Assembly (NCBI RefSeq): GCF_003202435.1 | Contig: NZ_QJHK01000002.1 | Span: 372,001-436,000, forward strand | DNA from: Flavobacterium cheongpyeongense | GTDB taxonomy: Bacteria; Bacteroidota; Bacteroidia; Flavobacteriales; Flavobacteriaceae | Direction of reading: 5' to 3' | DNA length: 64,000 nucleotides | In this document: piece by piece, positions 1 through 64,000 of the stretch | How the letters are laid out: the number at the start of each line of letters is the position of its first letter | How positions within the stretch are numbered: the first letter of the stretch is position 1 | The notes under the pieces: generated by a model | Databases searched by the model: none | Seen by the model: the letters and a program-made list of their open reading frames with translations, nothing else | Told to the model about the DNA's origin: nothing | Translations under genes and position numbers: made by a program

Positions 1-1578
1 GTTATCCATTAAAGTATCTGCATCAGTATCTTTCCATGGACAGCCTTTGTTTTCAACCGGACCTGCAACATCAGGACAAGTATCATCTTTATCAAAAACG
101 GTATCGTTATCAGTATCCGGCCATGGGCAGCCTTTGTTTTCAATTGGTCCTGCTACTTTTATACAAGAATCTTGTTTGTCTATAACACCATCCTGATCCC
201 TGTCTTTAAATTTCTTTTGATAAACAGGAATTTTAAGTCCAACATAAAAATCTGCTGCTTTTGATTCTTTAGAAATTAAATTAGAAACAATTGATCCTGA
301 CCCAACGAAGAAAGTACCAACACGTAATCCGGAACCTACCTGAGTTCCGCTGTATTCCATCCAGGTTACCGGAACGTAAAAACTAAACCATCTGCTTTCG
401 TATCGAGGTGTCAAACTAACTCTGTCAGCTATATTAACCGCATTTAATTTTGTATTTGAAACCATACTGATATCTCCGTTAAGATTCAGATAGAATTTAT
501 TATGGATATTCCAGTCAGCATCGGCATGAAGCGCCGTTGGCAGGTTGGCTTTGACTCCTTTTGCAGTTGAAGTTTTTGTATAATGCTCATTTAAGAAATC
601 GTATAAATTATCCGCATTATCAATCATATTCTGCGTGATTACACCATCAATATCGTAAGTATCCTGCTTTGCTTTTTTATAACTTATGGAACCAATATCC
701 GTAACAGATAACCCGAAACGCAATTTGTATTTATTCAAATCCCTGAAATTATTATCAGCAGGTTTTGCCTTATTCAAATTATATTTTTCATAATCCGGTC
801 TCCACTCATATACAAATCCAAAATCAAAACCTACTCCGCTAGAATTGATGTCAAACTCATAATCTTCATTGGCTTCCCAATCCTGGCTTCCACCAATTGT
901 CATTTCTCCAGTTGTAAATAATTTACTATTTTCTGGATTATTGGTATTTTCTTGTAATGATGCTATGGCGTTCTTTCCCTTAATATATGCATTTCCAACG
1001 CCTTGTAAGTATTTAGCCGTCAAACCTCCTTTTAAGAAATGCTGATCCTTTTGAAACAAAACTGCTGCATACGAAATACCCAATTCTCCCCAGGCATGTG
1101 AAGCTCCGTTTGGACTGCCGGCATTAATAGGATCGAAACTGTTTGCCTGATCTAAACCATCCTTTACCTGATCCACAAGATTACCATTAACATCTCTGAG
1201 ATTTGTTATAGATCTTGCTCTCGTAAAAAGTGCCAGTGTATGCTTTGGAGCAATATTAAACATAAATGATGGCCCCATAATATCCAAGTTAATAATGGCA
1301 TTATTTGCATTTGAAGGAGTCATTTTAGACTGACTGTCAAGATCATAACCATCTTTAAAAACATCAAAAAGTTTCACACCATATAAGTCATTGCTAACAG
1401 CACCACTGATGGAAAACAAATTAATATCTGTTTTAAAACGGGAATCGGCTATTGACGCAGGGTTAAAAAGTACACTCTGTACACCGGCATAATTGTCATG
1501 AAAATAGCCTGAATATGATTGCGATCTGGTCGCAAAAGAAATCAATAAAAGCAATAAAACAAGTGATAATTTTCTCAT
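1..1578 (-). CDS. DUF5723/OmpA-like outer-membrane protein, 5' part (cut by left edge)
   Basis: The minus-strand frame is open from an ATG at 1578 to the window edge, giving 526 residues with no stop. It begins with a signal peptide ([12 protein letters not shown]...ATRSQ), followed by a long beta-rich stretch with an early NPAS motif (residues about 35-45), typical of flavobacterial DUF5723-type barrels. The last 70 or so visible residues are thrombospondin type-3-like calcium repeats (DxDxDGxxDxxDxC) alternating with the phrase AGPxENKGCPW. In this family the repeats usually lead to a C-terminal OmpA peptidoglycan-binding domain, which would lie outside the window. Likely role: outer-membrane protein anchored to peptidoglycan. 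Domain naming is from memory of the family; the repeats and signal peptide are seen directly. Confidence 0.8.
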
Positions 1579-1824
1579 TAAATAGGGGTTTAAGATTTAA
1601 TTCGAGACAAAACTACGATAATAGATTTGAAACTATATTAAGAAATCATTGAATTGATGTAACATCTTATTAGTATTATGTGTTATCAGCTTTAATGCTA
1701 ACTACAAATTCTCCTTCCTTACAGAGAAAAATGTGAATTATGAAAAACTTTAGAATATTAATATAACACGTAAATCAAATCCAATTTGCAATTTTACATT
1801 ATTATAAATAGTAATATAATCATT

Positions 1825-2010
1825 ATGAATAGTACTGAAATAAAAGGAAACTGGAACGAGTTTAAGGTAAAATTAAAACAAAGATATGCTGATTTGACTG
1901 ATGATGATTTGCTGTATGAAGAAGGAAAAGAAGATGAGATTTACGGCAGAATACAGCAAAAATTAGGTAAAACAAAAGAAGAATGGGATGAAATCGTATC
2001 CAATTTATAA
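1825..2010 (+). CDS. CsbD family stress-response protein
   Basis: A protein of 61 residues beginning [12 protein letters not shown], a clear match to the CsbD family (small, highly charged, stress-induced, function unknown). A longer frame opens at 1786 but its first 13 residues are isoleucine/asparagine-rich and unlike the family, so the ATG at 1825 is chosen. The family signature KxKQxxxxLTDDDL and the C-terminal [10 protein letters not shown] stretch are intact. It stands alone with its own terminator. It fits with the other general-stress envelope genes at 5106-7673, although they are in a separate unit. Confidence 0.85.
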
Positions 2011-2028
2011 CAGCATCTCAAGATATCC

Positions 2029-2066
2029 AATACCGCTTAACTTTTCTTAGGCGGTATTTTTTTGTT
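2029..2066 (+). terminator. Rho-independent terminator after csbD-like gene
   Basis: An 8-bp perfect stem, AATACCGC (2029-2036) with GCGGTATT (2051-2058), is followed by a T-rich run. Confidence 0.8.
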
Positions 2067-2157
2067 TTTCAAACTTTAATGATTGCCTTTCTTAAAAGCC
2101 AATAGTAAGACAAAAATCAATTTAATTAGTTATCTTTAACCATATTTTTTTACAAAA

Positions 2158-2709
2158 ATGAAATTATTTATAAAATTTGACATCAATACAATTTGTACAC
2201 TTTTTCTAAAACAAAAACTTGAGGAACAAAATTTAATTTTTTCAACTTTAGGATTTGGTGAGATTGAACTGGAAGAAAATCTCAGCAGTGAATCATTAGA
2301 TGCACTTAAAAACAACTTAAGTCCTTTTGGTTTTGAGGTTGTAGAGAATCAAAAAAGTGTTTTGGTACAAAAAATAAAGGATGCCATAATAGAACTAGTC
2401 TATACTGATGATAATAATAACTTTAAAAGTTCAGCATATCTGGCTGATAAACTGAATCATAGTTACGGTTATTTGTCGAATGTGTTTTCTGAAGTAACCT
2501 ATTCATCAATCGAAAATTTTATAATCATTCAAAAAATCGAGAGAGCCAAGCAGTTGATGATTGTAAATGAAATGAGTCTGACCGAAATTGCTTTTTTACT
2601 TAACTATTCCAGTGTTGCGCATTTAAGTACACAGTTTAAAAACACAACCGGAATAACTCCTTCTGCATTCCTTAGGATTATTAAAAAAAGAAGAGAAAAT
2701 TTAAAATAA
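2158..2709 (+). CDS. AraC-type helix-turn-helix transcription regulator
   Basis: This 183-residue protein carries an AraC double helix-turn-helix in its C-terminal half (about residues 75-180): SAYLADKLNHSYGYLSNVF is the first helix-turn-helix and the MSLTEIAFLLNYSSVAHLS / GITPSAF segment the second, canonical, one. The N-terminal 70 residues form a short alpha/beta domain that I do not recognise. It is followed after 20 bp by a receiver gene and a CHASE3 kinase, so it is probably the first gene of a signalling operon and may act on the output of that kinase. There is no receiver domain in the protein itself. Target genes are unknown. Confidence 0.85.
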   Translation: MKLFIKFDINTICTLFLKQKLEEQNLIFSTLGFGEIELEENLSSESLDALKNNLSPFGFEVVENQKSVLVQKIKDAIIELVYTDDNNNFKSSAYLADKLNHSYGYLSNVFSEVTYSSIENFIIIQKIERAKQLMIVNEMSLTEIAFLLNYSSVAHLSTQFKNTTGITPSAFLRIIKKRRENLK

Positions 2710-2729
2710 AACCCAAATACCTTTACTCA

Positions 2730-3179
2730 ATGCAGAAAAACGCATTACACATTTTACTCGCCGATGACGACGAAGACGACAGACTTTTTTTTAAAGATGC
2801 TTTTGAAGAAGTGAAAGTACAAACCAAAGTCGAATTTGTTTTCGATGGTTTACAATTAATGGAACACCTAATGAATCCTGATACTAAATTACCTGATATT
2901 CTATTTCTTGATTTGAATATGCCAAAGAAAACAGGCAAAGAATGTCTGATTGAAATTAAAAAAACAGAACATCTTAAAAACCTTATAATTGCAATTTATT
3001 CTACATCATCTTCTGATGAGGACATTGAAGATACATTTATTGAAGGAGCTAATATTTATATCAAAAAGCCAAGTGATTTTAATACACTAAAAAAAATTAT
3101 TAATGAAGTTATAACACTTAACTGGCATTATCACACATCAGGATTAAATCGCGATAATTTCTTATTAAGTATTAAATAA
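2730..3179 (+). CDS. Single-domain response regulator (Rcp1-like)
   Basis: A stand-alone receiver of 149 residues. The acidic cluster LLADDDEDD is at residues 8-16, the phosphoacceptor Asp61 lies in FLDLNMP, the switch residues in IYSTSSSDED, and the conserved lysine in IKKPSD near residue 110. No output domain follows, so it probably acts by protein contact or as a phosphorelay shuttle. It sits 20 bp after the AraC gene and 11 bp before the kinase at 3191, its likely partner. Rcp1-type receivers of this length are classically paired with PAS/GAF kinases of the same HisKA class. Confidence 0.9.
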   Translation: MQKNALHILLADDDEDDRLFFKDAFEEVKVQTKVEFVFDGLQLMEHLMNPDTKLPDILFLDLNMPKKTGKECLIEIKKTEHLKNLIIAIYSTSSSDEDIEDTFIEGANIYIKKPSDFNTLKKIINEVITLNWHYHTSGLNRDNFLLSIK

Positions 3180-3190
3180 TTGAAATAATA

Positions 3191-4975
3191 ATGAAATGGA
3201 TACCTAAGTTTAATTCCTCAAATTATTTGAGAGTTATTTTTATAATAGCTATCTTCATTTTACTCTTTCTTTCATCAATAGCTTACAAACATAACAGGGA
3301 TGTAAACGAATACAGTAAACTGCTCATGCACACCTATGAAATAAACATAGAACTTGAGCGACTGATGTCTGCAATAAAAGATGCAGAAACTGGGCAGCGA
3401 GGTTTCATGATTACCCGCAATCACCGCTTTCTGACTCCCTATCTTTTTTCACGCGATAAAGTAAATACTTCTTTTATCGCCTTAAAAAAACTTACAGCCA
3501 ATAATCCAATACAAAAAAAAAATCTCGAAAAAATATACACGCTGATTATTCAGCGTTATGTTTCTTTTGAAAACTGTTTAAAATATAGTGATCCTGACAC
3601 TTACGACAAAAGAAAACTAGACAACCACATGTTTGGAGGGCGTATCCTAATGGAAAACATTCGTTTTAAGGTAGACCAAATGAATGACATTGAAAAAACC
3701 TCTTTAAACAAAAGTTTAAAAAAATACGATCAGGAAATTTCCTTTGGTCCTCTTTTTTCAATATCATTATTCTTAGCGGCCTTAGCCTTTATTTTATTAG
3801 CCTATAGAAAAATAAGCAACGATCTGGAGCGCCTGACAATATATAATAAAAAGCTTTTAATATCGTCAGGGCTTATGGCAGAATCAGAAGCTATTGGTAA
3901 ATTTAGCACCTGGCAATGGGATTTACAAACAGATAAAATTGAATATTCAGATAATCAGTTTCGGCTTTTAGGATTTATGCCAAATGCTTTCGTTCCTAAT
4001 AAAGATACTTTTCTAAGTTATGTCCATCCAGATGATAAAGAAGCTATTTCCAAATCTATGGATGGCATAATAAAAAATAAAGAACTGCCTTTTATTTACT
4101 ATAAAATCGTTTTACCAAATAATCAAATCAGACATTTTAAATCTACCGGAAAATTGCTCGTAGATAAAAATGGCAGTAATATTTTACTTGGAATAAATTT
4201 TGACATTACTGATGAACATTTGCTTAATATAAAACTTCAGGAGCATAATAATGAACTCGTGAAAATCAATAAGGAACTGGCATCATTTAATCATGTTGCA
4301 AGCCATGACTTACAAGAACCGTTGCGTAAAATCTTAACCTTTATTTCCCGAATTTCTGAAGCTGATAAAGCCGCACTTTCTGAAAGCGGTAACGAATACA
4401 TTACTAAAGTTGAAACCTCGGCAAAACGAATGCGTGTTTTGATTGACGACTTATTATTGTTTTCAAGAACCAATACGACTAAGAAAGAGTTTATCCAATC
4501 TGATCTGAATGAATTATTTGAAAATGTCAAATCAGAATTAGCCGTAATCATTGACGATAAAAAAGCAGATCTAAATGTAGGCAAGTTGCCCAGCCTGAAC
4601 GTAATTCCATATCAGATCGAACAGCTTTTTATTAATTTAATTGGAAACTCCCTGAAATATAGCCAGACTGGCATTGCCCCAAAGATTATTGTCAGTTCTG
4701 AAGAAATTTTATCCAATGAATATCCTGAAATAATAAATCAGCCTTTTAAGAAGTTTCACAAAATTACTTTTACAGACAACGGAATGGGATTTGATCCACA
4801 GTTCAAAGACACTATTTTTGTATTGTTCCAGCGTTTACATTCTAAAACAGATTACCCCGGAACCGGAATTGGATTAGCAATCTGTAAAAAAATTGTTGAG
4901 AATCATAAAGGTTATATTACTGCCGACAGTGAACCGGGCAAAGGTTCCGTATTTACGGTATTTCTACCTGTATAA
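3191..4975 (+). CDS. CHASE3-PAS hybrid membrane sensor histidine kinase
   Basis: A 594-residue membrane kinase. A first transmembrane helix (residues about 12-30) is followed by a CHASE3-type extracytoplasmic helical domain with the hallmark IKDAETGQRGFMIT (about 62-75) and a second transmembrane helix near 185-203. A PAS_3 fold follows (about 240-340, GKFSTWQWDL...YVHPDD), then HisKA with the phosphoacceptor His372 in ASHDLQEPLR and a HATPase_c domain with N box (NLIGNSLKYS), G1 (DNGMGFD) and G2 (GTGIGLA). All catalytic motifs look intact. The ligand of CHASE3 domains is generally unknown. It is the last gene of a three-gene operon and is closed by a strong hairpin. Confidence 0.9.
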   Translation: MKWIPKFNSSNYLRVIFIIAIFILLFLSSIAYKHNRDVNEYSKLLMHTYEINIELERLMSAIKDAETGQRGFMITRNHRFLTPYLFSRDKVNTSFIALKKLTANNPIQKKNLEKIYTLIIQRYVSFENCLKYSDPDTYDKRKLDNHMFGGRILMENIRFKVDQMNDIEKTSLNKSLKKYDQEISFGPLFSISLFLAALAFILLAYRKISNDLERLTIYNKKLLISSGLMAESEAIGKFSTWQWDLQTDKIEYSDNQFRLLGFMPNAFVPNKDTFLSYVHPDDKEAISKSMDGIIKNKELPFIYYKIVLPNNQIRHFKSTGKLLVDKNGSNILLGINFDITDEHLLNIKLQEHNNELVKINKELASFNHVASHDLQEPLRKILTFISRISEADKAALSESGNEYITKVETSAKRMRVLIDDLLLFSRTNTTKKEFIQSDLNELFENVKSELAVIIDDKKADLNVGKLPSLNVIPYQIEQLFINLIGNSLKYSQTGIAPKIIVSSEEILSNEYPEIINQPFKKFHKITFTDNGMGFDPQFKDTIFVLFQRLHSKTDYPGTGIGLAICKKIVENHKGYITADSEPGKGSVFTVFLPV

Positions 4976-4995
4976 ATCTTCAAAAAAAAACATTT

Positions 4996-5040
4996 AAACG
5001 TTATATAAGCCCGTAATGGGAATTATATAACGTTTCTTTT
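4996..5040 (+). terminator. Terminator after the CHASE3 kinase operon
   Basis: A perfect 13-bp inverted repeat, AAACGTTATATAA (4996-5008) and its complement (5023-5035), with a 14-nt loop and a T-rich tail. Confidence 0.8.
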
Positions 5041-5105
5041 TTATGCTGTAAAGCAAAACTTACTCTTCGTTAGCATCTTTGTAATGTAATAATGAAGTAA
5101 ATAAT

Positions 5106-5675
5106 ATGAGCCAGATGTCCTCATCTAAACCGTCATTTTTAAAGACGGTTTTTATAGCGATTTTAACAGTAACTATTTCGTCTTGTAATGAAAATGACAA
5201 ACCTGAAAAGGTAAATAATAAATACACTCTTATAAAAAATACAGAAGAAATTGAAGCTTATTTTTTTGTTGCAGTTGCAGGCCTTACAAAATCGATTATT
5301 TCTAAAACCCATCTGGCAAAACATAAAAGTTCACAAAACTCAATAAAAGTTGTCAGTACAAAAATAGAAAACCATCAAATGTTCTTGCTGCAGGAGATTA
5401 GTGAGATCGCTACTCGTAAGCTCATTATAATAAATGAAATAAACACTTCTGCAACGAACAAAGAATTATACAGGCTTGTAAGCAAGAGAGAAATAGATTT
5501 TGATAAAGAATATCTAAACTCAATTACCAATTCTTTATCCGAAATAATAAAACTGTTTGAATCTATGGCAAAAGAAACAAATGATACGGTAATCTTAAAA
5601 TTAGTTACTCATCATTTACCAAAACAATACGAACTTTTAAGAGAAACAGAAAAAATTAAAAAAGGAATCAATTAA
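5106..5675 (+). CDS. Putative DUF4142-like lipoprotein
   Basis: This 189-residue protein begins with a hydrophobic export segment and a lipobox ending at Cys27 (TVTISSC), so it is probably a lipoprotein. The mature part is almost entirely helical, with repeated His/Lys/Glu heptads (HLAKHKSSQNS, IENHQMFL), and resembles the ferritin-like helical bundle of DUF4142 proteins. That assignment is by pattern and not certain. A second in-frame ATG three codons later could be the true start. It opens a run of small envelope genes (5106-7673) of the general-stress kind. Confidence 0.6.
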   Translation: MSQMSSSKPSFLKTVFIAILTVTISSCNENDKPEKVNNKYTLIKNTEEIEAYFFVAVAGLTKSIISKTHLAKHKSSQNSIKVVSTKIENHQMFLLQEISEIATRKLIIINEINTSATNKELYRLVSKREIDFDKEYLNSITNSLSEIIKLFESMAKETNDTVILKLVTHHLPKQYELLRETEKIKKGIN

Positions 5676-5710
5676 AATCAAATTACAATTATTAACTAAA
5701 CTTTTAAATT

Positions 5711-6367
5711 ATGAAAATGCAATCCTGTTTTTTATACGCCTTAACCCTTTTTATGACAACTTCATTTGGGATAGTATCTGCACAAAACAGTACAGTTGCG
5801 GGGTCAGAATTCGGTATTAAAGGTGGGGTAAATATGTCAAACCTATATTCTGACGATGTTGATGACAACAATGTTCTTTGGGGATTTAATGCCGGGCTTT
5901 TTGCTGCATTTCCTATTGCGAATAATGTATTCATACAGTCTGAGGTCTTATATACTACAAAAGGCGCTGAATTAGAATACGATAATAATGTTATTTCCGG
6001 TGCCGCAAAATTTAAACTAAATTATATAGAAGTCCCATTACTGGTAAGACTCAATATAACAGAAAACTTCAACATTCACGCTGGTGGTTATGCTTCTTAT
6101 TTAATTAATGCAAAACTAACAAACGAAACTGAAAATGGTAATGCTTTCGAATTTGACGAAGACCTCAATACTGACGATTTCCAAACATTTGATGCCGGTT
6201 TATCAGTAGGAGCTGGTTTAGATATAAAGCCTGTTAGCATAGGATTACGTTATAACTATGGATTAGCTACTGTAGGGAAAGAAAGAGATTTTGCAGGAAC
6301 AAACTATACTTTTCCTGATGCCAAAAACAGCAACTTAAACTTGTACTTGTCCTATAAATTAAATTAG
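5711..6367 (+). CDS. Outer-membrane beta-barrel protein (porin family)
   Basis: The protein has 218 residues and a signal peptide ending near SAQN (residue 26). The rest is an OMP_b-brl_2-type eight-stranded barrel: GIKGGVNMSNL near the N-terminus, alternating aromatic strands, PLLVRLNI mid-protein, and a C-terminal strand ending in an aromatic-rich LNLYLSYKLN. It probably sits in the outer membrane with no enzymatic role. It lies 35 bp after the lipoprotein gene and before the small stress proteins. In Flavobacteria such barrels often accompany YtxH/Lmo0937 genes, which supports a stress-envelope context. Confidence 0.85.
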   Translation: MKMQSCFLYALTLFMTTSFGIVSAQNSTVAGSEFGIKGGVNMSNLYSDDVDDNNVLWGFNAGLFAAFPIANNVFIQSEVLYTTKGAELEYDNNVISGAAKFKLNYIEVPLLVRLNITENFNIHAGGYASYLINAKLTNETENGNAFEFDEDLNTDDFQTFDAGLSVGAGLDIKPVSIGLRYNYGLATVGKERDFAGTNYTFPDAKNSNLNLYLSYKLN

Positions 6368-6397
6368 AAAAATTATTAACCATAAACATTAAAAACA

Positions 6398-6550
6398 ATG
6401 TCAAATTTATTATACACAATCGCAATTATTCTTGTCATTCTTTGGGCTTTGGGGTTCTTTGTATACAGTGCAGGAAGTATTATCCATATCCTGTTGGTCA
6501 TTGCCATAATAGCAATACTATTCAGACTTATTAAAGGTCGCGAAATTTAA
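6398..6550 (+). CDS. Lmo0937-type small membrane protein (50 aa)
   Basis: A short gene with ATG at 6398 and TAA at 6548-6550. The product starts MSNLLYTIAIILVILW, has two hydrophobic helices separated by a short GFFVYSAGSIIH turn, and ends IKGREI. This is the characteristic layout of Lmo0937 family membrane proteins, which are induced in many envelope-stress regulons. It lies 30 bp after the beta-barrel gene and 48 bp before the YtxH gene. Confidence 0.85.
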   Translation: MSNLLYTIAIILVILWALGFFVYSAGSIIHILLVIAIIAILFRLIKGREI

Positions 6551-6598
6551 AAATCAACATTATAAAACAATTTATATTAATATTTAAAATCAAACATT

Positions 6599-6883
6599 AT
6601 GAAAACTAGTAGCGCAATTTTAGGAATTTTAGGAGCCGCAGCAGCAGGAGCGTTTATCGGAGTATTATTTGCACCAGACAAAGGTTCAGAAACCAGAAAA
6701 AAAATCAAAGATAAATCCAAAGATTACGGGGACAACCTTAAAAGTAAAGTAGATGGGATTTTAAGCACAATCAGTTCAAATGGTAAAGATATGATTGAAG
6801 AAGGAAAAGCAAAATTCAATCAGGTAAAAAATGACTTCAATTCTGTTACAGATGAAGCAAAGGCAGTAAAAACGAACTATTAA
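6599..6883 (+). CDS. YtxH domain-containing protein
   Basis: This 94-residue protein has an N-terminal glycine/alanine-rich transmembrane helix (ILGAAAAGAFIGVLFAPDKGSETR) directly followed by a charged, amphipathic helical tail. The APDKGSETRKKI phrase is the YtxH signature. YtxH proteins are general-stress proteins in Bacillus and common in Bacteroidota; their biochemical role is not established. It is co-directional with, and closely spaced to, the Lmo0937-type gene upstream and the holin-X-like gene downstream. Confidence 0.9.
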   Translation: MKTSSAILGILGAAAAGAFIGVLFAPDKGSETRKKIKDKSKDYGDNLKSKVDGILSTISSNGKDMIEEGKAKFNQVKNDFNSVTDEAKAVKTNY

Positions 6884-6917
6884 AAAGTGTCTTTTCAAAC
6901 CCTAAATACCAAATATC

Positions 6918-7277
6918 ATGGAAACTAATGCAACAACATCTGAAAACCTGAATCTTTATGAAAAAGCTGAAAATTATACTAAAACGAGTTTAGATCTAAT
7001 CAAACTCAAAACAGTATCTGCCACTGCAGACGCATTGTCTACGGTAACATCAAGAATTGCAGTTGGAGCTGTTGTTGCATTTTTTACCGCTTTCCTTAAC
7101 ATCGGCATTAGCTTATGGATTGGAAAAGTACTGGGGGAATATTATTATGGTTTTTTTATTATAGCACTGTTTTATTTAATTGTCGCTATTCTACTCCACA
7201 AAACACAGCACAAACTTATTAAAACGCCTATTGGAAATATGATTATTTCGAGCATTTTAAAAGACTCTAAAAACTGA
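6918..7277 (+). CDS. Holin-X-like (phage holin superfamily III) membrane protein
   Basis: A 119-residue protein with an N-terminal amphipathic stretch and two transmembrane helices (about residues 52-77 and 81-100, separated by a GEYYYG turn), followed by a short basic tail (KTQHKLIKTPIGN). This is the layout of the Actinobacterial holin-X (PF07332-type) family, which in Bacteroidota is found in chromosomal stress clusters rather than in phages. There are no other phage genes nearby, so a lysis role is unlikely. Confidence 0.75.
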   Translation: METNATTSENLNLYEKAENYTKTSLDLIKLKTVSATADALSTVTSRIAVGAVVAFFTAFLNIGISLWIGKVLGEYYYGFFIIALFYLIVAILLHKTQHKLIKTPIGNMIISSILKDSKN

Positions 7278-7301
7278 TTTAAAAACTAAAAAATAACTGT
7301 T

Positions 7302-7673
7302 ATGAATATTAACACTATAGACACATTAAATCAGCAAATAAAACTTTTAGAAGAGCTACAGCATAAAGAATGGTGCGACATTAAAGAAGAAATAGGTGAT
7401 GTTAAGGAGAATTTAAAGCCTACAAACTTAATTCGAAAAGCAGTTGGCGAAATCAATGATTCAATTGGCATCAGGAGCGAAATAGCACAGTCGGCAATCA
7501 GCATTTTAATTGGCTATCTGGCCAAAAAAATAGTAGTCGGAAAAACCCATTCAACTTTTAAAAACATTTTGGGATCTGTTTTACAGTTAGCTGTTACAAC
7601 ATTAGTCTCAAAACCACATGAAAATTCTTCGCCAGAAAAAGAAGAAAGTTCATTAAAACACGAACCATCCTAA
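7302..7673 (+). CDS. Conserved hypothetical protein of the stress cluster
   Basis: The 123-residue product is not recognised as a named family. It begins with a helical charged segment (KLLEELQHKEWCDIKEEIGDV), has an amphipathic central part, and a moderately hydrophobic stretch (SAISILIGYLAKKIVVG, about residues 66-82) that could associate with the membrane next to the holin-X-like protein. The tail is rich in Glu/Ser. It is 24 bp after the holin-X-like gene and in the same direction, so it is probably the last gene of this operon. Confidence 0.7.
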   Translation: MNINTIDTLNQQIKLLEELQHKEWCDIKEEIGDVKENLKPTNLIRKAVGEINDSIGIRSEIAQSAISILIGYLAKKIVVGKTHSTFKNILGSVLQLAVTTLVSKPHENSSPEKEESSLKHEPS

Positions 7674-7703
7674 GAGTATTTGTACAACTTAAATACATGT
7701 ATT

Positions 7704-7802
7704 ATGGAAAAGATAAATGAAATAATAATTAAAAATAGTGTGCACATATACTCCAATTTCTATAAATGTTTTGAATACACCAGAGTATTTTTAGGTATCT
7801 GA
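7704..7802 (+). CDS. Possible 32-residue micro-ORF
   Basis: An ATG 30 bp after the stress operon opens a frame beginning MEKINEIIIKNSV and ending in VFLGI before TGA. There is no recognised family, and composition alone does not distinguish it from chance. It is recorded because it precedes the terminator at 7934. Confidence 0.2.
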   Translation: MEKINEIIIKNSVHIYSNFYKCFEYTRVFLGI

Positions 7803-7933
7803 CTCGTTTATACGTTTCCAGCTATAACAAACGGTTAAACAGTCAATACATCATTATATTTTTATGGTTCTGAGATATTAAATCCCAAGCTTTAATAAGC
7901 GAAAGATTTTTAAGCAACAGCTTATCTCAACCG

Positions 7934-7980
7934 AAAAAGAGACTAATTTCACATAAAGTGAAACAGTCTCTTTTTTTTTA
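7934..7980 (+). terminator. Terminator closing the stress cluster
   Basis: A long stem-loop: an outer 11-bp stem AAAAAGAGACT (7934-7944) with its complement (7965-7975) and an inner TTTCAC/GTGAAA stem (7947-7952, 7958-7963), followed by a run of T. Confidence 0.85.
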
Positions 7981-7998
7981 TTATTAAATACTCAACAA

Positions 7999-8029
7999 CA
8001 AAAAACCGAACTACAAGTAGTCCGGCTTT
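7999..8029 (-). terminator. Terminator downstream of prfA
   Basis: Read on the minus strand, GCCGGACTA - CTTG - TAGTTCGGT forms a 9-bp stem with two G-U pairs and a 4-nt loop, followed by T residues. It lies 46 bp after the prfA stop codon. Confidence 0.7.
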
Positions 8030-8074
8030 CTCAATAATTTTTATTCTGTTCTCTAAAATCTAAAAGTCTAAATT

Positions 8075-9151
8075 TTAAAAAACCTCAGAAGCTTCCTTCA
8101 GTTTCTCCATATTATTTACCAATTGCAACTCAGCCACAATTTTCTGAATATCACCATTCATGATATTTCCTAAATCATAAAGTGTAAGCCCAATTCGGTG
8201 ATCGGTTACACGCCCCTGTGCATAATTATAGGTACGAATCTTAGCAGAACGGTCACCAGAACTAACCTGAGAAGTACGTTTTGTTGCATCTTCGGCTTCT
8301 TTTTTCGCCAATTCCATTTCGTACAAACGGGAACGTAAAACAGTTAATGCCTTATCCTTATTTTTGTGCTGTGATTTCTGATCCTGACATTGCGCCACCA
8401 ATCCGGTTGGAATGTGCGTTAAACGTACAGCAGATTTCGTTGTATTTACCGATTGTCCTCCAGGACCTGATGAACAAAAGAAATCAACACGAACATCATT
8501 CATATCGATCTGTACATCAAATTCTTCTGCTTCAGGTAAAACCATTACGGTTGCTGCCGATGTATGCACGCGCCCCTGAGTTTCTGTCTGAGGTACGCGC
8601 TGAACACGGTGAACTCCGGCTTCAAACTTCAAAGTTCCGTAAACATCTTCTCCCGAAACCTCAAAAATTACCTCTTTGAAACCTCCGGATGTTCCCTCAT
8701 TCATATCCACAACAGAAGTTCTCCAACCCTGACCTTCACAATATTTTGTGTACATCCTGAACAAATCCCCTGCAAAAATACTTGCTTCATCTCCACCCGT
8801 ACCCGCACGAATCTCCACCATAACGTTTTTAGCGTCTTCAGGATCTTTTGGAATCAGCATGAATTTGATTTCTTCTTCTAACTGTGGTAAACGCTCCTTA
8901 GCTTCATCCAACTGCATTTTAGCCATTTCAACCATATCTGCATCACTCCCGTCGGCGATAATTTCGTTTGCCTCGTCAATGTTTGCCAGAACAAGAATGT
9001 ATTCTTCTCTTTTGTCAACCAGAGCTTTAATACTTTTATATTCCTGGTTAAGCTGTACATAACGTTTTTGATCTGCAATAACATCGGGCTGAATAATCAA
9101 ATCCGAAATCTCGTCAAAACGCTGCTTTACATATTGAAGTTTATCTAACAT
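8075..9151 (-). CDS. prfA: Peptide chain release factor 1
   Basis: A class I release factor of 358 residues. The peptidyl-tRNA hydrolysis motif GGQ is in [15 protein letters not shown] (about residues 229-243), the stop-codon recognition motif PxT is in [15 protein letters not shown] (about 185), and the [13 protein letters not shown] segment is typical of RF1. It recognises UAA and UAG and releases the nascent chain on the ribosome. Length matches the family. It stands alone on the minus strand; a structured RNA-like element lies 125 bp upstream of its start codon. Confidence 0.97.
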
Positions 9152-9275
9152 TGTATAATCCCTTTTATTTGGAGTGCAAATTTACGAAATTTTTGTTAAA
9201 AATTCTATCATTAACTTTTTGAGTTTTTTAGGCTTCTTTTCTTAAGATTGTTTAGTGAAATCATAATTATTATTT

Positions 9276-9379
9276 GAAGCTATTTCCTGCTATTCGCTAT
9301 ATCTTTTTAGGCAGAACGTTTACGTATTGATTAGATGTTTTCTTTTGCCTAAAAAGGATGCCGCTGCTATCAGGGCTAG
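9276..9379 (-). ncRNA. Candidate structured RNA of a recurrent flavobacterial type (Flavo-1-like)
   Basis: On the minus strand the segment reads TAGCCCTGATAGCAGCGGC...ATCC, a 10-bp perfect stem TTTTTAGGCA (9355-9346) with TGCCTAAAAA (9313-9304) around a 32-nt loop, then AGATATAGCG and AGCAGG...AGCT at the 3' end. CCTG near the 5' end can pair with CAGG near the 3' end, and AGC with GCT, closing the structure. I recognise the AGCCCTGAT...GCGGCATCC / AAAGATATAGC...AGCAGG block as one that recurs between genes in Flavobacterium genomes, and I believe it is the Rfam Flavo-1 motif. That name is from memory and unchecked. It ends 125 nt upstream of prfA. Confidence 0.55.
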
Positions 9380-9398
9380 AAACCCGGCCGCACAGAAT

Positions 9399-9566
9399 GC
9401 AAAAAAACATTTCCGTATTTCTTTATTGAATCTTTTTAAAACAGATTCCCCTCCTGCACTGTCACCGGCATCTATCCAAAATTATGCTTTCGAATTGTTT
9501 TTTTAGAAACACTTCGCAAAAACATCCTCTCACTAATTTATCCATACACTTTTTTATAGCCTTTAT
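9399..9566. repeat. 165-bp direct repeat, copy 1
   Basis: Nearly identical to 10483-10648, differing by single bases in two homopolymer runs and one C/T change. The repeat begins in the A-run before CATTTCCGTATTTC and ends at CCTTTAT. It has no open frame of its own that I recognise. It lies directly next to the structured RNA-like element at 9276-9379, whereas copy 2 lacks that RNA. Confidence 0.9.
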
Positions 9567-9826
9567 GCCCGATTAGCATGATTTGCAATCCGGATCCACA
9601 ACAATGAGACACAATACAAAAACTCAAAGTAAAAAAACTAAATATTTTGTAGCTTTTTTTCATATTTATAAACAGAAAAACATCAACTTTGTAGTCACGG
9701 ATTGAAAATTTGCGTAATCAGATAAAAATAATCATTGCTTTTTTACCTGATTTGATTTTAATCGGGAAATAAAAATACTTAAAAAAATACTATTCTTTTT
9801 TCAAGAACAATAAGGCACAATTTTAT
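9567..9826. other. Intergenic stretch with a short peptide remnant
   Basis: No gene is seen. Near 9703-9772 a frame reads ...NQIKIIIAFLPDLILIGK before a TAA. It resembles the C-terminus of the micro-ORF at 10386-10469 (KIIIENLLDFILMWK) but has no good start codon. It may be a decayed copy. Confidence 0.35.
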
Positions 9827-10375
9827 ATGAATAAAATTTTCATACTTTCAATAATATTTTTTACAAACGTTTCTTACTCACAGCTTTTTGAAGGGCAGAA
9901 ATTTTGCGAAGAGTCAAAAGACCTAAGTTATTTCCCTATCTTAATTCACAAGAAAAAAATTTTCTGGAGAAATACTTTTTATTTCGAAACCAAGAGTGAA
10001 ACTAAAATTTTAAACGGAAAAGTATATACAGAGTTTAAACAAGAATGGAACAATTCTAACACAGATTTATTATATCTGAGAGAAGAAAATGGAATCGTAT
10101 ACCAATATGATAAATGTTGTAAAAATGAAACCATCAGGTATAATCCAAAATTTAAAACAGGTGATACATGGGTATCAGAAAATAAAGAAATGGTATATAA
10201 AATAATTACCTATGATGGAAAATTGAAAACACCATATTGCGAATATCAAAACTTATTGGTGATAGAAGCAAAGATGAAATCTGTGACTTTTAACTTTTAT
10301 TATTTAAGAGGACATGGATATATTGGTGCTACTCAAAATGACAAACTTATTTCATGCATTAGTCCGGAATGGTAA
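9827..10375 (+). CDS. Hypothetical secreted protein
   Basis: This 182-residue protein starts with a signal peptide (MNKIFILSIIFFTNVSYSQ, cleavage near residue 19). The mature part is rich in aromatic and charged residues and appears beta-stranded (FWRNTFYFETKS, VTFNFYYLRGHGYIG). Four cysteines (in KFCEES, KCCKNE and PYCEY) could form disulfides. No family is recognised. It is enclosed by two copies of a 165-bp direct repeat, so it may have been inserted or duplicated with its flanks. A 27-residue micro-ORF begins 10 bp after its stop. Confidence 0.65.
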   Translation: MNKIFILSIIFFTNVSYSQLFEGQKFCEESKDLSYFPILIHKKKIFWRNTFYFETKSETKILNGKVYTEFKQEWNNSNTDLLYLREENGIVYQYDKCCKNETIRYNPKFKTGDTWVSENKEMVYKIITYDGKLKTPYCEYQNLLVIEAKMKSVTFNFYYLRGHGYIGATQNDKLISCISPEW

Positions 10376-10385
10376 TATCTAAAAA

Positions 10386-10469
10386 ATGAAAGGACCTAAA
10401 CCAAAAAAGAAAAATTGGCTCAAAATAATTATTGAAAATTTACTTGATTTTATTTTAATGTGGAAATAA
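10386..10469 (+). CDS. Possible 27-residue micro-ORF
   Basis: ATG at 10386, TAA at 10467-10469. The product is MKGPKPKKKNWLKIII followed by ENLLDFILMWK: a basic N-terminus followed by a short hydrophobic helix. It starts 10 bp after the gene at 9827, and a sequence resembling its C-terminal half lies at about 9703-9772. The layout (basic head, hydrophobic tail, linked to a secreted protein) is consistent with a real small membrane peptide, but no family is recognised. Confidence 0.35.
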   Translation: MKGPKPKKKNWLKIIIENLLDFILMWK

Positions 10470-10482
10470 AATACGCAAAACG

Positions 10483-10648
10483 GCAAAAAACATTTCCGTA
10501 TTTCTTTATTGAATCTTTTTAAAACAGATTCCCTTCCTGCACTGTCACCGGCATCTATCCAAAATTATGCTTTCGAATTGTTTTTTAGAAACACTTCGCA
10601 AAAACATCCTCTCACTAATTTATCCATACACTTTTTTATAGCCTTTAT
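10483..10648. repeat. 165-bp direct repeat, copy 2
   Basis: Near-identical second copy of 9399-9566, about 1.08 kb downstream. It sits between the micro-ORF at 10386 and the lipoprotein gene at 10757 and probably forms part of the latter's leader region. Confidence 0.9.
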
Positions 10649-10756
10649 ACCTAAATATACATGGCTTACGGCATTTTTTCTGAAGTCAGTCCCTTAATTG
10701 TCTAGTTTCATACCTTCAAAAGAGATCACTACAAAAATTAACTAAAGAAACCCAAG

Positions 10757-12196
10757 ATGAAAACGACAAAAAAAGTATTACTTTTAATTACGCTAATCTC
10801 ACTCAGCGCCTGTAAAAAGGATTCAAAAGGAGACAAAGATGATTATACAACTGCACAAAACAATACTGCAGCTACTGAATGCCTGGCTCCTGCCGATTGG
10901 TTTACGATGGTAAACAACACCCGACAAACTCCTGCGCCAAATGAAGGCCCAACAAGCGTATTTGCCAACAATGCAACGGTAACCAATTGTGACTTTCACC
11001 AGTGGTCCTGGCAAAAATTTCTTTGGCTCACCAATGAGGTGAACGGAGTACCCTTCTTTATGACAAATTTGATTCAGGTGAGTGCGGCTGGTCAGCGATT
11101 AGACCCTGCTAACGGAATTGTACTGACAGATACTGCTCAGGCAAGTTCTTCTACTGATATTTTAAAAACACCTAATTATACATCTGGCGTTCCCAAATCT
11201 ACTACGGTTTATTATTCGATATTCATGGACAAACTGATGCACGATACCCTGCTAAAATATGGCCCGATAGCAAAAAATGACCCTGCCAAAGTAAAAGATA
11301 TTACTTTTCCTGTAGGCTCATTAGAACTTAAAACGTCCTGGATTGATGCTAGCGCCCTTAAAGATCCTTCATCTTATTTCATTACGCAGGGTGTTATCAA
11401 TGGAGTAAAAACCAAAGTCGCACTTTTAGGAATGCATGTCGTAGGAGTTGTAGAGAACCATCCGGAGTTTGTATGGGCTACTTTTGAACATGAAAACCTT
11501 GCTCCTGCTTATGACTGGTCAAAAGCAACACCAACAACTGATGCACCCGTTACCAGTACTGTAGATTATCCCTTTTTTAACAAAAGCAGCACTGCAACCG
11601 TTACAAATATAACGTCTGGAAACGGGATTTATACTGATGTGTTTTCGGTTTATAAACATGGTGTTCCGGTTGAAAAGGCAATTAAAGGCTCTCATGATGT
11701 TCAGCTTTTCATGAAAACAAGCCAAAATGGTTCTGAAAACTTAAATAATATCGTTAGTCTTAATAAAAGTGTTAAGTCGCAGCTCACAGGGATCTGGAAT
11801 AATTATTTTTACAATGGTTCAATATGGATCAATACTGAGGGATACAAAACTACTGAGCAACAAGCTGCTTTATTAGACTCGTTAAGTGGTACTCTTTCAG
11901 AATCTACTCCTGGAAAACTGACCCGAGGTTCTGTTGCAGCCTACAACATTACCATGGAAACCTATGTTCAGGTAGGATTTTCTCCAAAATCAATACACCA
12001 GACTACAGTAGACAGCCTCGTAAATTGTTTCTCCTGTCATAATGCCTCTCACAGATCGAATCTTTCTCCACTTTATATTAGCCATGTCTTTAATGGATAT
12101 GTAGGAAGCCTGAAAGGCTTAACCAGAAAGCAAATCAAACAGGAACATGTTAAGGAAATCATGGACGATTATAATTTGCGCCTAAAATTAAAATAA
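10757..12196 (+). CDS. Putative lipoprotein with a C-terminal CxxCH heme-binding motif
   Basis: The 479-residue product has a lipoprotein signal with lipobox cysteine at residue 19 (LISLSAC) followed by a charged KKDSKGDKDD linker, so it is probably membrane-anchored. The body is not recognised. Near the C-terminus it has a single CFSCH motif (LVNCFSCHNASH, about residue 422), the pattern for covalent c-type heme attachment. This suggests an electron-transfer or oxidoreductase role in the periplasm or at the cell surface. No other cytochrome gene lies beside it. The motif could also be a chance CxxCH. A terminator follows. Confidence 0.6.
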   Translation: MKTTKKVLLLITLISLSACKKDSKGDKDDYTTAQNNTAATECLAPADWFTMVNNTRQTPAPNEGPTSVFANNATVTNCDFHQWSWQKFLWLTNEVNGVPFFMTNLIQVSAAGQRLDPANGIVLTDTAQASSSTDILKTPNYTSGVPKSTTVYYSIFMDKLMHDTLLKYGPIAKNDPAKVKDITFPVGSLELKTSWIDASALKDPSSYFITQGVINGVKTKVALLGMHVVGVVENHPEFVWATFEHENLAPAYDWSKATPTTDAPVTSTVDYPFFNKSSTATVTNITSGNGIYTDVFSVYKHGVPVEKAIKGSHDVQLFMKTSQNGSENLNNIVSLNKSVKSQLTGIWNNYFYNGSIWINTEGYKTTEQQAALLDSLSGTLSESTPGKLTRGSVAAYNITMETYVQVGFSPKSIHQTTVDSLVNCFSCHNASHRSNLSPLYISHVFNGYVGSLKGLTRKQIKQEHVKEIMDDYNLRLKLK

Positions 12197-12251
12197 CCCC
12201 ATACCAAACTACTTTAGTTTTTAAAGCAAAACATCAAATTTAAAAGTACAA

Positions 12252-12287
12252 AAAACCACAAGCTTCCTGTTTGTGGTTTTTGTTTAA
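12252..12287 (+). terminator. Terminator after the CxxCH lipoprotein gene
   Basis: Stem AAAACCACAA (12252-12261) with TTGTGGTTTT (12271-12280), 9-nt loop, then T-rich sequence. Confidence 0.8.
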
Positions 12288-12621
12288 ATACATTAGTCCG
12301 GTCTCCGAAATATTTTTAAAAAATCCTCATTTCTGCAATGCCTCCGGCTTTAAGCATTTTTTTTTGTTCTTACGAAATATAATCATTTAAAATGTTCCTG
12401 ACTCTTTGCATTTTACTCTCAGAATCATTTTTATAACTAAAAAAAAGCGTTGTACGGTTTTCCGTAATAGTATTAAATGGAAAGAAGTTACTTTTGAAAA
12501 CGATTTAATCAGTTTTTGATTATAAATTTATATATTTGAAAATAACACAGACGATATAACATCCGCATATATAACCGAATATGGGTAGATTGACGAAATG
12601 GAGTTTCGTGTATATACTAGC

Positions 12622-12988
12622 TACAGGAGACTTGTGCCGAAATTACGCAGACAATTCCAATTTGAAAATAAGCATTTGTTTCCGCAAGAAATTGACAAAG
12701 CAGAAGCGTGAAAATTGGAATGCGCCAACAGAAACATAAAAAGTTGAAACTTGGAAAGCGGAAACGTAAAAATTGAAACTCTGCTACTCCAACGTAAAAA
12801 TGAAAAAGTGTTAAAGTTGTAATCTGCCAACAGAAAACCAAAAAGTAGCTAAAATTAAAACAATAAATAAACAATAACAAAGTGAAAATTGCGAACCGAA
12901 AAACAGAAGCGTGAAAATTGGATTTTACCAACAGAAACGTGAAAAACTTGAGGTTTAATAGTAATTTCGACAAAACAAGCCTCCTGTA
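12622..12988. mobile_element. MITE-like element with imperfect terminal inverted repeats
   Basis: The left end TACAGGAGACTTGT (12622-12635), continued by CGAAATTAC (12638-12646), is matched on the opposite strand at the right end: 12975-12988 complements the first block with one mismatch and 12961-12969 complements the second exactly, with a 3-base gap. The 367-bp interior has no convincing gene. It is built of irregular copies of two short motifs: CAGAAGCGTGAAAATTGGA, exact at 12701-12719 and 12904-12922, and CCAACAGAAA, at 12725, 12827 and 12928. A 118-codon minus-strand frame inside is low-complexity (Phe/Leu/Cys) and looks like a by-product of the repeats. No transposase is present; target-site duplications were not identified. 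Confidence 0.55.
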
Positions 12989-13098
12989 ACAAACGCTACA
13001 AGCAAGCCGAAAGCGCCCAGAAATCTAACAAATTTATATTTTAACACAAAACTACAAAGCTATAAAACCCTAAATAGCTAAAATTATCCATATGAAAA

Positions 13099-13160
13099 GT
13101 GCTAACTTTAGTATGTAGTATAAGTAAAAGTATAGACCTACTTTGTGCTAACTATAGTAT
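13099..13160 (+). promoter_or_regulatory. Direct-repeat operator candidates for the RM controller
   Basis: GTGCTAACTTTAGTAT (13099-13114) is repeated at 13145-13160 with one mismatch, 46 bp apart, just upstream of the controller ATG at 13166. Controller proteins of type II RM systems bind paired sites in this position, so these are likely its operators. The sequence does not match the classical GACT/AGTC C-box. Confidence 0.5.
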
Positions 13161-13165
13161 ACTCA

Positions 13166-13426
13166 ATGAACACAGAATTATCTCAAAATTTCGGTAAAAT
13201 TATTAGAGAACTTCGATATGAAAAAAAACTTTCTCAAGAAGAATTAGGATTTCAATCTAATCTTCATCGAACATATATTGGAATGATTGAAAGAGGAGAA
13301 AAAAATATTACTCTCGAAAATATTGAAAAATTGTCAAAAGGTCTTGATGTATCTATGAAGTTAATATTTGAAAAACTTAATAAACTTATTATAAAATGGA
13401 AAAATCATTTTTTGAAAAATTTATAG
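13166..13426 (+). CDS. RM controller-type Xre/Cro helix-turn-helix protein
   Basis: An 86-residue protein consisting of one HTH_3 domain: FGKIIRELRYEKKLSQEELGF, then HRTYIGMIERGEKNITLENIEKLSKGLDVS. The SQEEL...TYIGMIERGEKN pattern is typical of C proteins of type II restriction-modification systems. A GTG at 13145 could give seven more residues, but ATG at 13166 matches the family start. It overlaps the next gene by 31 bp and leads a three- or four-gene operon with a nuclease and a methyltransferase, which supports the controller role. Confidence 0.85.
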   Translation: MNTELSQNFGKIIRELRYEKKLSQEELGFQSNLHRTYIGMIERGEKNITLENIEKLSKGLDVSMKLIFEKLNKLIIKWKNHFLKNL

Positions 13427-13710
13427 AAGAAGAAAAGAGAATATTTGAAGAACTTAATGAAATTGACGAATTTCAAAAAAGTCAAAATGTATTTCATTGC
13501 CGTTACATAGTCAAACCTTTTGCAGATAGAAAAGCTTATTATCAAATTGTAGATGAAACTGCAAGAAAATATATATTGCAATGGGTTTTAGGCGAAGATC
13601 CATATCCAGAATGGGGATATGAAGTGAAACTTTTCAAAAAAGATGTTGAAAAAATTATCAAAAGAAGAGATAATTTTGAAAAAACAATATCTTTAATGAA
13701 AAATTCATAG
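13396..13710 (+). CDS. Hypothetical protein of the RM locus
   Basis: A 104-residue protein overlapping the controller gene by 31 bp and ending one base before the nuclease gene. It is not recognised. It starts with a charged helix (FFEKFIEEEKRIFEELNEIDEF), has a beta-rich centre with a conspicuous WVLGEDPYPEWGYEV stretch, and ends in a basic helix. Tight packing between controller and nuclease genes suggests that it works with them, for example as an accessory or immunity factor. That is inference from position only. Confidence 0.65.
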   Translation: MEKSFFEKFIEEEKRIFEELNEIDEFQKSQNVFHCRYIVKPFADRKAYYQIVDETARKYILQWVLGEDPYPEWGYEVKLFKKDVEKIIKRRDNFEKTISLMKNS

Positions 13711-13711
13711 A

Positions 13712-14671
13712 ATGATTAAACTTTATTCGACTTCAAATAAAAAAATTTTAGAAATAGTAAATAAGTCCGAAGCAGAACTCAATAAATTTATCTCACAAAA
13801 TTGGGAAGCATTCTTCCCACAATATTTATTTATAAAAAGTGAGTTTTCAGTAGAAGGAAATGTTCGTAGTAAGGGAACTTCTGGACGAATAGATATTTTA
13901 GCTTTCAATCCAATAAGTAATAAGTTTGTTGTGTTTGAATTAAAGAAAGATAAAGATAAAAATATTCGCAATCAAGTCAGTGATTATAAGGATTATATTG
14001 AAGATAATTTTAGTCAAATATATCTTATGTCATTACAAAAATATAAAGCGCCTTTACCATTATTTGATAAAATATCACAAGATTCAATTGAAGTGGTAAT
14101 GATTGCTAAAAGTTACTCATCAACTGATATAGAAAGAGTTAAAAAAAGCACAAGTAAAAACTTGACTACTTTGATTCGTTATATGTGGTTTGAAAATGAG
14201 TTACTACTGATTGATTATATTAATAATGATCCCGATGATTTAATTGAAAAAGAAAATGCAGAAAAATTAAAAAAAATCAAAAATATTATTGAAAACAAAA
14301 AATCTCTTTATGCAGATGTTGAATCATTTTTGTTTGGCAAAGAAGAAGCTCAAAGATTATTTAAGATTTTTTATGAAGCATTAAATAAAATAGGAAAAAC
14401 AAAATTATTAGTCCAAGCCAGTAAAATTAAAGTTGAATTAAATAATCAAACATTTTCAGTAATAGGTTATGCAGGAAAAACAGGTAGAAAATGTTATTTA
14501 GTTATAAATACAAATATTGATAAGGTGATTGATTTAGGTAAAATAGTTGATGATAGAGTTCGACCAAATCAAAAAAAGAAAGGAAGTATTGGTAGTGAAA
14601 GATATGAGGTATTTTTAACAACAGAGCAAGAGTTAATGAAGTTTATATCAATTATAGAAAATTCAATTTAA
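13712..14671 (+). CDS. Putative PD-(D/E)XK restriction endonuclease with NucS-like domain
   Basis: The protein has 319 residues. Its N-terminal half resembles NucS/DUF91 nucleases of the PD-(D/E)XK fold: SGRIDILAF holds the catalytic Asp (about residue 72) and FVVFELKKDK the E-x-K pair (about 87-90), followed by the QVSDYKDYI helix. The C-terminal third (from about residue 205) resembles a DUF5655-type domain found in restriction-linked proteins. Catalytic residues appear intact. It follows controller and accessory genes and directly precedes the methyltransferase frame. Only the TAA at 14669-14671 separates the two, and both are in the same reading frame. Confidence 0.75.
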   Translation: MIKLYSTSNKKILEIVNKSEAELNKFISQNWEAFFPQYLFIKSEFSVEGNVRSKGTSGRIDILAFNPISNKFVVFELKKDKDKNIRNQVSDYKDYIEDNFSQIYLMSLQKYKAPLPLFDKISQDSIEVVMIAKSYSSTDIERVKKSTSKNLTTLIRYMWFENELLLIDYINNDPDDLIEKENAEKLKKIKNIIENKKSLYADVESFLFGKEEAQRLFKIFYEALNKIGKTKLLVQASKIKVELNNQTFSVIGYAGKTGRKCYLVINTNIDKVIDLGKIVDDRVRPNQKKKGSIGSERYEVFLTTEQELMKFISIIENSI

Positions 14672-16183
14672 CTAATTTTAGAACCAAGTTGCGGAGATGG
14701 TATTTTTTTAAAAGAAATTCAAAAGAAAAATTACGAATACAATTCTGTTACTGCAATTGAATTTGATGAAATTGAAGCAGAAAAATCAGAATCAATTGGA
14801 TTAAATAAATCAATTGTAATCAATGAAGACTTTCATAAATACTGCATTAATACAGATAGGAAATTTGACTTAATTGTTGGAAATCCACCATATATTAGAT
14901 ACCAATATTTTGATAGAGAACAACAACAATTTGCATCTGATATATTTAATAAAGCAAATTTAAAATATTCAAAATTAACAAACGCTTGGGTTTCATTTGT
15001 TGTTGGTTCATCTTTACTTTTAAAAGAAGAAGGTAAAATTGGTTTTGTTTTGCCAGCTGAAATTCTTCAAGTTTCTTACGCTCAACCTTTGAGAGAATTT
15101 TTAGCTCATTTTTATAACAAAATAAACATTGTTTCTTTTGAGAAACTTGTATTTCCTAATATTCAACAAGAAGTAGTTTTATTGCTTTGCGAGAAAAACA
15201 ACTCTAATTCTCATTTAATTGAACATCTGGAATTAAGAGACGCAGAAGAACTAAAAAAACTAGATGTTTCCAAATTAAAAAGCCCTAAAAAGAAAATTGA
15301 TTTTAAGTCAAACAAATGGACTTTTTATTTTCTTGAACAAGAAGAAATTGACTTCCTAGAAAGACTTCAATCTGATAAAAAATTCAAGCAATTTGGTAAA
15401 TTTGCAAAAGTAGAAGTCGGAATTACAACGGGTTCAAATCCTTTTTTCACGGTTCCTCTTTCTACAGTACAATTCTATAATCTGGAAAAGTACGCAAAAC
15501 CATTAGTTGGGAGAAGTGTACAAGTTCCTAGTGCAATCTTCACAACCAAAGATTGGGATAAAAATAGAGATAAAGAAGCTAGAACACATTTTCTGTCCTT
15601 TCCAAAAATTGCAGACTTAAATGGTTCAATTGGTGCAAGAGATTACATAGCTTGGGGAGAAGAGGAAAAAATTAATGAAGGCTATAAATGTAGAATACGA
15701 GACGAATGGCAAATTGTTCCATCTCAAAGAATTTCAGAAGCTCTTTTTATTCGTAGAAATAATAAGTACCCGAAATTAATTATTAACGAAGCTAAAGCGT
15801 TTACGACAGATACGATGCATCGTGTTACAGTTAAACCAAACATTGAGCTAAAAGCTTTGACTGCTAGTTATTACAATTCTTTGTCATTAGCATTTACAGA
15901 AATTTGTGGAAGAAGTCACGGTGGAGGTGTTTTAGAATTAATGCCAAATGAAGTTGAAAGAATTATATTACCTTACAATAAAAACAACTCTAATTTACTT
16001 CCCATTATTGATAAAATGATAAGAGATAAAAAAGACATTTCGGAAATATTAAAAATAACAAATCAAAAAATACTAAAAGAAAATTATGGTCTTTCTGATT
16101 CTGAAATTGAATTAGCCGATAATATATGGAAAAAATTATCGAAAAGAAGATTGAACAGAGGAAATAAGCAAACGGAAAATTGA
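14672..16183 (+). pseudogene. N6-adenine DNA methyltransferase lacking its N-terminus
   Basis: The frame is open for 503 residues from the codon after the nuclease stop. It starts with LILEPSCGDGIFL, which is SAM-binding motif I, and has the catalytic motif IV NPPY at about residue 73, so it is an Eco57I-type gamma-class N6-adenine methyltransferase. The C-terminal specificity region includes GRSHGGGVLELMPNEV. There is no ATG before motif I, and the roughly 40-residue N-terminal segment with the usual TP motif is missing. The first usable start (TTG at 15050) lies after motif IV. Either the gene is 5'-truncated, or it is expressed by readthrough of one TAA as a nuclease-methyltransferase fusion. 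Confidence 0.75.
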
Positions 16184-16258
16184 AACATGAAAACAGCCAG
16201 CCACCAATCGAGTAGACCAGGCGAAGTCTTCCAACTCTGCGAAGTCTCCCGACTTCGC
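16168..16258. repeat. GAAGTC/GACTTC hairpin repeat at the right edge of the RM locus
   Basis: GCGAAGTC (16239-16246), TCCC, GACTTCGC (16251-16258) is a perfect 8-bp stem with a 4-nt loop. A partial copy, GCGAAGTC, also occurs at 16221-16228. The stretch 16240-16260 matches 17028-17048 at 19 of 21 positions, and similarity continues weakly to a shared ATCAACAAT/ACCAACAAT end. Just upstream, 16168-16190 resembles the internal repeats of the element at 12622-12988, suggesting related sequence on both sides of the RM locus. Confidence 0.6.
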
Positions 16259-16346
16259 ACACGTTCCTAATAATCAACAATGCAAATTAAGATTGAATAA
16301 ATCTCAAGCTATTCCTAAATTATTTAAAAAATTAGCATAGAATATT

Positions 16347-16634
16347 TCATAAGGCTTTCAAATGAATTTTATGTAAATCATCTAATAAATCCATTTCTTC
16401 TTCTGGTAGAAGCTGCAAGGCAATTTCCAGTAAATTCACTACGTTGGTATCTGTAACAGCGGTTAAACTAGACAGATTTCGGGCATCTTCATTAAGCAAA
16501 ATGATACTGGCTTTAAGAAGATTTGAAACCATCATATTCAATTCAGTATAACCGGATACTTGTAGTGTTACACCAAACGAATTGTGAGTACCATTCTCTT
16601 GTTTTAATTTTCTGAATTTATTTACTTTAGTCAT
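16347..16634 (-). CDS. Hypothetical protein divergent from an Xre regulator
   Basis: A small helical protein of 95 residues (ELNMMVSNLLKASIILLNE, then LPEEEMDLLDDLHKIHLKAL) with no recognised domain. It is transcribed divergently from the Xre gene at 16780. The 145-bp space between them holds two short palindromes with TTGT/ACAA arms, so the pair is probably co-regulated. The pair lies between two copies of the GAAGTC/GACTTC hairpin repeat, as a cassette would. A toxin-antitoxin-like relation is possible but nothing in the sequence proves it. Confidence 0.6.
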   Translation of the reverse strand: MTKVNKFRKLKQENGTHNSFGVTLQVSGYTELNMMVSNLLKASIILLNEDARNLSSLTAVTDTNVVNLLEIALQLLPEEEMDLLDDLHKIHLKAL

Positions 16635-16665
16635 TGGCTTGATGAATTATGTTGCACTTTCTGGA

Positions 16666-16730
16666 CATTGTATCACAATGATTCATTACTCTAAAACAAA
16701 AATATAAAAAATATCGGTTGTAAACAATCG
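16666..16730. promoter_or_regulatory. Two TTGT-ACAA palindromes in a divergent promoter region
   Basis: CATTGT-ATC-ACAATG (16666-16680) is a perfect palindrome, and CGGTTGT-AA-ACAATCG (16715-16730) is the same design with one mismatch. They lie between the divergent genes starting at 16634 and 16780 and are likely operators of the Xre protein. Confidence 0.45.
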
Positions 16731-16779
16731 ATTTTTTATAATCATGCAAAAACAATCCATTACTTGTAATTTCATCTTT

Positions 16780-17016
16780 ATGAAAAAAACGAGAAAAAGT
16801 GAGATTCCAGAAGTTGTAATTCAATTGGGAATCAAGATAAAAGAAGTAATTGATGACAACCAATTAAAACAAAGAGAGGTTGCTCATGATGCAGAAATGG
16901 ATGTTGAAAATTTAAGAAAATATATAAAAGGTACTCAGGAAATGAAAATAAGCACTTTGTTTAAAATTGCTCAATCCTTAAAAATAAAGCCAAGTGATTT
17001 AATTAAAGATTTGTAA
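16780..17016 (+). CDS. Xre family helix-turn-helix regulator
   Basis: A 78-residue protein with one HTH_3 domain: LGIKIKEVIDDNQLKQREVAHDA, then DVENLRKYIKGTQEMKISTLFKIAQSLKI. The ATG at 16780 (MKKTRKSEIP) is preferred over an ATG at 16744, because the extra 12 residues are unlike the family. It is probably an autoregulator acting on the two palindromes upstream. It is divergent from the small gene at 16347-16634 and followed by the second hairpin repeat (17028). Confidence 0.8.
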   Translation: MKKTRKSEIPEVVIQLGIKIKEVIDDNQLKQREVAHDAEMDVENLRKYIKGTQEMKISTLFKIAQSLKIKPSDLIKDL

Positions 17017-17027
17017 CCCCAGTTGCA

Positions 17028-17070
17028 CGAAGCCTCCTGACTTCGCACCAGAGATCTTATAACCAACAAT
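17028..17070. repeat. GAAGTC/GACTTC-type repeat, second copy
   Basis: CGAAGCCTCCTGACTTCGC (17028-17046) matches the copy at 16240 with two changes, and both copies end about 20 bp later in CAACAAT. A third, weaker relative (GATTCGCACCAGCGTCCTGACG) lies at about 17097-17118. The two main copies bracket the Xre module. Confidence 0.55.
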
Positions 17071-17157
17071 TATAAAGACAATGAAGAGCAGGCAGCGATT
17101 CGCACCAGCGTCCTGACGATATATGAACTTTGCCGTTTTTTTGTGTCATTTTTGAAA

Positions 17158-17949
17158 TCATACAACGACACAATCCTCTTTTTTTTCCTGAATCATCTTC
17201 AAATCCATTATTTTTTGAGCCACATCTCCCCTTTCAAAAAGACGGATGAACTTGAAAACAGCACTCACAAAATATCCGGGATTAGAGACCAAACGCGCAA
17301 TTTCTGCAATTCTTTTATCTCTTTGGGTAATACAGGCCTCTTTTTGGTTTTCGGGCAATACGACAAATTCATTGGCAAATTTCCAGGCACCATCCCTGGC
17401 GGTTTTCATGCTGAAATCTATACAAAAATTATCTATTTTACCCGTTAGTTTTAGTATGATTGCGAGCGTTGGCCAGATTTTGATTAAGCAGGTTTCTACA
17501 TGCGTTACCAGACTGCTAAGAATGATATTGATCTGGTTAAAGTCAGATTCCAGATCCTTAATGTTTTCTGCCGTACTAACTTCAGCAGAGGCTATTCCTA
17601 AATCCAGATTCACATGGGCATTTATTCCGAGTAGTAAATGCTGAACCACTATAGGCCAGAAGTTTTCGGCCTGCTGAAAAGAGAATTCCCAACATTCAGA
17701 TGCTTTCTCTTTGGCTTTATACTGATAATACGCCTTGAGATAGCGATTGGCAAAAATAACATCGAGTTTCTCCATTCGCTCCCCATTCTGAAAAGCATCG
17801 TTTTGAATTCCTTCTTTGATCCGTACTGTAACTTCGCGATATAACATGGTAAAGAACCCAATTGCGCTTTGTTCCTGTATCGAAACTTCAATTATTTCAT
17901 CCAGTAACTGAATCACTTCATCTATCGTAGTAGCCTGTTTTATATTCAT
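17158..17949 (-). CDS. DUF5995 family protein
   Basis: This 263-residue soluble, largely helical protein has the layout of the DUF5995 family: an N-terminal TIDEVIQLLDEII helix, an FFTMLYREVTVRIKEGI block, and a central HLLLGINAHVNLDLGIA motif with the conserved His and Asp that suggest metal or substrate contact. The C-terminus (RLFERGDVAQKIMDLK) is also typical. No signal peptide is seen. The function of the family is unknown. It is a single gene running towards the hairpin repeats of the accessory island. Confidence 0.75.
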   Translation of the reverse strand: MNIKQATTIDEVIQLLDEIIEVSIQEQSAIGFFTMLYREVTVRIKEGIQNDAFQNGERMEKLDVIFANRYLKAYYQYKAKEKASECWEFSFQQAENFWPIVVQHLLLGINAHVNLDLGIASAEVSTAENIKDLESDFNQINIILSSLVTHVETCLIKIWPTLAIILKLTGKIDNFCIDFSMKTARDGAWKFANEFVVLPENQKEACITQRDKRIAEIARLVSNPGYFVSAVFKFIRLFERGDVAQKIMDLKMIQEKKEDCVVV

Positions 17950-18097
17950 TTTTAAGTGGTTAGTTTTAAATTTAGCAAGAGCGAATATACGGATAATTCA
18001 AAATAATAGGAAGAAAAATATTATAATTACAAAAAAAAAGTTAAATTTATTTTTTAAACAAATCATTACTAACCCATTAACCAAACTTTAACCGATT

Positions 18098-19129
18098 ATG
18101 AAATTAAATTTTATTAAAACAACCTACTGTCTTCTGGCAACCATAGTTGTTGCGTGCTCAAGTCCAACATTGGAATCAGATGCAGCAATGCCGGAATCCA
18201 ATACCAAAACCACCGTATCGACACAAAAAATGGCCGGATATAATCTGGTTGTAGACATCAATGGCACAGGAGATTATAAAACAATTCAGCAAGCGTTTAC
18301 TGCGGTAACCGCAAACAATACTGCCGAAACAAAAATTTTTATAAAAAATGGAAGGTATAAAGAGAAATTGGTACTTCCAAAAGACAAAATCAATGTCACC
18401 ATTGTGGGCGAAAGCAAAGACGGTGTGATTATTACCTATAACGATTATGCATCTAAACTCAATAGTGCCGGAACAGCAATAGGTACGAGCGGATCAGCAA
18501 GTTTTGTTATTACGGGAAGTAATTTCAAAGCCAGTTCGGTTACTTTTGAGAACAGTTCGGGCAATGTTGGGCAGGCTGTAGCAGTTCGTGTAGATGGGGA
18601 CAAAGCCATTTTTAACAATTGCAATTTTTTAGGATTCCAAGATACGTTATATACACGAACAGACACCAGCAGGCAATATTACTACAAATGCTACATTGCC
18701 GGTGCTACCGATTTTATTTTTGGCGCATCAACAGCGATTTTTGACCAATGTCAAATTTTTGCTAAAAAAGGCGGTACCTATATCACAGCCGCAAGTACCA
18801 CTCAGACCAGTAAATTTGGGTACGTCTTCCTAAATTGTAATTTAAGGACAGATTCGGGCAAGGCAACTTATTATTTGGGCCGTCCATGGGGTAATTATGC
18901 AAAAACAGTTTTTATAAATTGCGACATGGCCAATCATATTAAACCAGAGGGATGGCACAACTGGAGCAAACCGGAAGCCGAATCAACAACTTTTTATGGT
19001 GAGTACAAATCTACCGGATTAGGCGGTAATATGAATTCAAGAGTAAAATGGTCGCATCAACTTACAGATGCACAAGTGAAAGAATATACTGTTTCCAAAA
19101 TATTCAATGGTTGGGTTCCAGTACTGTAA
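18098..19129 (+). CDS. Pectinesterase (carbohydrate esterase family 8) lipoprotein
   Basis: The 343-residue product has a lipoprotein signal (lipobox Cys20, TIVVAC). The right-handed beta-helix esterase domain runs from DINGTGDYKTIQQAF (about residue 52) to the end. The CE8 active-site blocks are all present: GQAVAVRV, CNFLGFQDTLY with the catalytic Asp, GATDFIFG with the second Asp, and the arginine of LGRPWG. It removes methyl esters from homogalacturonan, exposing it to pectate lyases. No lyase or SusC/D pair lies beside it, so it appears as a stand-alone surface enzyme. A clear hairpin terminator follows. Confidence 0.93.
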   Translation: MKLNFIKTTYCLLATIVVACSSPTLESDAAMPESNTKTTVSTQKMAGYNLVVDINGTGDYKTIQQAFTAVTANNTAETKIFIKNGRYKEKLVLPKDKINVTIVGESKDGVIITYNDYASKLNSAGTAIGTSGSASFVITGSNFKASSVTFENSSGNVGQAVAVRVDGDKAIFNNCNFLGFQDTLYTRTDTSRQYYYKCYIAGATDFIFGASTAIFDQCQIFAKKGGTYITAASTTQTSKFGYVFLNCNLRTDSGKATYYLGRPWGNYAKTVFINCDMANHIKPEGWHNWSKPEAESTTFYGEYKSTGLGGNMNSRVKWSHQLTDAQVKEYTVSKIFNGWVPVL

Positions 19130-19142
19130 ACCTATTTCTACT

Positions 19143-19170
19143 GGCACTCGTTACAAGCGAGTGCCTATTT
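19143..19170 (+). terminator. Terminator after the pectinesterase gene
   Basis: Perfect 8-bp stem GGCACTCG (19143-19150) with CGAGTGCC (19158-19165), 7-nt loop, followed by a T-rich stretch. Confidence 0.75.
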
Positions 19171-19294
19171 AATTTATTGGCACTACTTCCTTTCTTATAA
19201 TTTTTCATTATACCAACTCATACCTCCGTAAAAATTTCATTTCAATACCAATTTCAAAATTGCTAATTTCGCCTATCAATAAGAAAGAAAAAAA

Positions 19295-21598
19295 ATGAAG
19301 GTCTGTATTGCTGAGAAACCAAGTGTAGCACGAGAAATAGCAGCCGTTTTGGGAGCCAATACTAAGCATGATGGTTATTACGAAGGAAATGGTTATGCCG
19401 TGACCTACACATTTGGGCATTTATGTACCTTAAAAGAACCAAATGATTACAAACCCCACTGGAAAAGCTGGGATTTGAATAACCTCCCGATGCTTCCTGA
19501 AAAGTTCGAAACCAAAGTGGTTCAAAATTCCGGAATCCAGAAGCAGTTTAAAATCATCAAAAGTCTTTTCGACAAAGCCCAAGTCGTTATCAATTGCGGG
19601 GATGCCGGGCAGGAAGGAGAATTGATTCAGCGCTGGGTGATGAACGAAGCGCATTACAAAGGCGAAATACAGCGTTTATGGATTTCGTCACTAACAACCG
19701 AAGCGATAAAAGAAGGTTTTGAGAACTTAAAACCATCTGCTAATTACGATAATTTATTCTACGCCGGATTTTCCAGAGCAATTGGCGACTGGCTGCTCGG
19801 CATGAATGCAACACGCTTGTACACGGTAAAACATGGCGGTTACAAACAGGTTTTATCAATAGGAAGAGTTCAGACACCTACACTGGCAATGGTTGTTGAT
19901 CGTTTTAAAGAAATCGAAAACTTTAAACCGCAGCCTTATTGGGAACTGCAGACCTTATATAGAGAAACACTTTTTAGTTACGAAGAAGGTCGTTTTTTAA
20001 ATAAAGAAGATGGTGAAACTCTGGCTGAAAAGGTCAAAGAAAGTGACTTCGAAATCGTTTCAATTGATAAAAAGAACGGAAACGAATATGCTCCAAAACT
20101 CTTTGATTTAACTGGTTTACAGGTGTATTGCAATCAAAAATTTGGGTTTTCGGCAGAAGAAACACTTAAAATTGCCCAGACTTTATATGAACAAAAAGTA
20201 ATTACTTATCCAAGAGTAGATACTACTTTTTTACCCAACGATATTTATCCGAAAGTACCCGGGATTTTACAGAAATTAACCCGTTATGCAGCACTGACCG
20301 AACCACTTTTAGCAAAAAAAGTAAAGAAATCGCCTAAGGTTTTCAATGATAAAAAAGTAACCGATCACCATGCTATTATTCCGACTGGAGTAGAAAATAA
20401 TCTGCCATACAATCAGCAGCAGGTTTATGATATAATTACAAAACGTTTTATTGCTGTTTTTTATGACGATTGTCTGGTTGCCAATACTACTGTAATTGGA
20501 AAAGCTGCCGATGTAATGTTTAAAGCAACCGGAAAAGAAATCCTGAAAAAAGGGTTTCGTATTGTATTTGAAGATCCGAACGCCAAAGAAAAAGAACCAG
20601 ATTTATTACCCGGTTTTGTTGTGGGTGAAAAAGGCCTGCATGAACCTTCCTTTCTTCAAAAAGAAACCAAACCACCCAATCAGTTTACCGAAGCCACTTT
20701 ATTGCGTGCAATGGAAACCGCAGGAAAACAGGTTGATGACGAAGATTTACGCGAATTGATGAAAGAAAACGGAATTGGTCGTCCGTCAACACGTGCGAAT
20801 ATTATTGAAACGCTGTTTAAACGTCAGTATATTGTTCGAAACAAAAAACAGGTTCTGCCTACCCCAACCGGAATTCAGTTGATAGCTATAATTCAGAATG
20901 AACTGATAAAATCGGCTGAACTTACAGGTTCATGGGAAAAACAGCTAAAAGACATTGAAAAAGGAACTTTTACCGCCGGAGCCTTCATTAAGAATATGAA
21001 ACGTATGGTTGAAGCTTTGGTCACTGAAGTACGAAGTGAAACCAGACATGCTAATATTTCACATGCCGCAACGACTGAGAAGCCTGTTGTTAAAGCAGAG
21101 AAAAAGAAAGCAGCGGGAATTTTAGCAGAAACCTGCCCGAAATGCCAAAAAGGAAATTTGATTAAGGGAAAATCGGCTTTTGGATGCAGTAACTATAAAT
21201 CCGGCTGCGATTTTGTTTTGCCTTTTGTTTTTCATGATAAAAAAATTACGGAAAGCCAATATTTGAGATTGGTTCAAAAAGGTTCAACTGTAAATATAAA
21301 AGGCTTCAAAACCGATTCCGGAACTGTCGAAGGCTTAATTCGTTTTGAGGAAAATTACAAACTAAAATTAGAACCAAAGAAGACAGAACCAAAAAAAGTA
21401 AAGCCAGAAACATCCGATTCTCTAGCTTGCCCGAAATGCAAAAAAGGAACAATCTTAAAAGGAAAAACCGCTTACGGTTGTGCAGAATATAAATCCGGCT
21501 GTGATTTTAAAGTCACTTTTGATGAAGTCAGAGCCAAATTAAAAGATCAAAAACCAACAAAAGAACTGGTTTATACCATACTTTGTGGTAAGAATTGA
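19295..21598 (+). CDS. topB: DNA topoisomerase III
   Basis: A type IA topoisomerase of 767 residues. The N-terminal TOPRIM domain starts KVCIAEKPSVAREIA and holds NCGDAGQEGELIQ. The catalytic tyrosine Tyr305 is in VITYPRVDTTFL, and SIGRVQTPTLAMV is characteristic of TopB. The C-terminus carries two similar zinc-binding domains (CPKCQKGNLIKGKSAFGC and CPKCKKGTILKGKTAYGC). It relaxes and decatenates negatively supercoiled DNA. Some Bacteroidota topB copies ride on mobile elements, but nothing here other than the island 2 kb upstream suggests that; length and composition look chromosomal. Confidence 0.95.
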   Translation: MKVCIAEKPSVAREIAAVLGANTKHDGYYEGNGYAVTYTFGHLCTLKEPNDYKPHWKSWDLNNLPMLPEKFETKVVQNSGIQKQFKIIKSLFDKAQVVINCGDAGQEGELIQRWVMNEAHYKGEIQRLWISSLTTEAIKEGFENLKPSANYDNLFYAGFSRAIGDWLLGMNATRLYTVKHGGYKQVLSIGRVQTPTLAMVVDRFKEIENFKPQPYWELQTLYRETLFSYEEGRFLNKEDGETLAEKVKESDFEIVSIDKKNGNEYAPKLFDLTGLQVYCNQKFGFSAEETLKIAQTLYEQKVITYPRVDTTFLPNDIYPKVPGILQKLTRYAALTEPLLAKKVKKSPKVFNDKKVTDHHAIIPTGVENNLPYNQQQVYDIITKRFIAVFYDDCLVANTTVIGKAADVMFKATGKEILKKGFRIVFEDPNAKEKEPDLLPGFVVGEKGLHEPSFLQKETKPPNQFTEATLLRAMETAGKQVDDEDLRELMKENGIGRPSTRANIIETLFKRQYIVRNKKQVLPTPTGIQLIAIIQNELIKSAELTGSWEKQLKDIEKGTFTAGAFIKNMKRMVEALVTEVRSETRHANISHAATTEKPVVKAEKKKAAGILAETCPKCQKGNLIKGKSAFGCSNYKSGCDFVLPFVFHDKKITESQYLRLVQKGSTVNIKGFKTDSGTVEGLIRFEENYKLKLEPKKTEPKKVKPETSDSLACPKCKKGTILKGKTAYGCAEYKSGCDFKVTFDEVRAKLKDQKPTKELVYTILCGKN

Positions 21599-21636
21599 AA
21601 AAAGTGAGAAGCAAAACGCAAGATGTTAAAAAAAAA

Positions 21637-21685
21637 CATTTCACATTTCACATTTCACATTTCACATTTCACATTTTACATTTTA
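21637..21685. repeat. Heptanucleotide tandem repeat (CATTTCA)5(CATTTTA)2
   Basis: Seven head-to-tail 7-bp units, five CATTTCA and two CATTTTA, lie between topB and the DUF6265 lipoprotein gene. The array ends 60 bp upstream of the ATG at 21746, close enough to affect its promoter spacing if the copy number changes. Confidence 0.95.
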
Positions 21686-21745
21686 CAAATAAACAATTCT
21701 TTTTCATACATTAGTATTTCAATTCAACACCAAACACCTAAATAT

Positions 21746-22222
21746 ATGTTTCAAAAAATTACCCTCCTTGCACTAATGGTAACAATTGTTTCCTGCCAAA
21801 AAAAAGAAACCGCTGAAAAAGGCAAAATCAAACTAGCAGACTGGCTTATCGGAAACTGGGAGAACACTTCTACGGATGGCAAACTTACCGAAAACTGGCA
21901 AAAAGTGAACGACAGTACTTTTAGTGCTACTTCACACTTTATAAAAGGAAAAGACACTTTGCATTTTGAAAATATAGTTTTGGCACAAAAAGGCGAAACA
22001 CTAACCTATATTGCTACCGTAAAAGGTCAAAATGAGGATAAACCAGTTTCATTTCCTTCAACTTCTGAATCAAATACAAAACTGGTTTTTGAAAATCCGA
22101 AACATGATTATCCTCAAAAAATCACTTACACCAAAGGAGCCAATAGTACTTTGGTGGCTGAGATTACAGGAAAGCTGAATGGGAAAGTTACTACGGAGAG
22201 GTTTATTATGGTGAAGAAGTAA
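21746..22222 (+). CDS. DUF6265 family lipoprotein
   Basis: A 158-residue protein starting MFQKITLLALMVTIVSC, a lipobox with Cys17. The mature domain matches the DUF6265 pattern: LADWLIGNWENTSTDGKLTENWQ at the N-terminus, a lipocalin-like series of beta strands, and FENPKHDYPQKITY near residue 115. Function is unknown; the fold suggests binding of a small molecule. A frame opens earlier at 21623, but that part is translated repeat DNA, so the ATG at 21746 is chosen. Confidence 0.8.
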   Translation: MFQKITLLALMVTIVSCQKKETAEKGKIKLADWLIGNWENTSTDGKLTENWQKVNDSTFSATSHFIKGKDTLHFENIVLAQKGETLTYIATVKGQNEDKPVSFPSTSESNTKLVFENPKHDYPQKITYTKGANSTLVAEITGKLNGKVTTERFIMVKK

Positions 22223-22400
22223 TTTTATAATAAAAGACAATCAGGATATAATTGGTTCCTACGGAAGTTTAAATTTGCTTCGGTCAATTGCCAATGGATT
22301 AAAATCCGATGCTAGAATATTGTTCATTCCTACTGGAATTTATTTTTGTGTTTTATAACCAAAAATCAGAGCCTTAGTATCTTAGAACCTTCAAAAAAAA

Positions 22401-23561
22401 CTATTCATTCTCCCCTATTTTATTCACCATAAAAATCATTAGCGTTCCTAAAAGTGCCATCACGAGAAACGCCCATTTCATGCTCAGGTATTCAGAGATA
22501 AAACCCACCATTGGAGGAACCAGCAAAAAACCGAGATAACCAATTGTAGAGATAGAAGTGATTGCAGAGCCACTATTTAATTGTGATGATCTTCCGGCAA
22601 TACTAAAAACCAAAGGAACGACACAGGAAACACCAGCTCCAATTAAGACATAACCAAAAATAGTGGGATACGCATACGGCAGGACAAAACAAATTGCAAA
22701 ACCTGCAGTAATTAATATGCCACTGTAAAGCAGGATTTTTTTGGTACCAAATTTCATTACACCAAAATCACCAAATATGCGTCCTAAAGTTACCGATGTT
22801 GCAAAGAACACGAATGCAGCACTGGTAAGTTTGGGTGATGCCTGCAATATATTCTTAAAATAGATACCACTCCAGTCGTACATGGTGTTTTCGCATGCCA
22901 TTGAAACGAAACAAATCACAGCAAATTTTATTAGATTTTTTTCCGGCATTGCAAAGAATTTTTTCTTGACAGGAACCGGCTGATTGTGAATACTCAACGG
23001 ATAAAAACAAGCCGTAAGCGCTAGCATAAAAACACTCACACCTAATAAATGATGTGATGGCGCAATGTGTTGTGTAACCATTACGTAGCCCAAACCTGCT
23101 CCCGAAAAAACGGCAATACTCCAAACCGCATGAAAACGGGTTATAATCGATTTTGGATATAATTTCTGAACCTCAAGAGATTGTGCGTTAATCGATAAAT
23201 TGAAAATATTCCGGGACGCCCCAAAAATTAAAAGTACAATGACCAATTGCCATACAAAAGCCACTAAACCTGGTAAAGAAAGCACAATGTTAAACATAAT
23301 GGCTCCTAAAAGCATGATGTAACGGCTGCTGTATTTGTTTAATAATTTTCCTGTAAAAGGCATTGTAAGCATTAACCCGATCGGGAACGCGAATAAAACA
23401 GCGCCAAACTGAGCTTCGGACAAATGTAATTCTGCCTGAATATGCGGAATTCTGGATACCCATGAAGAGTAACCAAAACCTGAAAGGAAAAAAAATACGG
23501 TATTTGCTATTCTATACCCTTTTGGGGTGTTCTGTATTTTTTTTAAAAAAGGAAGCATCAT
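22401..23561 (-). CDS. MFS transporter
   Basis: A permease of 386 residues with about 12 hydrophobic segments. It starts with a SGFGYSSWVSRIPHIQAEL loop typical of the MFS subgroup that includes sugar and unknown-substrate permeases (YbjJ-like), and has an MPFTGKLLNKYSSR loop between helices 2 and 3. No binding-site residue identifies a substrate. It stands alone on the minus strand, convergent with the DUF6265 gene, so context gives no further clue. Confidence 0.85.
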   Translation of the reverse strand: MMLPFLKKIQNTPKGYRIANTVFFFLSGFGYSSWVSRIPHIQAELHLSEAQFGAVLFAFPIGLMLTMPFTGKLLNKYSSRYIMLLGAIMFNIVLSLPGLVAFVWQLVIVLLIFGASRNIFNLSINAQSLEVQKLYPKSIITRFHAVWSIAVFSGAGLGYVMVTQHIAPSHHLLGVSVFMLALTACFYPLSIHNQPVPVKKKFFAMPEKNLIKFAVICFVSMACENTMYDWSGIYFKNILQASPKLTSAAFVFFATSVTLGRIFGDFGVMKFGTKKILLYSGILITAGFAICFVLPYAYPTIFGYVLIGAGVSCVVPLVFSIAGRSSQLNSGSAITSISTIGYLGFLLVPPMVGFISEYLSMKWAFLVMALLGTLMIFMVNKIGENE

Positions 23562-24076
23562 GTAGTCATTTTTTCAGACTGCAAAATTAAGGTTTTTAAA
23601 AGCAACTTTTGTTTTTAAAATTTTCTAAAATTACCCAAAACGACAATAAAATTAAATGTTTAATCATTTGCAATAAAAAATGAAGTAAATGTATTTTTAT
23701 TGCTTTTTTATTAGTCTTAAAAGTTTTTGCAAATGCAAACCTTACCAAATACAAAAGTTGTTTTCATGATGTTTCATACCATATAAAGCCAGACTCTTAA
23801 AAAAAACTACTTGTTATGAGAAAATATATGGCGAGAATTTAACTTTTCAAATTACTCCATAATATAGCATCCCTTCTGAGATTTCGATGAGCCTATCGAT
23901 TTACTATTATTTCAAACCACTTAAAATCAAAAAGAAAGATTTTTTCTATTAAAAAAATGATAAAAATTTTCACTCAACAACAAAGAATTATTCTGTATTT
24001 TAACGTATTTTTTATAGATTTACCAAGTATAACATCTGATTAGAAATAAGATTACCATTTTTTTAAATACAATAAC
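23562..24076. other. Intergenic region upstream of a TonB receptor gene
   Basis: Contains no gene. It holds the divergent promoters for the MFS gene and the TonB receptor. A palindrome TTTGCA-AA-TGCAAA (23726-23739) is of unknown meaning. AGAATTATTCT (23984-23994), a 5-1-5 palindrome, lies just upstream of a TAGATTTA -7 candidate (24015-24022) for the receptor gene. Confidence 0.5.
23984..23994 (+). promoter_or_regulatory. Iron-type operator candidate, site A
   Basis: AGAATTATTCT is a perfect 5-1-5 palindrome. Its right half, AATTATTCT, recurs at the promoters of the next two genes (26747-26754 and 27762-27770). It overlaps the -33 region inferred from a TAGATTTA -7 box at 24015. A Fur-like repressor is the simplest reader, but that is inference. 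Confidence 0.45.
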
Positions 24077-26530
24077 ATGAACTATCTTAACCTCCCAAAA
24101 CACTATTTTATTTTTATAATTTACTTGTTATTAATTTCAGCTACAAATGCCCTGGCGCAGGAAAACGGAAAACTAAAAGGTACCATAACTACATCAGACG
24201 GTCAACCTGCAACTAGTGTAAATATCATTCTCAAAAATACTAAATACAATACAACAACAAACGATGCAGGTTATTTTGACTTAAATCGTGTAAAAGCCGG
24301 TAATTACATTTTAGAAATTTCTTTAACGGGCTACGAACCCCTTGAACAAAATGTAAAAGTTGCAGCAAATGAAATAACAACACTTAATTTACAGTTAAAC
24401 GTTTCAAACAAACAATTGCAGGAAGTAACCATATACAATAACAACAGAGCCAGATTTTTCCATAAACAAAGCACTTACGTTTCAAAAATGCCTCTTAAAA
24501 ATATTGAAAATCCACAAGTTTATAATGTTGTAACAGCAGATTTATTAAAAGACCAGGCCATAACCAATTTTGATGATGCCCTTAAAAATGTTCCCGGGAT
24601 TCAGAAATTATGGGAGTCTACAGGTCGTAGTGGTGGTGGCGGATCTTATTACGCTTTGCGAGGCTTTCAGGTACAGACTAATATTGTAAATGGATTACCA
24701 GGCTTAACAAATGGGAGTTTAGACCCTGCAAATATCGAAAGAATAGAAGTGATAAAAGGCCCGTCTGGAACTTTATTCGGAAGCAGTCTGATTAGTTACG
24801 GAGGACTTATCAATACTGTAACTAAGAAACCTTATTCGGGCTTTGGTGCCGAAGTGTCTTACCTAGCCGGAAGTTTTGGTTTAAACAGAGTTACTGCTGA
24901 TGTAAATACCTCTGTCGATGAATCTGAAAATGTTTTCATCAGAATTAACGCTGCTTACCAGACTGAAAACAGTTTTCAGGATGCTGGTTTCCGTACTGCT
25001 TATTTTGTAGCTCCTGTCCTATCTTATAAAGTAAATGAAAAGTTATCTTTCCTAATTAATACTGAATTTATGCAGGAAGAAAGAGCTGTACCCCCTATGT
25101 TATTTTTAGGAAGAAACAAGACCTTACAATTTGCCAGTCTGGATGAACTAAACTATAACACCAAACTTTCTTTTTATGGCAATGATTTATCTATAAAAAA
25201 CCCAAAGTTTAATTTACAGGCCCAGATGAATTATAAAATATCGGATCAATGGACTTCGCAAACGGCTCTTTCCAGAAGTTCAGCAAAATCAGATGGCTAT
25301 TATTCTTATATGCCAGATAATGAAAATGGATTAGGCGAATTTGCTGTAAATATTACAAAAGAACAGTCACAGACTATTGCCACAGATATTCAACAAAATT
25401 TTATTGGTGATTTTAAAATCGGGAATGTGCGAAACCGTATTGTCGCAGGACTAGACTTCTTTTCAAGAGAGGATATATATGGAGGTTCAGGTTATGCGTG
25501 GCTTTATAATATTACTCCACAAGGAGCTGTAAATTATCATAATCCGTATACCGGAAATGAAGATCCGCCAACCTATCCAACCCGCAGTTCTGTAGATGCT
25601 GTTCTAGCAGAATCCGGCGCAATAATTTTTAATAATAAAGAAGCAACATACAGTGTATATGCGTCAGATATTGTAAACATTTTTCCATCTTTAATTGCAA
25701 TGGCAAGTTTACGAGTTGATTATTTTGATACCGAAGGAGACACAAAAACGGACAGCGATAATTACAACCAAAGTTCTTTGTCCCCTAAATTTGGTTTATT
25801 ATATCAGCCCATTATAGATAAGCTTTCTGTATTTGCTAATTATATGAACGGTTTTAAAAACATCTCACCAAAAAAATCATACGATACCAACGGTACACTA
25901 TTAGGCTCTGAGACCTTTAAACCAGAACATGCCAATCAATTGGAATTTGGTGTTAAAGCAAATTTTCTGGATGAAAAGTTAAATGCCACTGCAAGTTATT
26001 ATGATATTCAGGTAGGCAATTTAGTTACGGCTGACCCAAAAAATGCTTTAAACAGCATACAAGGAGGAACTGTAAGAAGCAAAGGCTTTGAATTTGATTT
26101 GAATACATCACCAGCAAAAGGGTTGAATGTAATTTCAGGATATAGCTATAACGATAGTAAAGTTACAAAAGGGGACACAGATAATGTATGGCTGGAAACA
26201 GGTAAAAGACCAACCTATTCAGGGCCTGAACACTTACTAAACCTTTGGGCAACCTATAAATTCAACTCTGGAACCCTGAGAGATTTTGGTTTAGGTTTTG
26301 GAGGAAATTATGCAAGTGAAAATGCAATCGTAAATAGTGATATACTCGGTAAATTTATACTCCCCTCCTATACTGTTATAAACGGATCTGTTTTTTACGC
26401 AACAAACAAATTGAGAGTAGCACTAAACCTAAATAATATTGCCAACAAAGAATATTTCAATGGCGGATGGGGCACTGTGAATCCTCAGAAACCGAGAAAT
26501 GTTGTAGCGAGTTTTAACTATAAATTTTAA
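24077..26530 (+). CDS. TonB-dependent siderophore-type receptor with carboxypeptidase-like domain
   Basis: An outer-membrane receptor of 817 residues. Signal peptide to about residue 28 (NALAQ), CarboxypepD_reg-like beta-sandwich (about 32-115, GKLKGTITTSDGQPATSVNI), plug domain (about 140-245, with IERIEVIKGPSGTLFG), then a 22-strand barrel ending in an aromatic C-terminus (VASFNYKF). The plug phrase is typical of siderophore receptors of the FhuA/FoxA/FecA type. It probably imports a ferric siderophore with TonB energy. It is followed by a DUF4198 gene and a second receptor that share its upstream motif. Confidence 0.9.
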   Translation: MNYLNLPKHYFIFIIYLLLISATNALAQENGKLKGTITTSDGQPATSVNIILKNTKYNTTTNDAGYFDLNRVKAGNYILEISLTGYEPLEQNVKVAANEITTLNLQLNVSNKQLQEVTIYNNNRARFFHKQSTYVSKMPLKNIENPQVYNVVTADLLKDQAITNFDDALKNVPGIQKLWESTGRSGGGGSYYALRGFQVQTNIVNGLPGLTNGSLDPANIERIEVIKGPSGTLFGSSLISYGGLINTVTKKPYSGFGAEVSYLAGSFGLNRVTADVNTSVDESENVFIRINAAYQTENSFQDAGFRTAYFVAPVLSYKVNEKLSFLINTEFMQEERAVPPMLFLGRNKTLQFASLDELNYNTKLSFYGNDLSIKNPKFNLQAQMNYKISDQWTSQTALSRSSAKSDGYYSYMPDNENGLGEFAVNITKEQSQTIATDIQQNFIGDFKIGNVRNRIVAGLDFFSREDIYGGSGYAWLYNITPQGAVNYHNPYTGNEDPPTYPTRSSVDAVLAESGAIIFNNKEATYSVYASDIVNIFPSLIAMASLRVDYFDTEGDTKTDSDNYNQSSLSPKFGLLYQPIIDKLSVFANYMNGFKNISPKKSYDTNGTLLGSETFKPEHANQLEFGVKANFLDEKLNATASYYDIQVGNLVTADPKNALNSIQGGTVRSKGFEFDLNTSPAKGLNVISGYSYNDSKVTKGDTDNVWLETGKRPTYSGPEHLLNLWATYKFNSGTLRDFGLGFGGNYASENAIVNSDILGKFILPSYTVINGSVFYATNKLRVALNLNNIANKEYFNGGWGTVNPQKPRNVVASFNYKF

Positions 26531-26742
26531 GAAAGAGCATGGACTCTTAAAATTATTAGCTTGATTTTTAACTTTACGAGGCAAATAAAGCGACTTATTT
26601 TTTTTAATAATCTTAAAGGATTTAGATTTCCAATATTATCTACGGGGAAAATGAAAACTCTTATTTAGAAAAGCAATGCAAAATTGGTAATCCTTTATGC
26701 TAAAGCCTAAAAGTTAACCGAAATTAAGATAGTTAAATTATC

Positions 26743-26772
26743 TTTAATTATTCTAAATAAGTTTTAAGTTTG
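26743..26772 (+). promoter_or_regulatory. Promoter of the DUF4198 gene with iron-type operator site B
   Basis: A -7 box TAAGTTTG (26765-26772) is preceded 18 bp earlier by TTTA as a weak -33 element. TTTAATTATTCTAAAT (26743-26758), which contains the shared AATTATTCT core, spans -33 and the spacer, where a bound repressor would block RNA polymerase. Confidence 0.5.
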
Positions 26773-26811
26773 TAGCAATATAAATTCTACAACATAAAAA
26801 CAAATTGCCCA

Positions 26812-27537
26812 ATGAAATCGAATAATTTAAAAAAAATTGCATTTGCAGTTCTAATGCTTGTCACAACCCCTGCACTGTTTGCCCATGCCTTATGGATTGA
26901 AACAAAAGCTAGAGGTACAAAAGGCAAAACACAGGAAATATCTGTTTATTTTGGTGAATTCGCTGATAACGATATTACTAAATCCGAAAAATGGTTTTCA
27001 GATTTAAAAGATTTTACTTTAGTACTGGTATCTCCGTCAAAAAAAGAAACCAAATTAACTTCTAAAGCTCTTGAAAATAAGTATCAGGCATTTTTTACAC
27101 CTGATGAAGATGGAGTTTACACAATTGTAATGCATCATACTGTAAAAGATGTTTATGGTATGATGAAACTCGATTATAATTCAAGTGCAACTGTAGTAAT
27201 TGGAAACAAAGCTGCCGGGAATTATGCTACAGCTAATACCAATGTAATCGCATTGTTTAGCGAAAATACAGATGCAGCAAAGAAAAATGTGAAAATTAAT
27301 GTATTTGCAATATACGAAGGTGACGTTGCAAAAAAACAAAAGGTAAAAGTAATTGCACCAAACGGCTGGGAAAAAGAATTATGGACGAATGACAAAGGAG
27401 AAATTTCTTTTACACCAATCTGGTCAGGAAATTACATGGTTGAATTTGCTCATACTGAAAAAGGATCAGGAGAGCATAATGGCAAAAAATATGATGAGAT
27501 TTGGAAAATGGCAACCTATTTAATTGCCGTAAAATAA
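26812..27537 (+). CDS. DUF4198 domain-containing exported protein
   Basis: This 241-residue protein has a signal peptide (VTTPALFAHA, cleavage near residue 24). Its mature N-terminus HALWIETKARGTKGKTQEISVYFGEFAD is the DUF4198 hallmark, linked in annotations to periplasmic parts of cobalt and other metal uptake. A C-terminal carboxypeptidase-regulatory-like beta fold (KVKVIAPNGWEKELWTNDKGEISFTP) follows. It lies between two siderophore-type receptors and shares their operator-like motif, so a role in metal or metallophore handling at the outer membrane is likely. It is closed by a strong terminator. Confidence 0.8.
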   Translation: MKSNNLKKIAFAVLMLVTTPALFAHALWIETKARGTKGKTQEISVYFGEFADNDITKSEKWFSDLKDFTLVLVSPSKKETKLTSKALENKYQAFFTPDEDGVYTIVMHHTVKDVYGMMKLDYNSSATVVIGNKAAGNYATANTNVIALFSENTDAAKKNVKINVFAIYEGDVAKKQKVKVIAPNGWEKELWTNDKGEISFTPIWSGNYMVEFAHTEKGSGEHNGKKYDEIWKMATYLIAVK

Positions 27538-27558
27538 ATTTAAGATTTAGAATATATT

Positions 27559-27592
27559 AAGCCTTTTTCGGAATTGAAAAAGGCTTTTTTTT
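27559..27592 (+). terminator. Terminator after the DUF4198 gene
   Basis: Perfect 11-bp stem AAGCCTTTTTC (27559-27569) with GAAAAAGGCTT (27576-27586), 6-nt loop, T run. Confidence 0.9.
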
Positions 27593-27698
27593 GTTTAATC
27601 CTGTCTTAAAAATAATATTTTTCTTGTTTTTTTATCCGCTATTAATTCAAAAACAAAAAATAAACAACTAACAAACAGATAGTTAAAAAATTAATCAT

Positions 27699-27777
27699 AA
27701 TTAATCTAAATAAACTTTCAAATAATAAACATAGCCGCTATATTTGCAAAAAATTATTTTAAATTATTCTAAATAAA
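27699..27777 (+). promoter_or_regulatory. Promoter of the second receptor flanked by two operator-like copies
   Basis: AATTAATCTAAATAAAC (27699-27715) and AATTATTCTAAATAAAC (27762-27777 region) differ at one position. Between them lies a promoter: TTTC (27716-27719), a 19-bp spacer, and the -7 box TATATTTG (27739-27746). One copy therefore touches -33 and the other lies in the leader, ending 4 bp before the ATG at 27782. This is a strong layout for repression. Confidence 0.6.
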
Positions 27778-27781
27778 CAGC

Positions 27782-30016
27782 ATGAAATATATTTTACTTT
27801 TCAGTTTATCATTTCTAAGTTTTGCCACTTATAGCCAGGATTATTCAAATAACGATACTGCATCGGCAATTAATGATACTGTAAAAAACAAAAAAGGTGA
27901 AGTACTTAATGAGGTAATTGTTACTAAAAGTAAAGAGCCAAAACCTATAACCGCTGTTCGCTCTGGATTAAAACCAATGGATAATCCTCAAGCCGTACAA
28001 GTTATCAGTTCAGAAGTTATAGAACAGCAACAAGCTATAAGACTAAGTGAAGTTATAAAAAATGCTAATGGTGTTTATGTAAGTTCAGCTCGTGGTGGTG
28101 CACAGGAATCATTTTTCTCAAGAGGATATGACATGTCTGCTAACAATATGTTTAAAAATGGGTTTCGTTATAATGCAGGTTCCATTCCGGATATTTCAGG
28201 TTTAGAAAAAGTTGAGTTTCTTAAAGGTGGTTCTGCTTTATTATTTGGAAATGTAGCTCCTGGAGGAATATTAAACCTTGTGACAAAAACACCATCATTT
28301 ACAAGTGGTGGAGAAATCTCAATGCAGATAGGAAGTTATGCATATTACAAACCGTCTATTGATTTTTACGGCTCACTTAGTAAGTCAATTGCTTTTAGAA
28401 TTAATGGATCTTACGAAAACTCAGAAAGTTTTAGAGATGTTGTAAAAAATGAACGTCTGTACGTTAACCCATCTTTGCTTTTTTTCATCAATCCAAAAAC
28501 ACAAATTACAGTTCAGGGAGATTATTTAACAGCAGACTGGACTCCTGATTTTGGAACTGGAATTATTGGAAAAACTATTTTAGATATTTCTCGTAATACT
28601 TATTTTGGTGCACTTTGGTCAACCGGAAATACAAAATCATCTAGTGCTTCTGTATTATTGAATCATGACTTTAACAAAAATTGGAAGTTAAATTTCAACG
28701 GATCTTTTCAAAATTATAACAGAACTCAAAAATCAACAGCTCAATTATCCAATTTAGATGATGTTAAAACATACCCAATCCCAGGTTACTGGAATAGAGG
28801 ATTAACCCAGACTAAAAATCTGGAACAAATAGTTGGAGATCAATTAAGTTTGCAAGGAAATTTTAATACCGGATCTGTAAAGCATCAAATATTCACAGGT
28901 GCTGATTGGGAGAACTCTTTTGCAACTGCTTATACATTTGTATTCTCTCCAGCTAATTATGACACTATTTATCTTTTAGATTTTGATCCTTCGACCCAAA
29001 GAAATGATATTCCTAATGCAAGAAATACTCAAATTGCAAAAACTGACGCAAATCGTTTTGGAGCCTATTTTCAGGATTTAGTATCGATTACAGAAAAATT
29101 CAAAGTACTTGCAGGTATTCGCTGGTCATGGCAGGAAACAGAAGTTACTACCTACAAAGAAACAGCTACAGGTGCTGGAAATCCAGAAAATGCAATACCA
29201 ACAGTTGCACCGAAACGTTTAGATAATGCATTTTCTCCTAAAGCAGGATTAGTATTCCAACCAACAAAGGATATTTCATTATTTGCAAGTTATTCTAATT
29301 CATTTACACCAAACACTGGAACAACTGTAAATTTAGAACCGATTAAACCTTCTATAATTGATCAATACGAAGCTGGTATTAAAACTGATTTCTTTAAAGG
29401 ATTATTGAGTACTAATATAACTGTTTATCAAATTACAAACAGTAATTTAGCTCAAACAGCTCTACAGGCTGATGGAACTCCTTATGCTGATACAAGCATA
29501 AAAATGTTAAGTGGAGAAACAAAAAGTAAAGGTATTGAAGTAGATATCACCGCCAGACCAGTTGATGGCTTAAGCGTGATTGCAGGATACAGCTATAACG
29601 ATATGCGCTACACCGAAACATCAGGAAAAAATGGAAGCTTCATTGAAGGAGACAGAGTCGCAAGAACACCTCAAAATACTGCTAATTTAAGCTTCTTTTA
29701 TACTTTGCAGTCGGGATTCTTAAAAGGTATTTCTGTTGGAGCAATCGGAAATTATATTGGAAAAAGAATTGGTGGATGGAACAACCAGTACAATACTGAT
29801 CTTACAAAATATCCTGATGGAATCTGGTATAGAGAAATTCCATTAGAAGGATATACAACAATTGATTTATCTGCTGGTTATAACTGGAAGAAATTTTCAA
29901 TCTTGGGTAAGGTATCAAATATTACAAATGAATTGAATTACACAGTACACGAAAATTACAGTACGAACCCAATCGCTCCTCGTCAGGTAATGGTGAGCTT
30001 AAAATACAAACTATAG
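27782..30016 (+). CDS. TonB-dependent siderophore receptor
   Basis: A receptor of 744 residues with signal peptide to residue 19 (FATYSQ), a plug domain (about 60-170, including VEFLKGGSALLFGNVAPGGILNLVTKTP) and a barrel ending VMVSLKYKL. Unlike the receptor at 24077 it lacks the N-terminal carboxypeptidase-like domain. APGGILNLVTK and the LEPIKPSIIDQYEAGIKTD segment are typical of the TonB-siderophore receptor (TIGR01783-type) family. The two operator-like repeats around its promoter suggest tight control, most simply by iron. Confidence 0.92.
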   Translation: MKYILLFSLSFLSFATYSQDYSNNDTASAINDTVKNKKGEVLNEVIVTKSKEPKPITAVRSGLKPMDNPQAVQVISSEVIEQQQAIRLSEVIKNANGVYVSSARGGAQESFFSRGYDMSANNMFKNGFRYNAGSIPDISGLEKVEFLKGGSALLFGNVAPGGILNLVTKTPSFTSGGEISMQIGSYAYYKPSIDFYGSLSKSIAFRINGSYENSESFRDVVKNERLYVNPSLLFFINPKTQITVQGDYLTADWTPDFGTGIIGKTILDISRNTYFGALWSTGNTKSSSASVLLNHDFNKNWKLNFNGSFQNYNRTQKSTAQLSNLDDVKTYPIPGYWNRGLTQTKNLEQIVGDQLSLQGNFNTGSVKHQIFTGADWENSFATAYTFVFSPANYDTIYLLDFDPSTQRNDIPNARNTQIAKTDANRFGAYFQDLVSITEKFKVLAGIRWSWQETEVTTYKETATGAGNPENAIPTVAPKRLDNAFSPKAGLVFQPTKDISLFASYSNSFTPNTGTTVNLEPIKPSIIDQYEAGIKTDFFKGLLSTNITVYQITNSNLAQTALQADGTPYADTSIKMLSGETKSKGIEVDITARPVDGLSVIAGYSYNDMRYTETSGKNGSFIEGDRVARTPQNTANLSFFYTLQSGFLKGISVGAIGNYIGKRIGGWNNQYNTDLTKYPDGIWYREIPLEGYTTIDLSAGYNWKKFSILGKVSNITNELNYTVHENYSTNPIAPRQVMVSLKYKL

Positions 30017-30041
30017 CCTAAAACCAGGTTTTAACTTTACT

Positions 30042-30092
30042 AAAACTTTTTCTGCCTCTTTCATTTTTAAAAAGCAGAAAAGTTTTTTGTTT
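30042..30092 (+). terminator. Terminator after the second receptor gene
   Basis: Stem AAAACTTTTTCTGC (30042-30055) with GCAGAAAAGTTTT (30074-30086), one bulged base, followed by T residues. Confidence 0.75.
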
Positions 30093-30163
30093 TAAAATAA
30101 AAAGTATTTTTGCAAGCAGATTCTTAAAATTTTATTACAAAAAAACTTTATAAAACAGAAAAC

Positions 30164-30589
30164 ATGCCTAGTCCGGTTTCAGAATGCCTTTATTGCCAAA
30201 ACAATGACACCTTACATCAATTAATGATAAAAGTTACAGATTTAAAAGTATCTCAGCTTTTCCTTTTTAAAGAGCAATCTTATACAGGACGCTTAAATGT
30301 AGTTTACAAAGATCATGCAGTTGAATTTTATGAATTAAGCGATGAACAGCGTAATTTATTTATGGAAGATGTTGCTACAACAGCAAAAGCTATTGCAAAA
30401 ACTTTTAATCCTGATAAAATCAATTACGGAGCGTTTAGTGATACTTTATCCCACTTACACATGCACATTGTTCCGAAATACAAAGAAGGTTATGGATTTG
30501 GTAGTGTTTTTGAAATGAATCCTCAAAAAACATATTTATCTGATGCAGAATATGAAGCTGTTATAGAAAAGATAAAGGGTAATTTATAG
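30164..30589 (+). CDS. HIT family protein
   Basis: The 141-residue product is a histidine-triad nucleotide-binding protein. The triad is in LSHLHMHIVPK (about residues 105-115), and an N-terminal CLYC pair (residues 8-11) could bind zinc, as in many HIT hydrolases. YTGRLNVVYKDHAVEFYEL is the conserved first half of the fold. It probably hydrolyses nucleoside phosphoramidates or dinucleoside polyphosphates in the cytoplasm. A TATTTTTG -7 candidate at 30105-30112 suggests its own promoter, apart from the receptor gene upstream. Confidence 0.85.
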   Translation: MPSPVSECLYCQNNDTLHQLMIKVTDLKVSQLFLFKEQSYTGRLNVVYKDHAVEFYELSDEQRNLFMEDVATTAKAIAKTFNPDKINYGAFSDTLSHLHMHIVPKYKEGYGFGSVFEMNPQKTYLSDAEYEAVIEKIKGNL

Positions 30590-30622
30590 TTTTTTAATTA
30601 CAAAAAAATAAATTTAAAAAAG

Positions 30623-30657
30623 AATGGGAATTATTTATAATTTAAATAACTCCCATT
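30623..30657. terminator. Bidirectional terminator between convergent HIT and MutS-like genes
   Basis: A 15-bp stem with one G-U pair, AATGGGAATTATTTA (30623-30637) and TAAATAACTCCCATT (30643-30657). It is flanked by A-rich sequence on the left and T-rich on the right and overlaps the 3' end of the minus-strand gene. Confidence 0.7.
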
Positions 30658-32414
30658 TTTTGCATTAAAAAAGTAGCACTTTTGTTTTTACAGATTCCGT
30701 TGCGCAGTTTATAATCAAAATACAAATCATTATCACGTATTTCGACTTCAAAGCATTGGTTGGTCAAGGTTTCAGGATATTCATTAGTTGTTAAACAAAC
30801 TTCAATATCATGTGTCGCAATGGCACCAATTGCTTTTTTAGCAATGACTTTTTTAACTACTTCAATTGTTCCGTTTCGTTTGTCATCAGAATTGGTTCCT
30901 CTTAAAATTTCATCCAGTAAAACAAAAGCTGGTTTTTCTTCGAGCGCATCCATAATTTGTTTCAATCGTTTGATCTCGGCAAAAAAGTAGGATTCACTGT
31001 CGGCCAAAGAATCTGATAGTCGCATTGAAACCAAAACCGGAAGTGGATGTATCTTAGCCTCTGAAGCACAAACAACTGATCCTATACCCGCTAAGACCAT
31101 ATTGATTCCCAAACTTCTCAAAAATGTACTTTTTCCGGACATATTTGAACCGGTCAGAATCATGAAAGATTCGGGATAAAAATACGTATCATTCCCTACT
31201 CTGCTCACTGGATTTAATAACGGATGACTCAGATTTTTAAACCCGATCTTATATTCGTTATTGATTTCCGGAAAAACAAAATCAGGATTGTTGTATGCCA
31301 GGTTAGCCAAACTATTCAAAGCTTCAAACTCACCGATAACATCAATCCATTTTTCAAGCTCATGGGCATGAATCTCTTTCCATTTTAAAAGTGCTTTTAA
31401 AACATGCAGATTAAACAAAAAGGTTCCGTTAAAAAGAGCAGCTGTTACCAAATTGTTGATCGTATCCATTCGTGAAAACAACTCTGACAACTGTTTTAAA
31501 TGTGTACTTGCTGGTGCATTTTTAAAAATCAGTTTTTGCTGTAATTCGGTTAATTTTTCAGACGCAAAGGTTTCAGATTCAATCTTCTCCACTAACAGAC
31601 TGTATTGCTTGATGATTTTATCAATATTATCAGCTTGGGCAATTTCAGACTGAATTCTTTTAAATGCCTGTCCTAAAACAATCAGGTTTGCAATAAAAAC
31701 ATACGTCAGATACGACAATAAAATTGTTTCTGAAGTAATAAAATAAGCTGTCAGAAGTCCAAAAAACAAAATGGGAAGAGCAAATGAAAGTATATTTAAA
31801 ACTTTAGGTAAACTATTACTTTTAACTGAATTCCAATGCATTAATGATTCGTAAAAATCTTTACTGTCATGACTGACAACCGCCAGTGCATTAAATTCCT
31901 GACGCCAGCTTGTTTTCGATTTAAGTTCTTTAATTGCTTCCTGATTTTCAAGAATTATTTCATTAGAAAACTGGTTTAACAACTGATTTGCTAATGTTTT
32001 TTTTCCTACAAAAGTTGCTGTCCTGTTTAAATTCTGAAACAAAGAATGTTCCCCAAAAATATCTAAATCGTAGGCATAAGGATGATGAAAATCGTTAAAC
32101 TCAATACCGTTTTCAAAAGGTAATGCTTCTCTTTTGAGAAACGAAATTTCATTTTCATTTATTTTTAAAAGAGCATTTAAAAACTGCTTTTGAAAAGACA
32201 ATTTAAAATGAATACGCATTAAAAAAACAAAACCAATAAAAGACACAAAAGCAGCAGCTAAGTATAAAATTTCATTGGTTTTAATGTAATAAAACACCGT
32301 AAACAAACAAATAAAAACACTTATGAGCCTTAAAAGACTGATGCAATTGAATTTTTTATTGGCTTTATTTAATAATTCACTGTAGTATAAAACTCTGTCC
32401 TGATAGTAATCCAT
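30642..32414 (-). CDS. Membrane-anchored MutS-like ATPase
   Basis: A MutS-related protein of 590 residues with only the MutS core (domain III) and ATPase (domain V). Walker A is TGSNMSGKSTFLR (about residue 425), Walker B is AFVLLDEILRGTNSDDK (about 500), and the ATHD switch follows (about 535). Two hydrophobic pairs, residues about 25-68 and 205-250, read as transmembrane helices, and there is no mismatch-recognition domain with the F-x-E motif. It is therefore not a replacement for MutS1 in mismatch repair. Proteins of this layout are widespread in Bacteroidota; their role is unknown. Confidence 0.85.
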   Translation of the reverse strand: MDYYQDRVLYYSELLNKANKKFNCISLLRLISVFICLFTVFYYIKTNEILYLAAAFVSFIGFVFLMRIHFKLSFQKQFLNALLKINENEISFLKREALPFENGIEFNDFHHPYAYDLDIFGEHSLFQNLNRTATFVGKKTLANQLLNQFSNEIILENQEAIKELKSKTSWRQEFNALAVVSHDSKDFYESLMHWNSVKSNSLPKVLNILSFALPILFFGLLTAYFITSETILLSYLTYVFIANLIVLGQAFKRIQSEIAQADNIDKIIKQYSLLVEKIESETFASEKLTELQQKLIFKNAPASTHLKQLSELFSRMDTINNLVTAALFNGTFLFNLHVLKALLKWKEIHAHELEKWIDVIGEFEALNSLANLAYNNPDFVFPEINNEYKIGFKNLSHPLLNPVSRVGNDTYFYPESFMILTGSNMSGKSTFLRSLGINMVLAGIGSVVCASEAKIHPLPVLVSMRLSDSLADSESYFFAEIKRLKQIMDALEEKPAFVLLDEILRGTNSDDKRNGTIEVVKKVIAKKAIGAIATHDIEVCLTTNEYPETLTNQCFEVEIRDNDLYFDYKLRNGICKNKSATFLMQKMGVI

Positions 32415-32481
32415 CTTTTTAATTTAATGAATCACAAATATAGGTTTTACCATTACAAAACAGACTTTAATTGTTCTGAAA

Positions 32482-33315
32482 TTAATTATCATGCATCACC
32501 AAAACCGGAATAGAGACCTCTTTTGTTATATTTTTACTAAAACTTGAACTAAAAACACTTTCAAAAAATGACCTTTTGTGATTAATTGTAGTCAGGATAT
32601 CAATATCTTTATAGAGTATAAAATCAAGTATAGTTTCTTTCACATCATCACTTGGCAGCACTAAAAATTCAACATTTTCACCTGCAAATTCAACTTCCCA
32701 TTCCTTTACCGTTTCAGGGGTAACATCAGAAACAGATGTCTTTACATATAGGCTTCGAACTTTGGCGTCCATTTTTTTGGCTATTTTCAGTACTTCCTTT
32801 AATTCTTTTTTATCTTTTTCGCGATAACGGGTCGTAAAACCAATGACTTTTATTTTTTTAAATTTAGCATCAACAGGTACACACAAAACAGGAACATTAA
32901 CGCCTGAAATTACTGAACTGGTATTAGAACCTACAAAAAAAGTAGTCCAGTCAGAAATTCCATTAGTACCCATAATAACAAAATCTACTTTATCCTCTTC
33001 TACAGCATTTTTTAGATTATAAATCAAATCGCCATCCATCAAACGATGCTTAATAACAATGTCTTCTAAATTCCTTTCCATAGCAATAGTTTTTAGTTTA
33101 GGAATTTCATCTTTGAACATCTCAAAATTAGCCAATTCTATAGAACTATAAATGGCTGCATAATTTTCAGGAAAAAATTGACTGTCATATACAGGAATTT
33201 CAAAAGTATGAAGCAAAATAAGTTCGGCATTGACAGCTTTGGCAAATTCTAAGGCATGAACAAAAGCATTTGTAGCTGCCTCAGAAAAATCGGTTGGAAA
33301 TAGTATCTTTTTCAT
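32482..33315 (-). CDS. Universal stress protein with two UspA domains
   Basis: A tandem UspA protein of 277 residues. Domain 1 (residues 1-145) starts MKKILFPTDFSEAATNAF and ends with the ATP-binding GTNG-x9-GSNTSSVI motif; domain 2 (150-277) is more diverged and keeps the IPVLVM end strand. Usp proteins of this kind respond to starvation, oxygen limitation or membrane stress. An 18-bp palindrome with an FNR-like core lies 53 bp upstream (33368-33385), suggesting redox-linked regulation. Confidence 0.9.
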   Translation of the reverse strand: MKKILFPTDFSEAATNAFVHALEFAKAVNAELILLHTFEIPVYDSQFFPENYAAIYSSIELANFEMFKDEIPKLKTIAMERNLEDIVIKHRLMDGDLIYNLKNAVEEDKVDFVIMGTNGISDWTTFFVGSNTSSVISGVNVPVLCVPVDAKFKKIKVIGFTTRYREKDKKELKEVLKIAKKMDAKVRSLYVKTSVSDVTPETVKEWEVEFAGENVEFLVLPSDDVKETILDFILYKDIDILTTINHKRSFFESVFSSSFSKNITKEVSIPVLVMHDN

Positions 33316-33367
33316 TGTATCTGATTAATTGGTTTTACTCAAATTTAATCATTCTAAAAACAAATTA

Positions 33368-33385
33368 AACTGATAATTATCAGTT
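33368..33385 (-). promoter_or_regulatory. FNR-like palindrome upstream of the uspA-type gene
   Basis: AACTGATAATTATCAGTT is a perfect 18-bp palindrome. The core CTGAT-AATT-ATCAG differs from the Crp/FNR-type site TTGAT-N4-ATCAA by one base in each half. It lies 53 bp upstream of the start codon at 33315. Confidence 0.45.
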
Positions 33386-33803
33386 ATTTAACAGTTATTT
33401 TTTTTCTTATGAGCCTGTAAATTGACAGCCTCCTTTTTATGCCACTGCATCTCAGACAAACCAATTAATACAACTGACTAACAAGTTCATGCAAATAATT
33501 ACTTTTTAGGTTGCACAAATCAAAAACTCTGAATTTACTGCAAGTTTTAAATTTAAAAAAATATGAAAATACTGAACATACGAAACAAGACAGGAAGAGA
33601 CAAATTTTCATCAATTATTCGATTCAAAAGTCATGATTTGTTCATAGTTGGCCTAATGCTTTGAAAACACAGTAATCATGTTGTAGCTGCTATTTAAAAA
33701 ATATGCGAAATCCAAGTAATTGATTTTCAAAAAAAATATAAAGTCAATACAGTTCCAGTAAGGAAATGTTATTTGAAATTAGTTAAGAAATATAAAAATC
33801 TTT
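33386..33803. other. Intergenic stretch between uspA-type gene and nhaA
   Basis: No open frame or RNA gene is recognised. The sequence is AT-rich with no striking repeat. It must carry the divergent upstream regions of both genes. Confidence 0.4.
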
Positions 33804-33852
33804 AACTTTTAAAAGTTGAATTTGTTTTACCTTTAATTACTTCTTAAATTTG
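33804..33852 (+). promoter_or_regulatory. nhaA promoter placing the start site at the ATG
   Basis: TTTG (33821-33824), a 20-bp spacer and a perfect -7 box TAAATTTG (33845-33852) end only 4 bp before the ATG at 33857, so the transcript would be leaderless or nearly so. A perfect 14-bp palindrome AACTTTTAAAAGTT (33804-33817) sits just upstream of -33 and could be an operator. Confidence 0.5.
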
Positions 33853-33856
33853 TGGT

Positions 33857-35029
33857 ATGTCAAAACTAATCAATCTTACAATATTTAAACACTTTTTTGC
33901 ATCTTCTTCATCTGGTGGAATTATTTTACTTGTTTGTGTGGCTTTATCTCTTACTATTGCCAACTCATCCTGGGCAGAACCTTTTTCGAACATTTTAAAC
34001 CTGGAATTAGGGACAGAATCGCAATTGCTGCAATTGAAATATCCTGTATTAATATGGATTAATGATGGTTTAATGGCTGTCTTTTTTCTACTGGTCGGAC
34101 TGGAAATTAAAAGAGAAATTATAGAAGGGGAACTTTCTTCTTTCAAACAGGCTTCGCTTCCTGTACTGGCAGCTTTTGGTGGCGTAATAGTACCCGCAGT
34201 AATATACGCCTTATTGAATATATCAAATCCGCTTACCCATGCTGGATGGGGAATACCAATGGCTACTGATATTGCATTTGCTCTTGGAATACTTTCTCTT
34301 TTAGGTGACAAAGTGCCTTCGGGCATTAAAATATTTTTAGCAGCATTAGCTATCGTAGATGATCTCATTGCTATTCTTGTAATTGCAATTTTCTATTCGG
34401 GGGAAATTCACTTTAATTATCTCGGTTATGCAGCAGCGGTCATGATTCTTCAGATAATTTTCAATCGCATGGGAGTAAAAAACCTGCTGTTTTACATTAT
34501 TCCCGGTATCGTAATGTGGTATTTCATACATCATTCTGGCATTCATGCAACAATTGCTGGTGTACTGACTGCGTTGACGCTTCCTACAAATGAAGATGAC
34601 AGCGAATCACCACTGGAAAAGCTGGAACATCTGCTTACGACTCCGGTAAATTTTATTATAATGCCCATTTTTGCTATAGCTAATACCAACATAACATTCC
34701 AGAGCGGAATGGCAGAAGGTCTTTTAGGAAGCCTTGGGATGGGAATTGTCCTGGGATTGTTCCTTGGTAAACCCATAGGTATCTTCTTTATGTCCTGGCT
34801 CGCTGTAAAGTTGAAAATATCTGAACTTCCTGATCAGACCCAATGGCCTCATGTCATTGGTCTTGGAATACTGGGAGGCATCGGATTTACCATGTCGATA
34901 TTTATTGCACTGCTTTCTTTTAAAAATCCTCAACTTCAGATTGAAGCTAAATTTGCAATTCTTACTGCTTCAATCCTAGCCGGAATCTGTGGTTTTGTTT
35001 TATTAAATTTATATAATAAAAAGCAATAA
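33857..35029 (+). CDS. nhaA: Na+/H+ antiporter NhaA
   Basis: The 390-residue product is a typical NhaA with about 12 transmembrane helices. The ion-binding aspartate pair is in ALAIVDDLIAILVIA (about residue 173), and AVFFLLVGLEIKREIIEGEL (about 75) and GWGIPMATDIAFALG (about 135) are family hallmarks. It exports Na+ in exchange for protons for pH and salt homeostasis. It has its own promoter and stands beside a stress gene. Confidence 0.95.
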   Translation: MSKLINLTIFKHFFASSSSGGIILLVCVALSLTIANSSWAEPFSNILNLELGTESQLLQLKYPVLIWINDGLMAVFFLLVGLEIKREIIEGELSSFKQASLPVLAAFGGVIVPAVIYALLNISNPLTHAGWGIPMATDIAFALGILSLLGDKVPSGIKIFLAALAIVDDLIAILVIAIFYSGEIHFNYLGYAAAVMILQIIFNRMGVKNLLFYIIPGIVMWYFIHHSGIHATIAGVLTALTLPTNEDDSESPLEKLEHLLTTPVNFIIMPIFAIANTNITFQSGMAEGLLGSLGMGIVLGLFLGKPIGIFFMSWLAVKLKISELPDQTQWPHVIGLGILGGIGFTMSIFIALLSFKNPQLQIEAKFAILTASILAGICGFVLLNLYNKKQ

Positions 35030-35372
35030 CATTACGATTACTATACTTTCATTGTTTGGGCATTCAGCTATCATTACATCATAAGACAAACACCTCCATG
35101 TTTGGAAACCTTGCATGAATACAAATGATATAATATGAGAACAGCTTAACTTTTATCAGGTTATATATTAAATACATAACCAGAATTACTTTGGTATTTA
35201 CGAGATAATCCTCAGATTTCAAACATTTTTATTTTTTTTTTAAATGCAGATGTTTTTATCATTAGATTAATAAAAAAAAATGCGAATTATTATTAAAAAA
35301 TTTTTACTTTTAATATCTGATTCCCAGATACATCATTAAGTATTAAGTTTGCTTTAACAAAAAATCGCTCAT
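35030..35372. other. Intergenic stretch, nothing recognised
   Basis: No gene, hairpin terminator or repeat was seen. It is very AT-rich towards the GAF kinase start. Confidence 0.5.
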
Positions 35373-36587
35373 ATGCATAAACCTGAAATCCCTGCTAATG
35401 AAAACCTTCGTCTAGAAGCCTTAGACACTTACAAAATACTAGACACATTACCAGAAGAAGAATATGATGCTTTAACAAAAATAGCAGCCGAGATTTGTGG
35501 CACCCCAATCTCATTGGTAACTTTAGTCGATCATGACAGACAATGGTTCAAATCGCATTATGGTTTAAATGCGACTGAGACACCAAGAGATTTTGCTTTT
35601 TGTGCCCATGCAATAAATACGCCAGATGAATTATTCATTATTCCAGATGCTACTAAAGACAAGAGGTTTCATGATAATCCATTAACTATAAATGACCCGA
35701 ACGTACTATTTTATGCAGGTGCCCCATTAAACAGCAAAGACGGTTATTCTTTAGGAACTCTTTGTGTTATTGATACAAAACCCAGAGAAGGTCTCACAGA
35801 GAGCCAAAAAGAATCACTAAAAGCATTGGCAAAACAAGTAATTTCACAGCTCGAACTTCGAAAAAAAAACAGCCAGTTAGAAAAATTAAATGATGAAATT
35901 GTGAAAAAAAATGCACAACTGAATCAATTTGCATATCGACTGACTCATGATTTAAAAGTTCCAATTCAGGGAGTAAACACTTTAATAAATTTTATAAAAG
36001 AGGATTATAAAGACCTCATAAAGAATACTCAATTAAAAGAGTGGATCGATTTAATTTATTCCAGAAATGAATATATGGATTTTTTAATTAATGGTATTTT
36101 AGAATATACCAAAGTTAGTAATGATCAAATTTGTTTTGAAGATTTTAACGTCCAAAAAATTATTCAATATATAATTGATAATGATGCATTGAATATTCCA
36201 ACTGATATTAATTACATCAATTGTGATGTTGTCATAAAGCATTCAAAAATAGGTTTCGTTCAAATTATTCAAAATCTTTTGTCAAATACTGTAAAACATA
36301 CTGACAAAGAAAAAAGCAATGTTTGGATATCACTAACAGAAGATGAAACTAGTTTTTCTTTTATTTATGAAGATGACGGACCTGGCATACCAGAAGTATA
36401 TTGGGACAAAGTCTTTGAATTATTTGAAACAGTTAGTGAAAAAAACACTAAAAATGCCGGCATCGGCTTGTCAACAATAAAAGCGATAGTAGATCGATTA
36501 GGTGGTACTATTTGTTTGAAGCATAGAGAAAACAATGAAAAAGGTGCCTGCTTTTGTTTTGTTTTACCAAAAGAATACAACTGCTAA
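35373..36587 (+). CDS. Cytoplasmic GAF-domain sensor histidine kinase
   Basis: This 404-residue protein has no transmembrane helix. An N-terminal GAF domain (about residues 22-165, with the phytochrome-related CGTPISLVTLVDHDRQWFKS and FYAGAPL segments) is joined through a coiled coil (165-185) to HisKA with His192 in RLTHDLKVPIQG. A HATPase_c domain follows (N box QNLLSNTVKHT, G1 DDGPGIP, G2 GIGLST). The input ligand is unknown. It is separated by 1 kb from the next gene, a single-domain receiver at 37600 that may be its partner. Confidence 0.88.
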   Translation: MHKPEIPANENLRLEALDTYKILDTLPEEEYDALTKIAAEICGTPISLVTLVDHDRQWFKSHYGLNATETPRDFAFCAHAINTPDELFIIPDATKDKRFHDNPLTINDPNVLFYAGAPLNSKDGYSLGTLCVIDTKPREGLTESQKESLKALAKQVISQLELRKKNSQLEKLNDEIVKKNAQLNQFAYRLTHDLKVPIQGVNTLINFIKEDYKDLIKNTQLKEWIDLIYSRNEYMDFLINGILEYTKVSNDQICFEDFNVQKIIQYIIDNDALNIPTDINYINCDVVIKHSKIGFVQIIQNLLSNTVKHTDKEKSNVWISLTEDETSFSFIYEDDGPGIPEVYWDKVFELFETVSEKNTKNAGIGLSTIKAIVDRLGGTICLKHRENNEKGACFCFVLPKEYNC

Positions 36588-37599
36588 CAATTAGGAATAT
36601 AATTTTACCGCAACATTTTGTCCAGCTATGACTAGATATAAGTGATAATACTTTCCTTTACACTTACCATTACTCTTCATAAAAGTTAAGCTATTTTTTC
36701 TTGTTTTAATTACTTTAGAAAAACAAAGCGCAATAAATGCAGTCAAATGCTTTTACTTTAACTTTAACTTTCAGTTTAATTTAAGTACAGTCAAAAGTTT
36801 GTTTGTGCTTTATAAAATATACTTCACTAGAATTACATCGCCTTTTCTGATTTTTGATTTGGATAACAAGATCGGAACTATTGGGCAAAAAAGGCGTTCA
36901 TGTGTTTGGAACTTAGTATATCATTTTTTGAAGGTGTAGGTATTTCAAAATTGATATTTAAATTAACTAAGTTTGAATATTAAATGGCAATGTAATTCTG
37001 GAAGTAACTGCATAATGGTATACTATTGACACAAAAAAGAAGAATAGTAGTGAAAAATTGATGACTAACCCAAGAATACTATTTAATGAAATGGTAATCA
37101 CTACTAAACTCTTAAATTGTTATTGAAATTATTCTTTAATTTTTTTCTTTCTTAATTCTTGAACAAATTTAATTCAATAACAAAATTTTCTTTCTTTTTT
37201 TCTATGAATAGCAGTTTACTGTCGGTGAATATACAATCTTGCTCCTTAACCTGTAAATAATTAAAAATCAAAAACCTACAAATAACCTTGATGTAAAAAA
37301 CTAATTTTTGTTTTTGGAAACATTTCTGTTGGTTACACCAATGAATTTGTATGATTATATACAAAATTTAAAAAACACACGCCGTTCCAAAAAATAAAGA
37401 AGAATATCTTTACCTATCGTTAATTTGTAATCACTTTAAGGTACTTTCTTTATTTCTGTCTCCATATTGCAGTACCATTCATCGACACTTTTTTTCCATT
37501 TGTCTATACTTTTATGAGGAATCAACGAATTAAAAACTTATTTTAAGATAAATAAAATACATTTGAAACTTAAAAGCATCCCAATTTAAAAATAAGAAA
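36588..37599. other. 1-kb stretch without a recognised gene
   Basis: No convincing gene was found. A minus-strand 70-codon frame (37152-37364) is Lys/Phe/Ile-rich and looks like chance. A short minus-strand piece at about 37430-37530 reads gene-like (LIPHKSIDKWKKSVDEWYCNMET before a stop) but is bounded by a stop upstream, so it may be the tail of a lost gene. No RNA family recognised. Confidence 0.4.
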
Positions 37600-38013
37600 A
37601 TGGCTAAATCATTAAACATACTATTGATAGAAGACGATGCAATAGAGGTGATGAAATTTAACAGAGTCCTAAAAACTTTAGAACTCAATCATCGTATCAT
37701 TGAAGCTAATAATGGAGAGGAAGCAGTTGATATCTTAAAAAGAAAAGAGATAATCCCTGATATCATTATTATGGATCTTAATATGCCTAAATTAAATGGA
37801 ATCGAGTTTTTGAGTATTTTAAAAGCAGATGATGTATTAAAATATATACCTGCAATTATATTAACCACTTCAAATAATCACAGGGATGTTATGGAGTGTT
37901 ACAAAATTGGTATTGCGGGCTACATTTTAAAACCTTTAAAATATGAGGAGTATGTAGATAGAATACAAAAAGTACTGGCTTACTGGAGTACGAACGAAAT
38001 AATTTCCCAATAA
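37600..38013 (+). CDS. Single-domain response regulator
   Basis: A stand-alone receiver of 137 residues: acidic pocket LLIEDDAIEV (residues 8-17), phosphoacceptor Asp59 in IIMDLNMPKLNG, switch Thr in ILTTSNNHRD, and Lys in GYILKPLKYEEY (about 109). The DAIEVMKFNRVL and YVDRIQKVLAYW segments resemble receivers paired with Bacteroidota PAS kinases. It lies 290 bp upstream of the HNOBA-PAS kinase, so it is the nearest candidate phosphoacceptor for the kinases at 35373, 38305 and 42440. Confidence 0.9.
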   Translation: MAKSLNILLIEDDAIEVMKFNRVLKTLELNHRIIEANNGEEAVDILKRKEIIPDIIIMDLNMPKLNGIEFLSILKADDVLKYIPAIILTTSNNHRDVMECYKIGIAGYILKPLKYEEYVDRIQKVLAYWSTNEIISQ

Positions 38014-38304
38014 TAAATTAAGTGTGACCATTTTTTGTTTGTAGTCCTATCGAAAATTAAAGTTCTTATTAAATGTTTTTCTGGCGATTTAGAGAGAAGA
38101 TTGAGAATGTAACTACTTAACCTCTAAATAATTTGTTTTATATAAAAAAAAGTAGTAATTTTCAACACAATTGTAAATTTGAATAGCTGAAATTTAAGTT
38201 GCATAAAATTACCTGGGCTACTTTTTCACATTAAAAACAGTCGAGATAATAAAATGTTTATCCAGATTCCATTTTATAAAATTTTAAATTAAGAAGGTAA
38301 CAGT

Positions 38305-41301
38305 ATGGAAGATTCTCAATTTCATTTTGACAGTGAGGCATTCAATAGGATTTTCCCTTTTTATATTCTCCTAGACCAAAATTTACTTATTAAAGACAGC
38401 GGCAGAAGTTTGATTAAAATGCTCCCTGATTTAAAAAAAACAGAATATTTCTTCCATTCATTTACCATTACCAATCCCTTTCCTGAAGCGCTAAATGTTG
38501 ACAATTTTTACAAAGTCACGAATCAATTAGTAATCATCGAAACAGTTAAGGAAAAAATTTCGCTTCGTGGACAATTTGAAAACTATGAAGAAGGGTATTT
38601 ATTTTTAGGCAGTCTTTGGCTTACTTCTGTAAGTCATTTTGAAGAAAAAAAAATATCTTTTTCTGATTTTGCCCATCACGATGCATCATTGGCCTTAGTC
38701 GATTTAATAACCGATCCTGATAAGCTGGATGCAAAATTACAAAACTATTTCACTACAATACTTCAACAAGAAGATAAGCTAAAAAGTGCAACTGCAAAAA
38801 TTTATGACACCGCACTTTTTGATGCGCAAAACCCCGATCCATTAATTCGCATTGATTTTGAGGGAGGTTTATTAAAAATGAATACAGCAGCCCAAAATTT
38901 AAAAAAATTAACTTATCAGGATGTTGATTATGATCTTCAGGATTTTTTTAAATTCATTGCACCTCAGATAAATAAAACAGAAGAAAAATGGGGGTTTGAG
39001 GCTGACAGTAATCATGAACACTACACTTTTGTTTGCAAAACTTTACAGGAAGAGCGCTACATTCATGTCTATGGGCGCGATATTACAGAACAAAAAAGAA
39101 ATCAGGAAGAGCTTATACGGCTCTCGCTGGTAGCAAAAACAAATAAAAACGGAATTGTATTTACTCATCCAGACGGAAAGATATTTTGGTGCAATGATGC
39201 CTATATAAAATTGACCGGATATGAAAAAGAGGATATCATAGGAAAAACCCCTGTTGAATTGGGTTCGAATTCTTTATCCAATAAAGAGGAAATCCGTAAA
39301 ATGGTTAGTGCTTTTTACGAGGGTAATACCTTTGAAGTAGAAATTTTGCATGCTAAAAAAAACGGTGGTACTTTTTGGTCCAAGACAGTTGGGCAGCCAA
39401 TTTTGGATTCTTCTCAAAAAGTAATCCAATATTTTGCAATGATTCAGGATATTTCAGAAGATAAACAGAAAGAAGAAAAACTTTTGTTGCTTTCCTCAAT
39501 AGCAGATAAAAATATAGGTGCTGTAGTTATTTGTAATAAAGAAGGTAAAATAGAATGGGTTAATAGTAGTTTTACAAAAATGACTGGCTACTCAAACGAA
39601 GAATTGGTTGGTCAGAAACCCGGTCATTTATTACAGGGAGAAGCAACCAATCAGGAAACAATTAAATATTTAAAGAATCAAATAAAGCAAGGTCTGCCTT
39701 TTACTTGTGAGATACTCAATTACACAAAATTTAAGGAAAAATATTGGGTTAGAATACAAGGACAGGCACTACATGACAAACAAGGAGAGGTGATTAAGTT
39801 TTTTGCAATTGAAGAAAATATAAGCCAGGAAAAAGAATTCAATCAACAGCTTATAGATTCTGAAAATCGTTTGGCCTCGTTAATAACTAATCTTCAATCG
39901 GGTATTTTACTAGAAGATGAAAACAGAAAGGTGCTAATTGCCAATAAACGATTTTGTGATTTATTTGATTTTAAAGGCCGTCCGGAAGAAATGATTGGTT
40001 TTGATTCTAAATTGTTAACTGAAAAAAACATACACTTTTTTAAAAAACCAAATGAGTTTATCGAAAGAACAGAAGAAATTTTAAGAAACAAAAAAAACGT
40101 CTTTTCTGAAGAGATTGAAATAGCAGATGGGCGCATCTATGAAAGAAGTTTTATTGCAATACCAAAAGGCAATAAAAATGACGGCCATTTATGGACTTTT
40201 GAAGACATTACCATCAAAAAAAAATACAAAGAAAGCCTGGAAGCAGAAAAAGAAAAATACCGAAACATTATTGCCAATATGAATATGGGGCTATTGGAAG
40301 TAGATAAAAATGATGTTATACAATTGGCAAACCAGTCATTTTGTGATATGAGTGGGTTTTCTTTGATTGATTTGTTAGGCAACAAAGCATCAGAAGTTTT
40401 ATTGCATCCTGAGGATAAAAAATTAGTTAGTTTTAAGAATAAAGAACGGGTTAAGGGTAAATCAGATTCGTATGAAGTCGCATCTATTAATAAAAAAGGA
40501 GAAACCAGGTATTGGCTAATTAGTGGTGCTCCAAATTATAATGTCAATGGCGAAATAATTGGTTCAATAGGAATACATTTGGACATAACCCGACAAAAGA
40601 GTCTGGAATTGCAAAAAGAGGAATTACTTAAAAAATTAGAGAAACAGAACGGGCAACTCAATGATTATGCTCAAATTGTATCGCATGATTTAAAATCGCC
40701 ATTACAAAGTATACATACTCTGGTGACATGGATTAAAGAAGACAATGAAAAAGAATTTAATCCGCAAACGCTGCAATATCTTGCAATGATAGAAGATAAA
40801 GTTGAAAAAATGGATCACTTCATTCAGGGTATCCTAAACTATTCTAAAGTAGATGATATCGATATGATTGCTGAAAATATTAATCTGAATGATGAAATCA
40901 GTAAAATTATTGATATTATCCATATCCCTAAGAATATTGAGGTTGTAATAAAAAATGAGCTGCCAACAATCAAAGCAGAACGATTTAGAATGCAGCAATT
41001 GTTTCTAAATATCATCAGCAATGCGGTAAATTATATTGATAAGCCTCTCGGATATATCGAAATAAGTTTTGAGGAGGAAAAACAGTATTATGTTTTTGCA
41101 ATCAAAGATAACGGACCAGGAATTGCTAAAGAGAATCAGGCAAAAATATTTAAAATATTTCAATCTTTTACCTCTAATAACAGATCAACAGGTATTGGAT
41201 TATCTATAGTGAAAAAAATAGTCGAAAATTATAACGGAAAGATTTGGATAGAAAGCGAACTTACAAAAGGCACTACCTTCTTTATTAAACTACCAAAATA
41301 G
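38305..41301 (+). CDS. HNOBA-like, multi-PAS sensor histidine kinase
   Basis: A soluble kinase of 998 residues. The first 145 resemble the heme-NO-binding-associated (HNOBA) domain: FNRIFPFYILLDQNLLIKDSG, ISLRGQFENYEEGYLFLGSLW, then FSDFAHHDASLALVDL. A coiled coil (about 145-168) follows, then some five PAS folds (about 175-265, 275-385, 395-505, 520-630, 650-770), HisKA with His794 in IVSHDLKSPLQ and HATPase_c (G1 DNGPGIA, G2 GIGLSI). HNOBA domains normally transmit the signal of an H-NOX partner, but no H-NOX gene is in the window. The next gene, 5 bp downstream, is a FIST protein, possibly the alternative NO sensor. Confidence 0.85.
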   Translation: MEDSQFHFDSEAFNRIFPFYILLDQNLLIKDSGRSLIKMLPDLKKTEYFFHSFTITNPFPEALNVDNFYKVTNQLVIIETVKEKISLRGQFENYEEGYLFLGSLWLTSVSHFEEKKISFSDFAHHDASLALVDLITDPDKLDAKLQNYFTTILQQEDKLKSATAKIYDTALFDAQNPDPLIRIDFEGGLLKMNTAAQNLKKLTYQDVDYDLQDFFKFIAPQINKTEEKWGFEADSNHEHYTFVCKTLQEERYIHVYGRDITEQKRNQEELIRLSLVAKTNKNGIVFTHPDGKIFWCNDAYIKLTGYEKEDIIGKTPVELGSNSLSNKEEIRKMVSAFYEGNTFEVEILHAKKNGGTFWSKTVGQPILDSSQKVIQYFAMIQDISEDKQKEEKLLLLSSIADKNIGAVVICNKEGKIEWVNSSFTKMTGYSNEELVGQKPGHLLQGEATNQETIKYLKNQIKQGLPFTCEILNYTKFKEKYWVRIQGQALHDKQGEVIKFFAIEENISQEKEFNQQLIDSENRLASLITNLQSGILLEDENRKVLIANKRFCDLFDFKGRPEEMIGFDSKLLTEKNIHFFKKPNEFIERTEEILRNKKNVFSEEIEIADGRIYERSFIAIPKGNKNDGHLWTFEDITIKKKYKESLEAEKEKYRNIIANMNMGLLEVDKNDVIQLANQSFCDMSGFSLIDLLGNKASEVLLHPEDKKLVSFKNKERVKGKSDSYEVASINKKGETRYWLISGAPNYNVNGEIIGSIGIHLDITRQKSLELQKEELLKKLEKQNGQLNDYAQIVSHDLKSPLQSIHTLVTWIKEDNEKEFNPQTLQYLAMIEDKVEKMDHFIQGILNYSKVDDIDMIAENINLNDEISKIIDIIHIPKNIEVVIKNELPTIKAERFRMQQLFLNIISNAVNYIDKPLGYIEISFEEEKQYYVFAIKDNGPGIAKENQAKIFKIFQSFTSNNRSTGIGLSIVKKIVENYNGKIWIESELTKGTTFFIKLPK

Positions 41302-41306
41302 AAATT

Positions 41307-42440
41307 ATGAAACTAATTCAGGCTTATAAAAAAGATAATGAAAATTGGGAATACCTAACAAAAGAGATGGAATTAACAAATCCATTGGTACTCATTTTTG
41401 GAAATAGAATGCTATTAGAGCGACAGGAAGTCATTGAGGAGATCAGAAAGGAGTTTCCTTATGAGCATCTTGTTTTTGGATCTACATCAGGCGAAATTAT
41501 CGATTCAAACGTATTTGATAATTCGATCGTAGTTACAGCTATAGAATTTGAAAAAAGTACATTTGAAATAAGAACTGATAATATTTTTAATCATAAAAAA
41601 GATGCAAATGCACTGGGACAAGCTCTTTATGAACAAATACCTAAAGAAAATTTAAAGCATTTATTTGTACTTTCAGAAGGAAGTTTTGTAAACGGAAGCT
41701 CACTTATTGATGGACTTGAAAATCGCATTCAAAATAAAGTACCTATCTCTGGAGGTATGTGTGGAGACGATGCAAAATTTGAGAAAACATTGGCTTCTTA
41801 TAAAGAAAATCCAAAAGAGGGAGAAGTTGTTTTAATTGGATTTTATGGTGAAACTTTAGAAATTTCATTTTCTAGTTTTGGAGGATGGAGCTCTTTTGGT
41901 CCCGAAAGAATTATTACCCGGTCAGATGCCAATGTATTATATGAAATCGATGGCCAGCCTGCATTAGATTTGTATAAAAAATATTTAGGAGACAAAGCCA
42001 ATCAATTGCCTCAGGCTTCTCTGTTATATCCTTTGAATGTTACGCCTGAAGGGAAAACACAAGCTGTAGTTCGTACTATTTTAAATATTAATACCGAAAA
42101 TCAGTCGATGATTTTAGCTGGAGATGTGCCTGAAAACTCCAAGGTACAGTTGATGATGGCCTCTGTAGATGCTATCGCAGAAGGAGCTTCACAAGCGGCC
42201 ATATTAGCTATGAAAAACAGAAAAAATCACCCACAACTTGCTTTATTAGTGAGCTGTGTAGGAAGAAAATTAGTTATGAATCAACGTGTTGAAGAGGAAA
42301 TAGAACACGTTCAGGAAATAATTGGAAATGAAGTAGCAATTACCGGATTTTACTCTTACGGCGAAATGGCTCCTTTTAGCGGAAATACGTTTTGTGAATT
42401 ACATAACCAAACGATGACTTTAACCCTAATAAGCGAATAA
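41307..42440 (+). CDS. FIST domain protein (NosP-like candidate sensor)
   Basis: This 377-residue cytoplasmic protein has FIST_N (about 28-215: HLVFGSTSGEIIDSNVFDNSIVV and PISGGMCGDDAKFEKT) and FIST_C (about 225-370, ending VAITGFYSYGEMAPF and CELHNQTMTLTLI). FIST proteins include the NosP family, which bind heme and nitric oxide and control a histidine kinase encoded next to them. Here the gene lies 5 bp after the HNOBA kinase and shares its last base with the start of another kinase gene at 42440, so translation is coupled. Heme binding is inferred from family and context; no ligand residue was identified. Confidence 0.85.
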   Translation: MKLIQAYKKDNENWEYLTKEMELTNPLVLIFGNRMLLERQEVIEEIRKEFPYEHLVFGSTSGEIIDSNVFDNSIVVTAIEFEKSTFEIRTDNIFNHKKDANALGQALYEQIPKENLKHLFVLSEGSFVNGSSLIDGLENRIQNKVPISGGMCGDDAKFEKTLASYKENPKEGEVVLIGFYGETLEISFSSFGGWSSFGPERIITRSDANVLYEIDGQPALDLYKKYLGDKANQLPQASLLYPLNVTPEGKTQAVVRTILNINTENQSMILAGDVPENSKVQLMMASVDAIAEGASQAAILAMKNRKNHPQLALLVSCVGRKLVMNQRVEEEIEHVQEIIGNEVAITGFYSYGEMAPFSGNTFCELHNQTMTLTLISE

Positions 42441-43480
42441 TGAATACCCTGTTAAAAAGGCAAATTGCGAAATTCATAAACTCCGAAAATTTAAAAGATT
42501 TAAAGTTTTTTTTACAGGCGGTAAATGATTCTTATAATAATCATGAGGATCAGATGAGCATGTTACAACGCGCAATGAAAATTAGCTCTGATGAACTTTT
42601 CGAAGCCAATAAAAAACTGGGTGAGGAAGCAAAAAGTTTAAAAGAAATAAATTCAAATTTGACTGAAATATTAAATTCAATGAATCTGGATGCTGAAAAA
42701 TTGGGAAATGAAAAAGATTTTAATCAGGCCGATTTCTTAAAAAAGCAATCTATGGAGATTGTGAATATGAACAAACAAAGAGAAGAATTGCTAAATAGTT
42801 TAGAAAATCAGAACAGGGAACTTAACGAATATGCCCATGTCGTTTCTCATGATCTAAAAGCACCACTCAGAAATATAGATACATTGGTTAATTGGGTGCT
42901 GGATGACAATAAAGGAATTATGGGCGAAAACTGTTTAAACTCGCTTAATCAGGTACTGTTTAATGTTGAAAAAATGGATTTGCTCATCAAAGGAATTTTA
43001 GACTATTCTACTGTAGACAAACTAGAATCAGAAGAGAGATTAATTGACTTTAATCAGGTAATTGATGAAATTAAGAGAGAAATTCACATTCCGAATAATA
43101 TTGAAATTTCGATAGTTAATGATTTGCCAAAAATAAAAGGAAATACCTGGCGATTTAAACAATTAATGCAAAATTTAATTGAAAATAGTATTCATTATAA
43201 TAATAAGGCTCAAGGCAAAATTGAAATTGGCTGTACCGAAAAGGAACAGGATTTTGAATTTTATATTAAAGACAATGGTATTGGAATAGCAAAAAAATAT
43301 CACGATAAAATTTTTAAAGTATTTACGAAATTAGAAAGCAATAATCAAAATTCAGGTATTGGTCTTTCTATAGTTAACAAAATTATTGAGTATTACAAAG
43401 GCTCAATCTGGCTTGAAAGTGAAGAAAACATTGGAACAACATTTTATTTTTCATTACCCAAAAATCATGGAACAACCTAA
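42440..43480 (+). CDS. Cytoplasmic histidine kinase coupled to the FIST gene
   Basis: The 346-residue product has no transmembrane segment and no PAS/GAF domain. A helical N-terminal region (about 1-125), including DSYNNHEDQMSMLQRAMKISSDELFEANKKL, is followed by HisKA with His137 in VVSHDLKAPLRN and HATPase_c (N box QNLIENSIHYN, G1 DNGIGIA, G2 GIGLSI). The lack of its own sensor fits control by the FIST protein encoded just upstream, as for NahK-like kinases. It overlaps the Hpt gene by 14 bp, which suggests that the phosphoryl group is passed on. Confidence 0.88.
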   Translation: MNTLLKRQIAKFINSENLKDLKFFLQAVNDSYNNHEDQMSMLQRAMKISSDELFEANKKLGEEAKSLKEINSNLTEILNSMNLDAEKLGNEKDFNQADFLKKQSMEIVNMNKQREELLNSLENQNRELNEYAHVVSHDLKAPLRNIDTLVNWVLDDNKGIMGENCLNSLNQVLFNVEKMDLLIKGILDYSTVDKLESEERLIDFNQVIDEIKREIHIPNNIEISIVNDLPKIKGNTWRFKQLMQNLIENSIHYNNKAQGKIEIGCTEKEQDFEFYIKDNGIGIAKKYHDKIFKVFTKLESNNQNSGIGLSIVNKIIEYYKGSIWLESEENIGTTFYFSLPKNHGTT

Positions 43481-43784
43481 TTTAAACTATATAGATCAAC
43501 TCTGTGGAGAGGATCATGAATTTAAGAAAAAAATGATTGCAATTATTAAAAAAGAGCTCCCATTAGAAATTGTGGCGTACCATAAAAGTATGGAAGATCA
43601 GAATTACAAACATGCAGCAGAACATATCCATAAATTAAAACATAAGATATCTCTTTTAGGTCTTGAAAAAAATTATTATGTAGCTGAAGAACTTGAATAT
43701 AATTTATTAACCGGTATGGTTAAATGTCAATATGAATTTGAAACTATTTTAAAGTTAATGCAAAGCTTTGTAAATGAACTATGA
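43467..43784 (+). CDS. Histidine phosphotransfer (Hpt) domain protein
   Basis: A single Hpt domain of 105 residues with phosphoacceptor His55 in EHIHKLKHKISLLGL, the helix pattern of Hpt proteins. The ATG at 43467 is chosen because it gives MEQPNLNYIDQLCGED, a proper Hpt start. A longer frame from 43386 only translates the kinase 3' end in another frame. It overlaps the kinase stop by 14 bp. It likely relays phosphate from the kinases to a receiver such as the protein at 37600. Confidence 0.85.
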   Translation: MEQPNLNYIDQLCGEDHEFKKKMIAIIKKELPLEIVAYHKSMEDQNYKHAAEHIHKLKHKISLLGLEKNYYVAEELEYNLLTGMVKCQYEFETILKLMQSFVNEL

Positions 43785-44048
43785 TAAGGCTTTATATGAA
43801 TCTTTTACCTCAGTTTTGTATTTGTGCGGTAAATAAATCATTAATGCTAAACAGTACCAATATTCTAATTTAGTAAACAGTACGAAAATTTTCTGGTATA
43901 ATGCCGATAGACTATGCTAAAGGTTATTTTTATTAAACTCTATTGAAATGCATAACCTGAATAACTTTTTCGTTATAATTATCCTATTAAAAATCAAACA
44001 GGACAGCAAAAAAAATAAGCAAAAGAATAAATTATCCTGTATTAAAAA

Positions 44049-44756
44049 CTATAATAAGTTCAGGCGCTTCATTAAAACAGGACGATTAGCACGACTGACA
44101 GGAATGACGTCCTTACCAATTAAAACACTATTGTCTTCAATGTCAATGATTTTTTTTGTGTTTATGATAAACGAGCGATGCACTTTCAAAAACAAACTTT
44201 CAGGCAATTTGTCTTCAATTTTTTTAAGGGTAGAATGAACTACATAATTTTTATTTTCTGTCTTGATATGTATATAATCTCCTTTAGCTTCTACAATATT
44301 TACCATAGCAAATTCGATTTTTATTAAACGACGATCAATATTAATATAAAATTCGTTGGCATTATCTTTACCTGAGTTTTTATTTATGATTGTTGTTGTA
44401 GCTAATGGGAGCGTATTTAATTTTTGAATTGCTTTTTGAAAACGATCTTCAGTAATAGGCTTTACTAAATAATCAACTATACATTCATATTCAAAAGCTT
44501 CGATAGCAAAATCTTTATCAGAAGTTATCAATATGATTCTGGGAGGATTCTTTAGAGATTGAATAAAATCAAAACCAGTAAAATCAGGCATGTGGATATC
44601 CAAAAAAATTAAATCGACCTCATTTTGATTCAGGTATTTTATGGCCTGTATAGCATTTGAGAATTCCTGCGACAAATTTAATTGAGGAGTATTCTGAATC
44701 ATTTTTTCTATGATGGCTCTTGCCATTTCTTCATCATCAATAATAATGCAATTCAT
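44049..44756 (-). CDS. LytTR family response regulator
   Basis: A 235-residue regulator with an N-terminal receiver (Asp53 in FLDIHMPDFTG, Lys in DYLVKPITEDRF) and a C-terminal LytTR DNA-binding domain (about 130-230: IVEAKGDYIHIKTENKNYVVHSTLKKIEDKLP, then FLKVHRSFIINTKKI). It probably activates or represses transcription when phosphorylated. It is convergent with the FIST/kinase/Hpt operon. LytTR regulators normally pair with 5TM/LytS-type kinases, which are absent here, so its partner is uncertain. Confidence 0.92.
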   Translation of the reverse strand: MNCIIIDDEEMARAIIEKMIQNTPQLNLSQEFSNAIQAIKYLNQNEVDLIFLDIHMPDFTGFDFIQSLKNPPRIILITSDKDFAIEAFEYECIVDYLVKPITEDRFQKAIQKLNTLPLATTTIINKNSGKDNANEFYINIDRRLIKIEFAMVNIVEAKGDYIHIKTENKNYVVHSTLKKIEDKLPESLFLKVHRSFIINTKKIIDIEDNSVLIGKDVIPVSRANRPVLMKRLNLL

Positions 44757-45097
44757 AGTTAAGCCGATATTATAATTCTAGTAAAACTTTTGCAGGATAT
44801 AAAATAGCCTAAACAGTAGATTGCAAAAGAAATACTATGCTTTTTTAATCCTTTTCCTATTCTTTAGCAATATAATAACTTTTTTCAAGACCTAAATGTA
44901 AATTGTATATTTTTATTTATCTATTGCTATAATTTAAAAAATAGTATTGGGGATAAATTTTACCGATTGTATGAGTATTACTTCCATTTAAAATGACCTT
45001 TTTTAAAACTTTCGTCGATTATTAGACAGAAGAAAGTTTTTTTTAATTCGTTACTATCTTTTCTAAGAACATATAACCAAGAGCTCAGTGCAAATGT

Positions 45098-45265
45098 GTG
45101 ATTTTTTATTACGCAAACTATATTAAGGAATTAAATACAAAAGCACCTTTAGAATTATATGTGAGAAATAAAGGTATCAGTTCAGCTGCTGAGCAGGTAC
45201 TATTGCGTACCCTACATAAACAAAAAAAGGCTGTCCGAAAACAGATCAGCCTTTCACCAAAATAA
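45098..45265 (+). pseudogene. Possible fragment of a lost gene
   Basis: A plus-strand frame with gene-like composition reads ANYIKELNTKAPLELYV then RNKGISSAAEQVLLRTLHKQ up to a TAA at 45263. Only a GTG (45098) could start it, and the frame is closed upstream at 45074. No family is recognised; the alternation of helices could come from a repeat protein. It overlaps the SusD terminator. Confidence 0.25.
45222..45254 (-). terminator. Terminator of the SusC/SusD pair
   Basis: On the minus strand AAAGGCTG (45254-45247) pairs with CAGCCTTT (45233-45226), followed by a run of T. It lies just after the susD-like stop codon. Confidence 0.75.
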
Positions 45266-45277
45266 TATAAAACCAAC

Positions 45278-46924
45278 TTAATTTATATACCCTGGATTTT
45301 GTTTCAATTTGCTATTTCTCTCTAACTGAACCTTCGGTATTGGAAGAATTGCTCTAAAATAGTCTTTAGGTTCTACACTGATGTCTCCTTTCTTTGAAAA
45401 CCAGGACTTTCTTGAATATACTCCAAATCGTATTAAATCTTGTTTTCTATGTGCTTCACCAACAAATTCCCAAGCTAATTCATCAAGGAAACCTCCGTAA
45501 GGAATATCTGCTCCTCCTTCGTAATTTGTAATTACTCCTGCTTTATAAGTACCGTATTTGTAGACACTTCCTCCTAACAGTTTCGCTCCGGTAACAGTTG
45601 CTTTGGCCGGATTAGTCTTTCTAAAATTTCTTTCTCTTACTTTTGTTACAATTTGTGCAGCACCGGCAGCATCTCCTGTTCTTAATAAACATTCGGCTTT
45701 AATCATCATAGCGTCGGCTAATCTGTAAAAAGGAACATCATTACTCAATTGTGCAATTTGACCTTTACCAATTTCATATTTAACCATTCTGTACCCTTCG
45801 TTAGATTCGCAGCCATTAACATCTGTCAAGTAATTAAGATACTCGAATTGTATCTTTTTACTTGAATCATTTGGATCAGTTATCATTATTGGTTCTCCTT
45901 TACTATCAAACTGTTTTCCTCCTAACCAGGAATCTTTTAATCTCTGATCATCAGGATCATAAGTATCTATAAATTGAGGTATTCCACCAGAACCATTCCA
46001 GGGTCCTCCGGCTAATTCATAAGTTACCTGACTTTCAGCTGCTAATGTTTTAAATGGCCAGTAACTTCCACCTGCTTTTTTTTGATCAAAAGGAATAGAA
46101 AATATCTGTTCTGAAGAAGATTGATTTTCTATTATGAAATTATCCAAATAATTAGTTGTCAAAGCAAACCCACCATTATTTATAACATCATTAACTTCAG
46201 CTAAAGCTTCGTTCCATTTTGGCGTTCCTATATAAACCTCAGCATTTAAATACAGTTTTGCCAAAGTCATCTCAGCAGCCCATTTTGTAACTTTTCCATA
46301 ATACTTAGGTTCTCTCTTATTATTATCATTTAGATAAGGTAAAGCTCCTTTTAGTTCACTTTCTACAAAATCATATACTTCTTTACCTGTATTTTGTTCT
46401 GGCAAATATCCTTTAGGTAAATCATATTTGGTTACAATAGGAACATTTCTAAAATTATCTAATAATAAATAATAATAAATAGCTCTTAAAGCTCTTAGTT
46501 CCTGAAAAACAGCTTCTTTATTTTCAAGTTCCGGTATTTGCTCTATCTGAAAAATAGCTTTGTTGACATTATTTACACCACCAAACAAATAAGCCCAATT
46601 CCCTTCTGCATGAGGTAGCGGAGCCTCATACGTGTGTTGGTGCATTGTAATGTAATAATCTCCCCAGCCAATACCGTTTCTTAATGGCGTTACTATTAAA
46701 TCTGATGATTCTTCGTATAAACAAAACGCCGCATCCCAGCCCCAATAAACCTCTCTTAATGAAGTATATGCTGGTGCCATAAGACTTGCTAAATCTTCTG
46801 CCTTAAATTTAGTTTCCTCACCAATTACTTTATCATAAACATTCTCATCTAAATTAGTGCATCCTGTTCCTAAAAGCAGTAAGCCCGAAGCAAGAATTTT
46901 ATATATTATATTTTTATTTTTCAT
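45278..46924 (-). CDS. RagB/SusD family nutrient-uptake lipoprotein
   Basis: The 548-residue product has a lipoprotein signal with Cys22 (LLLGTGC). The N-terminal TPR-like region (LRALRAIYYYLLLDNFRNVPIVTKYDLPKG, about 145-175) and C-terminal ELAWEFVGEAHRKQDLIRFG are SusD hallmarks. It would act as the surface lid of the SusC-like channel encoded 11 bp upstream. Its place next to peptidase and hydroxyproline genes suggests oligopeptide rather than glycan cargo, which is inference from context. Confidence 0.93.
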   Translation of the reverse strand: MKNKNIIYKILASGLLLLGTGCTNLDENVYDKVIGEETKFKAEDLASLMAPAYTSLREVYWGWDAAFCLYEESSDLIVTPLRNGIGWGDYYITMHQHTYEAPLPHAEGNWAYLFGGVNNVNKAIFQIEQIPELENKEAVFQELRALRAIYYYLLLDNFRNVPIVTKYDLPKGYLPEQNTGKEVYDFVESELKGALPYLNDNNKREPKYYGKVTKWAAEMTLAKLYLNAEVYIGTPKWNEALAEVNDVINNGGFALTTNYLDNFIIENQSSSEQIFSIPFDQKKAGGSYWPFKTLAAESQVTYELAGGPWNGSGGIPQFIDTYDPDDQRLKDSWLGGKQFDSKGEPIMITDPNDSSKKIQFEYLNYLTDVNGCESNEGYRMVKYEIGKGQIAQLSNDVPFYRLADAMMIKAECLLRTGDAAGAAQIVTKVRERNFRKTNPAKATVTGAKLLGGSVYKYGTYKAGVITNYEGGADIPYGGFLDELAWEFVGEAHRKQDLIRFGVYSRKSWFSKKGDISVEPKDYFRAILPIPKVQLERNSKLKQNPGYIN

Positions 46925-46935
46925 TTTGAATTAAT

Positions 46936-49900
46936 TTAAAAAGTTACATTTAATCCCAAAGTCATACCCGTTGTACTTGGATATTTATCCCTATTATCCA
47001 TTCCTTGAGACGTAGGGTCTTCTCTTTTTATCTCCGGATCTAAACCTTTGTATTTTGTAAACGTGGCTAAGTTATTCCCGGATACATACAATCGCATTGC
47101 ATTGATGAATTTAAACGGCTTAACATCAAAATTATAGGATAAAGTTATGTTGTCAACCTTTACATAATCTCCTTGTTCAATATAATAACTTACATAAGTT
47201 GGATTATAATTTAATACCGCCTTACCATACACTTTGTCAGATGCACTGGACAGCATATTATAATCAGTTTTAGAATTTCCATAAAACATACGTTGACTAT
47301 TTAGTATTTGAAAATCGAAAGCTCCTGTGAGCACCATACTTAAATCAAATTTTTTGTAGCTAAAAGTATTCGTCCAACCTGCATAATATTGCGGAATACC
47401 ATTTCCTAAATATTGCTTATTCGTATCATTGTACATAGAAGGATCAAGTGTTTTCCTTGTACCGTCCGGCAATTCAACAATCCATTGTCCATCATTAGTA
47501 ATATCTACCGATTTTAACCCCCAAAAATTACCTAATGATTGCCCAACTTCTAATCTATGAGTATCGAATGAAATAGGATCTCCAGTGTTTCCTCTATTTA
47601 TATAATCTCCTTCAATTTGATATAAATCATTAGAAAGACTTGTTAACTTATTTTTATTGTGTGAAAAAGTCATTGAGGAATTCCAAACAAAATTATCCGT
47701 TTTGACAGGAATTGTATTAAGAAGAATTTCGATACCTTTATTTTCCATTTTCCCAACATTGGCAATCGTCGAGTCATATATATTAGGAGGACTTGGCACA
47801 GCGTATGTCCATAACATATCAATTGTTTTTTTACTATACACATCAACACTTCCGCTAATTCTATTATTGAAAAATCCAAAATCAAGACCTATATTTACTT
47901 CTGATGTTTTCTCCCAACGCAAATCAGGATTAGGATTACTTACCGGTTCCAATCCTCTCACCCATTTTCCATCATTATAAAAATAGCCTTCATAATTGTA
48001 CAATGTCAGTGACATATAAGGATCATTAGGAATTACTCCTGTTACTCCATAACCTGCTCTTAATTTTAAAGTATTTACAGTTTCAACATCTTTTAAGAAA
48101 GACTCCTTATTAATACTCCATCCTGCAGAAACCGCAGGAAAATTTCCCCATTGGTAATTTGCACCAAATTTAGAAGAACCTTCTCTCCTGATACTAACTA
48201 ATAAATCGTATTTACTATTAAAGTTATAGTTAACTCTACCAAAGAATCCAATTAATGTATTATCATCTTTATAACTTCCCATCCCTGCTAATCCATCCGT
48301 CAAAGCATTTCCTGAACTCAAATTATTATAGGAAAAAGCATCGGTAGGAAAATCAGAATTACTGGCCGAAAATCCTTGATTTACGATATATTGATAACTA
48401 TAGCCTCCTAACACTGTAAACTCATGCTTATCTAAAATTTTATGGTATTTGGATGTTATCTCAACTAAATCACTATCCGTTGTAGCTGTATTCCTGGAAG
48501 CCACACCATTTCGGAAATTTATCGTATTTGAATAATGTTTTTTGGTTTCTGCATATCCGTTTAAAAATGTGTCTTTATTTTTTGAAAGTTGTGCCCCTAC
48601 ATCCCATCCTGGCAATAAATCAAGTGTCAGATTGGCTGTAAATCTTTGCCATGTCCTATTTCTATCTTCTATTGTTTCATTTATAATACCTACAGGATTA
48701 TAATATTGAAACTTACCTTTATCCGTATAATCTTCATCATAAGTCACTCCATCAGGCTCATAAACAGGAGCTGTAGGGTTTCTTATCATAGCCTGTCTGT
48801 AGGCATAAGCTACTGTTCCTTCTGAAAGTCCCATATTTTGGGTTCCGTTTAGTAAGTTCAAATTAAGTTTTAACTTATCATTGAACATACTATGATTAAC
48901 ATCAAATGAAAATCGATACTCTTTATTAAATGTATTATTAAAAACACCTGTTTCATCTATATAATTAAGATTCACAGTATAGTTTGTTTTAACATTTCCT
49001 CCTTTTAAAGCTAAATTATGATTTTGAGCAAATCCACTTCCTGAAATTTGATCCAACCAATTGGTATCAGCACCACCTTCTTCATAAGGTATTCTTAATC
49101 CTTGAGAGCGAAAATTTCTTTGTTGTGTGGCATCTAAAAAATCAGCCTTATTATAAAAATTATTTATTGTAGCAAATGTTGAATAGGTAATAGTGGGTGC
49201 GATGTCTTTGTTTACCGTTTTTGTGGTAATAAGAATAACCCCATTTGCACCTCTTGTTCCATAAATTGCTGCTGCAGAAGCATCTTTCAATATATCGATA
49301 GAAGCAATGTCATTTGGAGCAACGGTATTCATACCTCCCGGCACACCATTAATTAAGACCAAAGGACCAGCGTTTCCTTGTAAAGTAGAAACTCCACGCA
49401 ATGAAATATTAGATGATGCTGCCGGATCACCGGAACCATTACTAATAGTTAAACCCGCCACTTTACCTCTAATAAGATCCGAAGCATCTCTAATAGCACC
49501 TCTTGTAAAATTCTCCTCTTTTATACTGGCAATAGCGGTGGTAACCCTTGATTTTTTCTGGGTTCCGTATCCTACGACCACTACTTCATTTAATTCTTCT
49601 GTACTTTCTATCAGAATTATATTTAATGCAATCTGATTTGAAATAACAACTTCCTGGCTTTTAAATCCTACATAATCAAAAACGAGTTTAGTGTTCTGGT
49701 TTTTGATACTAATCTTAAAATTTCCATCAAAATCTGACACCGTACCTCCTGTCACATTTTTTTCCTTTATCGTCACTCCTGAGAGAGGTATACCATTAAC
49801 ATCTTTAACAGAGCCTTTAATCTCTTTTTGCGCAAAGGAGTTTAAAAAAGCTAAAAGAAATAGAATAGATAATACTATTTTATTCTTCCAAAATTTAACT

Positions 49901-49938
49901 CCTAAAATTCGCATTACTGAAGGTGTAATAAAATTCAT
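46936..49938 (-). CDS. SusC/RagA family TonB-linked outer-membrane channel
   Basis: A channel of 1000 residues: signal peptide to about residue 36 (LNSFAQ), CarboxypepD_reg-like domain (about 38-115, GSVKDVNGIPLSGVTIKEKN), plug (about 125-245) with VVVGYGTQKKSRVTTAI and DASAAAIYGTRGANGVILITT, then the barrel ending MTLGLNVTF. A second ATG at 49914 (MRILGV) is an equally good start. Together with the SusD-like protein it forms a pedal-bin importer. It is last in a long minus-strand series with peptidase and hydroxyproline genes. Confidence 0.95.
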   Translation of the reverse strand: MNFITPSVMRILGVKFWKNKIVLSILFLLAFLNSFAQKEIKGSVKDVNGIPLSGVTIKEKNVTGGTVSDFDGNFKISIKNQNTKLVFDYVGFKSQEVVISNQIALNIILIESTEELNEVVVVGYGTQKKSRVTTAIASIKEENFTRGAIRDASDLIRGKVAGLTISNGSGDPAASSNISLRGVSTLQGNAGPLVLINGVPGGMNTVAPNDIASIDILKDASAAAIYGTRGANGVILITTKTVNKDIAPTITYSTFATINNFYNKADFLDATQQRNFRSQGLRIPYEEGGADTNWLDQISGSGFAQNHNLALKGGNVKTNYTVNLNYIDETGVFNNTFNKEYRFSFDVNHSMFNDKLKLNLNLLNGTQNMGLSEGTVAYAYRQAMIRNPTAPVYEPDGVTYDEDYTDKGKFQYYNPVGIINETIEDRNRTWQRFTANLTLDLLPGWDVGAQLSKNKDTFLNGYAETKKHYSNTINFRNGVASRNTATTDSDLVEITSKYHKILDKHEFTVLGGYSYQYIVNQGFSASNSDFPTDAFSYNNLSSGNALTDGLAGMGSYKDDNTLIGFFGRVNYNFNSKYDLLVSIRREGSSKFGANYQWGNFPAVSAGWSINKESFLKDVETVNTLKLRAGYGVTGVIPNDPYMSLTLYNYEGYFYNDGKWVRGLEPVSNPNPDLRWEKTSEVNIGLDFGFFNNRISGSVDVYSKKTIDMLWTYAVPSPPNIYDSTIANVGKMENKGIEILLNTIPVKTDNFVWNSSMTFSHNKNKLTSLSNDLYQIEGDYINRGNTGDPISFDTHRLEVGQSLGNFWGLKSVDITNDGQWIVELPDGTRKTLDPSMYNDTNKQYLGNGIPQYYAGWTNTFSYKKFDLSMVLTGAFDFQILNSQRMFYGNSKTDYNMLSSASDKVYGKAVLNYNPTYVSYYIEQGDYVKVDNITLSYNFDVKPFKFINAMRLYVSGNNLATFTKYKGLDPEIKREDPTSQGMDNRDKYPSTTGMTLGLNVTF

Positions 49939-50412
49939 AGTTTTTTTGTTATTTGGTTATAGTTTAAAAATATTTTGCTTTGTTCATACATTAGTTAATA
50001 TATGTGGTTTCAACACTTGTAAATTTAAATGTTAATCATAACAGCAAAAGCTAACAATTTATCCGAAACCGATAATATATTATCCTATTATTAAATTTTT
50101 ACAAACAAAACTGAATAAATTAATAGCTATACAAAATTATAGCGTTAATTATCTGCGAAAAATAAGCCCTTAAAACCAATATGATATAAAGACCTCAACC
50201 AATTCAGGAAATAAAAAACAGGATGGTTTGAAGGTTATTATTAATTATCAGAAAATTTTGAACCTGCTAAAATAGTTATAACGCTTTGGGGTATTTAGTC
50301 TTTGATACTTTTTTGTTCCGTTTCTCTACACTAAAAAATAGAACTGATGTTTTTGAATAATTTCAGCCAACGGGCAATTATAATTGGTTTAGATCTAATC
50401 TGCAGTGATGTA

Positions 50413-50465
50413 AAATAAAAAGCCTCATGAACGTTTATTTTAATAAATTGTCATGAGGCTTTAAA
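50413..50465 (-). terminator. Terminator after the M61 peptidase gene
   Basis: Perfect 12-bp stem AAAGCCTCATGA (50419-50430) with TCATGAGGCTTT (50451-50462), 20-nt loop, with T residues downstream on the minus strand. It implies that the SusC/SusD genes have their own promoter in 49939-50412. Confidence 0.85.
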
Positions 50466-50520
50466 AAATTTTAAGTTAACATTCCTAAATAGAATCAGGA
50501 GAAATGTAAAATCATTGCTG

Positions 50521-52104
50521 CTAATTCTCCAGCCATGATTTTAATACTTCTTTTTGTGAATCATTTCGTGATTCTAAAAATTGGAAAGAATACTTTTTTG
50601 ATTTCGCTTCAGAATCAACATTTTTACTCAATCTTAAACCCGCATAAGATAAATACGAATCATAGTCAATCTCTTTAGTGGTATAAACGTATTCAAAAAC
50701 ATTGGCTAATGAAACACCGGCTGTATTTTCACAAGCTTGCTGAAATTCGGCATCTGTAAATCCGCGTTGCCTTTTTTTGTAATAATCCCAATATAAAAGC
50801 TGCATAACATCATCTAACGATTTTTTATTTTGTGTTGCCTTGCGAATGGCTAAATCAAGAATAAGCCCCACTGCAGGTCCTTTATCATAATAAGAAATAG
50901 CTTTATTAGCATTTTCTCCTTGCTTTCCAAAAGGGCCATCACTCCAGGTTTCATAACTAGACTGCGTTAATGACTGATACAACCTGCCTGGGCTATTCTC
51001 AAAAGCATTAATACTACTTTCGAAATTATTCAATAAAGCCTGATCCGTGATAAGTCCTGCTCTTTTTACAATTAAATATTCATAATAAACCGATAATCCT
51101 TCACTAACCCAAAGTAAATTTGTTCTGTTTCCTTTATCATAATCAAAAGGTCCCAGCTCAAAAGGTCTTATGCGTTTTACATTATAATGATGAAAATACT
51201 CGTGGGCTAAAAAATTCATCATAGTAGTCATACCTTCGGGATTATCTAATCCAGTTCCATCAAAACTTACTGTTGTATTATTCAAGTGTTCAATACCTCC
51301 CTGTCCTGGACCAATTCCTATAAACGTATATTGTTTATATGGAATATCGCCAATAATCGCAACTGCCGATTCTACTACTTTTTTTAAATTATTCATGAAA
51401 GTAATTTTATCAAAATTACCCAATTTATACCCCATAAAACGGTGTTCAATTCCATTCACTTTGAATGAAGGCAGTTCTTCTAAATCACCGATCAGTAAAG
51501 GACAATCGTATAAAATATCAAAATCTGGAGCTGTAAATTCATTCTCTTTTCCAGGAACCGGATCTAAACCTGTCGCTATTTTAAATCCTTTTTTAATTCC
51601 TGAAATTTTTACAGTAACAGGAATATTTATATGTTCATTTATATACAAAAACAAACTGCAAGGCACAAGATAAGCATGTGAAGCATCTAAATAACTGTTG
51701 GCTACAAACTGCTTATCGGCTTTTACATCATAACTCAATGTGAATGGTTCATTTTTTACCGCTTTTATCTGCCAGGTATTTTGATTTATTTTTTTTACAG
51801 CCAGGCTTTTGTTATTGCTTTTTGCTGCAAAATTTTCAACCATTTTACTGTAATTCATTATTTGATAATAACCTGGCATCCAGTTTGGCATTTTAAAATT
51901 AATTGTTTCTTCTTTCCATCCGGAACAATTGAGTTCTATATGAAAATAATGATTTTCAGGATTTGGCATTGAAACCGTATATTGCAATACAAGCCTGGAA
52001 GATTGACCCAAGGCAGAATTTTGCAAGGTTGCCAATATATTCAACAGTACGACAAAAAAGAATATTATGCTGTATTTTTTGTTTAAGAATACTATATATC
52101 TCAT
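50521..52104 (-). CDS. M61 family metallopeptidase (glycyl aminopeptidase type)
   Basis: This 527-residue protein has a signal peptide (residues 1-34). The zinc site HEYFHHYN is in MNFLAHEYFHHYNVKRIRPFELGPFDY (about 300-325), with the downstream glutamate in LWVSEGLSVYYEY. The N-terminal beta-sandwich (YTVSMPNPENHYFHIELNCSGW) is typical. It lacks the PDZ domain that often follows in M61 proteins, ending at residue 527 instead of about 600. It probably trims peptides in the periplasm to feed the hydroxyproline pathway. Confidence 0.9.
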   Translation of the reverse strand: MRYIVFLNKKYSIIFFFVVLLNILATLQNSALGQSSRLVLQYTVSMPNPENHYFHIELNCSGWKEETINFKMPNWMPGYYQIMNYSKMVENFAAKSNNKSLAVKKINQNTWQIKAVKNEPFTLSYDVKADKQFVANSYLDASHAYLVPCSLFLYINEHINIPVTVKISGIKKGFKIATGLDPVPGKENEFTAPDFDILYDCPLLIGDLEELPSFKVNGIEHRFMGYKLGNFDKITFMNNLKKVVESAVAIIGDIPYKQYTFIGIGPGQGGIEHLNNTTVSFDGTGLDNPEGMTTMMNFLAHEYFHHYNVKRIRPFELGPFDYDKGNRTNLLWVSEGLSVYYEYLIVKRAGLITDQALLNNFESSINAFENSPGRLYQSLTQSSYETWSDGPFGKQGENANKAISYYDKGPAVGLILDLAIRKATQNKKSLDDVMQLLYWDYYKKRQRGFTDAEFQQACENTAGVSLANVFEYVYTTKEIDYDSYLSYAGLRLSKNVDSEAKSKKYSFQFLESRNDSQKEVLKSWLEN

Positions 52105-52264
52105 AAATTATTTTGTTACTTCAAATTTTAAAAAAACTTCCTATTTAATTATTTTCAAACCAATTACACATCTAACGTCTTTATTTTCCTTTAAAAAAAC
52201 ATAAAGGCAACCTACTGAAATATTGGTCACCTTTGTGAATCAAACAACTATAACTAAAAATATC

Positions 52265-52423
52265 TTAATCTATATTTAAGTGGATATTGTACCTAACCTG
52301 TTTCTTTACACTTTTTTTTAAAATGTAAGGAATCGTAACTTTAGTATTTACTTCAATTTTTGGTTTCCAGAAATTATCTGGTAAATAGACATGGGTAAAA
52401 TCTACAGACTGAATAGGATAATC
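52265..52423 (-). pseudogene. Remnant of a GH127 (DUF1680) beta-L-arabinofuranosidase gene
   Basis: The minus-strand frame reads DYPIQSVDFTHVYLPDNFW and then KPKIEVNTKVTIPYILKK before decaying into a stop. This is the well-known N-terminal block of DUF1680/GH127 enzymes (PVxFTxVxLTDxFWxPRIExNxxVTIPY). Only about 50 of the usual 600-800 residues remain, with no start codon and no catalytic part. GH127 enzymes act on arabinofuranosyl-hydroxyproline glycans, so its presence among hydroxyproline genes is suggestive. Confidence 0.7.
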
Positions 52424-52524
52424 TTTTTTGACGAATACATCACACTGCTTATTTCTGTAAAAAGAGTTAGTCCTGTTAGTTTAATATTTGATATCCTTAT
52501 GGATTTTTTTTGATAAAATAGCAA

Positions 52525-53946
52525 CTACTTAGTTGGTTTATTTTTTCCTTTTACAAAATAATAGTAAATCGGAATTCCCAATAAAACGATTCCCAGCCCA
52601 GGCAAAGACGAATCGCTTTTGTACACCAATAACATAATGCAAATTGTAGAAGCTGCCAGTATATAAAAAAAAGGCAAAACAGGATATCCAATTGCTTTGT
52701 AAGATCTTGGCAGGTCTGGTTTTGTGATACGTAACCTAAAAATACCGGTAATGGTAAGAATATAAAAAATCAAAACTACAAAAATCACATAATCCAATAA
52801 CTCATTGTATTTACCACTCAGGCAAAGTACAGATGCCCATATACACTGAATCCACAATGCTTTTCCCGGCACACCATTTTTATTCAGTTTTTTTACCTGT
52901 TTAAAAAAGAGTCCGTCTTTGGCCATCGTTCGATACACCCTTGCCCCCGAAAGAATCAAACCATTGTTGCATCCAAAAGTAGAAATCATTAAAAATACGG
53001 CAATGATGTAAGTACCAGCGTCACCAAATATTTTCTGAGAAGCAACAACACCTACCCTGTCATTGGCAGCATGTGCAATTTCGTTTAAGGGTAAGACACA
53101 CAAATACATCAGATTTGTTGCTAAATAAATAAGCGTTACAATGAATGTTCCTAAAAACAAACTTCTTCCTATATTTTTAGAGGGGTCTTTAATTTCTGCT
53201 GCAATAAAAGTGACATTATTCCAGGAATCACTACTAAATAAACTCCCAACCAAACTTGCTGCTACTGCTCCCATTACGGCAATTCCGGAGTATGGGACTA
53301 AAGTATCCCCATCTAATTTACTGATTGCAAAACCGTTGCTCCAATTAGTCTTCCAGATATCCGCTTTTGCCGCTAAAATAAAACCAAAAATAATAAGTCC
53401 AAACAAAGCAATTAGTTTTGTCATCGTAAAAATAGTCTGAATTGTTTTTCCTTCTTTGACACCTCTTGTGTTAATATAAGTAAGCGAAACAACTAAAATA
53501 ATAGCGGTTAATTGTGCTGCCGATATTTGCAAAAAACCTAAATCTAAAATGATATTATTTTCACTCAATGCCGGAAAAACATAAGCAGCAAACTTACTAA
53601 AAGCGACACCTACTGCCGCAATAGATCCTGTCTGAATGACTGCAAAAAAACTCCAGCCATATAAAAAGCCTGTTAAGGAGTTAAAGGATTCTTTTAAATA
53701 AACATATTGACCACCTGCTTTAGGAAACATTGCGCTTAACTCTCCGTAGCTAAGTGCAGCTGTAATTGTTAAGAATCCTGTAATAAGCCAAATCAAAACT
53801 AATGCTCCGGCCGATCCTACATTACGAACAATATCAGCACTTACAATGAAGATTCCTGAGCCAATCATTGAACCAGCAACAATCATTGTAGCGTCTAATA
53901 AACCCAGCGACCGTTTAAATTTTTTTTTATTTGTTGTAGATTCCAT
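52525..53946 (-). CDS. APC family amino acid permease
   Basis: A permease of 473 residues with about 12 transmembrane helices. The N-terminal SLGLLDATMIVAGSMIGSGIFIVSADI is the APC substrate-binding GSGIF motif, and FPKAGGQYVYLKESF follows in helix 2. Closest in style to the LAT-like/SteT amino acid exchangers. It lies between the peptidase and catabolic genes on the same strand, so it probably imports hydroxyproline or proline-type amino acids across the inner membrane. The substrate is inferred. Confidence 0.88.
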   Translation of the reverse strand: MESTTNKKKFKRSLGLLDATMIVAGSMIGSGIFIVSADIVRNVGSAGALVLIWLITGFLTITAALSYGELSAMFPKAGGQYVYLKESFNSLTGFLYGWSFFAVIQTGSIAAVGVAFSKFAAYVFPALSENNIILDLGFLQISAAQLTAIILVVSLTYINTRGVKEGKTIQTIFTMTKLIALFGLIIFGFILAAKADIWKTNWSNGFAISKLDGDTLVPYSGIAVMGAVAASLVGSLFSSDSWNNVTFIAAEIKDPSKNIGRSLFLGTFIVTLIYLATNLMYLCVLPLNEIAHAANDRVGVVASQKIFGDAGTYIIAVFLMISTFGCNNGLILSGARVYRTMAKDGLFFKQVKKLNKNGVPGKALWIQCIWASVLCLSGKYNELLDYVIFVVLIFYILTITGIFRLRITKPDLPRSYKAIGYPVLPFFYILAASTICIMLLVYKSDSSLPGLGIVLLGIPIYYYFVKGKNKPTK

Positions 53947-54041
53947 TTTTTGGTTGGTTAATTTGGTTGTTTTTGTGGTTAATTATTTTTTTATATGAAA
54001 CAGAAAAATCCCTTTAAAAGGAACTACACTTTTAGCCTAAA

Positions 54042-55289
54042 TTAAAACCTTTCTGCCTCAAATGCTTTAATATCTATACTTGTAGGTACCTCGTTAATGA
54101 TTTCAGAAACTAATTTTCCGGTACCAGGCCCCAGACTCAGCCCCATCATAGAGTGTCCTGTTGCTACTACGACATTTTTATGTTTTTTAATTTTTCCAAT
54201 ATAAGGAACACCATCTGCTGAGCAGGGTCTGAATCCGCACCAGATTTTCTCATCTGCAGGTTTTTCAATTTGAAATTCGGGTAAAAATTGTTTAACCGAG
54301 TTTATCACTCCATTAATTCGCTCGTATTGAGGTTTGGCTGTCGTAGGAACAACCTCCATCGTTCCGCCAAATCTGATTTTATTTCCATCCATAGGCGTAA
54401 TGGCAACCCTGCCTTCGGCAAGAATCATAGGATGATTAAGTTTATACGGCGAATCTTCTAAGGTTAAGGAATATCCTCTTCCTGGCATCAATGAAATTTT
54501 AGCACCGGCTAACTCAGCAATTTCTTTAGACCAGGATCCGGTAGCAATAACAACATCATCAGCTGGATATGCATTTTCTTTAGTGATGACTTTTGTAACT
54601 ACACTATTATTTTTCTCAAACGATTGTACGCTTTCTCCATACTTAAACGCTACACCGTTTGCTAATAACATTTTTTTTAAACCGTCCATTAACCGATCCG
54701 GATAAACATGAGCATCACAATCATATTTTACAGCTCCAATCGCATTTATATTTGTTTGTGGCTCAAGATCTTGTAATTCCTGATAGTTCAACAAACTTAC
54801 ATCGAGCCCCAGTTGTTTAGCTTTCTCAACGGTATGATGGGCGTGATGGGCGACAGCTTCTGTCTGAAAAACTTCTAACATTCCTTTGTGCTCATAGGCA
54901 AAATTAAAATCAGGGATTTTAGTCCATTTTTCAAATTCATGCTGGCTTAATAAAGAAATATCCCGAAGCGGAATTGCCGATTTAAGCACATTTTTGTTTG
55001 TAGCACTTCTTGCAAAATTGAATCCCCAATCAATTAAATCTTTGTTTAAAGAAGGTTTTACATAAAATGGACTTTGCGAATTGAACATCCATTTAAATCC
55101 CTGCCAGATAATACCGGGAGCAGCCAACGGAATAAAATGGCTTGGACAAACATAACCGGCATTGCCGTAAGAACAATTGTCTTTAAAATTATCTTTATCT
55201 ATAACCGTTACTTTACAACCACTTTGCTGTAAATAAAAAGCAGAACTAAGTCCAATTATTCCACCACCTATTACTACTACGTTTTTCAT
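54042..55289 (-). CDS. FAD-dependent D-hydroxyproline (D-amino acid) dehydrogenase
   Basis: A DadA-like oxidoreductase of 415 residues. The FAD-binding Rossmann motif is VVVIGGGIIGLSSAF (residues 3-17), with NAGYVCPSHFIPLAAPG (about 44-60) and the C-terminal GHSMMGLSLGPGTGKLVSEI typical of D-amino acid dehydrogenases. In this setting it should oxidise cis-4-hydroxy-D-proline to 1-pyrroline-4-hydroxy-2-carboxylate and pass electrons to the respiratory chain. The family also includes enzymes for D-alanine and other D-amino acids; specificity is assigned from the neighbouring epimerase, deaminase and dehydrogenase. Confidence 0.88.
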   Translation of the reverse strand: MKNVVVIGGGIIGLSSAFYLQQSGCKVTVIDKDNFKDNCSYGNAGYVCPSHFIPLAAPGIIWQGFKWMFNSQSPFYVKPSLNKDLIDWGFNFARSATNKNVLKSAIPLRDISLLSQHEFEKWTKIPDFNFAYEHKGMLEVFQTEAVAHHAHHTVEKAKQLGLDVSLLNYQELQDLEPQTNINAIGAVKYDCDAHVYPDRLMDGLKKMLLANGVAFKYGESVQSFEKNNSVVTKVITKENAYPADDVVIATGSWSKEIAELAGAKISLMPGRGYSLTLEDSPYKLNHPMILAEGRVAITPMDGNKIRFGGTMEVVPTTAKPQYERINGVINSVKQFLPEFQIEKPADEKIWCGFRPCSADGVPYIGKIKKHKNVVVATGHSMMGLSLGPGTGKLVSEIINEVPTSIDIKAFEAERF

Positions 55290-55446
55290 ATGTAGATATT
55301 TATTGTTTTTTAATGGAGCTATCCAATTTGCATAGCTCTTATTGGTATTTTATCTCATCAGACAATATTCTTTTGTATTCAATATTTTCAATGGAACCCC
55401 ACTTTTGAATCGTGCTCATTTGATACAAAAATTGTGTATGAACGTA

Positions 55447-57231
55447 TTAAAATTTATAAAATTTCCAGTTTGTTTTAAAATCCCTTTCCAGCTTTTGATG
55501 GGTTAAAATTGCCCGTAACAATTCGATTGGCATACTGTTTTCATGCAAAATAGCATCATGAAATTCTTTATAACTCATTTTTCCGGTAGTGACCATTTCA
55601 TTTTTTAAAGCCATAAATTGTAAACCACCCAACATATAAGCTATTTGATACAAAGGGCTGTATCCTCCTTCAAAAGAGCGCCGTACCTCTCCTTCGGCAT
55701 TGGCCTGTTCATGTCCCACTCTGTCTACTAAAAAATCAATACATTGCTGTGGTGTCCATTTTCCTAAGTGGTAGTTTAATGAAAAAATTATTCTGGCACA
55801 ACGATGCATACGCCAAAACAACATTCCAATTTTATCCTCAGTTGTTTGGGGAAATTTTAGATCCCACAACAACATTTCCCAATACAATGAATTTCCTTCA
55901 ACCCAAAATGGTGTGTCAAAATGGCGATATGCTTTGTAACGATCACGCATAAATTGCTGTAAATGATGCCCTGCTATTAATTCATGATGAATAGTTGCGC
56001 GTGAGAAATTTGGGTTATTTCCACGCATACTCATCATTTTCTCTTCATACGTCATTGTATTTGTTGGATAGGAAATAATTAGGGATTCACCTCCTAAAAA
56101 GAAAGGATTTATTTTTTGTGCTTCAGGCGACATCATGTATACCCTCCAGGTTTCTTCTGCAATTGGCGGAATTGTCAACAGATCATTTTTCTTTAAAAAT
56201 TCAACAGATTGATTGTATAAATCTAACATTGCCTGAGGTTGGTCACCCGGTGCTACAAAAGATGTTTTGACTTTTTCCTGCGCATCTTTCCATTTATCGC
56301 CAAATCCCATTTCTTTTGATGCTTTTAGCAATTCTGCATCACACCACGCAAATTCTTTGTTGGCAATATTAACCAACTCTTCTGGTGAATACGGAATAAA
56401 TTCAGTCTCTAATTGACGTATTAATTCATCTCTTCCAATCGGATTTCCAATAATTCCACTTCCATCATCTTTTTGAGTACTTGTATCTACTTTTTTAGCT
56501 TTTAAAAGTGTAGCATAATCCGCAAGAAGTTTGTCTAATTCTTCATAGGTTCTTGGAACCCACCAAGTAAATAAAGGGTCATATCCATTATAAAACTCAA
56601 AATATTTTTTGAGAATCTGTTGTAATGCTTTTGAATGCTCTGCCGAAAAAAGGGAAGATTCTTTATCTAAACCGCTTATTTTGTCTACGGTTTTAATTTG
56701 CTCTTTAATGGTTTTGCATAACGCATTCATTTCTTTAGCAACAGCTTCGCTATTTACCTTATTTCCTCTAATACGTGGTTTTTCTAAAGCGTAAATCTGA
56801 TTTTCAAAAGCAAAATAACCTTTTATTTTGTTGTAAATCTTTTGCTGCTTAACCAACGCCTCTTTTTCATTATTCAAATTTCGATTAAATAAGATATAAT
56901 CAACTTTGCCATTAATATTCATTTTATCAAAATCCAATCCCTTTAAATTGTTTTGATATTCGCTTATTAATGCTAAAAGCCGCTCTCTCCTTTCCGGCGT
57001 ATTATAATCGCTTTTTTCAAAATAAGTCCCATAAGTATCAGCAGTACTGGCAACAGAATAAAATCTGATAATACTTCCTTTATCAGCTTCATATTGAATC
57101 ATAGTAGTATTTAGTTCACTGGTTTGCTGATATAAGTCAACGCTGAAAGTTTGTGCTAAAGCAGTGTCTGGGAACATCATTACTAATTTTAGAAAAAGAA
57201 AAAGTTTAATTGCAGCAGAAAAATTATCCAT
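55447..57231 (-). CDS. DUF885 family secreted putative peptidase
   Basis: The 594-residue protein has a signal peptide (PDTALAQ, about residue 27). It shows the DUF885 zinc-peptidase-like motif HHELIAGHHLQQFM (about 397-410), with the downstream WVEGNSLYWEMLLWDL block (about 425) providing a glutamate. The HE-x2-GHH pattern suggests a metal-dependent hydrolase. DUF885 proteins are often found with peptide or amino acid catabolic genes; biochemical data are scarce. It lies 52 bp after the S9 peptidase gene and probably shares its transcript. Confidence 0.85.
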   Translation of the reverse strand: MDNFSAAIKLFLFLKLVMMFPDTALAQTFSVDLYQQTSELNTTMIQYEADKGSIIRFYSVASTADTYGTYFEKSDYNTPERRERLLALISEYQNNLKGLDFDKMNINGKVDYILFNRNLNNEKEALVKQQKIYNKIKGYFAFENQIYALEKPRIRGNKVNSEAVAKEMNALCKTIKEQIKTVDKISGLDKESSLFSAEHSKALQQILKKYFEFYNGYDPLFTWWVPRTYEELDKLLADYATLLKAKKVDTSTQKDDGSGIIGNPIGRDELIRQLETEFIPYSPEELVNIANKEFAWCDAELLKASKEMGFGDKWKDAQEKVKTSFVAPGDQPQAMLDLYNQSVEFLKKNDLLTIPPIAEETWRVYMMSPEAQKINPFFLGGESLIISYPTNTMTYEEKMMSMRGNNPNFSRATIHHELIAGHHLQQFMRDRYKAYRHFDTPFWVEGNSLYWEMLLWDLKFPQTTEDKIGMLFWRMHRCARIIFSLNYHLGKWTPQQCIDFLVDRVGHEQANAEGEVRRSFEGGYSPLYQIAYMLGGLQFMALKNEMVTTGKMSYKEFHDAILHENSMPIELLRAILTHQKLERDFKTNWKFYKF

Positions 57232-57283
57232 AACTATGTCATTTCAACGTTTAAATCATTTTTAGAAGGTCAAAAAAGAAGTT

Positions 57284-59578
57284 TTACTGTAATAATTCGT
57301 CATTGTTTCTATTATGAGCATCTACCCCTAATAAATGTTTTACAAAAAAATCACGCTTTCGTTTTCTTCCATAAGGCCCTCCATCACTATGTCCGACACC
57401 TGGTAATGGCAAAAATTCAAAAGTTTTTCCACATTTTATTAATTCATCAGCCACGCGATAGGTAGATTCTGGCGGAACATTTTCGTCAGCCTCACCAACG
57501 ATTAGCAATAAATCACCTTTAAGTTTTGTTGCGTTTGTAACGTTCGATTGTTCTTCGTAGTTTTTATCAACAGGATACCCCATCCATTGCTCGTTCCACC
57601 ATTGTTTATCAACTCTGTTGTCATGACACCCGCAGGCAGCAACACCTGCTTTGTAAAATTCAGGATGAAACAATAAACCTCCTAAAGCATTTTGACCACC
57701 TGCAGAAGTACCGTACAAACCAACACGCGAATCATCAACATAAGCATATTTTTTTGCTAAAGCCTTTATCCAAAGAATTCTGTCTTCAAAACCTGCATCT
57801 TTCAAATTTTTCCAACAAACATCATGAAAAGCTTTTGAACGGTTTGCTGTACCCATACCGTCAATTTGTACAACTATAAAACCTAATTGAGCCAAACTTT
57901 GCATTTCGGCAGTGTATCTGTCCATAAAGTTTTTTGGAACAAAAGAATCTTGTGGTCCTGCATAAATACTTTCGATAACGGGGTATTTTTTATTTGGATC
58001 AAAATGAGCTGGTCTGCAAATAATTCCCCAAATATCTGTAACTCCGTCCCGTCCTTTTGCATGAAAAGGTTCCGGCAAAGACATTCCTGTTGCTAAATAA
58101 GCCGAAGCATCAGATTTCTCTAATTCCATTATTTTTGCACCATTATCAGTTCGATGCAATTCGATGGTAGTAGGAACATCCGGTTCTGAATAGGTATCGA
58201 TGTAATATTTTTTGTTTAGTGAAAATGAAATAGAATGATTTCCTTTTGAAGGAGTAAGATTAACCATTTTTTTTCCATCAAAATCTATTCGGTAATGATG
58301 AATATAATAAGGATCTTCGCCTGGATTCCTTCCGCTGGCTGAAAACCAAATTTCTTTTTTATGTTCGTCTATACTATCAACGCTTCTAACAACCCATTCG
58401 CCTTTAGTAATTTGTTTTTCTTTACCATTCAAACTATTGATCAAATAAAGATGCCTCCAGCCGTCTTTTTCAGACGAAATTACTACAGTATTGCTTTCTT
58501 TGTTATAATGTGTAAACAACCTGCTTTCGTAAATAAAAGTTTTGGTTTTTTCGTCAACAACAGAACGTGTTTCTCCGTTGCTGGCATTTACTTCAATTAT
58601 TCTAAACCGTTGATGCCCGCGATCTACTTTTTCGTAAGTAAAATAAGTCGCATCACCTTTGCGCCAGTCTAATTTAGGAGCATCAAAAAAATCAATAATT
58701 GGGGTGTTTACTTTTACAACTTTCTGATTAGCGACATGAAACAAATGCATTTCGTAAGTTGTAAAAGGATCTCCCGGCTGTTTGTATGGGTTTGATTTTA
58801 ATTTCCCTCTTGTTGTATTAGGCAATGATGATAAAACATAATACACTGGCAAATCTTCTACAAGAGTTATGTGATATCCAACTACATAATTACTATCAGG
58901 TGACCAGGCAAGGGCTCCGTAAGGTTTCTCTTTGGTACCATCTGTAGTAAATTGAATGGCTTCGCCTCCACTAATTGATTTTATAAATACATTATGATCT
59001 TTGATGTAAGCTGACCATTTTTTATTGGGTGAAATACTATCTGTCTTAAAAAAATTCCATCTGGCCCATTGGTCGTTTAATTTCGGATATTTATTAAAAT
59101 CCTTAGGCAATGATGCAACACTTTTGATGCTGTAATCTGATAAATTTACCTGAAAATAACTTTTATCATATTTTAAGGTGATTGATTTGGCTTTAGAATC
59201 GTAGTTTAAACTGTCGATAGCCAGGTTTTTTTGCGAAAGTGCTTTTCCAGTTATTACACTTAGTGCTTTTTTAAGTTTAGGTTCATTAAACAATTTACTT
59301 TTTGTACCTTTTGTGGCATCAGCCAGAATATATTCGCGCACACTGTCTTTTAAGACATTAGAATACCAAAATAAATTTCCGTCTGGTTGCCAGTGTGCAT
59401 GAATACTTGTTTTAAAAACTTTGTTTTTAACGGCATCATCTAATTTTAATGCCTGCTTATATCGTTCTAAAATTTCGCTTTTAGAGGGCTGATAGGGAAT
59501 TGCTTCTTTATTTTGTGCATAAAAATGGCAACTAAGAAACAATGTAAAAAAGGCAGTGATATATAAATTGTTCTTCAT
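57284..59578 (-). CDS. S9 family prolyl oligopeptidase / dipeptidyl peptidase IV
   Basis: A peptidase of 764 residues. An export signal (residues 1-21, SCHFYAQ, with a possible lipobox) precedes an eight-bladed propeller (DPPIV_N) and the alpha/beta-hydrolase domain from about residue 510. The catalytic triad is Ser in GLYGTSAGGQNALGG, Asp in LLLIVGEADENVPPE and His in LPGVGHSDGGPYG. S9 enzymes cut next to proline, which would release hydroxyproline-containing dipeptides from collagen-like sequences. It is 63 bp downstream of the epimerase gene. Confidence 0.93.
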   Translation of the reverse strand: MKNNLYITAFFTLFLSCHFYAQNKEAIPYQPSKSEILERYKQALKLDDAVKNKVFKTSIHAHWQPDGNLFWYSNVLKDSVREYILADATKGTKSKLFNEPKLKKALSVITGKALSQKNLAIDSLNYDSKAKSITLKYDKSYFQVNLSDYSIKSVASLPKDFNKYPKLNDQWARWNFFKTDSISPNKKWSAYIKDHNVFIKSISGGEAIQFTTDGTKEKPYGALAWSPDSNYVVGYHITLVEDLPVYYVLSSLPNTTRGKLKSNPYKQPGDPFTTYEMHLFHVANQKVVKVNTPIIDFFDAPKLDWRKGDATYFTYEKVDRGHQRFRIIEVNASNGETRSVVDEKTKTFIYESRLFTHYNKESNTVVISSEKDGWRHLYLINSLNGKEKQITKGEWVVRSVDSIDEHKKEIWFSASGRNPGEDPYYIHHYRIDFDGKKMVNLTPSKGNHSISFSLNKKYYIDTYSEPDVPTTIELHRTDNGAKIMELEKSDASAYLATGMSLPEPFHAKGRDGVTDIWGIICRPAHFDPNKKYPVIESIYAGPQDSFVPKNFMDRYTAEMQSLAQLGFIVVQIDGMGTANRSKAFHDVCWKNLKDAGFEDRILWIKALAKKYAYVDDSRVGLYGTSAGGQNALGGLLFHPEFYKAGVAACGCHDNRVDKQWWNEQWMGYPVDKNYEEQSNVTNATKLKGDLLLIVGEADENVPPESTYRVADELIKCGKTFEFLPLPGVGHSDGGPYGRKRKRDFFVKHLLGVDAHNRNNDELLQ

Positions 59579-59641
59579 ACTTATCTGAAAAGGGAACCTT
59601 TGTTTATATTATATAGTATAAGCGGTCTGCTATAAACCTCA

Positions 59642-60652
59642 CTACAACACCTGAAATCCATGAGCATACGGATCATCTTCTTCGTCAATTATTATGGTAT
59701 TATATCCGTAGATTTTTGCCCAGCCCTGAATACTAGGAACAATTGCTTTAATAGCTCCGATTGAAGTTTCTTCTTCAATTCGGCCAACGAACTTGCTTCC
59801 GATATAACTTTCATGGATAAATTCGTCGCCTTTTTTAAGTAATCCTTTTGCATGTAATTGTGCTATCCTTGCCGAAGTTCCGGTACCACAGGGAGATCTG
59901 TCGATTGCTTTATCTCCGTAGAATACCGCATTTCTGCCTGATGACGATGGATCGATTGGCGAGCCCGTCCAAAGCATGTGGCTAACATCCCTAATGGTAT
60001 CATTTTCAGGGTGAATAAATAAATCAGGGTATTTTTCGTTTATTCTTTTTCGTAGTACCTGACTGTATTGTACTATTTTGCTTGCCGTGAAATCCTGAAT
60101 TCCTGAGAAATTTTTCTGAGGATCAACGATTGCATAGTAATTTCCGCCATAAGCGACATCAAAAACCAACTCTCCTAATTCCGGACAATCAATAGTTAAA
60201 TACTCAGCAGCTAAGTAGGATTTTACATTGGTCAATTTAACCCATTCTACTTTTTTACCAACCTGCTTATACTCTATTTTAACTAATCCAGCGGGTGCTT
60301 CCATGTTTATTTTTCCAGCAACTTTTGGACTAACTAATCCTTCCTCTATCGCTATGGTAATAGTGCCTATTGTACCATGTCCGCACATGGGCAGACAGCC
60401 AGAGGTTTCTATAAATAAAATTCCGAAATCATTTTCGGGATTAGTTGGTGGAAACAGGATACTTCCACTCATCATATCGTGTCCCCGTGGCTCAAACATT
60501 AACCCTTTACGAATCCAGTCATATTCGTTCAAAAAATGCTGCCTCTTTTCGCTCATGTTTGCCCCAACTAAATTAGGTCCGCCACCAGCTACAACTCTTA
60601 CAGGATTTCCACAAGTATGTGCATCTACACAAAAGAATGTTTTTCTGGCCAT
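59642..60652 (-). CDS. 4-hydroxyproline 2-epimerase (proline racemase family)
   Basis: A proline racemase-family protein of 336 residues with both catalytic cysteines: Cys90 in LPMCGHGTIG and Cys255 in DRSPCGTGTSA. Having both cysteines makes it an epimerase rather than a trans-3-hydroxyproline dehydratase, in which the first is replaced. It converts trans-4-hydroxy-L-proline to cis-4-hydroxy-D-proline. It begins 3 bp after the aldehyde dehydrogenase stop codon and is the pivotal marker of this locus. Confidence 0.93.
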   Translation of the reverse strand: MARKTFFCVDAHTCGNPVRVVAGGGPNLVGANMSEKRQHFLNEYDWIRKGLMFEPRGHDMMSGSILFPPTNPENDFGILFIETSGCLPMCGHGTIGTITIAIEEGLVSPKVAGKINMEAPAGLVKIEYKQVGKKVEWVKLTNVKSYLAAEYLTIDCPELGELVFDVAYGGNYYAIVDPQKNFSGIQDFTASKIVQYSQVLRKRINEKYPDLFIHPENDTIRDVSHMLWTGSPIDPSSSGRNAVFYGDKAIDRSPCGTGTSARIAQLHAKGLLKKGDEFIHESYIGSKFVGRIEEETSIGAIKAIVPSIQGWAKIYGYNTIIIDEEDDPYAHGFQVL

Positions 60653-60655
60653 TTT

Positions 60656-62239
60656 TTAAATTGAATCAGTTGTTTGAATATTATTAACTAATCTGGAAAG
60701 TCCCAGAGGATTTTCGTTTTGTAATGCTTCTGGCAGCAAATCATTAGGCCAGTTCTGATAACTAAAAGGTCTAACCCATCGTTTAATGGCATCAATTCCA
60801 ACAGCAGTAAATCTGGAATCGGAAGAAGATGGATAAGGACCTCCATGCACCATTGCCGGACAAACTTCTACACCAGTTGGCATTCCATTAAAAATGATAC
60901 GGCCTACACGATTTCCCAGGGCATCTACAACATCATTAAAAGTTTTAATTTCAGTTTCTTCTCCCAAAATGGTACCGGTTAACTGACCTTCTAACGCATT
61001 AAGTACAGCAACTAATTCAGCTTTGTTTTCACACTGTACGATCATTGAAAAAGGCCCAAAAACCTCTTTGTGTAAAACCGTATTTTTTAAAAATTCCTTT
61101 CCTGATACGGTAACTATTTTTTGTGCGGCATAATTAGGCTTATCGTTTTTATCATAAGCTGCAACTACCTGAACCCCTTGCTGCGAACTCAAGGAATCTT
61201 TATTAACCTCGTAGTTTTTATGAATAGACGGGCTTAACATACAAATAGGATCCATTTTTAAAATCTCATTTGCTAATTGATTGGAAAAATTTTCTAAATC
61301 GTCGTTTTTAATACCCAGTATCAATCCAGGATTGGTACAAAACTGACCCGCACCGAGCGTCACAGATCCAGCACAGGCAATAGCCCATTTTTGTGCATTT
61401 TGTTTTAATGCATCCGGAAGAATCACAACTGGATTAATACTTCCCATTTCTGCAAAAACCGGAATAGGTTCAGGTCGCCCGGCAGCCAAATCATATAATG
61501 CACGGCCTCCATTTATACTTCCTGTAAACCCTACAGCTTTTACTAACGGATCTTTTACTAATTGAACTCCTACCTCAATACCGCTACTGTTCAAATTTGA
61601 AAAAACACCTTCTGGCATGTTCGTTTTCTGAGCTGCTTTTATAATTGCTGATGCTACCATTTCACTTGTACCAGCATGCATTGGATGACTTTTTACAATT
61701 ACAGGACAACCCGATGCCAATGCAGAGGCTGTGTCACCACCTGCAGTAGAATAAGCAAATGGGAAATTACTGGAACCAAATACAACTACAGTACCTAATG
61801 GCCGCATCATTTTACGGATGTCTACTTTAGGTAATGGTTTTCTATCCGGAATAGCGGTGTCAATAGTAGCTTCTACCCAACTGCCTTCTTCCACTAAATC
61901 TGCAAAAGCATTGAGCTGACCAATGGTTCTGCCTCGCTCTCCTTCTGCGCGTCCTTTGGGTAAACCGGATTCCTGACAATAAACGTCGAGCAAATCTTCG
62001 CCCAAAGTCATAATCTCTTCAGCAATTGTTCTTAGAAACAGGGCTTTTTCTTTGCCAGTAGCTTTTTGAAAAGATAAAAATGCATGGTGTGCAATAGCTG
62101 TTGCTAATTTTATTTCATCTGTAGTAGCTTCAGTAAATTGCCAGGGATTATGGATATTGAGCTGTGGGTTAAATGTTTTGAAAACTTTATCTCCACCCGC
62201 TATCAACTGACTGCCTATGTAATTTTTTCCAGTAATCAT
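60656..62239 (-). CDS. 2,5-dioxopentanoate (alpha-ketoglutaric semialdehyde) dehydrogenase
   Basis: A 527-residue aldehyde dehydrogenase. The catalytic cysteine is in LGAGQFCTNPGL (about residue 307), the general-base glutamate in PIPVFAEMGSINPVV (about 269), and VVVFGSSNFPFAYSTAGGDTASALASGCPVIVKSHP is the cofactor-binding segment of this class. The length of about 525 and the FGSSNFPFAYS phrase mark the alpha-KGSA dehydrogenase subgroup. It yields 2-oxoglutarate, the end of the hydroxyproline pathway. It is 68 bp after the deaminase gene and 3 bp before the epimerase gene. Confidence 0.93.
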   Translation of the reverse strand: MITGKNYIGSQLIAGGDKVFKTFNPQLNIHNPWQFTEATTDEIKLATAIAHHAFLSFQKATGKEKALFLRTIAEEIMTLGEDLLDVYCQESGLPKGRAEGERGRTIGQLNAFADLVEEGSWVEATIDTAIPDRKPLPKVDIRKMMRPLGTVVVFGSSNFPFAYSTAGGDTASALASGCPVIVKSHPMHAGTSEMVASAIIKAAQKTNMPEGVFSNLNSSGIEVGVQLVKDPLVKAVGFTGSINGGRALYDLAAGRPEPIPVFAEMGSINPVVILPDALKQNAQKWAIACAGSVTLGAGQFCTNPGLILGIKNDDLENFSNQLANEILKMDPICMLSPSIHKNYEVNKDSLSSQQGVQVVAAYDKNDKPNYAAQKIVTVSGKEFLKNTVLHKEVFGPFSMIVQCENKAELVAVLNALEGQLTGTILGEETEIKTFNDVVDALGNRVGRIIFNGMPTGVEVCPAMVHGGPYPSSSDSRFTAVGIDAIKRWVRPFSYQNWPNDLLPEALQNENPLGLSRLVNNIQTTDSI

Positions 62240-62307
62240 TATTTAATTATTTTGGGATTTGGTAATTTATAAGATTGAAAACTATTTTCAAAATCCTACA
62301 CTTAAGT

Positions 62308-63222
62308 TTACAAACTTTTATAGTCAGGAAGTGCAGGTCTTGTTGCTAATGCACTGGTGATAATAGCCAAAACCCTTTCTCTCTCAGCACCCATTAATGG
62401 GACTCTCGGTGCACGTACATATTCGCTTCCTAATCCGGCACCTACCTCTGCTAATTTAATATTTTGAACCAATTGTGGATTGATATCCAACTCTAATAAA
62501 GGTAAAAACCAACGATAAATAGTTAAAGCTTCCTGAATTCTTCCTGCTTTTGCTAATTTATAAATTGCAACGGTTTCTTCTGGAAAAGCATCCACTAGTC
62601 CTCCAACCCATCCGTCTGCTCCCATTAATAAGCTTTCTAAACCTAATGTATCCACACCTGTCAGTACTTTTAATCTGGAACCAAAACGATTAATTATTCG
62701 GGTTACATTAGAAATATCTCTTGTTGATTCTTTAACAGCCTGAATATTATCAAAAACCATCAGCTCTTCAAACATATCCAGTGTAACCTCAATTTTATAA
62801 TCAACCGGATTATTATATATCATTATAGGCAGTGAAGTACTTTTGGCAACATCAGAAAAATATTTTACCGTTTCATAATCTGTAGCTTTATAACGCATTG
62901 GAGGTAACATCATTAAACCTTTTGCTCCATTAAGTTCTGCTTTATTAGCTGCTTCAATAGCACCACGGGTCGTTTGTTCAGCAATATTCATAATCACAGG
63001 GACTTTTCCATCAACGACACGAATAGTTTCTAAAACTAACTCTTTCTTTTCTTCCTCTAATAGTGTACTGGCTTCCCCTAATGTTCCTCCAAGGATAATA
63101 CCTTCAACACCTGCATTTAATTGTGCCTCAAGGTTTTTACCAAACATTTTTAAATCTAATGTATCTTCAGCTGTAAAATTTGTAGTTACCGCTGGCATTA
63201 CCCCTTTCCATTGAATATTCAT
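62308..63222 (-). CDS. DHDPS-family 1-pyrroline-4-hydroxy-2-carboxylate deaminase
   Basis: A dihydrodipicolinate synthase/NAL-family protein of 304 residues. The Schiff-base lysine is Lys164 in IQAVKESTRD and the partner tyrosine Tyr136 in IMIYNNPVDY, with the family motif GIILGGTLGEASTL near residue 41. Real DHDPS has GTTGE here, so the GGTLGE form points to a side branch. In hydroxyproline operons this family deaminates pyrroline-hydroxycarboxylate to 2-oxoglutarate semialdehyde. It is the first gene of the minus-strand operon. Confidence 0.9.
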   Translation of the reverse strand: MNIQWKGVMPAVTTNFTAEDTLDLKMFGKNLEAQLNAGVEGIILGGTLGEASTLLEEEKKELVLETIRVVDGKVPVIMNIAEQTTRGAIEAANKAELNGAKGLMMLPPMRYKATDYETVKYFSDVAKSTSLPIMIYNNPVDYKIEVTLDMFEELMVFDNIQAVKESTRDISNVTRIINRFGSRLKVLTGVDTLGLESLLMGADGWVGGLVDAFPEETVAIYKLAKAGRIQEALTIYRWFLPLLELDINPQLVQNIKLAEVGAGLGSEYVRAPRVPLMGAERERVLAIITSALATRPALPDYKSL

Positions 63223-63256
63223 AATAATAGTATTTTTTTAAAATTATTTATTTATT

Positions 63257-63288
63257 CAAAGGTATTAAGTCATACCTGAATACTTAAT
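63257..63288 (-). promoter_or_regulatory. Promoter and nested palindromes of the hydroxyproline operon
   Basis: On the minus strand TACCTTTG (63264-63257) is a perfect TAnnTTTG -7 box, 35 bp before the start codon at 63222. It is overlapped by AGGTAT-N6-ATACCT (63260-63277), and ATTAAGT/ACTTAAT (63264-63270, 63282-63288) forms a second inverted repeat. Both are likely regulator sites, for the divergent AraC protein or another factor. No clear -33 element was found. Confidence 0.5.
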
Positions 63289-63416
63289 TAAACTTGTTAT
63301 CTAAAAGTAATACTATATTATCTTGTTTGTGTGAATATTATAAAAATCAGGTTAATTTTTATCCCTGTTTTAATTTAATTCCTATCTTTCACTCAACTTC
63401 CAAAAAACTAAATATT

Positions 63417-64000
63417 ATGAAAATCTTTCCATTTAAAATTCCTAAATCAAATGAAGGTGCCTTCATTTATCAGGAGGATCGAGAATACGTTTTTTATGAC
63501 AAATACCACCAGCATGAAGAAATTCAGATCAGCTATATTAAAAAAGGTGAAGGGACTGTTTTGGTTGGGGATATGATCTCTGAATATAAAGAAGGAGACA
63601 TTCTTATATTAGGGAGTAATTTACCACATGTTTTTAAAAGTGATAAAACAGAAAATAAAAAACTCTCTGTTATGATAACTATTTTTTTTACTAAAGACGC
63701 ATTTGGTAAAAACTTTTTTAGCATGCCAGAGTTAAACAATACAGAACCATTTTTTGAAGCTATTAAAAACGGGGTACGAATAACCAATAATAAACCCTCT
63801 GTCTTAAAAAGATTTAAAAAATTTAAGGATGCAGATAAATACGATCAGTTTTTAATTTTCTTTCACCTGTTAAAAGCCTTTTATGAAGCTGAAAAAAAAC
63901 CTCTTTCCAGTTATGTTTTTAATAAACCTTTTACAGATGCCGAAGGAAAAAGAATGCAGATGGTTTTTGACTTTGTCATGAACAATTATCAAAAAAACAT
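63417..64000 (+). CDS. AraC family regulator of the hydroxyproline locus (cut by right edge)
   Basis: The frame is open from ATG at 63417 to the window end, 194 residues visible. The N-terminal part is a cupin-type ligand-binding domain (YHQHEEIQISYIKKGEGTVLVGDMISEYKEGDILILGSNLPHVF, about 30-73), as in AraC-type sugar or amino acid regulators. The last residues (MQMVFDFVMNNYQKN) begin the AraC helix-turn-helix domain, which lies mostly outside the window. It is divergent from the catabolic operon with a 195-bp shared promoter region, so it is very probably its regulator. Confidence 0.85.
   Translation, partial: MKIFPFKIPKSNEGAFIYQEDREYVFYDKYHQHEEIQISYIKKGEGTVLVGDMISEYKEGDILILGSNLPHVFKSDKTENKKLSVMITIFFTKDAFGKNFFSMPELNNTEPFFEAIKNGVRITNNKPSVLKRFKKFKDADKYDQFLIFFHLLKAFYEAEKKPLSSYVFNKPFTDAEGKRMQMVFDFVMNNYQKN

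Follow-up and report, generated by a model that had tools for sequence, protein, structure and literature searches.

How is a kinase that begins with an HNOBA domain regulated when no H-NOX gene lies beside it and a gene for a FIST protein follows directly? The question is raised by a gene cluster of Flavobacterium cheongpyeongense, located in a stretch of 64,000 nucleotides (assembly GCF_003202435.1, contig NZ_QJHK01000002.1, positions 372,001 to 436,000) that is referred to here as the window. An earlier note on this DNA proposed that FIST takes the place of H-NOX in a candidate NO-sensing phosphorelay and may signal to both the HNOBA kinase and a second, sensorless kinase.

Gene content and layout of the window cluster

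The features of the cluster, in window coordinates, are as follows.

37600..38013, + strand: REC, a stand-alone receiver (PF00072, 81.7 bits; phospho-acceptor Asp59 at 37774-37776)
38014..38304, + strand: REC-HK1 gap of 291 bp, the slot of H-NOX in relatives; no H-NOX remnant is detectable
38305..41301, + strand: HK1, a 998-residue kinase with HNOBA, four PAS, HisKA and HATPase domains (Pfam; phospho-His794 at 40684-40686)
38326..38640, + strand: HNOBA (H-NOXA PAS) domain, HK1 residues 8-112 (PF07701; 2p04/2p08 and sGC beta1 by sequence; model)
38473..38475, + strand: HK1 codon 57, Asn, which aligns with sGC beta1 Arg258
38641..38799, + strand: linker or start of the coiled coil after HNOBA, HK1 residues 113-165, apparently eroded in the window lineage
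41307..42440, + strand: FIST, a 377-residue candidate heme/NO sensor with FIST (PF08495, 146.9 bits) and FIST_C (PF10442, 125.5 bits) domains
42440..43480, + strand: HK2, a kinase without a sensor domain and with ≈128 residues ahead of HisKA (Pfam; phospho-His137 at 42848-42850)
43467..43784, + strand: Hpt, a phosphotransfer protein (PF01627, 18.5 bits, below the cut-off of 24.6; His at 43629-43631)
44049..44756, - strand: REC-LytTR response regulator (Pfam), inverted relative to its relatives

HK1 and FIST are separated by a 5-bp spacer, FIST and HK2 overlap by 1 bp, and HK2 and Hpt overlap by 14 bp (with the Hpt ATG at 43467), with a free receiver upstream and a convergent LytTR gene, all as the earlier note had described. 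Because this gene order is repeated in many other genomes, the cluster does not reflect chance. The assignment of an HNOBA domain to the start of the kinase encoded at 38305-41301 is upheld by PF07701, which scores 55.8 bits on residues 1-162 alone and 48.4 bits on the whole protein, against a cut-off of 23.4. The 41307 product is likewise FIST, with both of its domains above their cut-offs; the suggested kinship with NosP did not hold at the level of the NosP equivalog model NF041558, on which it scores 68.3 bits, far below the cut-off of 450. In HK2, HATPase_c is matched with 84.5 bits and HisKA, from residue 129, with 19.9 bits (cut-off 26.9), and Pfam reveals no sensor domain above any cut-off.

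The host genome, which is 99.99% complete, encodes one HNOBA and one FIST by profile search, and a PF07700 profile search of the same genome returns no H-NOX match, consistent with the proposed absence of H-NOX from the operon. This also rules out an H-NOX gene placed just outside the window. Within 36500-45400, no Rfam family is found at gathering scores, and a scan of the REC-HK1 gap for Bacteroidota-type promoters gives a lone -7-like match and no full match.

A seven-gene operon in relatives and the loss of H-NOX

In relatives, the genes are arranged as REC, H-NOX, HK1, FIST, HK2, Hpt and LytTR on one strand in a single operon. All seven are found on one strand in 52 of the 80 named loci, that is, the best 80 by FIST similarity among the matches listed, and Kordia algicida is among them. 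In these loci of relatives, the operon opens with REC and closes with LytTR, the two genes that flank the window cluster as neighbors. Judged by sequence, the operon appears to be a conserved phosphorelay of the Flavobacteriaceae, of which the window would carry a reduced form.

To place the window in the context of its genus, 150 sampled Flavobacterium genomes were searched, and HNOBA is above cut-off in 37 of them, H-NOX above cut-off in 29, and FIST present in 50. When gene places were compared by hand, every one of the 29 H-NOX genomes proved to have an H-NOX gene immediately ahead of an HNOBA gene, which in 17 of them is directly followed by FIST. Eight genomes have HNOBA above cut-off without H-NOX, and six of these, including that of the window, have FIST directly downstream. 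The idea that FIST stands in place of H-NOX is not supported, since relatives carry both in one operon, and FIST as a swapped-in sensor is therefore ruled out. As relatives with both sensors place H-NOX immediately ahead of the HNOBA kinase and FIST immediately behind it, H-NOX was lost rather than exchanged, and the window lineage appears to have dropped one of two side-by-side candidate NO sensors from the slot between REC and HK1.

Traces of this loss were sought in the gap itself. In the window, tblastn with 86 H-NOX proteins gives a best score of 18.1 bits, which is at chance level (best of 300 shuffles, 28.1 bits). The corresponding gap in genome G003 is 499 bp long and contains an H-NOX-like stretch scoring 33.5 bits (best of 300 shuffles, 27.7 bits), which corresponds to H-NOX residues 62-180, is interrupted by stops in all three forward frames, and thus represents a broken H-NOX. 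On an operon tree built by a quick method from REC, HK1 core, FIST, HK2 and Hpt (55 rows), H-NOX changes six times, five of them within HNOBA-bearing loci; the tree took in only 15 of the non-HNOBA loci and left out the duplicates L182 and L187 as well as the incomplete or differently arranged loci L146, L128, L157, L188, L237, L239, L236, L233 and L189. Such counts alone are blind to loss versus gain, and it is the presence of H-NOX in the same slot in outgroup genera, together with the broken H-NOX of G003, that argues for loss. In five lineages of the genus, an HNOBA kinase has been kept although no H-NOX lies next to it. NirK was considered as a correlate of H-NOX and failed, as it is not more common with H-NOX (3 of 26 genomes with H-NOX, 5 of 12 without, and 8 of 19 lacking the operon).

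In the loci that were read, an operon with HNOBA is confined to Flavobacterium. In the four loci tested from other genera, the HK1 N terminus consists of a coiled coil and PAS with no HNOBA match, and the H-NOX is only 22 to 24% identical to the first Flavobacterium row. H-NOX-HNOBA pairs without an adjacent FIST are found in other families (G273, G297 and G399). The K. algicida H-NOX matches PDB chains 6bdd and 6bde (381 and 379 bits, respectively), the molecule name of which is that of an aldolase; excerpts of PMC7356049 describe gas-diffusion simulations run on a K. algicida H-NOX.

The HNOBA domain, residue 57 and the linker

The HNOBA domain of HK1 matches the Nostoc H-NOXA PAS domain (2p04) and sGC beta1 by sequence, and an alignment-based model (mean pLDDT 76) superimposes on 2p04 with a target TM score of 0.82 and retrieves sGC chains with E ≈1e-8. 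The model thus suggests that the sGC/Nostoc H-NOXA PAS fold is kept, in a domain that, to judge from its residues, is recognizable but eroding. HK1 residue 57 aligns with residue 258 of sGC beta1 chain 6jt0_B. In sGC, beta-Arg258 touches both the coil and beta-Asp106, which directly follows the heme His in sequence (PMC8196705, in excerpt); the window has Asn57 in place of this arginine.

In a first set of 25 rows with H-NOX and 14 without (L158 left out of the HNOBA set), Arg57 is found in 25 of 25 and 2 of 14, respectively. In a larger set of 75 distinct rows, from which six duplicates and one row shorter than 180 residues (L146) were dropped, 58 rows have an adjacent H-NOX and 55 of these carry Arg57. 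The other three are precisely the rows in which the adjacent H-NOX has lost its proximal His (Ile instead), so that all 55 kinases with a His-bearing H-NOX next to them have Arg57 and none of the three with a His-less one does. Rows with FIST and without H-NOX, the window among them, lack Arg57 in all 10 cases, drawn from three separate clades; rows with neither an adjacent H-NOX nor FIST have it in 5 of 7, and one FIST-less clade without adjacent H-NOX in 5 of 6. Overall, Arg57 is present or absent in 55 and 0 rows with a His-bearing adjacent H-NOX versus 5 and 15 rows without. The five Arg57 rows in the latter group all derive from FIST-less loci; four of the corresponding genomes were searched, with an H-NOX elsewhere in G065 and G135 and no H-NOX in G082 and G133, and the fifth genome is G577. 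Since Arg57 is kept in 5 of the 7 rows without H-NOX and FIST, loss of H-NOX alone does not force its decay.

The H-NOX side of the putative contact differs between the two kinds of operon: the residue after the proximal His position is Asn (54 of 58) or Ser (4 of 58) in H-NOX partners of HNOBA kinases and Val, Ile or Lys in all 54 H-NOX of operons without HNOBA. Arg57 accompanies every adjacent H-NOX that retains the heme His, and 15 of the 20 rows that have no such H-NOX lack it, a distribution which suggests that H-NOX and the HNOBA kinase, two separate proteins in bacteria, meet through an interface of the sGC type. Tests on independent pairs are not significant in any form, as independent losses of H-NOX are too few. 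The first set gives three of four pairs in the same direction (p 0.25; underpowered), and the larger tree mostly three of four, with one pair opposite in 18 of 200 pairings. When a His-less H-NOX is counted as absent, a choice made after the three exceptions had been seen, four of five pairs go the same way and none against (p 0.125), on a quick tree of 68 rows from which the very long rows L270, L175, L157 and L291 were left out.

The linker that follows HNOBA has its counterpart in sGC in a stretch that forms part of an interaction nexus of H-NOX, PAS and coil (PMC6839917, in excerpt). Nine of 17 linker positions conserved in the 25 H-NOX-bearing rows are changed in the window. Within the window clade, 41 to 65% of the conserved linker positions are changed, versus 2.4% in H-NOX-bearing rows by leave-one-out, with 3 to 7% changed in the HK1 core and 0 to 2% in FIST of the same clade. 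The ratio of linker to HK1-core branch lengths is 6.67 in the window clade and 8.1, 3.85, 1.74 and 8.18 in the other four of five H-NOX-less clades, compared with 0.95 on H-NOX-bearing branches; branches in this comparison are not fully independent, and L175 was left out of the rate runs. The HNOBA PAS part gives 2.92, 3.26, 3.37, 1.41 and 2.65 in H-NOX-less clades versus 1.44, a weak excess (one-sided p 0.07 against the core and 0.22 against REC). Linker dN/dS ranges from 0.19 to 1.34 in the four computable window-clade pairs and from 0 to 0.09 in eight H-NOX-bearing pairs; that of the HNOBA PAS is below 1. A coarser test on the 75 rows (threshold, 80% kept) did not repeat the linker erosion, with one of four pairs going the same way and three showing no difference; the low score of the window is shared by three rows that bear H-NOX.

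A very unlikely reading of these data is that HNOBA still works, with a different partner, and that Asn57 is a neutral variant. It would account for the PAS fold kept in the model, for purifying selection that is not absent, for HNOBA kinases without an adjacent H-NOX in five lineages, and for Arg57 in 5 of 6 rows of the FIST-less clade; it sits poorly with the unbroken association of Arg57 with a His-bearing H-NOX and with a host genome that has no H-NOX match anywhere. Repeated loss of H-NOX is a natural experiment on communication between H-NOX and its partner, one that exposes a likely H-NOX:HNOBA interface. Excerpts of PMC8196705 regard structures of bacterial H-NOX together with partners as necessary and note an apparent difference between sGC and isolated H-NOX in the way the state of the heme is passed on.

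FIST, HK2 and the proposed phosphorelay

None of 188 FIST positions conserved in H-NOX-bearing rows is changed in the window, and a FIST model (mean pLDDT 82) finds its best fold match in human FBXO22 (8ua3, E 4.1e-9). C317 and H366 are among the conserved FIST residues that are candidates for a role in heme or NO binding. Six HNOBA operons that keep REC lack FIST, and in five of them (L127, L129, L130, L156 and L158) HK2 is missing as well; L159 (G069) is the exception, with FIST missing and HK2 kept.

These patterns bear on whether FIST took over the role of H-NOX and regulates the HNOBA kinase, through HNOBA, as well as HK2, which we regard as improbable. FIST does lie between the two kinases, 5 bp from one and overlapping the other by 1 bp, the HNOBA PAS dN/dS is still below 1, and the change of the contact residue in 10 of 10 FIST-keeping, H-NOX-less rows, set against its retention in 5 of 7 FIST-less ones, would also fit rewiring. 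However, FIST sits beside H-NOX in relatives, so that nothing was replaced; FIST underwent no burst of change to match that of the linker (0 to 2% of conserved positions in the window clade); it goes missing with HK2 in five of six cases and not with HNOBA; and the linker dN/dS of the four window-clade pairs looks like relaxation. The claim that FIST signals to the HNOBA kinase is weakened on three counts: FIST-less operons lack HK2 in 5 of 6, Arg57 is lost in every one of the 10 FIST-bearing, H-NOX-less rows, and HNOBA kinases persist without both H-NOX and FIST. We give little credence to the form of this proposal in which FIST-keeping lineages have rewired HNOBA and the linker to FIST, one FIST serving two kinases, while intact operons couple H-NOX to HNOBA through the arginine of human sGC.

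The preferred reading, which we consider probable, is that the cluster is a reduced seven-gene relay in which H-NOX is lost, the FIST-HK2 arm and the relay are intact, and HNOBA has lost its contact residue. It draws on four features read directly from sequence, namely the operon structure, the absent gene, the residue changes and the conservation of phospho-residues. The phospho-residues are invariant in orthologue rows, which include a few duplicates (REC, 96/96; HK1, 96/96; HK2, 90/90; Hpt, 94/94; LytTR, 88/88), and the parts of the kinase, receiver, Hpt and LytTR relay that the earlier note envisaged are thus in place. Neither HK1 nor HK2 has a receiver, and the HK1 core is the closest match to the HK2 core in the host genome (50% identity, 220.7 bits; best of 22 other matches at E ≤ 1e-10), followed by a GAF kinase at 35373 (121.6 bits), in a search run from HK2 only. 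With two kinases that are related in their cores and devoid of receivers, the economical route would be through one free REC common to both, on to Hpt and from there to LytTR. In the full operon, H-NOX would regulate HK1 and FIST would regulate HK2, both kinases would phosphorylate the shared REC, and phosphate would pass from REC to Hpt and on to the LytTR transcription regulator. In the window, FIST would drive HK2, REC, Hpt and LytTR in turn, FIST-HK2 being the live sensor arm; HK1 would be a kinase orphaned from H-NOX, its HNOBA now without the arginine with which sGC touches the heme-ligand helix of H-NOX, with the linker behind it probably eroding, and it may answer to its four PAS domains or, with no input, be on its way out.

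NO sensing by the window FIST is plausible by family only. FIST may instead sense something other than NO, such as heme itself, redox state or a metabolite, in which case the relay would not be an NO relay in this lineage; we hold this to be possible but doubtful. FIST is a broad family, the FIST domain of Vibrio cholerae CdpA may detect heme (PMC8846402, in excerpt), the NosP equivalog cut-off is not reached, and NirK does not track H-NOX. Against this, NO or heme is suggested by the neighboring H-NOX of relatives and by HK2, which resembles NosK and VpsS in having no sensor domain (PMC12570481 and PMC6769237, in excerpt), and the host genome encodes NirK (353.9 bits; cut-off 296.3), so that the cell has a means of producing NO.

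Both sensor types and their ties to Hpt relays are already known. H-NOX/HqsK signaling to LuxU in Vibrio harveyi and V. parahaemolyticus likewise proceeds from a cytosolic NO sensor to a kinase and an Hpt by His-Asp-His transfer (excerpts of PMC6759604 and PMC6769237); according to the same excerpts, HqsK is of the hybrid type and the Hpt that it feeds belongs to quorum sensing, whereas the window cluster has lost H-NOX and encodes receiver, Hpt and LytTR in genes of their own, which relatives group in one operon. NosP/VpsS signaling to LuxU in V. cholerae and NosR-NosP-NosK in Burkholderia pseudomallei also co-encode FIST with a sensorless kinase, and NosK has ≈130 residues ahead of its DHp domain, close to the ≈128 of HK2 (excerpts of PMC12570481 and PMC6769237). 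The outputs of those systems, as given there, are LuxO or a degenerate HD-GYP protein, in contrast to the Hpt, LytTR and second kinase of the window cluster, the FIST of which falls below the NosP model cut-off. sGC beta1, with its H-NOX-PAS-coil architecture, is comparable in that HNOBA is an sGC-type PAS whose residue 57 aligns with beta-Arg258, the residue reported to touch beta-Asp106 of H-NOX (PMC8196705, in excerpt); sGC beta1 is one polypeptide with cyclase output, whereas relatives of the window use two proteins with kinase output and the window has lost the contact residue. Among the literature covered, the nearest mention of a sensor pairing stands in one sentence and one figure legend of a genome-neighborhood survey that finds FIST genes near hnox, the relevant section of which has no operon, HNOBA, Bacteroidota or loss of H-NOX (PMC8738867, in excerpt). 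Among the literature matches listed, there is no account of the seven-gene operon or of the HNOBA-FIST pair, in keeping with the impression of the earlier note that an HNOBA-plus-FIST operon was undescribed.

In Spo0-type phosphorelays, several kinases converge on a single free receiver, from which phosphate moves on through a phosphotransferase to a DNA-binding regulator. By analogy, the window cluster would follow the same scheme, with an Hpt-type domain and a LytTR output. A NosP/H-NOX network has reportedly been worked on in Shewanella. With two candidate NO-sensor families, two kinases and one relay, the operon offers a compact system in which to ask why bacteria keep both H-NOX and FIST. 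Finally, the inverted LytTR gene of the window has counterparts in sister genomes: the LytTR orthologue is also inverted beside the operon in G349, and in G103, G469 and G052 it is inverted and lies ≈13 to 18 kb from the operon, that of G052 in two contig pieces.

Kinases and other genes around the relay operon

The genome search started from HK2, the kinase of the operon that lacks a sensor domain, returned as its second-ranked match, behind the HNOBA-PAS kinase HK1, a GAF-HisKA-HATPase kinase that lies in the window 1 kb 5' of the stand-alone receiver gene, and whose output may feed the same relay. A close relative of this GAF kinase is also found near the operon in F. hydatis-like genomes and in genome G488. 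In four full operons, that is, those with all seven genes, the HK2 and Hpt genes are separated by one for a third kinase (loci L133, L135, L137, and L148); a Pfam scan of two of these kinases reveals a GAF domain in that of L133 and no Pfam sensor domain in that of L148. Beyond the LytTR regulator, the window carries a SusD-like and SusC-like pair, labeled from reading of the translations.

Additional kinases and neighboring genes
35373-36587 in the window (+), GAF-HisKA-HATPase kinase
L151:11902-13116, GAF-HisKA-HATPase kinase
L133:4212-5570, third kinase, with GAF domain
L148:7920-9212, third kinase, without Pfam sensor domain
L135:4070-5350, third kinase
L137:4159-5439, third kinase
45278-49938 in the window (-), SusD-like and SusC-like pair

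HNOBA kinases in other gene contexts

One clade consists of HNOBA kinases without a neighboring H-NOX or FIST gene (L128, L129, L130, L278, L287, and L298); in it Arg57, the residue aligned with sGC beta1 Arg258, is retained in five of the six members; the HNOBA domain may therefore have a different partner there. In three further loci, L294 (genome G584), L295 (G564), and L297 (G097), the proximal heme histidine of the adjacent H-NOX is replaced by Ile, and the adjoining HNOBA kinases also lack Arg57. Each of these genomes encodes a second, short HNOBA kinase that adjoins a His-bearing H-NOX (L303, L302, and L305), with the H-NOX match in G097 interrupted by a stop.

HNOBA kinases are also found outside the Flavobacterium family, in other families of Bacteroidota. 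In G273, G297, and G399, H-NOX directly adjoins the HNOBA kinase and FIST is not adjacent; two other HNOBA-bearing genomes, G227 and G285, give no H-NOX match.

HNOBA kinases of other Bacteroidota families in genomes without an H-NOX match
G227:C6:18091-18309, HNOBA kinase
G285:C8:363852-363998, HNOBA kinase

A second FIST system and the distribution of NirK

A separate FIST type is found in L160 and similar loci, corresponding to 17 of the 20 regions compared (a count that leaves out L175 and L179, with L165 ending at a contig edge). The genes downstream of it encode kinases that carry a fused receiver, and it represents a second FIST system of the genus. In many of these loci, a larger response regulator precedes the FIST and receiver-fused kinase genes; that of L160, the one locus scanned with Pfam, is of the sigma-54 type.

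Finally, the nitrite reductase NirK, a source of NO, scores above the profile cut-off in all five genomes tested from the window clade, whereas among the genomes that bear H-NOX it does so in only 3 of 26; the trend between NirK and H-NOX is inverse.
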